In this document: positions 1-29,589 of the stretch, piece after piece
Numbering within the stretch: the stretch's first letter is position 1
Layout: each line of letters begins with the position of its first letter
Origin: Bacteroidales bacterium UBA4345
GTDB taxonomy: Bacteria; Bacteroidota; Bacteroidia; Bacteroidales; Paludibacteraceae
Direction: 5' to 3'
Assembly (NCBI GenBank): GCA_002396385.1
Contig: DGTD01000090.1
Location: 1 to 29,589 of the forward strand
DNA length: 29,589 nt
The notes under the pieces: model-generated
Seen by the model: the letters and a program-made list of their open reading frames with translations, nothing else
Database searches by the model: none
Told to the model about the DNA's origin: nothing
Translations under genes and position numbers: made by a program

Positions 1-1115
1 CCTGCAGGGAACGTGTCGATGAAGGCCTTGATTGGGTCTGCTCCTTCGTCAAGCTGTCCGCTTACACGGCTTACCAGGTGTATAACATGGCTGTAGTATT
101 GCATGTCTTTGTAAAAGTCTACTTTCACATTGTGGCAGTTGCGGCTCAGATCGTTGCGGGCAAGGTCTACCAGCATGACATGCTCGGCGTTCTCTTTCGG
201 ATCGTTTCGGAGATAGATGGCATTTTTTTCATCTTGCTCTTTGTCGCCAGTGCGTTTGGTCGTGCCTGCAATTGGGTCGATGTAGGCTTTGCCTTCCTCT
301 ATTCTGCAGTGCGTTTCTGGGGAAGAACCGAAAATACGGAATCCGCCAAAGTCGAAATAGAAAAGGTACGGACTTGGGTTTATGCTGCGTAACGCGCGGT
401 AAAGTTTGAAATCGTCCCCCTCGAAGCGTTGGATGAACCGGCGCGATAAAACTATTTGGAATACATCGCCACGAAGGCAGTTCTGGATACCTTTTCGTAC
501 GTTGGCTTTGTATTCCTCATCGGTTAGGGTGCTGGTAGCTTCTCCGACAGGATGGAAACTGAATGCCTGTATGTTGCTTTTGTTCAATAGCCTTTCTGTT
601 GCGGCTATGCTGTCGCTTTCCCCATCCGACAATAGCTCTATTATCTTCATTTGGTTGTTGAAGTGGTCGAACATAATAACTGTCTTGTAGAGGATGTAGA
701 GCAGGTCAGGGGCGTCGTTTTTCTCTAATGTGGTGTCTTTTACCGCAATATTCTCAAAATAACGGACTGCGTTGAACGTGGTGTAGCCATACAGACCACA
801 GTATTTCTTGTCGTCTCCCTCTACCTCTATCTGCGCCAGAAAGTCGTCGATGGCGTGGTCGCAACGGTAGGTGTTGCTGATTTCTTTCTCTGTCTTTTCC
901 CCGTTTGGAAATATGCTGATGGCCTTTCCATGGCTTACTGCGACAGAGGCGATGGGGTTAATGCCGATGAAGGAGCGGCTGTTCTCTCCCCCGTGGTAGT
1001 CCGAACTTTCCATAAGGGCACTCTGTGGATACTGGTCACGGACACGCATATAGACGCTGACCGGGGTGTAAAGGTCGGCCAATATGCTTTTGCTGGTGGT
1101 ATGGTATTTATACAT
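1..1115 (-). CDS. trpE: Anthranilate synthase component I, C-terminus cut by window edge
   Basis: Converts chorismate to anthranilate with ammonia supplied by the TrpG glutaminase subunit, the first committed step of tryptophan synthesis in the cytoplasm. The reading frame opens at the ATG complementary to 1113-1115 (MYKYHTTSKSILADLY) and runs off the left edge after about 371 codons, roughly the first 80% of a typical 460-480 residue TrpE. Visible family motifs are LMESS near residues 34-38, matching the LLES-type tryptophan feedback site, the PIAGTTKRT segment of the chorismate-binding fold, and VSRVSGQL near the cut end. It starts 24 bases after trpB, so both should share one transcript. 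The intact LMESS motif suggests feedback inhibition by tryptophan in addition to the attenuator seen upstream of trpB. Downstream trp genes probably lie outside the window. Confidence 0.95.
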   Translation of the reverse strand, partial: MYKYHTTSKSILADLYTPVSVYMRVRDQYPQSALMESSDYHGGENSRSFIGINPIASVAVSHGKAISIFPNGEKTEKEISNTYRCDHAIDDFLAQIEVEGDDKKYCGLYGYTTFNAVRYFENIAVKDTTLEKNDAPDLLYILYKTVIMFDHFNNQMKIIELLSDGESDSIAATERLLNKSNIQAFSFHPVGEATSTLTDEEYKANVRKGIQNCLRGDVFQIVLSRRFIQRFEGDDFKLYRALRSINPSPYLFYFDFGGFRIFGSSPETHCRIEEGKAYIDPIAGTTKRTGDKEQDEKNAIYLRNDPKENAEHVMLVDLARNDLSRNCHNVKVDFYKDMQYYSHVIHLVSRVSGQLDEGADPIKAFIDTFPA

Positions 1116-1139
1116 AATGTTTGTTTTTTATGGTGCCGT

Positions 1140-2333
1140 TTATTCGCCTAAGTGAAAATAGTCGGCGTATGTGTTCATATCTTTGTCGCCACGGCCTGAA
1201 ACGGTGAGGACTACGACGTCGTCTTTCTTGAATCTGCATTTTGGCAGCACTGCTAATGCATGTGCACTTTCTATTGCCGGTATAATGCCCTCTGTCTTTG
1301 TGAGTTCAAGGGCCGCTGCCATCGCCTCTTTGTCGGTTACTGCAAACACTTTGCTTCTGCCCTTGTCTGCCAAGAAGGCGTGCATAGGGCCAATGCCCGG
1401 ATAGTCGAGACCTGCTGAAATGGAGAAGGCTTCTGTTATTTGGCCGTCATCGTCCATCATAATCAGTGTCTTGCTCCCGTGCAATACACCTTCCCGGCCC
1501 AGATGTATGGTGGCCGCACTCTTGGTTGGGTCTTCCAAACCTTCTCCTGCAGCTTCTGCCGCATAAAGTTTCACGTTTTCATCTTCAATGTAGTGGAAGA
1601 ATGTTCCTGCCGCATTGCTGCCTCCGCCTACACAGGCAATCAGGTAGTCTGGGTTCTCGCGGCCTTCCTGTGCTTTCAACTGCTTCTTGATTTCTTCGCT
1701 GATGACCGACTGGAAACGGGCAACCATATCGGGGAATGGATCTGGTCCAACTACAGAACCTATGATGTAGTGTGTGTTTGCAGGATTGCAGCACCAGTCG
1801 CGGATAGCCTCGTTTGTTGCGTCTTTAAGTGTTGCGTTTCCTGTTGTAACAGGAACGACTTTTGCTCCCAACATACGCATTCGCTGAACGTTCAGGTATT
1901 GGCGTTTCACGTCGGTTGCACCCATGTAGACCACACACTCCATATTCATAAGTGCGCATACGGTTGCGGTACCTACTCCGTGTTGGCCGGCGCCTGTTTC
2001 CGCTACAATGCGGGTTTTCCCCATCCGTTTGGCCAGTAAGAGCTGCCCAAGCGCATTGTTTAGCTTGTGGGCTCCTGTGTGGCAGAGGTCCTCGCGTTTC
2101 AAATACAGCTTGCAACCGTATTTCTCGCTCATCCGTTTAGCGTAATAGAGTGGAGTGGGGCGGCCTACGTAGTCGTGGAGTAATTGGTCTAACTCTGCTT
2201 TGAACGTTGGGTCGTTCATTATTTTCAGATAGTTCGCCTTTAATTCTGTGATGTTCTTTTGTAGAATTTCAGGGACATAAGCACCTCCGAATCGGCCGTA
2301 GTAGCCATTTTCGTCAATTCCGTATTTGCTCAT
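1140..2333 (-). CDS. trpB: Tryptophan synthase beta chain
   Basis: Pyridoxal-phosphate enzyme that joins indole and serine to make tryptophan, normally in an alpha2-beta2 complex with TrpA. The 397-residue product has the usual length. HTGAHKLNNALG places the PLP lysine at about residue 90, and GGGSNAAG forms the phosphate-binding loop. I chose the ATG at 2331-2333 (MSKYGIDENGYYGRFGGAYV) because the conserved TrpB N-terminus begins there. A longer in-frame reading from a GTG at 2453 would translate through the attenuator terminator hairpin and matches nothing known at a TrpB N-terminus. Being the first structural gene after the leader peptide, trpB heads the operon, an order known from Bacteroides trp operons (trpB, trpE, trpG, trpD, trpC, trpF, trpA). 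No frameshift or missing key residue is apparent. Confidence 0.97.
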   Translation of the reverse strand: MSKYGIDENGYYGRFGGAYVPEILQKNITELKANYLKIMNDPTFKAELDQLLHDYVGRPTPLYYAKRMSEKYGCKLYLKREDLCHTGAHKLNNALGQLLLAKRMGKTRIVAETGAGQHGVGTATVCALMNMECVVYMGATDVKRQYLNVQRMRMLGAKVVPVTTGNATLKDATNEAIRDWCCNPANTHYIIGSVVGPDPFPDMVARFQSVISEEIKKQLKAQEGRENPDYLIACVGGGSNAAGTFFHYIEDENVKLYAAEAAGEGLEDPTKSAATIHLGREGVLHGSKTLIMMDDDGQITEAFSISAGLDYPGIGPMHAFLADKGRSKVFAVTDKEAMAAALELTKTEGIIPAIESAHALAVLPKCRFKKDDVVVLTVSGRGDKDMNTYADYFHLGE

Positions 2334-2369
2334 ATTTATTGTTTTTTTTCTGTTGTTTGCTTGGTGGGT

Positions 2370-2408
2370 ATAAAAAAGAAGGTCTGTCGTGAGTTTCTCC
2401 GACAGACC
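2370..2408 (-). terminator. Attenuator terminator in the trp leader
   Basis: On the minus strand a perfect 9-bp stem (2400-2408 with 2381-2389, GGTCTGTCG type) encloses a 10-base loop and is followed by TTCTTTTTTAT at 2370-2380. It lies 36 bases upstream of the trpB ATG and 50 bases after the leader-peptide stop, so it would stop transcription before the structural genes unless prevented. Confidence 0.85.
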
Positions 2409-2455
2409 TTGATATGTCTTTGCTGTTAAATAAAACACAGAAGAGTCACTCACGA
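2387..2455 (-). promoter_or_regulatory. Candidate antiterminator pairing in the trp leader
   Basis: TCGTGAGT at 2448-2455, just past the leader-peptide stop codon, is perfectly complementary over 8 bases to ACTCACGA at 2387-2394, which is the terminator loop plus the top of its 3' arm. A further TTCT/AGAA match lies next to it across a small bulge. The two structures cannot form together, giving a plausible 2:3 versus 3:4 switch. The pairing was read by eye; relative stabilities were not computed. Confidence 0.6.
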
Positions 2456-2457
2456 AT

Positions 2458-2508
2458 TTAGTTTCGCAAGCGCCACCACCATACTTTATTTAAAGTCTTC
2501 AATGTCAT
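2458..2508 (-). CDS. trpL: trp operon leader peptide with three tandem Trp codons
   Basis: A 16-codon open frame upstream of trpB reads MTLKTLNKVWWWRLRN and stops at TAA (2458-2460). The three Trp codons (TGG TGG TGG) occupy 2473-2481. Such a Trp run in a very short frame before trpB is the hallmark of transcription attenuation as known from enterobacterial trpL. The start ATG (2506-2508) sits about 20 bases after a plausible minus-7 element. Downstream come a segment able to pair with the terminator loop and then a terminator with a T-run, in the right order and spacing for ribosome-stalling control. A ribosome stalled on the Trp codons would leave 2448-2455 free; a ribosome at the stop codon would cover it. 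Function is inferred from this architecture. Confidence 0.88.
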   Translation of the reverse strand: MTLKTLNKVWWWRLRN

Positions 2509-2527
2509 ATTTGTCTTGTTTGATGTG

Positions 2528-2558
2528 CAAATTTGAAAATAATATTCAAATAAAACAA
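2528..2558 (-). promoter_or_regulatory. Candidate trp operon promoter
   Basis: On the minus strand CAAATTTG (2528-2535, followed by CAC) is one base off the Bacteroidetes minus-7 consensus TAnnTTTG. A TTG at 2556-2558 lies 20 bases upstream, the expected spacing for the minus-33 element. Transcription would start about 15-20 bases before the leader-peptide ATG. Confidence 0.4.
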
Positions 2559-2854
2559 TATTTTATTTACTTTTTGTGCGATTGGTCCGCATGTTTTTTC
2601 GTTTTTCGCATAATTATCTTTTCTGTCAGTAAGGTTCTTCCCTGACTTATGAGAATATGCTCTTCTTGTAAGACTGGAGTCCTTTCTTCTTACAACCTAT
2701 GTATCTTTGCCCATCTGCGTGTTGAATGAAAAAGTATCTTGTTTTTTCCTGCTTCTACGTAAATTAATCGTATCTTTATATTGTTATATCTGGAATGAGG
2801 AAGAGGTTTACGGCCGCCTGTAATTCTTTGGTGTACCTTTAGCTCCTTTTGCTT
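2559..2854. other. Intergenic region between divergent trp and DUF5131 units
   Basis: AT-rich non-coding stretch between the trp leader and the DUF5131 gene; with the trp leader region it makes a gap of about 345 bases without a recognised protein gene beyond the leader peptide. It holds an 8-bp inverted repeat TTGTAAGA/TCTTACAA (2666-2673 and 2688-2695) just upstream of a TAnnTTTG match, and three copies of GTATCTT starting at 2701, 2734 and 2770. No RNA gene or convincing small ORF was recognised. Confidence 0.5.
2702..2709 (+). promoter_or_regulatory. Candidate minus-7 element for the DUF5131 unit
   Basis: TATCTTTG matches TAnnTTTG exactly and is followed by C, as in most other promoters of this window. 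No good minus-33 TTTG lies 19-21 bases upstream, and the implied leader is long (about 140 bases), so this is tentative. TATCTTTA at 2771-2778 is a weaker alternative. Confidence 0.35.
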
Positions 2855-3655
2855 ATGTTGAAATGGGAAATATATGCTGATTGGAATCCTTGGCACGGTT
2901 GTACTAAAATAAGTCCTGGCTGTAAATTCTGTTATGTATATCGCCAAGACGAGATGTACGGGTGTGAGGTGTCGAGTTGTCTGGCTCGCAAAACGGGCAA
3001 TTTCAATCTTCCTGTCAGGAAAAAACGCGATGGAACGTGGAAAATACCTGACGGACGTATCGTGTTTACTTGTTTTACTTCCGATTTCTTGCTTTCCGAT
3101 GCTGATGAGTGGCGGCAAGAATGCTGGCAGATGATGCGTGAGAGAGAGAACCTGTGGTTTTACTTTTTTACCAAGCGAATCGACCGTTTTATGGACTGTC
3201 TTCCGACCGATTGGGGTGATGGCTATGACAATGTGCTGGTTGGATGTACGGTCGAAAATCAGGATTTGGCCGATTACCGTCTCCCTATTTTCCGACAACT
3301 GCCAATCAAACACAAAAGCATCATTGTTTCCCCTATGATTGGTCCTGTCGATTTGTCTCCTTATCTCGACGACGGTATAGAGGAGGTTGCGGTAGGTGGC
3401 GAATCGGGTGTGAATGCGCGGCCTTGCCATTTCGAGTGGATATTGGCTGTTCGCGAACAGTGTGTCGCTGCCAACGTCCCTTTCCGTTTCCACCAAACTG
3501 GTGCGTTCTTTGTGAAGGATGGGAAAACTTACCGTGTGAAACGCTGTTTCCAGCTTAGCCAGGCTCATAAAGCCAATATCGATTTCCGAATAGACAAATA
3601 TATGGTTCCGGAAACAGTGAAATATGTATGGAAAGACTCCGATTATCACGATTGA
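2855..3655 (+). CDS. DUF5131 (phage Gp37/Gp68-like) family protein
   Basis: The product begins MLKWEIYADWNPWHGC and carries the family signature WNPWHGCTKISPGCKFCY, in which three cysteines are spaced C-x6-C-x2-C at about residues 16-26, compatible with iron-sulfur or metal binding as in radical-SAM-like proteins. Further family-like segments include FTKRIDR and VAVGGESG. The reaction is not known. I prefer the ATG at 2855 over a TTG at 2849, giving 266 residues. Members occur in phages and as stand-alone bacterial genes; no phage gene lies nearby here. The PNPOx-fold gene follows after 70 bases with no clear terminator between, so co-transcription is possible. A long antisense frame over this gene lacks any recognisable family and is rejected. 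Confidence 0.82.
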   Translation: MLKWEIYADWNPWHGCTKISPGCKFCYVYRQDEMYGCEVSSCLARKTGNFNLPVRKKRDGTWKIPDGRIVFTCFTSDFLLSDADEWRQECWQMMRERENLWFYFFTKRIDRFMDCLPTDWGDGYDNVLVGCTVENQDLADYRLPIFRQLPIKHKSIIVSPMIGPVDLSPYLDDGIEEVAVGGESGVNARPCHFEWILAVREQCVAANVPFRFHQTGAFFVKDGKTYRVKRCFQLSQAHKANIDFRIDKYMVPETVKYVWKDSDYHD

Positions 3656-3725
3656 GGAGCCCCCCTCGCTGTTGGAACAATAGTCTTTTAAGAATGGTCA
3701 ACAAACATAAAACATTATATAACGT

Positions 3726-4160
3726 ATGACGAAAGAACAGATTTTTGAAATTATTAATGGTATGAAGCCTCCGGTTATGCATCTGGCAACATCGGAGAAC
3801 GGACAGCCTCATGTGCGCGACATTTTGCTCTTCAGTGCCGATGAGAATGGTATCGTCTTCCACACTGGCAAAATGAAGGACTTGTTCAAACAGCTTTTAG
3901 CAAACCCGAAAGCCGAGGTCTGCTTTTCGGCAGGGAAATACCAAGTGCGTGTCGAGGGCGAGTTTGAACTGGTTGATGATGATGACTTCAAACGCGAAAT
4001 CATCAATCATCCGTCCCGTAAATTTGTTAAAGCCTGGGTGGCAGAACAGGGCGAGGCGGCAGTTCTTGACTTTTTGCAGGTTTTCCGTATGAAACATGGC
4101 AAAGCCCATGTCTGGACATTTGAAGATAATTTCAAACCTAAGGAATATGTAATTCTCTGA
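3726..4160 (+). CDS. Pyridoxamine 5'-phosphate oxidase-fold (flavin-binding) protein
   Basis: A 144-residue protein with the split-barrel flavin-binding fold of the PNPOx-like superfamily. Characteristic features are MHLATSENGQPHVRD near the N-terminus, FHTGKMKDLFKQL in the middle, AEVCFSAGKYQVRVEGEFEL as a central strand pair, and a C-terminal AHVWTFEDN. Small members of this superfamily bind FMN, F420 or heme-like cofactors and act as general oxidoreductases; true PdxH is longer, so vitamin B6 synthesis is not implied. No signal peptide is visible, so it should be cytoplasmic. It follows the DUF5131 gene by 70 bases and converges on the feoB unit, with the shared hairpin at 4175-4210 as terminator. 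Confidence 0.85.
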   Translation: MTKEQIFEIINGMKPPVMHLATSENGQPHVRDILLFSADENGIVFHTGKMKDLFKQLLANPKAEVCFSAGKYQVRVEGEFELVDDDDFKREIINHPSRKFVKAWVAEQGEAAVLDFLQVFRMKHGKAHVWTFEDNFKPKEYVIL

Positions 4161-4174
4161 TGGTGGGTGTTTAA

Positions 4175-4210
4175 ACAAAAAAAAGCAGGGCTAACCCTGC
4201 TTTTTTTGTT
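4175..4210. terminator. Bidirectional terminator between PNPOx-like gene and feo unit
   Basis: GCAGGG (4185-4190) and CCCTGC (4195-4200) form a GC stem with a 4-base loop, flanked by an A-run on the left and a T-run on the right that extend the pairing. It works as a rho-independent terminator on either strand. The stop codon of the FeoB-associated peptide (4191-4193) lies in the loop, so the hairpin overlaps the last codons of that gene. Confidence 0.88.
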
Positions 4211-4376
4211 GACTAGTTTTGTCTGTTGCCTTGTTGTTGCAGCACTGGCAGCCACCTGCTTTGGAGCAGCAACTGCAGGCATCGGCTTGTCCATTCACAA
4301 GTCTGATAATCTTTCTCGCAATGACGAGGACGACCGCTATGCCTATGATGGCGACAATTATTTCTTGGATTCCCAT
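4191..4376 (-). CDS. FeoB-associated Cys-rich membrane peptide
   Basis: A 61-residue protein with one N-terminal transmembrane segment (MGIQEIIVAIIGIAVVLVIA), a short basic stretch (RKIIRLVNG), then a cysteine cluster with C-x-C-C and C-x-C-C pairs (CSCC and CQCC, about residues 34-45) and a Lys/Gln-rich tail. This is the layout of the FeoB-associated Cys-rich family. It starts 11 bases after the feoB stop, so it is in the same operon. A role at the inner membrane in Fe(II) handling or in FeoB function is inferred from family and context; the mechanism is not established. The final codons overlap the bidirectional terminator. Confidence 0.85.
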   Translation of the reverse strand: MGIQEIIVAIIGIAVVLVIARKIIRLVNGQADACSCCSKAGGCQCCNNKATDKTSQQKKQG

Positions 4377-4387
4377 AACGAAACTGT

Positions 4388-6961
4388 TTAATTACCTAAG
4401 CCGATGAGTGTGCCTATTTGGAATATAAGGAACGACATAAGCCATGCCAGCGTGCAGGTGTAGGCCATACTCAATGCGGTCCATTTCCAACTCCCCGCTT
4501 CGTTCTTTATGGCTATGAGGGTCGCTGCGCATGGGAAGTAAAGCAGCACGAATACCAGAAAGGCAAAAGCGCTGAGTGGTGTGTATGCGTGTGTGCCGTC
4601 TGGCTTTAGCTCGTCGTTCATCTTTCTCGACATCTTTTGTACAGCGGCTTCGTCTCCGTCTTCAATTCCACTTTCGGTGTCGCCTGTGTACAACACGTTC
4701 ATTGTGCTTACTACCACCTCTTTCGCAACCGAACCTGCCAGAAGCGAAACGCCCATCTGCCATGTAAATCCAAGCGGACGGACTACCGGCTCAATAGCTT
4801 GCCCTATCTGGCCTATGTATGAGTTCTCTTTCTGGCGGACCGATGCCTCCTCTAATGGGGTTATGCCGTTAGCGTTGGGGGTATTATAGGCTTCTGTCAT
4901 GTTGGCTTTCATCTCGTCGAGCTGCTTGTCGCGTGGAAAGTATTCCAAAAACCAAACTGCGATAGAGGCAATCAGAATTATACCTCCCATTTTTTTCAGG
5001 TACTCTTTTGTCTTGTCCCATACGTGCGCTAACACCGACTGCCAGGTTGGCATTCTGTAAGGGGGCAGTTCCAAAACAAATGGAGCTTCGTCTTCCTTGA
5101 AGAAGTAGCGGAACACACGTGCAAAGACGAATGCCATGAAAACTCCGATAAAGTAGAGTGTGAACATGGCGAGTGCTGGATGTTCGGGGAAGAATGCAAC
5201 CGCAAAAAGTGTATAGATGGGGATGCGTGCGCTACAACTCATAAACGGAAGTACCATGATGGTTATGATGCGGCTTTTACGGCTTTCTATAATGCGGGTG
5301 CCCATAATGGCAGGCACGTTGCAACCGAACCCCATGATTAACGGTATAAACGATTTTCCATGCAACCCCATTTTGTGCATCACCTTGTCCATTATGAAAG
5401 CTGCGCGGGCCATATAGCCCGAGTCTTCCATAAACGAGATGAACGTGTAGAGGATGAGGATGTTTGGTAGAAAGACGACAACGCCTCCAACTCCGCCTAT
5501 TATGCCGTCAACTACAAGGTCTTTGAGCATGCCGTCTGGCATTGCCGACGAAACTCCGTCTTTGAGTATGCCGACCAGGTTGTCTATCCATCCCATAGGG
5601 TATTCGCCTAGCGAGAAGGTACACCAGAACATGAACCCGATAAACAAAAGGAAAATAGGGTAGCCCCAATACTTGTCGGTGACGAACCGGTCCAGCATTT
5701 TGGTCAGTTTTCTTCCATCTTCTTTCGCATGCTCGAACGTTTCTCCAAGGGCGCCGGCTATGAATCCGTAGCGTGCGTTCGTAACGGCCGATTCGGCATC
5801 TTCATTCAGTTCTGTGGCAATGCGCTTTTGTTCTTCTTTCTGTATCTTGAATATCTCGGTGGCATTCTCCATTCCAGATACCAGTTTCTCTACCTCTTTG
5901 TCTCCTTCTATCAGTTTGATGGCGAGGAAACGGGTGGAATAACGGGCTCTGATGTTTTGGTTCTTTTTCAATTCGGCCTGGAGCCTGTTCTCGGCAGCCT
6001 CTATCACTGGGCCGTGGTTGATGTGGATGTGGTGTGCCACGTTAAACACAGGTGTGTGCTCTATGTCGTCTCCCTCTTTGTGCTTTTCGGGGTTGTTTTC
6101 GAATTCCTTTAAAAATTTCTCTTTGTCTATTCCTCCTTCTTCGTTGAAGTAGTAGCTTCCTTCGAAGATGTTGATGATCATGTGGAACAGCAGGTCTATT
6201 CCTTTGCCGCTGCGCCCTATGGTCGGAACAAACGGAACACCTAGCAGTAGCCCGAGTTTCTCGTGGTCGAGTGTGTCTCCTTTCTGCTTTAATTCATCGT
6301 ACATGTTCAGTGCTACGACCATTGGCAGGTTCATGTCGATGAGTTGGGTGGTCAGATACAGGTTCCGTTCTAGGTTCGAGGCATCAACTACGTTCAATAT
6401 CACGTCTGGCGTATTGTCAACCAGATTTCTTCTTACGTAAATCTCTTCTGGAGAATAGGAGTCGAGCGAATAGGTGCCGGGCAGATCTACCAAAGTGAAA
6501 TGGTAGCCTTGGAATTCAAAGCGACCCTCTTTGGCTTCTACGGTAACACCGCTGTAGTTGCCGACGTGCTCGGTAGAGTGGGAGATGATGTTGAAAAGGC
6601 TGGTCTTTCCGCAGTTCGGATTGCCTACTAAGGCAACTTTTATTTCTTTTTCCCTTCGGGTTATCTCCTTCCTCTTTTCTTCTTCAATGTCGATGGTGCC
6701 GACGAAGGCCTTGTCCTTGAAACTGGCCTCAAACTCTTCTTGCGACAGCACTTCTATCATTGAACTCTCGCTACGGCGTAGCGATATGTTGTAGTCCATT
6801 ATGTGGTATTCTACGGGGTCTTGAAGTGGAGCGTTGTGTATGGCTTGCACTTCTGCACCTCTGACGAATCCCATTTCAATTATCCTTTTTCTGAAACCTC
6901 CGTTTCCGTATACTTTCAGGATGACCGCTTTCTCTCCGGTCTTTAAATCCGATAACCTCAT
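4388..6961 (-). CDS. feoB: Ferrous iron transporter, FeoA-FeoB fusion
   Basis: Inner-membrane Fe(II) uptake protein. Residues 1-75 form a FeoA-like SH3 domain (MRLSDLKTGEKAVILKVYG), followed by a short linker and the FeoB G domain, with G1 GNPNCGKT at 113-120, G3 DLPG at 159-162 and G4-like NMYD at 219-222. The helical guanine-dissociation-inhibitor region follows, then the polytopic permease part from about residue 435 with conserved segments such as GFGCNVPAI and GSVAKEVVVSTM. At 857 residues it is longer than a stand-alone FeoB because of the fused FeoA, an arrangement common in Bacteroidetes. It heads a two-gene unit with the Cys-rich peptide 11 bases downstream. Upstream, a TAATTTTG minus-7 element lies within an imperfect inverted repeat that may bind a metal-responsive repressor. 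Confidence 0.97.
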   Translation of the reverse strand: MRLSDLKTGEKAVILKVYGNGGFRKRIIEMGFVRGAEVQAIHNAPLQDPVEYHIMDYNISLRRSESSMIEVLSQEEFEASFKDKAFVGTIDIEEEKRKEITRREKEIKVALVGNPNCGKTSLFNIISHSTEHVGNYSGVTVEAKEGRFEFQGYHFTLVDLPGTYSLDSYSPEEIYVRRNLVDNTPDVILNVVDASNLERNLYLTTQLIDMNLPMVVALNMYDELKQKGDTLDHEKLGLLLGVPFVPTIGRSGKGIDLLFHMIINIFEGSYYFNEEGGIDKEKFLKEFENNPEKHKEGDDIEHTPVFNVAHHIHINHGPVIEAAENRLQAELKKNQNIRARYSTRFLAIKLIEGDKEVEKLVSGMENATEIFKIQKEEQKRIATELNEDAESAVTNARYGFIAGALGETFEHAKEDGRKLTKMLDRFVTDKYWGYPIFLLFIGFMFWCTFSLGEYPMGWIDNLVGILKDGVSSAMPDGMLKDLVVDGIIGGVGGVVVFLPNILILYTFISFMEDSGYMARAAFIMDKVMHKMGLHGKSFIPLIMGFGCNVPAIMGTRIIESRKSRIITIMVLPFMSCSARIPIYTLFAVAFFPEHPALAMFTLYFIGVFMAFVFARVFRYFFKEDEAPFVLELPPYRMPTWQSVLAHVWDKTKEYLKKMGGIILIASIAVWFLEYFPRDKQLDEMKANMTEAYNTPNANGITPLEEASVRQKENSYIGQIGQAIEPVVRPLGFTWQMGVSLLAGSVAKEVVVSTMNVLYTGDTESGIEDGDEAAVQKMSRKMNDELKPDGTHAYTPLSAFAFLVFVLLYFPCAATLIAIKNEAGSWKWTALSMAYTCTLAWLMSFLIFQIGTLIGLGN

Positions 6962-6984
6962 TTGTAGTCCCTTTGTTTTTTCAA

Positions 6985-7010
6985 TGCAAAATTACATCTA
7001 ATTATTTGCA
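6985..7010. promoter_or_regulatory. feoB promoter with overlapping inverted repeat
   Basis: On the minus strand TAATTTTG (6987-6994), followed by C, matches the Bacteroidetes minus-7 element TAnnTTTG, about 25 bases before the feoB ATG. It sits inside an inverted repeat whose outer arms are TGCAAA (6985-6990) and TTTGCA (7005-7010) and whose inner arms are AATTA and TAATT around CATC. A repressor bound there would block the promoter; Fur or a DtxR-type regulator is a guess from gene function only. A matching minus-33 element is weak. Confidence 0.45.
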
Positions 7011-7104
7011 AATGAGTTGCGGAAGGATTGCTGATTAGAATGATTATAAATAATATAAATATAAGTATACTGTGCGTCAGTGTTTTGGCTGAGTAATTTA
7101 GAAT

Positions 7105-7139
7105 AAAAAAAGACCACTTGGCAAAGCCAGGTGGTCTTT
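7105..7139 (-). terminator. Terminator after fabH
   Basis: A 12-bp stem with one G-T type mismatch (7111-7122 with 7126-7137, AGACCACTTGGC type) and a 3-base loop lies about 20 bases past the fabH stop. On the minus strand it is followed by a T-run at 7105-7110. Confidence 0.9.
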
Positions 7140-7158
7140 CAATATGCAGTGTGTTTGA

Positions 7159-8166
7159 TTATTTCTGGGTATCGTAGGCCCAATTAATATAGATGGAGCC
7201 GAAAGTGAAGCCGGCACCGAAAGTGGCGCAGACAATCTTATCGCCTTTCTTCAACTGGCCTGAGTTCTGCATTTCCCACAGGCAGATAGGAATGGTGGCA
7301 GAAGAGGTGTTACCGTATTTTTCGATATTTACGTAAATATTTTCGGTCGGTATTTCTACACGTTGTCCAACTGCCTCAATAATTCGGAGGTTGGCCTGGT
7401 GAGGGATAAACCATCTGACGTCTTCGCCTTTCAGATTGTTACGCTCCATTATTTCGCCAGTGGTCTTGCTCATATTGGTAACAGCATGCTTGAACACGAT
7501 TTTGCCTTCTTGGTAAACAAAGTGCTCGTGTGCGTCAACTGTCTCGTGAGAAGCGGCTTTGGCAGAGCCTCCGGCTTTCATTTGGAGGTAAGGAACACCA
7601 CAACCGTCGGTGCGCATTTCGCTATCAATAAGTCCGAAGCCTTCTTCATTTGGTTCGATGAGGGCTGCGCCTGCGCCATCGCCAAACAGAGGACAAGTGG
7701 CACGGTCGGTGTAATCGACCATATACGACATCTTCTCGGTCGACACTACCAGCACTTTCTTCTTGCGTGAGCTCTCTATGAAGTTCGAGGCTATGGTATA
7801 TGCGGTAAGGAAGCCGGCACATGCGGCCTGTATGTCGAAACAGAGGGCGTTCTTAATGCCGCAGTTTTCGGCGATGATGGCTGCTGTTGCAGGGAAAATG
7901 TGGTCAGGTGTGCTGGTCGCGCAAATGACAACCTCAATTTCTTCAGGTTTGGTTTTGGTTCTTTCGAAAAGGTTCTCTACCGCCTTTGTCCCCATATATG
8001 AGGCCGGACGGTTCACATCTTTTTCTATTCTTCTCTCCTTGATTCCTACGCGTGTCGTAATCCACTCGTCGTTTGTGTCGACCATGCGGCTTAACTCATC
8101 GTTTGTCAACACGTAGTCTGGCAGGTATGCGCCAACGCCTGTGATGGCAGCGTGTATTTTTCCCAT
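7159..8166 (-). CDS. fabH: 3-oxoacyl-ACP synthase III
   Basis: Starts fatty-acid synthesis in the cytoplasm by condensing an acyl-CoA (acetyl-CoA or a branched starter) with malonyl-ACP. The 335-residue product has the FabH N-terminus (ITGVGAYLP) and the complete catalytic triad: Cys116 in QAACAGF, His256 in IPHQANLR, and Asn286 in YGNTSSATIP. It ends the yceD-rpmF-fabH cluster, a widespread neighbourhood in bacteria. Here fabH is partly uncoupled from rpmF, because the 117-base gap contains both a strong hairpin terminator and an exact TATATTTG minus-7 element. A fabH-specific transcript is therefore likely, with read-through adding to it. Substrate preference cannot be read from the sequence alone. 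Confidence 0.96.
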   Translation of the reverse strand: MGKIHAAITGVGAYLPDYVLTNDELSRMVDTNDEWITTRVGIKERRIEKDVNRPASYMGTKAVENLFERTKTKPEEIEVVICATSTPDHIFPATAAIIAENCGIKNALCFDIQAACAGFLTAYTIASNFIESSRKKKVLVVSTEKMSYMVDYTDRATCPLFGDGAGAALIEPNEEGFGLIDSEMRTDGCGVPYLQMKAGGSAKAASHETVDAHEHFVYQEGKIVFKHAVTNMSKTTGEIMERNNLKGEDVRWFIPHQANLRIIEAVGQRVEIPTENIYVNIEKYGNTSSATIPICLWEMQNSGQLKKGDKIVCATFGAGFTFGSIYINWAYDTQK

Positions 8167-8195
8167 GTTTTTTTATTTCTTGTATGACTTTAGCA

Positions 8196-8203
8196 CAAAT
8201 ATA
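8196..8203 (-). promoter_or_regulatory. Candidate fabH promoter minus-7 element
   Basis: TATATTTG on the minus strand matches TAnnTTTG exactly, about 30 bases before the fabH ATG and directly after the rpmF terminator T-run. The minus-33 element is not clear. Confidence 0.5.
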
Positions 8204-8205
8204 CG

Positions 8206-8250
8206 AAAAAAAGCAAGCCCTAAATTATCTTTTAGGGCTTTGCTGTTTTT
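8206..8250 (-). terminator. Terminator between rpmF and fabH
   Basis: GCAAGCCCTAAA (8213-8224) pairs with TTTAGGGCTTTGC (8231-8243) with a one-base bulge and a 6-base loop. On the minus strand it ends in a T-run at 8206-8212. An A/T-run on the other side would also allow it to act on the plus strand. Confidence 0.82.
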
Positions 8251-8283
8251 TTGTCATCTTGCATAGCAAGTTTTTTCAAAAAC

Positions 8284-8487
8284 TTATTCAGCGGCAGAAA
8301 CTTCTTCTTCCTGCTCCATCTTGATTGCAACTACACCACGGTAGTAACCGCATTCGCCGCAAACCTTGTGGTAAACATAAAGAGCACCGCAGTTAGGGCA
8401 TACTGCCAATGTAGGAGCAACTGCCTTATAGTGGGTTCTTCTCTTTGCTGATCTAGTCTTTGACTGTCTTCTCTTAGGATGTGCCAT
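8284..8487 (-). CDS. rpmF: Ribosomal protein L32
   Basis: A 67-residue protein of the large ribosomal subunit. The N-terminus MAHPKRRQSKTRSAKRRTHY is the canonical basic L32 start, and the two pairs CPNC (about residues 30-33) and CGEC (about 43-46) form the zinc-ribbon of the cysteine-containing L32 type. A zinc-free paralogue is known in some bacteria but is not seen here. The C-terminal tail is acidic (MEQEEEVSAAE). It starts 27 bases after the DUF177/YceD gene, a pairing conserved across many bacteria, and is followed by a terminator before fabH. Confidence 0.97.
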   Translation of the reverse strand: MAHPKRRQSKTRSAKRRTHYKAVAPTLAVCPNCGALYVYHKVCGECGYYRGVVAIKMEQEEEVSAAE

Positions 8488-8514
8488 GATTTTATAACCT
8501 TTAAAATGTTTATT

Positions 8515-9054
8515 CTATTTTTTAATTTTTTTAAGGACGTCCCAGCGTGGGTCGGTTGGCTTCTCGGTTTGCCCGCCTTCATGTGCCGGATCTTCTTCTC
8601 CGCCTACCACTATCGATGCGAATTTTGCGGCCATTTCTTGGTTGCAAAGCCCGTCGGGGTGCACGTGTCTTAACGGAATTGCCAGCGCAATGAACTCATA
8701 TATGTTCCATTGCACGTCTATTCCCTTCTCAGACTCGGGCAGGAAGATGGTGTCTTCGTCCTCAGTCTCTTGTTCTTCTCCGAATCGGACAATGAGTTTC
8801 CCTTCCGTGGAGATGGGTTGCTCCATGTCGTCGAGACAGCGGTCACATGGTATGTATACCATGCCGTCGATGCTGAAATGCAAGGCAAAAGAACTTGAAT
8901 CTTTGCGGCAAGTTAGCTTGACACTCGCCTTGCCGCGCTTGATTTCCGCATCTTCGAGACTCTCAAAAAACTCATCTCCAATCTCGTACGAGTAACTGTT
9001 GACCTGCGTTTGTTCCTCGCTTAATGGAATAAAGTATTTGCTTTCTGTCCCCAT
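8515..9054 (-). CDS. DUF177/YceD family protein
   Basis: A 179-residue protein of the YceD/DUF177 family, almost always encoded just before rpmF. In plants and E. coli members are linked to 23S rRNA accumulation; the exact biochemical role is open. The family core is visible as VYIPCDRCLDDMEQPI, with a C-x2-C pair, followed by an acidic stretch and IPLRHVHPDGLCNQEM carrying a third cysteine. The C-terminal DPRWDVLKKIKK is typical. I chose the ATG at 9052-9054 (MGTESKYFIPLSEEQ). An upstream TTG at 9073-9075 falls within the TACTTTTG minus-7 element (9073-9080) and cannot be the start if that promoter is used. Confidence 0.9.
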   Translation of the reverse strand: MGTESKYFIPLSEEQTQVNSYSYEIGDEFFESLEDAEIKRGKASVKLTCRKDSSSFALHFSIDGMVYIPCDRCLDDMEQPISTEGKLIVRFGEEQETEDEDTIFLPESEKGIDVQWNIYEFIALAIPLRHVHPDGLCNQEMAAKFASIVVGGEEDPAHEGGQTEKPTDPRWDVLKKIKK

Positions 9055-9072
9055 AGATTGTGAAAAACTTTG

Positions 9073-9080
9073 CAAAAGTA
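9073..9080 (-). promoter_or_regulatory. Candidate promoter of the yceD-rpmF unit
   Basis: TACTTTTG on the minus strand fits TAnnTTTG and is followed by C. Its last base lies 18 bases before the YceD ATG. No clear TTTG is seen at minus 33. Confidence 0.5.
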
Positions 9081-9126
9081 TAAAAATTAGAGATATATTG
9101 TTAATAATTTCTCCGTTTTTTTGTTG

Positions 9127-9615
9127 TCAAATTCCTAATGCTTCTTTTATAATGCTCTTTAGGGTTTCGTATTCTAGGTATCCGCTTTTTATTGAGAGTT
9201 TTCCGTTCTGGGGGTTGACAAACAGCAGTGTCGGTATGCTGTTGAAGCCGAATATGCTTGCCGTTTCCCTGTTCTTCTCTACGTCTATTTTGTAAAAGTC
9301 GATTTTCCCCTTGTATTCTTGAGCCAGCCGGGCCAGGTTGGGCGACAGCTTTTTGCAGGGGCCGCACCATGTTGCGTAAAAGTCTACCACAATGGGCCTC
9401 CCACTGGCGAAATTCCAGTGTCGGCCGTCTGGCTGTGGCGTGCCCACTAATGCCGCAAACTGTTTGTTGTCTATTTCCAATATGGTTGCCGTGTTGGTGG
9501 TGTCGACGGCTGTTGTCGATTTGGCTGACTCGTCGGTTAGTCGGCCCGTTTTTTGCGAGCAGGCGCTTAACAGTAGCATGCCTACCGTGAATGTGAGTGT
9601 AAGAGATGCCTTCAT
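9127..9615 (-). CDS. Thioredoxin-like lipoprotein
   Basis: A 162-residue envelope protein. The N-terminus has a lipoprotein signal peptide with lipobox LLSAC and acylated Cys19. After a low-complexity Thr/Ser/Asp linker comes a complete thioredoxin domain with the active site WCGPC at residues 83-87 and a cis-proline in NSIPTL at about 128. It probably acts in the periplasm, tethered to a membrane, as a disulfide reductase or oxidase; direction and partner cannot be told from sequence. It is the last gene of the tightly spaced lipoprotein-priA-62aa-trx series, with 12 bases separating it from the small gene upstream. No obvious hairpin terminator follows before the yceD promoter, so read-through into yceD-rpmF is possible. 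Confidence 0.92.
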   Translation of the reverse strand: MKASLTLTFTVGMLLLSACSQKTGRLTDESAKSTTAVDTTNTATILEIDNKQFAALVGTPQPDGRHWNFASGRPIVVDFYATWCGPCKKLSPNLARLAQEYKGKIDFYKIDVEKNRETASIFGFNSIPTLLFVNPQNGKLSIKSGYLEYETLKSIIKEALGI

Positions 9616-9627
9616 ATCAATTGCTTG

Positions 9628-9816
9628 TTATTTTTGTTCTTGCCTCCCTTTGTTAACCTCTTCTTCCATTTCTTTAGGCTTGTCGTTGTCCTTTTCCTTA
9701 ATCAGGTCAAGGTCCGAGCCTTCGGCTGTAGGTGGAACGGTGAAGTAGTCGGAGAATTGTGCCGTCCGTCCGTCTTCCTCGTCAAAATTGTTTTTCTTTT
9801 GATAAAATAGTCCCAT
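9628..9816 (-). CDS. Small charged protein of unknown function between priA and trx
   Basis: A 62-residue frame (MGLFYQKKNNFDEEDG...) whose second half is very rich in Glu, Asp, Lys and Gln and looks disordered or helical. No membrane segment, signal peptide or known domain is visible. It is accepted as a gene because it fits snugly between priA (10 bases upstream) and the thioredoxin-like gene (12 bases downstream) in the same direction, leaving no other use for this segment. Function unknown. Confidence 0.65.
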   Translation of the reverse strand: MGLFYQKKNNFDEEDGRTAQFSDYFTVPPTAEGSDLDLIKEKDNDKPKEMEEEVNKGRQEQK

Positions 9817-9826
9817 GTTTTTTCGT

Positions 9827-12289
9827 TTAAGCGGGGTCTACATCGGCATAAAACACAATCGATTTGTGGTTGCCGCTTGCTTTTACGCCGTTAATTGCTA
9901 TTTGTGTGAGTTCTTTTGCCTTTGCCAGATCTATGCCGCGTTCCAGCTTCAGAACTATTTTCCTGATATGGAAGTTGTTGACGCGGGTTACACTGGGCTT
10001 GTCTGGTCCGTAGACACGCCCGGCGAAAGTGGTTCGCAGGCTTGCTGCCAACTCGAAAGCGGCATGCTCAACGTTCGTCTCGTCTTTACCTTTTATATAT
10101 ATATGGGTAATCCGGAAATAGGGTGGGTAGTGGAACAGGTCCCGCTCCTCCAGTTGCTCGTTGTAGAGTTGCAGGTAGTTGTTGTCCTGCACTTGTTTGA
10201 TGATGGGGTGCTCGGGCTGTGAGGTCTGAATGACCACTACACCTCGTTTCCCGCGCCTTCCCGCACGCCCGGAAACTTGTGCCATAAGTTGGAATGCCCT
10301 CTCGTTCGCGCGGAAGTCGGGAACCGACAACATTGAGTCGGCATTGAGTATGCCTACAACCCTCACCCGCTCAAAATCTAAACCTTTCGATATCATCTGG
10401 GTGCCGACCAATACGTCGGTCTTCCCGTTTCCGAAATCGGTAATGATGGCTTCGAAGTTTTTCCGTGACTTGGCAACGTCTAAGTCCAGACGCGCTACTT
10501 TTACGTCGGGAAATATCTGGTTGACCTCGTCTTCTATTTTCTCGGTGCCGAATCCGCGTGTACCGATGGTGGGATTGCCGCAGGCCGGACATGTTTGCAT
10601 CATCGGGTAAGTGTAGCCGCAGTAGTGGCAACTCAGCAGGTTCGAAAATTTGTGGTAGGTCAGACTTACATCGCAGTTCTTACATCGGGGAACATATCCA
10701 CACGACGAACATTGTATGTAGGGAGAGTAGCCCCTCCGGTTTTGGAATAAAATGACCTGTTCGTTGTTCCTAAACGCCTCTGCCATTTCCTTTACCAGTT
10801 CGGGCGTGAAGTGTAGCTGCATCTCTTTTTTCTTGACAGCCTCTTTTATGTCGGCAACTATTATTTCTGGCAGCTGCACGCCCTCGTAACGGGTGTTTAA
10901 CTCCACAAGGCCGTACTTGCCTGTTTTTGCGTTGAAATAGGTCTCGATGCAGGGGGTGGCGGAGCCGAGCAACACCTTTGCCCTCATCTGGCCCGCCAGC
11001 ACGATGGCGGCATCGCGCGCATGGTATCGTGGCGCCGGGTCAACTTGCTTGTAACTGTTCTCGTGTTCCTCGTCAACCACAACGAGGCCCAAATCGTTGA
11101 ATGGAAGCAAAACGGAAGAACGAACTCCCAATACAACCTGGCAGTGCTCGCCCTTCAGCATATTCTGCCAGATTTCCACACGTTCGGCATCGCTGAATTT
11201 CGAGTGGTAGACACATAGCTGGCTCCCAAATACTTTGCGCAATCGCATGGTTATCTGGGTGGTCAGTGCTATCTCGGGCAGCAGGAACAAGGCTTGCTTG
11301 CCTGTCTTTATTACGTCTTTTATCAGATGAATGTATATCTCGGTTTTCCCGCTTGATGTAACACCATGCAACAGCACGGTCTGTTTTTTTGAAAATTGCT
11401 CGACGATGCTGGCATAGGCCGATTGCTGTACGTCAGACAGCATGTTGGCGGGGTCGGAGTGCAAGTCGCTGTTGAATGTGGTACGGCCGATCTGTTTCTC
11501 ATACAGCACGAAGATTTTTTTATCGACCATCGATTTTACCACGGCGGCGTTGCATCCGCTTTTTTCTATCAACTCTTTTTTGGTTATCTCCTTTACCTGC
11601 CCGCTTTGTGAAAGGAAGTGCGATTCGGTAAGGTAGCACATTAGCAGTTTCAATTGCTTTTGAGCCTTTCCCAGCCCGTCGAAAACAGAATGCAGCTTTT
11701 CTTCGTCGGTCAGTTCTGGTGCGAGTGAAATGTATTGTTCGACTTTGGGCTTGACTTTTTCCCTGACGGCTTCTTCTACACTCACCGCCCCCATCTCCAC
11801 CAGGTTCTTGACGATGGGGAGGCAGTTCTTAATTCCTATGTTCTTGCCCAATTCGTCAATCGGGGTCGGTTTTTTTTGCCCTGAGAGGTAGTCGAGAGCC
11901 TCCTGCTCTTTCGGCTTTAGCGGGTGCTCAGCCTCAAAGTCTTCAACGATGGAAACTTCTGTCTCGCTTTCTAATTTCAGTCCAGACGGCAGTGCGGCCT
12001 TCATTATTTCTCCCAAGGTACATTGGTAGTAGCTGGCAATCCATTTCCATAATTCCAGTTGTTTTTCTGTGATGGCCGGGGTACTGTCGAGTACCATCAG
12101 GACGTCTTTGGGTTCTACCATCTCGGGTGGTGTGTCGTGCACTTTAAGTGCGATGCCCGTGTAGATCTTTTTCGCACCAAGTGGCACAATCAGCCGCATA
12201 CCGAATGCAACCTGCTCTTCTATTTCTGCCGGTATGTGATAGGTGTAGGCATTAGCCAACGCCAATGGAAGTATAACATCTACGAACAT
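9827..12289 (-). CDS. priA: Primosomal protein N' (replication restart helicase PriA)
   Basis: A superfamily 2 DNA helicase that recognises stalled forks and reloads the replicative helicase. The 820-residue protein shows the family order: an N-terminal DNA-binding part (MFVDVILPLALANAYTYHIP), Walker A GVTSSGKT at 309-316, Walker B DEEH at 406-409, GSATPC motif III near 442-447, an eight-cysteine zinc region at about 527-570 (CSSC, CKNC, CHYC, CPAC), and the C-terminal helicase motifs GTQMISKGLDF and QVSGRAGRRG. It is longer than E. coli PriA (about 730), as is usual in Bacteroidetes. It starts 9 bases after a surface-type lipoprotein gene, and the 62-residue gene follows after 10 bases, so it appears to be transcribed from the promoter in front of the lipoprotein. 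Confidence 0.97.
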   Translation of the reverse strand: MFVDVILPLALANAYTYHIPAEIEEQVAFGMRLIVPLGAKKIYTGIALKVHDTPPEMVEPKDVLMVLDSTPAITEKQLELWKWIASYYQCTLGEIMKAALPSGLKLESETEVSIVEDFEAEHPLKPKEQEALDYLSGQKKPTPIDELGKNIGIKNCLPIVKNLVEMGAVSVEEAVREKVKPKVEQYISLAPELTDEEKLHSVFDGLGKAQKQLKLLMCYLTESHFLSQSGQVKEITKKELIEKSGCNAAVVKSMVDKKIFVLYEKQIGRTTFNSDLHSDPANMLSDVQQSAYASIVEQFSKKQTVLLHGVTSSGKTEIYIHLIKDVIKTGKQALFLLPEIALTTQITMRLRKVFGSQLCVYHSKFSDAERVEIWQNMLKGEHCQVVLGVRSSVLLPFNDLGLVVVDEEHENSYKQVDPAPRYHARDAAIVLAGQMRAKVLLGSATPCIETYFNAKTGKYGLVELNTRYEGVQLPEIIVADIKEAVKKKEMQLHFTPELVKEMAEAFRNNEQVILFQNRRGYSPYIQCSSCGYVPRCKNCDVSLTYHKFSNLLSCHYCGYTYPMMQTCPACGNPTIGTRGFGTEKIEDEVNQIFPDVKVARLDLDVAKSRKNFEAIITDFGNGKTDVLVGTQMISKGLDFERVRVVGILNADSMLSVPDFRANERAFQLMAQVSGRAGRRGKRGVVVIQTSQPEHPIIKQVQDNNYLQLYNEQLEERDLFHYPPYFRITHIYIKGKDETNVEHAAFELAASLRTTFAGRVYGPDKPSVTRVNNFHIRKIVLKLERGIDLAKAKELTQIAINGVKASGNHKSIVFYADVDPA

Positions 12290-12298
12290 AAGTGGTAG

Positions 12299-13225
12299 TT
12301 ATGGTTGCTCGTTTAACAGGAGGTGGAGGTCGGCAATGCCGTTAATCTCGGTAGAAATCTCTCCCAGCCAGCCGGCTTGTTGGAATACACCGGTCTGTAC
12401 TTTTACAAAGCGGATGTTTTGCAGTTTGACTGGTTGCCCCTGATTGTCGATAGCACTATCCAATTCAATCCGGTTCCCCCTGTGATCGCTGTCGTAGTCT
12501 TTAGCCAGAAATCCGTTCTCTGCAGTCCGGTCTGGGGCGGGCCCGTTTTCGGCGTATCCGTAGGCAAATAGGTGTTGCTTGACGGCCCAATACTGCTGTC
12601 CGTTGGCTTGCGGCGTGTTGTAGTAAGCGTCGGGCAACTTCGTTCCTGTGTAACGGACGGAATCTTTGTCTGTATGCCACCACCAAGTTGTGGAGTTTGG
12701 CAAATCTCCCTGGTTGCCGGCGTTGTCTTTCCAGCTTACGTTGCCGGAGTCTGACGCGGGGCGGTAGTAGGTTACACTGTAATTGCTGCAATAGCCCTCT
12801 TTCCCTGTTTCGCTGCCTTTTATCTCATACCATGTGTCGTCGGGAAGCCCGTTGCCGTTCTTGTCGTCCATTACATACACAATGCCCGGCTCGGGCGAGA
12901 CCGATGCATTGCAGAAGATGAGGAGGTCTGCTCCCCCGGTGTTGCGCACCTCATGGTCGAAGCCAACCACAATATGGCCGCCCCAACCGCCAAGTAAAAC
13001 GGTGCCCTTGTTGCTCCCGATAATGTTGTCGGGGGGGCATTTCTTTAACAATTCGATGTGTTGCCCTGGCGCGTATTCGTAATTGAAAAGCGTGGAAACG
13101 AACTGTGACTGTGTTTCCCTCTTTCCCGGCTCTGGCACGGGCTCTTGAAAATCGTCGTTCTCGTTACTGCATGCGCTGAATAACAAGACGATAGCTGCTA
13201 CTATGTACTTGTAGGTCTCCTTCAT
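12299..13225 (-). CDS. Putative surface lipoprotein of a Bacteroidales cell-surface-protein family
   Basis: A 308-residue lipoprotein with signal peptide and lipobox FSAC (Cys19), followed by an Asn/Asp/Glu-rich stretch that could act as a surface-export signal of Bacteroidetes lipoproteins. The body holds GGWGGHIVVGFDHEV and an Asp/Asn-rich loop DDKNGNGLPDDTWYEIKG that resembles a calcium-binding loop. Similar sequences are annotated as cell-surface or PKD-type proteins in Bacteroidales; I cannot assign a ligand. It is the first gene of the unit containing priA, the 62-residue protein and the thioredoxin-like lipoprotein. A TACATTTG minus-7 element ends only 4 bases before the ATG, so the mRNA may be leaderless. 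No other Met could start the signal peptide. Confidence 0.78.
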   Translation of the reverse strand: MKETYKYIVAAIVLLFSACSNENDDFQEPVPEPGKRETQSQFVSTLFNYEYAPGQHIELLKKCPPDNIIGSNKGTVLLGGWGGHIVVGFDHEVRNTGGADLLIFCNASVSPEPGIVYVMDDKNGNGLPDDTWYEIKGSETGKEGYCSNYSVTYYRPASDSGNVSWKDNAGNQGDLPNSTTWWWHTDKDSVRYTGTKLPDAYYNTPQANGQQYWAVKQHLFAYGYAENGPAPDRTAENGFLAKDYDSDHRGNRIELDSAIDNQGQPVKLQNIRFVKVQTGVFQQAGWLGEISTEINGIADLHLLLNEQP

Positions 13226-13229
13226 ACTG

Positions 13230-13237
13230 CAAATGTA
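13230..13237 (-). promoter_or_regulatory. Candidate promoter of the lipoprotein-priA unit
   Basis: TACATTTG on the minus strand matches TAnnTTTG exactly and is followed by CAGT and then the ATG. If used, transcription would begin at or next to the start codon. The minus-33 region has no good TTTG at the usual spacing. Confidence 0.45.
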
Positions 13238-13386
13238 AACATTTATTCGCCAAAAATCGGATAGGATTTTTTTAGTTTAGTCAGAAACGGGGAAAAGTAG
13301 GGCAGAATTGGACTTAAAATATGACGATTGGATTTTTTTGTCAAAATAATCTTGCATTTCTATATTATTTTATTCGCTAAATCGTT

Positions 13387-13394
13387 TATATTTG
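13387..13394 (+). promoter_or_regulatory. Candidate promoter of the SusCD operon
   Basis: TATATTTG matches TAnnTTTG exactly and is followed by CC. It lies about 60 bases before the SusC ATG, leaving an A/T-rich leader of roughly 55 bases. No clear minus-33 TTTG and no regulator gene nearby. Confidence 0.5.
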
Positions 13395-13454
13395 CCTTAA
13401 TTTTTTGCAAAGAAATATCGTAAATTTATTAACAATAATCACAAACATTTAGTA

Positions 13455-16400
13455 ATGAGAAAAGTTCTATTATCATTATCATTGTTTTGCGCTGCCACCT
13501 CTGCCTCCATGGCAATGAAGGTTACAGGTAAGGTCGCCGACGAATCCGGTGGGCTTCCTGGTGCCAGCGTTATGATCAAAGGTACCGACGAAGGTGTCGA
13601 GACCGATGACGAAGGTAACTTTACTATCGAAGCCAATCAGGGCCAGATTTTGGTCATTGAGTACATCGGCTTCGACACTAAAGAGGTGAAAGTGACTGGT
13701 GCTAAGTTGAAGAAGATTGTCCTTGGTGATAGTGGAGGTGAAATGATCGAGACCATCACTGTGAAAGGAGCCCAAGTTTATGGTGGCGATGCTGCCGTAA
13801 TCGGTTCTGCTACAGGCTTGAGCGCAGAAAACCTGAAACACGCTCAGGGTGCTTCTGTCGACAATGCACTGCAGGGTCGTGTTGCCGGTGTGCAGGCTTC
13901 AACCACTTCAGGTCAGCCAGGTGCACCAGCTAAGATTACCATTCACGGTACTTCAACCCTTACAGGTTCGGCTGAACCTTTGTACGTTGTCGATGGTATG
14001 CCGTTGGGTGGTGGTACAGATAAGAGTGCAAGTTCTAACCCGCTTGCTTCTATCAACCCTGCCGATATCGAAACAATGTCGGTGTTGAAAGACGCTTCTG
14101 CTACCGCTATCTATGGTGCGCGTGCATCTAACGGTGTCATTGTCATCACTACCAAGAAAGGTAAGAATGGTAATGCGAAGATTTCGTATAACGGAAACTT
14201 CAATGTGTCTGAATTCACCAACCGTCTTAAGATGATGAACTTGCAGGAATATGCAGCTTATGTGGGTTCAACACAGATCATCCAAGACCGTCAGAATACT
14301 CCTGACTCTTACCTCTTAAACCCATCAGTTTTGGGTAAAGGTACCGATTGGCAGGACGAACTCTTCCAGACCGCCATTGGTCACAGCCACCAGTTGTCGG
14401 TAAACGGTGGTAACGAGAAGAGCGTGTACAATATCTCTCTCGGTTATACTAACCAGGAAGGTGTGCTCATTACCTCTAACTACGAACGTATTAACGGACG
14501 TATGTCGGTTGAGTCGCAAGTGAAGGATTGGTTGAGGGCTGGTATGAACGTGGGTATCGCCCGCCAGAATTCTACCAAGATTGCCAACATTATCGATCCT
14601 AAGGCTCAGTCAAGCGGTGCTTCTTGTGTGTCGTTTAAAGAAACTGACGAGAACATCATTGTTCAGACTTTGTTGCAGTTGCCTTCCGACTCTCCTTACA
14701 ACTTGGATGGTACCGTTTCTGGTCCTGAAACCGACCTCGGTGTAAAGATGAACCCTATCGCCCAGTTGAAACAGTCGCCTGTTGAACGTGAGGAGTTGAA
14801 TGTGTTGGGTTCTACTTTCTTGGAGTTCAAATTGTTTAAAGAAATTACATGGCGTAACGAATTCGGTATTGACCTTACTACCGCCAGCGACAGCTACAAC
14901 CAGCCTGCTTATAACTATGGCGCTTTGAAGAAGGGTGCTGACCAGGCAACTCTCAACGAAGGTAGTTACTCAAACAACTCGGTTCGTTTCAGCTCGTATG
15001 CCAATTACAGCCACAAGTTTGCTAAGAAGCACACTGTAAGTGCGATGCTCGGTGCTGAGTCGAACTATTACAACTGGAAGGGTCAGGTTTTCCAGGGTAA
15101 GGGTTACTCGCAAGATGCAATTGCTACTCTGAATCTGGCTTCTCAGTGCAACCTCTCTAACTATTATGAGGGTCACGGCTCAATGGCTTCTTTCTTCGGT
15201 CGTTTGGGTTATGACTACCAAGGCCGTTACATTCTCAGCGCAACCGGCCGTTACGATGGTAGCTCTAACTTCGCCGAAGGTAACCAGTGGGGCTTCTTCC
15301 CATCAATCGGTTTGGCTTGGCGTGCTAGCAACGAGAACTTCATTGCCGAGAATGACAAGCTCAAGAACACAATTACCGACTTGAAACTCCGTCTCGGTTA
15401 TGGTGAGACCGGTAATGCGAACTGCTCTTCTGCCCACATTGCTTACTTGTCTAAGTGGAATGCTACTAAACCGGCTTACGACTTGTACCACTATTATAAC
15501 TATACGAACAACAACCTCAGCTGGGAAACTAACAAACAGTTCAACGTTGGTTTGAACCTTAGCTTGTGGAACCGTATCGACCTCACTGTCGATGGCTTCT
15601 ACAAACAGAACGAAGACTTGTTGCTGAAACCACAGTTGCCAGGTTGGTTGGCTCCAAACGATGGTGGTTGGACTTTCTTGAACACCGCTTATGTGAATGC
15701 TGGTTCTATCAAGAACGTCGGTTTCGATGTGGCTTTGCACTCTGTTAACGTTATCGACTCTTTCTTGCACCAGCCATTCCAGTGGGATATGGACCTTTCG
15801 CTCTCAGTTGTCCGCAACGAGGTTGTTGACCTTGGTTCTTCAACCGAAGCTATCACCGAAAGTTCAGACCCTTCCGGTGTTTACCGTATGTTCTCAACCA
15901 ATATCGAGATCAACCGCTCGGTTAAGGGTGAGGCTCCAGGCCGCTTCTATGGTTACAAGACCAACGGCATTATCCAGAATACTGCCGAGTTGAACGAATA
16001 CAAGGCTGCTACCGGACGTTCTGCTAACGTTGGTGACGTTAAGTACGAGGCTGAAAAGTCGTTTATCGGTGATCCTAACCCAGACTTCACTTACGGTTTC
16101 GGAACCAATGTGTCTTGGGGTCCTTGGTCACTTAACTTCCAGTTGGCAGGTTCTCAGGGTAACGACGTTTACAACCTGATCCGTCAGAAGTTGGAAGCTC
16201 AGTCTGACCGTTGGGTGAACCAGTCTGCAGACTGTTTGAACTATGCCCAGATTGTTAAGAACGAGGCTGGCGAATATGTTGCTAACCCTGGTACTTCTAT
16301 GCCACGTTCTGAGTACACTAACGATGCGAACGATAATGCGAAGTCTGTATCTGACCGTTATGTAGAAGACGGCTCTTACTTGAAGATCCAGAATATCGGT

Positions 16401-16607
16401 CTTACTTACACACTGCCTTCTAAGTACTGCCAGAAGCTCAAGATCGACAATCTGCATGTCAGCGCAGGCGTTTCTAACGTTTATACCTTCACCAAATACA
16501 CTGGCTACGACCCTGAAAACCCAGGTAGCGCAATCCGTCAGGGTGTAGACGAAGGCCGTTACCCTTCTCCACGTGTATATAACGTAGGTTTAGGTTTCAA
16601 CTTCTAA
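13455..16607 (+). CDS. SusC/RagA-family TonB-dependent outer-membrane transporter
   Basis: A 1050-residue outer-membrane transporter that imports a ligand captured by the SusD partner using TonB energy. It has a cleavable signal peptide (MRKVLLSLSLFCAATSASMA), a carboxypeptidase-regulatory-like beta domain (about 22-90, KVTGKVADESGGLPGASVMIKG), a plug domain (about 115-225, with ALQGRVAGVQ, ITIHGTSTLTGSAEPLYVVDG and DASATAIYGARASNGVIVITTKKG), and a long beta barrel ending NVGLGFNF with a terminal Phe. No STN signalling domain is present, so signalling to an anti-sigma factor is unlikely. The SusD-like gene follows after 31 bases. Codons are strongly restricted, pointing to high expression. 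The substrate is unknown because no degrading enzyme is encoded nearby. Confidence 0.96.
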   Translation: MRKVLLSLSLFCAATSASMAMKVTGKVADESGGLPGASVMIKGTDEGVETDDEGNFTIEANQGQILVIEYIGFDTKEVKVTGAKLKKIVLGDSGGEMIETITVKGAQVYGGDAAVIGSATGLSAENLKHAQGASVDNALQGRVAGVQASTTSGQPGAPAKITIHGTSTLTGSAEPLYVVDGMPLGGGTDKSASSNPLASINPADIETMSVLKDASATAIYGARASNGVIVITTKKGKNGNAKISYNGNFNVSEFTNRLKMMNLQEYAAYVGSTQIIQDRQNTPDSYLLNPSVLGKGTDWQDELFQTAIGHSHQLSVNGGNEKSVYNISLGYTNQEGVLITSNYERINGRMSVESQVKDWLRAGMNVGIARQNSTKIANIIDPKAQSSGASCVSFKETDENIIVQTLLQLPSDSPYNLDGTVSGPETDLGVKMNPIAQLKQSPVEREELNVLGSTFLEFKLFKEITWRNEFGIDLTTASDSYNQPAYNYGALKKGADQATLNEGSYSNNSVRFSSYANYSHKFAKKHTVSAMLGAESNYYNWKGQVFQGKGYSQDAIATLNLASQCNLSNYYEGHGSMASFFGRLGYDYQGRYILSATGRYDGSSNFAEGNQWGFFPSIGLAWRASNENFIAENDKLKNTITDLKLRLGYGETGNANCSSAHIAYLSKWNATKPAYDLYHYYNYTNNNLSWETNKQFNVGLNLSLWNRIDLTVDGFYKQNEDLLLKPQLPGWLAPNDGGWTFLNTAYVNAGSIKNVGFDVALHSVNVIDSFLHQPFQWDMDLSLSVVRNEVVDLGSSTEAITESSDPSGVYRMFSTNIEINRSVKGEAPGRFYGYKTNGIIQNTAELNEYKAATGRSANVGDVKYEAEKSFIGDPNPDFTYGFGTNVSWGPWSLNFQLAGSQGNDVYNLIRQKLEAQSDRWVNQSADCLNYAQIVKNEAGEYVANPGTSMPRSEYTNDANDNAKSVSDRYVEDGSYLKIQNIGLTYTLPSKYCQKLKIDNLHVSAGVSNVYTFTKYTGYDPENPGSAIRQGVDEGRYPSPRVYNVGLGFNF

Positions 16608-16638
16608 TAACAGAAAAAAATAAAAGGAAAATTATAAT

Positions 16639-18552
16639 ATGAAGCAATTCAAGTTAATTCCACTTGCTGTTCTCGCTTCTCTTACCATGAGCTCGTGTGA
16701 CGACCTTTTGGAAAAAGATTCGATGGACACTGTAACTATCGACCAGTACCTTACTACTGACGATAACTTGAGGTCTTTCACCTACTCGCTTTACGGCCCT
16801 TATGCTTGGACTAATTACGAGTCTAAGTTCTCTTGGTGTGCTAACGAGTTGACCGTTGGTAACGTATATCATAACTACAGCGACGAAGGCTCTTTCTTCT
16901 TCCTGAACTTCGGTGCGGCTAACGCGCATCTGCTCGATGGCTACCAGGCTCTTTACGGTGTTGTCAGCCGTTGTAATATGATTATTAACAACATTGAAAG
17001 CCAGTGTGGTAGCGGTGTGTCTAAAGCTGCTATCGACAGGGCTAAGGGTGAGGCTCACCTTTTCCGTGGCTTGTGCTACTTCTTGTTGACCGAGTATTGG
17101 GGCGAGACTTACCTCATTTTGAACAACGAGAATGTCATCACTGGCGATAACGGATTTACTGTGCCAAAGGCTAGCCGTGCTTGTCTGTATGCCCAGGCCG
17201 AGAAAGACTTCGCAACCGCTGGTGCTTTGTTGCCAGATAAGCGTTGGGGACTGTATGGCGAGCGTCCTGCAAAGTGTGCTGCCTATGGTATGCTGGCTAA
17301 GTTGTACCTGACTATGGGTGCTGCTGCAACCAACGATATAGCTGTAGCGGCTCATCCGTTCGCTGCTGACCGTTCTTTCCAGGAATACAACCAGTTGGCT
17401 ATTAACTACGCTACTTTGGCTCTTAGCACTGCTCCTGCAATGACGCCTACAGACAATTATGAAAACTTGTTCTGGCCAATGTCGTACAACCCTGAGAACC
17501 TCTTCAGCCTTCATTTTGAAGATGGCCCTTATGGTGCCGGTGCATGCCGTCAGCAACAGTTTGGCCGTTCTTGCTATATGACACAGGCTGAAGACTACTA
17601 TGGTGGTGAGAAAGGCTTGACTGTCAGCTTGTTTAAGTCGTTTGAGGAAGGCGATGTCCGTAAGAAGGCTTGCTGTTACTATACCGACCAGGCTAACGAC
17701 AAACCTGCAACTGGTGATTTGGATCCTAACAATCCGACTGCCGGCCGTTCTCCTATCTACAAAATGTACGCCGATGCCGCTTATGCATACTACTACAACC
17801 CGAACAAGACTTTTGTAGACAAGAAGGGTAACACAATCTCTCCTTATGGCTCTGAGCCTATGTCTCCATGTTTGAACGCTTGCCGTAAGTTTGTTTATGG
17901 TGTACATTTGACCAACAAGTTCTCGGCTCCGCTTTCTTTCGCATGGCTCCGTACCGCCGATTTGTATCTGATCCGTGCTGAGGCTAAGATGGCTTTGCAG
18001 TCGGGTGCTGTCAATGTGTCAACGAAAGTGACCGATGGTTTGGAAGACATCAACATGGTTCGTGTACGTGCCGGTTTGGCTAAATATACCCAGCCAGTGG
18101 CTTTCTACGACACTGACCCTGCTGTTCAGACCGATGTTACTTACAGTGGCGACGATGGCAAGACTTTCCCTAAGTACACTACTTACAGCGACACTTACGA
18201 CTTGCTTGAAGAGCGTCGTCATGAATTCGCGTTGGAGTGCCAGAACTGGTTAGACGCTAAACGCCTTTACTACCGTAACGCATTCGCTGGTAACGAATTC
18301 TTGCAGCACCAAGACCGTGCCGCTACTTATGGCCAGGCTTATGGTGTAGAGACTTTTGTTAAGGGTATTAGCGATTTGCAGCGTCAGAAGGAAATCAATA
18401 TGATTGATCCTACCCAACCTGCAGAAACTGAATTGGATTATTCTAACGTTTCTTGGTTCTTCCCAATTCCAGCTACTATCCAGAACTCTGGAAGTAACGC
18501 AGCTCTTTATACCGACGTAAATGCGGTTAAGGCTGGTGCTTATCCTTATTAA
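16639..18552 (+). CDS. SusD/RagB-family surface nutrient-binding lipoprotein
   Basis: A 637-residue lid protein that sits on the SusC barrel and binds the ligand at the cell surface. It starts with a lipoprotein signal peptide with lipobox MSSC (Cys20) followed by DDLLEKDSMD. The SusD N-terminal helical repeat part includes RAKGEAHLFRGLCYFLLTEYWG (typical 'RGEARFLRAFYYF' region), and the C-terminal part has FAWLRTADLYLIRAEAKMA, DINMVRVRAGL and LLEERRHEFALECQNWLDAKR, all hallmarks of the family. It is on the long side for SusD. It lies 31 bases after SusC and 28 bases before the glycan-binding-like gene, so all three form one operon ended by the hairpin at 20166-20199. Ligand not predictable. 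Confidence 0.96.
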   Translation: MKQFKLIPLAVLASLTMSSCDDLLEKDSMDTVTIDQYLTTDDNLRSFTYSLYGPYAWTNYESKFSWCANELTVGNVYHNYSDEGSFFFLNFGAANAHLLDGYQALYGVVSRCNMIINNIESQCGSGVSKAAIDRAKGEAHLFRGLCYFLLTEYWGETYLILNNENVITGDNGFTVPKASRACLYAQAEKDFATAGALLPDKRWGLYGERPAKCAAYGMLAKLYLTMGAAATNDIAVAAHPFAADRSFQEYNQLAINYATLALSTAPAMTPTDNYENLFWPMSYNPENLFSLHFEDGPYGAGACRQQQFGRSCYMTQAEDYYGGEKGLTVSLFKSFEEGDVRKKACCYYTDQANDKPATGDLDPNNPTAGRSPIYKMYADAAYAYYYNPNKTFVDKKGNTISPYGSEPMSPCLNACRKFVYGVHLTNKFSAPLSFAWLRTADLYLIRAEAKMALQSGAVNVSTKVTDGLEDINMVRVRAGLAKYTQPVAFYDTDPAVQTDVTYSGDDGKTFPKYTTYSDTYDLLEERRHEFALECQNWLDAKRLYYRNAFAGNEFLQHQDRAATYGQAYGVETFVKGISDLQRQKEINMIDPTQPAETELDYSNVSWFFPIPATIQNSGSNAALYTDVNAVKAGAYPY

Positions 18553-18580
18553 TTTGTTTGATTAACTTTAAAAGACAAAC

Positions 18581-20143
18581 ATGAAAAAATATTCAATATT
18601 AGTCGCATCGGCGTTGGCATCTTTGGCTGCCTTCACTTCTTGTGACGATACGAATGACTGTGGATGTGCTTGTAACGTCCCTGTTATTGAGAGTGTTGAG
18701 AAACTCGACCAGGCCGGTGTAAACATCGCTGGTAATGTGGAGGCGGGCACTTATGTCGCTCTCTTGGGTCAAAACTTGGGTGATGTGACTTCTATCCAGT
18801 TCGGTGACAGAAATGTGGCTATCAGGCCTGCTTACCGTACCGACAACTCTATCGTCCTTCAAATTCCTAGCGTAACCAAGTCTTGTGTAGGTACATTGCT
18901 TACCAGCTCTTGCCCTACCGGTTACGCAATGAACCAGTTGACCATCGTGATTGGTACACCTACTGTTTACATGATGTATAACGAGTTTGTTGCCGATGGC
19001 GATACGCTTATGCTCCGTGGATCGAACTTTGTAGGCGACCAGATGCAGGTCGATTTCACATTGACGAACGGTCAGGTTTACACTGCGCATGGCGACGACA
19101 TCATCCTGCCGTCTAACGATGGTAGCCAGATGTACGTGAAAGTGCCTGCAGGCGCTGCTCCTCAGCAGTACTTGAAGGTTCGTAACGGCGCCGAAAATAA
19201 GGAAAGCGTATGTAACATCATGTTCCGCGATACACGTAATGTGTTCGCAGATTGGGATAACGACCTTGAGTCTTTGTACTCGACTGGTGCTATTGCCAAG
19301 CAGGCTGATGGCTCTTACGCAATGGTTAGCGACGTCATTGATTGGTTAGGCGAAGTTCCACCACTTTATTCTTCAATACCAGGTGCTAACAAGTTTGGTG
19401 TGATTCGTGATGCCGAAGCCTGGGAAGGTATCTTGTTCGCTCCAGAAGCGAATGGTACTGCGTATGAGGATGTCCGTTCTGTCTTTGGTCCTTTCAAAGA
19501 GGCTATAAAGGCAAATCCGGCTTCTGCGTCTAACTATGTGGTTAAGTTTGAAGTTCGTGTTCCTTCTAAATATCCGACTAAGATGATGTGTTTGGCGATG
19601 GGCTTCACAAGAGCTTCGCAAGATACACCAGATAGAATTCGTCCATATTGTGCCGGTTTCCAGGCAAGTAAGATTAATTGGGACAAGAGCTCTGCTGAAG
19701 AAGGATGGAAGCTGAGTAGTTTTTCAGACTTCAGCACTTACAACGGCAAATGGATGACAATTCAGGTTCCGATGGATGAGTTTATGTGGAATTTCTCTAA
19801 TGGTAACTACATCACCTCTGCGCAGAACTTTACTGAAGGCAAGTTCGATGGCGAGTCTGACCAGCAGTTCTTTGGCGATCCAACGCATGTCAGCTATGTC
19901 CAGAAGTACCAGAGCAAACTTTCTGACGACGAAGACCTCTACGAATTCTTTGGTGGCTTTGCTTTCAGCTTCAACCCATACGATGGTCCTCAGAACAGTG
20001 GAAACAAGAACTCGCATTTTGCTATCGACAACATCCGAATCGTTCCTAACGATGGTAACGGCGCTTACTATCCTAAACTCGGTTGGGGTGTGCCAAGACA
20101 GCACTACTTCGAGGCTCCAAGAAAGTCGGCTTTTGCCAACTAA
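18581..20143 (+). CDS. Surface glycan-binding-like lipoprotein (IPT/TIG plus C-terminal binding domain)
   Basis: A 520-residue lipoprotein with lipobox FTSC (Cys21) followed directly by an unusual cluster with Cys27, Cys29 and Cys31 (DDTNDCGCACN). Two Ig-like IPT/TIG domains follow (about 34-120: VIESVEKLDQAGVNIAG, AGTYVALLGQNLGDVTSIQFGD; about 125-215: GDTLMLRGSNFVGDQMQVDF). A larger C-terminal domain (about 225-520) contains FEVRVPSKYP, WMTIQVPMDEF and SHFAIDNIRIVP, as in surface glycan-binding proteins placed after susD in polysaccharide utilisation loci. It probably captures ligand on the cell surface for the SusCD pair. Whether the ligand is a glycan is unproven, because no glycoside hydrolase is encoded nearby. 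Confidence 0.82.
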   Translation: MKKYSILVASALASLAAFTSCDDTNDCGCACNVPVIESVEKLDQAGVNIAGNVEAGTYVALLGQNLGDVTSIQFGDRNVAIRPAYRTDNSIVLQIPSVTKSCVGTLLTSSCPTGYAMNQLTIVIGTPTVYMMYNEFVADGDTLMLRGSNFVGDQMQVDFTLTNGQVYTAHGDDIILPSNDGSQMYVKVPAGAAPQQYLKVRNGAENKESVCNIMFRDTRNVFADWDNDLESLYSTGAIAKQADGSYAMVSDVIDWLGEVPPLYSSIPGANKFGVIRDAEAWEGILFAPEANGTAYEDVRSVFGPFKEAIKANPASASNYVVKFEVRVPSKYPTKMMCLAMGFTRASQDTPDRIRPYCAGFQASKINWDKSSAEEGWKLSSFSDFSTYNGKWMTIQVPMDEFMWNFSNGNYITSAQNFTEGKFDGESDQQFFGDPTHVSYVQKYQSKLSDDEDLYEFFGGFAFSFNPYDGPQNSGNKNSHFAIDNIRIVPNDGNGAYYPKLGWGVPRQHYFEAPRKSAFAN

Positions 20144-20165
20144 TTCTTGAATGAGAATATGTTTA

Positions 20166-20199
20166 GAAGCCCGTTGGATTTCCAACGGGCTTCTTTTTT
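20166..20199 (+). terminator. Terminator of the SusCD operon
   Basis: A perfect 12-bp stem (20166-20177 with 20182-20193, GAAGCCCGTTGG type) with a 4-base loop is followed by six T residues. It begins 23 bases after the last stop codon of the operon. Confidence 0.95.
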
Positions 20200-20290
20200 G
20201 TTTCCATTAATTTTTTTTATTGGTTATTCTTTGGTAATTTAGCAACTCAAATTAAAGGCTTTGCCAATTTATTAATTAAATATATACTGT

Positions 20291-21925
20291 ATGAAGAAAC
20301 ATTTACTTTCTTTTGCTCTTTTGGCAGGTTTGGTAGCTACAGCCTCTGCCGATGAGTTTTATGTGATCAAGGACGGTAAGTTCGTTGACGGCGTTGAAGT
20401 CCTTGAATACGATGACCCTGCCGATGGTCCTAAAGTGGAAGAGACTACCGCACCTGACGCTTCTGCTGCTGTGTCTGTAACACACCAGAAGTATTGTACT
20501 GAAGCTCGTTTCTATGTTGCCAATGGTATTGATTTGACTCGTACTTGGGAAGTTGAGATTGAATACTACTATGAGGCTGTTGACTCAATTCTACATTCTG
20601 GCGGCAATAAGTGGGAGGTTATCAATATTGGTCTGCATACCGATACGACTATTGTAAAGTATAACCCTAAGTCTAAGAAAGATACCGTCATCGGTCAATA
20701 CACCCTTTCTGGTGTTGTCTCTGATAACACATTCAACGTGAAGAACAAGACTAAGGCCAACACTTGGAATGTAGAGAAACAGTTCGTTTACACTCCAAAC
20801 AACATTAATACCGTTAAGGAAATTGTGTTTGGCTGGCAGCGTCAGTTGGGGAAGACTGATGAAGAGGAAATCCTTAACGCCAAGCCAGTTTACATTAAGA
20901 ATTTGAAATTTGTGGGTGAAGGTAACAAACCTTTCTTCTATGAAGACTTTGATTCTTATGGCTTTGGTCCTCACTATGGTATTGGAACTGATGGTGTTAA
21001 CTATTATGTGATTACCGACGAAGGTGTAACTGAATATAGCGGTTCAACTGTAAATGCTGAGGCTAGTGGTCTTACTGAAAATCCGTTCAAATGCCAGTTG
21101 AAATGGTATACAGTTCAGGATATGGGTGTTAAATACTCTCAGAAGCAGACTTCCCTTTCTTTGACTCGTTTGTTCGAGGATAAGGGATCTGATGGCTCTG
21201 GCTATTACGATACAGAACTTCTTCACGCTCTGTGTCTTAATCGTCCTACAAATACGGGAACCCGTTCTGCTGCCGGTCTGAACGGACGAGCATTCGTTTT
21301 GATTCCTACTTGTGGTTTGGAAGGTACTACTAATATTACAGTAGACTTCCTTTCAAAATGGAAATCATCTGAGAAAACTGAAGTTTTCGCAGAGTCTGCC
21401 GATAGCTTGGTTCTGCCTATCAAGTACGCTTATGTTGACGATGCTATTGAAGCTTCTACATGCGACTTGACCCTTGTTACTGAAGAGCCTTTGTCTTCTG
21501 TTTGGGCTGCTTATTCTGCTAAGATTCCTTATACTTCATCGAAGAAGTATCTGGCTTTGGTATTCGATAAGGCTGAGTTCTTGTCTTATGTTGTAGACAA
21601 CCTCCGTTTGACTTCAGACGCTGTTTCTGCTCCACAGATTACCGAAGAGGTGGTTTATCCTAACCAGTTCGAGTGCTATACTGCATCTGTTGATAATGTA
21701 GAGGCTGATGTTGAAGAGGCTGTTGTTTATCCAAACCCTGCAACTGACGTTATCTCTGTTGGCAACGAAGGTGTAGAAAGTGTTGAAGTGTTGAACACTC
21801 TTGGCGCTGTAGTCGCTTCAGCTGCTGGCAACCAGGTTAATGTTGCAAATTTGGCTTCTGGTCTTTACATCGTGAAGGGTAACACTGCTAACGGTGTTGT
21901 AACTGCTAAGATTGTTAAGAAGTAA
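20291..21925 (+). CDS. Secreted protein with T9SS type A C-terminal sorting domain
   Basis: A 544-residue exported protein. It has a cleavable signal peptide (MKKHLLSFALLAGLVATASA, then DEF), a beta-rich middle with FFYEDFDSYGFG typical of jelly-roll or 'choice-of-anchor' domains, and a C-terminal sorting domain of about 66 residues starting VVYPNPATDVISV, continuing through LYIVKGN and ending KIVKK. This is the Por/type IX secretion signal: the domain is removed and the protein released or anchored outside. No catalytic motif was recognised. It lies after the SusCD terminator and has its own terminator, so it is a separate unit; upstream, TTTG (20230-20233) and AGGCTTTG (20256-20263) could be a weak promoter. 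It shares the restricted codon usage of the SusCD genes. Confidence 0.85.
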   Translation: MKKHLLSFALLAGLVATASADEFYVIKDGKFVDGVEVLEYDDPADGPKVEETTAPDASAAVSVTHQKYCTEARFYVANGIDLTRTWEVEIEYYYEAVDSILHSGGNKWEVINIGLHTDTTIVKYNPKSKKDTVIGQYTLSGVVSDNTFNVKNKTKANTWNVEKQFVYTPNNINTVKEIVFGWQRQLGKTDEEEILNAKPVYIKNLKFVGEGNKPFFYEDFDSYGFGPHYGIGTDGVNYYVITDEGVTEYSGSTVNAEASGLTENPFKCQLKWYTVQDMGVKYSQKQTSLSLTRLFEDKGSDGSGYYDTELLHALCLNRPTNTGTRSAAGLNGRAFVLIPTCGLEGTTNITVDFLSKWKSSEKTEVFAESADSLVLPIKYAYVDDAIEASTCDLTLVTEEPLSSVWAAYSAKIPYTSSKKYLALVFDKAEFLSYVVDNLRLTSDAVSAPQITEEVVYPNQFECYTASVDNVEADVEEAVVYPNPATDVISVGNEGVESVEVLNTLGAVVASAAGNQVNVANLASGLYIVKGNTANGVVTAKIVKK

Positions 21926-21950
21926 TTCTTAATCTAAATAGCATAAAGAA

Positions 21951-21976
21951 AAGGCATGCGAAAGCATGCCTTTTTT
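21951..21976 (+). terminator. Terminator after the T9SS cargo gene
   Basis: AAGGCATGC (21951-21959) pairs perfectly with GCATGCCTT (21964-21972) around a GAAA tetraloop, followed by T residues to 21976. Confidence 0.93.
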
Positions 21977-21985
21977 GTGCTCTAC

Positions 21986-22030
21986 AAAAACCAACAGAAG
22001 GCGGGTAACTGGTTGCCCGCCTTTTGTTGG
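21986..22030 (-). terminator. Terminator after uvrA
   Basis: A 15-bp stem with one wobble pair (21991-22005 with 22016-22030, CCAACAGAAGGCGGG type) begins right after the uvrA stop. On the minus strand it is followed by five T residues (21986-21990). Confidence 0.92.
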
Positions 22031-22031
22031 T

Positions 22032-24842
22032 TTATAACTTACCTTTTAAGTATTTTGCAGTGTATGATTCGCTGTTCTTTACCAGTTGCTCGGGTGTGCC
22101 GGCAAAGACTAGGTTACCGCCCTTCTCGCCGCCTTCCGGACCGATGTCTATGATATAGTCAGCGCATTTAATGACGTCTAGATTGTGCTCGATGATGATG
22201 ACGGTGTGTCCTGCCCCTATAAGGGCGTCGAATGCCTTCATCAGTGTCTTTATGTCGTGGATGTGCAACCCTGTGGTTGGCTCGTCGAAAATGAATATGG
22301 TAGGGGTCGGTTTCTCTTCTGCTAAGATAGATGCTAGCTTCACGCGCTGGCTTTCTCCGCCTGAGAGCGTGCTCGATGGCTGCCCCATCTTTACATAACC
22401 TAATCCCACGTCTTGCAATGGTTTCAGACGTGCCACAATCTTTCTCTCGACACTCCCTTTTCCTTCGCTGAAGAATTCTATGGCCTGGTTGATGGTCATG
22501 TCGAGAATGTCGTAGATGTTCTTGTCGCGGTATTTGACTTCCAAAATGTCTTGGCGGAAACGCATACCGTGGCAGGCATCGCATTGCAGCACTAAATCGG
22601 CCATAAACTGCATCTTTATGGTAATGGTTCCTTCGCCTTGGCATTCTTCGCAACGACCTCCCTCTACGTTAAAGGAGAAATAGGCGGGGGTGTAGCCCAT
22701 TTGTTTTGCATAGGGTTGTTCGGCATACAGTTTACGTATTTCGTCGTAGGCTTTCAGGTAGGTGGCCGGATTGGCACGTGCCGATTTCCCTATGGGGTTC
22801 TGGTCGACAAACTCGATGTTGCTGACCAGTTTCAAACTGCCGGAAAGCCCACTGTGGCTGCCGATGTGTGCCTCGGTGTTCCCTCCCAGTTCCCGCTTCA
22901 TGGCGTTGTAGAATACATCGCAGACCAATGAAGACTTACCTGAACCGCTGACACCTGTAACGGCTGTAATGACGTTTAAAGGAAATTTAACGTCAATGTT
23001 CTTCAGATTGTTTTCCGAAGCTCCCTTTATTTCTATGAAATTGTTCCACGGGCGGCGCAGTTTCGGAACTTCAATTTTCTCCTTCCCCAATAGGTATTTG
23101 AAAGTGAAACTTTGTTCTGTTTTTTCGGGGTGCTTTTGCCCGTCTTCCAATGTGCCTTGATAGGTGACGTAACCGCCGTTACGTCCTGCAACCGGGCCTA
23201 TATCGATGATGTAGTCGGCCGCCCGCATAATTTCCTCGTCGTGCTCCACTATAACCACAGTGTTCCCAAGCGACTGCAGTTGGCGCAGCACCTTTATCAG
23301 TTGTGCGGTGTCGCGCGGATGCAGCCCTATGCTGGGCTCGTCGAGTATATACAGTGAACCTACCAAGCTGCTGCCAAGCGATGTGGCCAGGTTGATGCGC
23401 TGGCTTTCGCCACCAGAAAGGGTGCTCGACAAACGGTTCAGGGTAAGATAGCTGAGCCCTACGTCGCAGAGGAATTGTATACGTTTGGTTATTTCGGTCA
23501 TCAATCGTTTGGCAATCTCTGTTTCGCTTTCACTCAACTCCAGGTTTTGGAAGAAGGTCTGTAACTTGCTGATAGGTAGAACTACAAGTTCGCTGATGCT
23601 TTTCCCCCCAACTTTGACGTAGCTGGCCTCTTTTTTCAACCGGGTGCCTTTGCACGACGGACATACGGTTTTCCCACGGAAACGGGCAAGCATGACACGG
23701 TACTGGATTTTGTACTGGTTTTCCTTGACGAACTTAAAGAAGTCGTTTATACCATGGAAGTACTTTGTCCCGTTCCATAACATGTCCAATTCTTCCGGGG
23801 TTAGCTCGTTATAGGGTTTGTGTATAGGAAATTTACAGTGTTGCGCGTTTGCGACAATCTCGTCAAGCCATTCCGACATTTTCTCGCCACGCCAGCAGAT
23901 TACGGCACCTTCGAAAACGGAAAGCGATTTGTTGGGAACTACAAGGTCTTCATCTATACCGATAACTTTTCCGAACCCTTCGCATTCAGGGCAGGCTCCA
24001 AACGGACTGTTGAAACTGAACATCAGCTCGTTCGGCTCGTTAAACTCTATTCCGTCGGCTTCGAACTTGCTGCTGAAATCAGCTTGCTTTGTGGTGCCGT
24101 CTGTTTCAAATATCTTGATGGTGCAACTGCAGCCGTCGCCCTCCCAAAAGGCAGTTTGCACTGAGTCTGCAAGACGGCTTTTGGTCTCGTCGGTGTCGCT
24201 TACGGCAAAGCGGTCTACCACCAGGTTGAGGGTGCTTAACGCATTGTCGCCTAAGTTCGCATTGGAGAGTTCGCTGATTTTGTAGAGCGTATTGTTTATC
24301 TCAACGCGGCTGAAACCCTGTTTCGAAAGAATGTTGAGCTCTTCTTCCAACGAACGTCCCATTGGAATGGTTATCTTGCTCAGTACAATCCCTTTGGTGC
24401 CTGCCGGGAAAGACAGTATATAGTCAACAACATCGCTCACACTGTGTTTCTTGACCTCACATCCCGAAATAGGGGAGTAGGTTTTTCCTATTCTTGCAAA
24501 TAGCAGCTTCAGGTAGTCGTATATCTCGGTCGAAGTGCCGACAGTAGAGCGGCTGTTGCGGGTGCTGACTTTCTGCTCGATTGCGATAGCGGGCGGTATG
24601 CCCTTGATAAAGTCGCATTCAGGCTTGCTTAGTCGTCCTAAAAATTGGCGGGCATAAGAAGACAAACTCTCCACGTAGCGCCGTTGCCCTTCCGCATATA
24701 GAGTGTCGAAAGCCAGAGATGATTTTCCGGAACCAGACAGACCTGTAATGACGGTTATCTTGTTCCTTGGTATTCTAACGTCAATGTTTTTCAGATTGTT
24801 GGCTCTTGCACCTTTTATGATTATTTCTCCTTTGTCTGCCAT
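22032..24842 (-). CDS. uvrA: Excinuclease ABC subunit A
   Basis: Damage-recognition ATPase of nucleotide excision repair, which loads UvrB onto lesions. The 936-residue length is normal. It shows the duplicated ABC architecture: Walker [10 protein letters not shown] at 34-42 and GVSGSGKSS at about 631-639, two ABC signature stretches [10 protein letters not shown], and Walker B regions [15 protein letters not shown] and [12 protein letters not shown]. Zinc-finger cysteines lie in CPECEG, CPSCKG and the CEECQG...CDACHG module. The stop is followed at once by a terminator. The gene begins 3 bases after the histidine phosphatase, so the two are one transcription unit. I saw no SOS-type operator and no sign of damage to the gene. 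Confidence 0.98.
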
Positions 24843-24845
24843 GCT

Positions 24846-25481
24846 CTATAATTGTGGGTCTGTTATATGTACGTAGTGTGTGATGTCGTTCCATTTAATG
24901 ATGTGCCAAACCGCATCGGTCCATTCCACCTCGCAGTAACAGCACGATTTCGGGTGTGGATGGTTGCAGGCTATATCGGCAATTGGCTGGTAGCGGAAAA
25001 AGTTGTACAGCAGTTTCAGCACAATTCCGTGTGTGACCACTAACACGGTTTGGTTCTTATGCCTTTCTGCCAGTTCCTGCATAGTTTTGCCTGCACGTTC
25101 GCGCAGTTGGAGGTATGTTTCACCCCCTGGCATTGGTACGTAGGCTTCCGGCTCTTTCCAAAAGTTGTGCGCCTGCTCGGGGTAGTTTTCGTTTACCTCG
25201 CTTAACAGCATGCCACTCCAGCTGCCGATGGCAATCTCTCTTAAGGAATCGAGGCTGATAATGGAGGTGTTCCGGCCTTTACAGACGATTTCGGCTGTGT
25301 CAACGGCACGTTGTAGCGAACTGCAATAGACAGCGTCGAATTCGAGGCCCGAAAGCCGTTGGCAAAGGGCGTCGGCCTGCATCTTGCCTAATGCGGTAAG
25401 AGGAGAATCGGCCTGTCCTTGCATCCTTTTTTCGACGTTCCATTCGGTCTGGCCGTGTCTGGTGATTATAAATCTGGTCAT
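24846..25481 (-). CDS. Histidine phosphatase family protein
   Basis: A 211-residue cytoplasmic phosphatase or mutase of the RHG superfamily. The N-terminal catalytic [10 protein letters not shown] gives the phosphorylated His9, with Arg58 in [10 protein letters not shown], Glu82 in [11 protein letters not shown] and His151 in VVTHGIV completing the site. The family includes phosphoglycerate mutase, alpha-ribazole phosphatase (CobC) and general phosphatases. Length and the GSWSG-type stretch favour the phosphatase branch, but the substrate is open and no cobalamin genes are nearby. It precedes uvrA by 3 bases. The promoter element TAAATTTG (25489-25496) ends only 7 bases before the ATG, implying an extremely short mRNA leader. 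Confidence 0.9.
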
Positions 25482-25488
25482 TGTAGTG

Positions 25489-25496
25489 CAAATTTA
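25489..25496 (-). promoter_or_regulatory. Candidate promoter of the phosphatase-uvrA unit
   Basis: TAAATTTG on the minus strand matches TAnnTTTG exactly and is followed by CAC. The minus-33 position at 19-base spacing falls in the T-run of the upstream gene's terminator (25516-25519, TTTT), so promoter and terminator abut. Confidence 0.5.
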
Positions 25497-25511
25497 CACC
25501 TAATTATGCCG

Positions 25512-25549
25512 AAAAAAAAGTGGCTGCAAATTGTTTTTGCAGCCACTTT
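25512..25549 (-). terminator. Terminator after the phosphohexosamine mutase gene
   Basis: A perfect 14-bp stem (25517-25530 with 25536-25549, AAAGTGGCTGCAAA type) with a 5-base loop. On the minus strand it ends in eight T residues (25512-25519). Confidence 0.93.
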
Positions 25550-25567
25550 GTAATTGAGGATATTCTT

Positions 25568-26953
25568 TTATATTAACGATTTTATATCGGCAATAATGGT
25601 TTGGGCCAGTTCGTCTGCTTCTTTGGCGGTTGCTGCCTCGGAATAGATACGGATGATTGGCTCGGTATTCGATTTGCGCAAATGAACCCATTTGGTAGGG
25701 AAGTCAATCTTTACCCCGTCAATGTCGGTTACGTCTTCATTCGAATACTTAGCCTTCATCTTTTGTAAAATAAGGTCTACGTCAATTTCAGGAGTGAGTT
25801 GGATTTTATTCTTTGAAATCTCGTAGGCAGGATATTCTTTCTTTATTTCAGACACTTTTTTGCCTTTTTTCGCCATCATGGTCAGGAATAGGGCTATACC
25901 AACTAACGCATCGCGTCCGTAGTGGCTCTCTGGGTAGATGACTCCGCCGTTTCCTTCACCTCCAATTACAGCCTTTACTTCTTTCATTTTGGTGACAACG
26001 TTAACCTCTCCAACAGCAGCGGCTGTATAGGTGCCTCCGTGCGAGCGGGTAACGTCGCGCAGGGCGCGTGTAGAACTCAGGTTCGATACCGTGTTGCCTT
26101 TGGTGTGGCTTAGAATGTAGTCGGCTACCGATACCAGTGTGTATTCTTCTCCGAACATGTCTCCGTTTTCACAGATGATGGCCAAACGGTCTACGTCAGG
26201 GTCTACAACAAATCCGACGTCAGCCTTTCCGCCTTTCAACAGGTCTGATATTTGGGTCAGATTTTCAGGTATTGGTTCTGGTGTATGTGCAAAATGCCCT
26301 GTTGCCTCGCAGTTGAGTTCAACGATGTTGTTTACTCCTAACTTCTTGAGCAACTTTGGCAGTATAAGGCCGCCAACAGAGTTGACGCAGTCGATAGCGA
26401 CGGTGAAATTCGATTTCTTTATAGCTTCAACGTCAACTAGTTTCAATTTAAGCACATCGTCGATGTGGACGTCGTTGTAGGTGTCTTTGTAGACTACTTC
26501 TCCCATATTGTCGATGTCGGCATAGTTGAAGTTCTCGTCTGCGGCCATTTTCAGCACCAGGTTACCGTCTTCTTTGTTTAAGAACTCTCCGTTGCTGTTC
26601 AGTAATTTGAGCGCGTTCCATTGTTTCGGATTGTGGCTTGCGGTGATGATGATACCGCCATCTGCCTGCTCTTTCTGTACTGCAATTTCAGTAGTAGGTG
26701 TAGTTGCAAGGCCGATGTTGACAACGTCCATACCCATGCCGCTGAGGGTTGCGGTGACTATTTTGTCGACCATTGGTCCGGAAAGACGCGCGTCGCGGCC
26801 CACTACAATTTTACACTTGTTTTTCTTGCTGTTGTTCTTTACCCACATCGCATATGCAGATGTGAACTTGACAATGTCGAGCGGCGTAAGATTGTCGTCA
26901 ACCTTTCCACCGATAGTTCCCCTGATGCCGGAGATAGATTTGATTAATGTCAT
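25568..26953 (-). CDS. glmM: Phosphoglucosamine mutase / phosphomannomutase
   Basis: A 461-residue alpha-D-phosphohexomutase. Key parts are present: catalytic serine in TASHNP (104-109, Ser106), metal-binding DPDVDR at 251-256, sugar-binding GEGNGG at 332-337, and the phosphate-binding loop RKSNTEP at 426-432. In Bacteroidetes this gene is usually named glmM, making glucosamine-1-phosphate for peptidoglycan and LPS precursors. The SNTEP form of the phosphate loop differs from the RPSGTEP of E. coli GlmM, so phosphomannomutase or dual activity is possible and the substrate is inferred. It is a single-gene unit with its own promoter and terminator. Confidence 0.85.
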   Translation of the reverse strand: MTLIKSISGIRGTIGGKVDDNLTPLDIVKFTSAYAMWVKNNSKKNKCKIVVGRDARLSGPMVDKIVTATLSGMGMDVVNIGLATTPTTEIAVQKEQADGGIIITASHNPKQWNALKLLNSNGEFLNKEDGNLVLKMAADENFNYADIDNMGEVVYKDTYNDVHIDDVLKLKLVDVEAIKKSNFTVAIDCVNSVGGLILPKLLKKLGVNNIVELNCEATGHFAHTPEPIPENLTQISDLLKGGKADVGFVVDPDVDRLAIICENGDMFGEEYTLVSVADYILSHTKGNTVSNLSSTRALRDVTRSHGGTYTAAAVGEVNVVTKMKEVKAVIGGEGNGGVIYPESHYGRDALVGIALFLTMMAKKGKKVSEIKKEYPAYEISKNKIQLTPEIDVDLILQKMKAKYSNEDVTDIDGVKIDFPTKWVHLRKSNTEPIIRIYSEAATAKEADELAQTIIADIKSLI

Positions 26954-26989
26954 TATGAAAAGTGTTATGATTTTTCGAAATTACCAGGG

Positions 26990-27021
26990 CAAATATAGAA
27001 AAAGCGGCCGATAAATGGAAA
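26990..27021 (-). promoter_or_regulatory. Promoter of the phosphohexosamine mutase gene
   Basis: TATATTTG (26990-26997), followed by CC, fits TAnnTTTG exactly. TTTC (27018-27021) lies 20 bases upstream in the minus-33 position, one base off TTTG. The leader would be about 30 bases. Confidence 0.55.
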
Positions 27022-27114
27022 TTATTGTCTTTTACTAATACGCTAATCTGTTAATGTTTCGTTATATGTTTATTTATGTGGGGGCGAAAAACTCGATTAA
27101 TGGGCTAAATGTGC

Positions 27115-27122
27115 TAATTTTG
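27115..27122 (+). promoter_or_regulatory. Candidate tamL promoter minus-7 element
   Basis: TAATTTTG fits TAnnTTTG and is followed by CA, 28 bases before the ATG at 27151. No good minus-33 element at the usual spacing. Confidence 0.5.
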
Positions 27123-27150
27123 CAAAAAATATGCCCTTTAGGAATTTTTC

Positions 27151-29493
27151 ATGAACCGGAATTATTCGAACATACTTGTTAGACTGTTTGTCTTTATTGG
27201 GTTGGCTGTGTTGTTGGCGGCGTGTTCCGTTACCAAATACGTGCCAGAAGGACAGTACTTGCTCGACCAAGTCGATATCCGAACGAATGCTCCGGGTATG
27301 AAGTCGACCGAACTGGAGTCTTATCTTACACAACGGCCTAATTTCCGCGCATTCGGTATGGCCCGCCTCCGCTTGGGTACTTACAGCCTGTCGGGCCGCG
27401 ACACATCGAAAAGAAGGAACCGGTGGCTGCGCCGGATGGGAGAGCCGCCTGTTTTGTACGATGAATACCAAACATTAAGGTCTGACAAAAAATTGGAGCA
27501 GTACTTCAAGACCAAAGGTTATTTGAATGCCGAAGTATACGATTCTGTTGTTTACGATGGAAAAAAGGTAAAGGTGATATATGTTGTTGAAGAGAATATA
27601 CCTTACAGAATCCGTAACATCTCGTACGATTACCACAACGATACCCTGTTGGGAAGCTTGATAAAAAGAAACCGTTTCTCCACCTCGAAATTAGAATCGG
27701 GAAACCTGTTCGATACTGATGTCTTGAACTCCGAACGTGACCGTATCGCAAACATTGCGCGTAGGAATGGATACTATTATTTTTCGAAAGACTATGTCTC
27801 GTATATCGCTGACAGCTCGCTGCGTTCGCACCAGGTCGACCTGACTCTTTTGTTGAAGCCTTATGTGATTAAGGCTGATGACGAGAATGTGCAGGAAACG
27901 CAGCATCCGAGGTATATGATTGGAAACGTCAATATCCTGACTCTGCCTATGTCGAACTCGTTGGCGAAACCGCTCGATACTTATCAGTCGGACAGCATAG
28001 GGACGAATGAACGCCTTTATTATGAAAAACGGCCTCTGCTTCGCCCTAAAATGGTACGTAACAATCTTCGCGTCATTCCGGGTATGTGGTATAACAGTGG
28101 GTTCGTGAACCAGACCTATACGCGCTTCAGTGGCTTGGGAATCATCCGCTCTGCCGAAATCACTTTCCGTGACCTTAAAACGGAAGACCACCAGTTGGAG
28201 TGTAATGTGCTGTTGGCTCCGAACAAGGCTCATTCGTTCTCGCTTGATTTAGAGGGTACTAATTCTTCTGGCGATTTGGGGGCTGCTATTACAGGCATGT
28301 TGCAACACAGAAACCTTTTTCACGGGTCGGAACTTTTGACTTTTAAAGCTAGGGGCGCTTGTGAAGAAGTGACGGGAAAGTCGAGAGACAAAAGTTTCGA
28401 GGAAAAGTTGATTTGGGAGTTTGACGCATCAACATCGTTGACCTTCCCGCAGTTTGTGTTCCCTTTCCTGTCGAATAATTTCCGACGTAGGGTTAACAAC
28501 TCGCAAACAGAATTCGCTCTGGCATATAACGACCAGAGAAGGTGGGAGTATGACCGACGGATTTTCACTGCTTCCGATAAATATGCATGGACGGCTCGCA
28601 GGTTCTATACCTATTCGATTGATGCTCTGAACATCAATTATGTGGATGTACACGATGTGAGGGGCGATTTCCGAAGACGGTACAAAGATCCCAAATATTC
28701 TGTGCTTCTTGAAAGTTACAACGACCACTTGATTGTCTCGTCGGGCGCCTCTATGGTGTATGACAACCAAAGTAGTAAACTGCGTCTCGATAAGCGGATG
28801 TTCAAGGTTTCTGTCGAATTTGCTGGTAATGCTTTGTATGGATTGGGAAAAATGTTCGATTTTGAACAAGTGCTCGATACTACGACCCATAGCCAGCGTT
28901 ATGCTATTGCGGGTGTCCCTTTTGCCCAATACGTCAAAGGAGTGGGAGAATTCGCATTCAACAAATTCCTTGACGAGAAGAACAGGATTGTTTTCCATGG
29001 ACGGCTTGGGGTGGAGGTACCATATGGAAATGCCTATACTGTCCCTTTTGAAAAACGTTTTTTCGGCGGGGGTGCCAATGGAGTTCGTGGCTGGTCGGTT
29101 AGAACTCTGGGACCAGGGTCTGCCCTGTTCGACAAGGAAGACTTCGTCAGCCAATCGGGTAATATAGAACTGACACTCAATACTGAATACCGGTCGAAAC
29201 TGTTCTGGATTATGGAGGGCGCTGCCTTTCTTGATGCTGGTAATATCTGGAATATACGTGATTATGACTTTGCCCCAGGTGGAGTGTTTGATGTAAAGAA
29301 TGTTTGGAAACAGATTGCATTGTCGTATGGATTGGGTGTCCGTTTCGATTTTAAGTATTTCCTTTGCCGGTTAGACATGGGTATGAAATGCTATGATCCC
29401 AAGGAGGAACCTGGACGTGAAAAGTGGCGTTTCTCCAATATAAAATGGAAAGATGATTTCGCTTTGCACTTCGCAATAGGCTATCCATTTTAA
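27151..29493 (+). CDS. tamL: Omp85-family outer-membrane protein, lipidated TamA-like (TamL)
   Basis: A 780-residue BamA/TamA-superfamily protein with a lipoprotein signal peptide, lipobox LLAAC and Cys25. POTRA-like repeats follow (about 30-330; for example EQYFKTKGYLNAEVYDS and RIANIARRNGYYYFSKDYV). The C-terminal 16-strand-type barrel has the family's loop motif in FFGGGANGVRGWSVRTLGPGS and ends FALHFAIGYPF with a terminal Phe. Lipidated TamA homologues are known in Bacteroidetes as TamL and act in outer-membrane assembly, often with TamB. No tamB is seen beside this gene; a tRNA follows instead. TamL is preferred over BamA because BamA normally has a cleavable signal peptidase I signal. 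The exact role is inferred. Confidence 0.88.
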   Translation: MNRNYSNILVRLFVFIGLAVLLAACSVTKYVPEGQYLLDQVDIRTNAPGMKSTELESYLTQRPNFRAFGMARLRLGTYSLSGRDTSKRRNRWLRRMGEPPVLYDEYQTLRSDKKLEQYFKTKGYLNAEVYDSVVYDGKKVKVIYVVEENIPYRIRNISYDYHNDTLLGSLIKRNRFSTSKLESGNLFDTDVLNSERDRIANIARRNGYYYFSKDYVSYIADSSLRSHQVDLTLLLKPYVIKADDENVQETQHPRYMIGNVNILTLPMSNSLAKPLDTYQSDSIGTNERLYYEKRPLLRPKMVRNNLRVIPGMWYNSGFVNQTYTRFSGLGIIRSAEITFRDLKTEDHQLECNVLLAPNKAHSFSLDLEGTNSSGDLGAAITGMLQHRNLFHGSELLTFKARGACEEVTGKSRDKSFEEKLIWEFDASTSLTFPQFVFPFLSNNFRRRVNNSQTEFALAYNDQRRWEYDRRIFTASDKYAWTARRFYTYSIDALNINYVDVHDVRGDFRRRYKDPKYSVLLESYNDHLIVSSGASMVYDNQSSKLRLDKRMFKVSVEFAGNALYGLGKMFDFEQVLDTTTHSQRYAIAGVPFAQYVKGVGEFAFNKFLDEKNRIVFHGRLGVEVPYGNAYTVPFEKRFFGGGANGVRGWSVRTLGPGSALFDKEDFVSQSGNIELTLNTEYRSKLFWIMEGAAFLDAGNIWNIRDYDFAPGGVFDVKNVWKQIALSYGLGVRFDFKYFLCRLDMGMKCYDPKEEPGREKWRFSNIKWKDDFALHFAIGYPF

Positions 29494-29509
29494 AAACGGA
29501 TATCGAAAT

Positions 29510-29540
29510 TTTGAACTTCTAAATAAATGTGCTATTTTTG
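29510..29540 (+). promoter_or_regulatory. tRNA promoter
   Basis: TTTG (29510-29513), a 19-base spacer and TATTTTTG (29533-29540) followed by C make an exact Bacteroidetes TTTG-N19-21-TAnnTTTG promoter. It ends 21 bases before the tRNA. The start region also forms the palindrome TTTTGCA-C-TGCAAAA (29536-29550). Confidence 0.7.
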
Positions 29541-29561
29541 CACTGCAAAACAAAAAGGTTC

Positions 29562-29589
29562 GGTTGAGTAGCTCAGCTGGATAGAGCAA
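29562..29589 (+). tRNA. tRNA, 5' part only, cut by window edge
   Basis: The sequence starts with the 7-base acceptor strand GGTTGAG (29562-29568), then TA, the D-stem GCTC (29571-29574), D-loop AGCTGGATA and closing GAGC (29584-29587), then two bases up to the window edge. This is a canonical tRNA D-arm. The anticodon lies outside the window, so the amino acid cannot be assigned. Confidence 0.88.

Follow-up and report, generated by a model that had tools for sequence, protein, structure and literature searches.

The leader upstream of trpB in our window (the whole 29,589-nucleotide stretch of DNA analysed) is very probably, at about 0.92, a tryptophan attenuator of the Bacteroid-trp type that works by ribosome stalling. 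We infer stalling, termination and the response to tryptophan in cells from conserved Trp codons, covarying alternative helices and a modelled dependence on ribosome position, which together support the ribosome-stalling control proposed in a preliminary description of this DNA. Reading the minus strand directly, we found the 16-codon leader frame MTLKTLNKVWWWRLRN where that description had put it, with its ATG at 2508-2506 and its stop codon at 2460-2458 (2458-2508 in all), and with three adjacent Trp (TGG) codons at 2473-2481. In the E. coli trpL leader, the position of the ribosome chooses among a 1:2 stem, an antiterminator and a terminator. The present leader is similar in that its leader peptide has adjacent Trp codons and the position of the ribosome is predicted to pick the helix; as in attenuators of the E. 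coli type, a frame with consecutive Trp codons adjoins mutually exclusive helices.

All of the RNA elements lie on the minus strand. Folding and covariation define a segment 1 (2463-2472), which is the 5' side of the 1:2 stem and lies within the leader frame directly past the Trp codons, and a segment 2 (2447-2456) just past the stop codon. The 1:2 stem itself (2472-2463 with 2456-2447) had been left unstated in the preliminary description. Segment 2 can pair either with segment 1 or, through 2455-2448, with 2394-2387 in the loop and 3' arm of the terminator. The complementarity previously claimed for the second pairing is exact: UCGUGAGU (2455-2448) matches 8/8 bases of ACUCACGA (2394-2387), the antiterminator partner in the terminator loop and upper 3' arm, which is likewise supported by folding and covariation. 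A second part of the antiterminator strand, CUCU at 2442-2445, is predicted by folding only; beyond a 2x2 internal loop, its partner would be 2400-2397 in the uppermost part of the terminator 5' arm, with a probability of about 0.78 in stalled states. The terminator is also where it had been placed, with a T-run and then trpB behind it. Its 5' arm GGUCUGUCG (2400-2408) and 3' arm CGACAGACC (2381-2389), identified from sequence, folding and covariation, form 9 bp that are lengthened by GAG/CUC and AA/UU. The U-tract UUCUUUUUU, read from the sequence at 2372-2380, ends 38 nt from the trpB ATG at 2333. The 171-nt leader has a folding energy of -46.3 kcal/mol (z = -4.08), which none of 200 shuffles equalled.

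We modelled the switch by equilibrium folding of the growing RNA, taken to be free from 13 nt past the first base of the A-site codon, an offset for the ribosome footprint that we assumed. With the A site occupied by any of the three Trp codons, the predicted probability of the antiterminator was 0.96 when the RNA extended to 2387 and 0.97-0.98 when it extended to 2386; at 2384 it was 0.62, 0.97 and 0.98 for Trp codons 1, 2 and 3, respectively. The terminator was predicted to displace it at 2383 for codon 1 and at 2382-2381 for codons 2 and 3. When the ribosome was absent or stood at the stop codon, the modelled antiterminator stayed at 0.00 throughout, and the terminator increased from roughly 0.1 (RNA to 2388) to 1.00 (RNA to 2381). 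The mutually exclusive structures that folding was expected to reveal thus appear in the model as a switch between antiterminator and terminator by ribosome position. Once the whole terminator is out, it is predicted to beat the antiterminator at equilibrium in every ribosome state, which means that antitermination would have to be kinetic. RNA polymerase encloses about 14 nt of transcript; if this is the case here, the modelled antiterminator would prevail while the U-tract is being synthesised.

The proposed sequence of events would be as follows. Transcription would begin just upstream of the 16-codon frame. If charged tRNA-Trp runs short, the ribosome would wait on the three Trp codons and cover segment 1, so that segment 2 could pair with the loop and 3' arm of the terminator. 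The resulting antiterminator would persist during passage of the polymerase over the U-tract, allowing transcription of trpB, trpE and the remaining genes. When tryptophan is plentiful, the ribosome would reach the stop codon and cover segment 2, or would depart and allow the 1:2 stem to form; in either case the terminator would fold and transcription would end before trpB.

We looked for the same arrangement upstream of trpB in related genomes. Eighty named loci were fetched by TrpB similarity, and twenty-six (the window included) came from genomes of the family. A leader, defined as an ATG-started frame with WW or WRW, was present in 71 of the 103 distinct TrpB-fetched loci with readable upstream DNA; this count includes one frame with WRW that is probably spurious (L119, weak terminator). 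Fifty-two of these seventy-one leaders have WWW, fifteen have WW and four have only WRW. We also screened the 340 nt upstream of trpB, using all 130 loci with trpB, of which twenty-three were fetched via the Rfam model and are biased toward leaders. Of 127 such regions (the window itself and two pairs of identical loci among them), 93 contained a frame of 8-45 codons that begins with ATG and encodes WW or WRW, compared with 97 of 6231 control stretches from the same loci. One locus with missing upstream DNA (L124) is outside the leader counts. The alignment of relatives called for in the preliminary description therefore yielded a conserved short Trp-rich frame, along with the covarying stems described below, and this conservation suggests that the frame is translated.

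The same loci show that a leader in front of a trpB-led operon, which had been thought notable, is ordinary for Bacteroidales. No other trp gene was found in the 450 nt upstream of any of the 94 leader-bearing trpB genes, compared with 21 of the 33 leaderless ones, where it was trpA (thirteen), trpD (six) or a frame in the trpF position (two). Among the leaderless loci, six from Bacteroidales (L071-L073, L077, L078 and L080) have a rearranged operon in which a trpD-like gene immediately precedes trpB, and a leader was not detected there. Two of the twelve leaderless loci with no other trp gene found upstream are worth recording from inspection by eye: L092 has a trp leader with WWW and an apparent GTG start, and the leader of L132 retains a single Trp codon and is possibly a decaying attenuator. 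Two loci have records named Synergistales (L086) and Clostridium (L095) and carry trp leaders and Bacteroidales-like trpB genes (71 and 68 per cent identical); these are probably misnamed assemblies or bins.

The leader peptides also share N-x-x-WWW before and at the Trp codons, a recurrence beyond what stalling alone needs. The longer hairpin of the Rfam model accounts for only part of this recurrence. In TnaC, the nascent leader peptide arrests the ribosome, and a similar arrest here could sense free tryptophan or another ligand. Such an arrest would fit the recurrence of N-x-x-WWW and, in this order, of endings such as RLR or LQLKKS, as well as NNTWWW outside the order. On the other hand, the codons past WWW lie in the 1:2 stem, some of those before it lie in the longer hairpin (in both the Rfam model and the minimum-energy fold), residues farther upstream vary, and arrest at high tryptophan predicts the opposite sign of control. 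We consider arrest by the peptide itself very unlikely and continue with stalling on the Trp codons.

To examine the helices, we used an alignment (A1) of 84 of the 94 leaders. The identical copies L006 and L079 were left out, as were L119 and the seven leaders in which our script detected no terminator (L083, L107, L112, L123, L133, L134 and L137); the terminator of L059 was placed by hand. In A1, where kinship among sequences is ignored and related sequences inflate the counts, 84.8 per cent of cells are paired for the 1:2 stem and terminator jointly, with a covariation of 0.385 compared with 0.213 in shuffled alignments and at most 0.145 in slid versions. Pairing is highest in the main helix of the terminator (97.9 per cent of cells), followed by the inner part of the 1:2 stem (82.4 per cent), and reaches just 58.0 per cent in its outer part. 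For the antiterminator, in which segment 2 pairs with the loop and upper 3' arm of the terminator, 80.9 per cent of cells are paired across the eighty-four leaders, and the covariation is 0.222 compared with 0.163 shuffled (reached by 0/500) and at most 0.129 slid. One column pair (120/223) changes from G-C to A-U in thirteen rows, and another from U-A to C-G in eight. Three of five covariation measures for the antiterminator exceed the shuffles and two do not, namely double changes (six, reached by 278/500 shuffles) and further pair types (nineteen, reached by 94/500). We also paired the upstream strand of eighty-two leaders with the terminators of the others. A leader's own pairing exceeded the cross-species mean in 61/82 cases for the whole terminator, 55/82 for the loop and 3' arm, 44/82 for the 5' arm and 41/82 for the 3' arm alone, though this test is weak because the motif sequence is very conserved.

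The flanks of the leader suggest that it probably has its own promoter, since the nearest upstream Pfam-matching frames (DUF5131, 2849-3655; PNPOx-like, 3726-4160) are on the opposite strand and the last gene-like frame on the same strand, ending at 4191, has a terminator-like hairpin of its own. The only long same-strand frame between the leader and 4191 (2690-3649) matches no family. A candidate -7 element, TTTG, is present in the sequence at 2528-2531 (minus strand), judged against what we take to be the Bacteroidota consensus; from it we infer that the transcript would start at about 2520. Of 94 leaders, 56 have the pattern TAnnTTTG no more than 75 nt upstream of their ATG, compared with 180 of 4700 control stretches. 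The window carries CAAATTTG and does not match the strict pattern.

These flanks bear on a simpler reading, in which an ordinary terminator, for example that of an upstream transcript, happens to stand beside a chance Trp-rich frame and senses no tryptophan. Intergenic terminators are common, and the small frame after feoB (4376-4191) shares the strand of the leader; however, that frame ends about 1.7 kb upstream with its own hairpin, and the Pfam-matching frames in between face the other way, with only the long frame of no known family on the same strand. Moreover, chance is hard to reconcile with Trp leader frames in most TrpB-fetched loci, with their frequency relative to the control stretches, or with covarying helices. 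This explanation deserves still less credence than arrest by the peptide, and the evidence continues to favour an attenuator. The frame after feoB (4191-4376, minus strand) is itself a small, Cys-rich, membrane-protein-like frame of 61 aa that directly follows that gene and is followed by the hairpin.

We next compared the leader with catalogued RNA families. No Rfam family was found in the window at its gathering score, and the reason there was no default-threshold match to RF01692 (Bacteroid-trp) is that the window copy scores 45 bits, under the cut-off of 49. A permissive scan of 2000-2900 gave this match an E-value of 6.4e-4. The alignment is full-length (model positions 1-131 of 131), with the hairpin over the leader frame and its stop codon, and in the whole genome there is one credible match (E = 5.8e-4), the next having an E-value of 4.66. 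A close relative (L059; TrpB 97 per cent identical, leader MNIKTLNKVWWWRLRN) scores 54.5 bits and is over the cut-off, which was reached in eight of the sixteen relatives' loci scanned, with the close relatives L005 and L060 under it. The window's score therefore reads as a threshold effect. The leader is directly upstream of a tryptophan biosynthesis gene, and among named relatives the closest are Paludibacteraceae and other Bacteroidales. Like Bacteroid-trp RNAs, which sit before trp genes in Bacteroidota, it has a Trp-rich frame and a hairpin over the Trp codons and stop. It is a further copy, just under the curated cut-off, of this catalogued family. The RF01692 model stops inside the 5' arm of the terminator (...AAGGCUUGUC), and the complete terminator and the antiterminator are absent from it.

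The preliminary description called a clear trp attenuator in these bacteria notable, trp attenuation being best described in Proteobacteria; the implied rarity does not stand. RF01692, named 'Bacteroidete tryptophan peptide leader RNA' in Rfam, was described in 2010 (Weinberg et al. 2010; PMC2864571). In later reports, Bacteroid-trp is placed upstream of the trp operon of Flavobacterium psychrophilum and compared explicitly with the E. coli trp leader (2019; PMC6414381), a transcriptome of that species gives strong indications that leader peptides control amino-acid operons by attenuation (2021; PMC9723704), and leader-like short frames occur within long 5' UTRs in the Bacteroides thetaiotaomicron transcriptome (PMC7366714).

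The scans also bear on other kinds of tryptophan sensor. Other phyla control trp operons through a T-box, TRAP or a tryptophan-binding RNA. We searched for T-box and other Rfam riboregulators and found none in the window at gathering score, nor any T-box in 2000-2900 up to an E-value of 5. That such sensors control trp operons elsewhere is what recommends a T-box (tRNA-Trp), TRAP binding or a tryptophan-binding RNA here, but the window matches no Rfam family at gathering score, the permissive scan returned just Bacteroid-trp and two enterobacterial sRNA models, and what is conserved is a short frame containing consecutive Trp codons, leaving this alternative scarcely credible beside attenuation by ribosome stalling.

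Where the leader seems to depart from E. coli is in the antiterminator, which, on the basis of folding and covariation, would capture not only the 5' arm of the terminator but also its loop and 3' arm. We folded eighty-three order-level leaders (the eighty-four of A1 minus L022) up to 6 nt short of the terminator end, placing the ribosome at the final Trp codon. In these folds the upstream strand formed a mean of 6.8 predicted pairs with the 5' arm and 7.0 with the loop and 3' arm, compared with 3.3 and 1.2 when it was shuffled. At least four pairs with the loop and 3' arm were present in 72/83 leaders (54/62 of those fetched by TrpB only), and 71/83 had at least four with both that region and the 5' arm; in 66/83 the real value for the loop and 3' arm was reached by at most 1 of 20 shuffles. 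The window has 8.1 predicted pairs with the 5' arm and 7.9 with the loop and 3' arm. In contrast, the E. coli trp leader, our single control, has 5.0 and 0.03 (shuffled, 4.1 and 1.4), its 5'-arm value being little above the shuffles; it is predicted to pair with the 5' arm only, while the conserved helix here is that with the loop and 3' arm, besides the predicted 5'-arm pairs. The two systems also differ in their first gene, which is trpB here and trpE in the E. coli trp operon.

This capture depends on how much of the terminator has been made. With the last 8, 6, 4 or 2 nt absent, at least four pairs with the loop and 3' arm were predicted in 74, 72, 51 and 14 of the 83 leaders. Capture would need most of the terminator and would be lost once it is complete, and a switch of this geometry would be a race decided while the polymerase crosses the U-tract. 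The eleven leaders that fell short at 6 nt were L021, L031, L040, L049, L076, L088, L093, L098, L120, L125 and L126, and in two of them (L021 and L125) the strongest pairing is with the terminator 5' arm and loop. L021 and L022 come closer to the E. coli geometry: both are WRWW leaders, and 13 bp form between the upstream strand and the 5' arm and loop of the terminator.

We then searched beyond the order with a model (R1) built here. The best eighteen R1 loci outside the order but in the same class (L141-L158) have a WWW leader and terminator as in the window, including leaders with NNTWWW, yet all eighteen precede trpE rather than trpB. The predicted pairing is similar, with means of 6.7 for the 5' arm and 6.7 for the loop and 3' arm (shuffled, 3.2 and 1.5). 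Seventeen of the eighteen (the exception is L149) have at least four pairs with the loop and 3' arm, and in sixteen at most 1 of 20 shuffles reached the real value. We see an even chance that Bacteroidia attenuators have a distinct geometry, in which the freed strand would capture the loop and 3' arm, in most cases along with the 5' arm, and turn the hairpin into a long duplex, as opposed to the pre-emption of the 5' arm in E. coli. This geometry was not found in the literature searched, whose supplements were outside our reach, and its novelty is provisional.

The window thus adds a well-delimited copy of a catalogued switch, no experimental study of Bacteroid-trp having been found in the literature searched, and it supplies a testable three-helix mechanism that the Rfam model lacks. 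If the antiterminator does capture the loop and 3' arm, it would be a second attenuation geometry, in bacteria that are abundant in the gut, and the family model could be rebuilt to find more members. R1 identified matches in 147 of 295 genomes of the order at an E-value of 0.01, and RF01692 in 60/295 at 0.1 (15/295 over its cut-off), a rough comparison in that the thresholds are unequal, R1 was partly trained on these genomes and the weaker matches are unchecked.

The operon downstream begins with trpB (1140-2333, minus strand; TIGR00263, 590.8 bits, cut-off 392.45), followed by a trpE truncated by the contig end (3-1115, minus strand). Its best NCBIfam match, TIGR00564, scores 286.2 bits, under the cut-off of 517.7, as does the full-length TrpE of L060 (410.9). 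The motif LMESS noted earlier is present in TrpE at residues 34-38 (1016-1002) and resembles what we take to be the feedback motif LLES. It is thus reasonable to propose two layers of tryptophan control, feedback inhibition being suggested by the motif. In L060, the best matches of the frames past trpB are trpE, anthranilate synthase component II (trpG), trpD, trpC, a frame without a name at the place of trpF, and trpA; only the trpD and trpA matches exceed their cut-offs.

Tryptophan synthesis looks patchily present in this family, with trpB found at an E-value of 1e-100 in 26 of 61 genomes (G000-G060) and in 22 of the 44 more complete ones. Elsewhere in the window, positions 13455-21925 form a probable glycan utilisation locus, with a SusC/SusD pair, a surface glycan-binding protein that matches a xyloglucan-binding domain, and a further protein bearing a type IX secretion tail.
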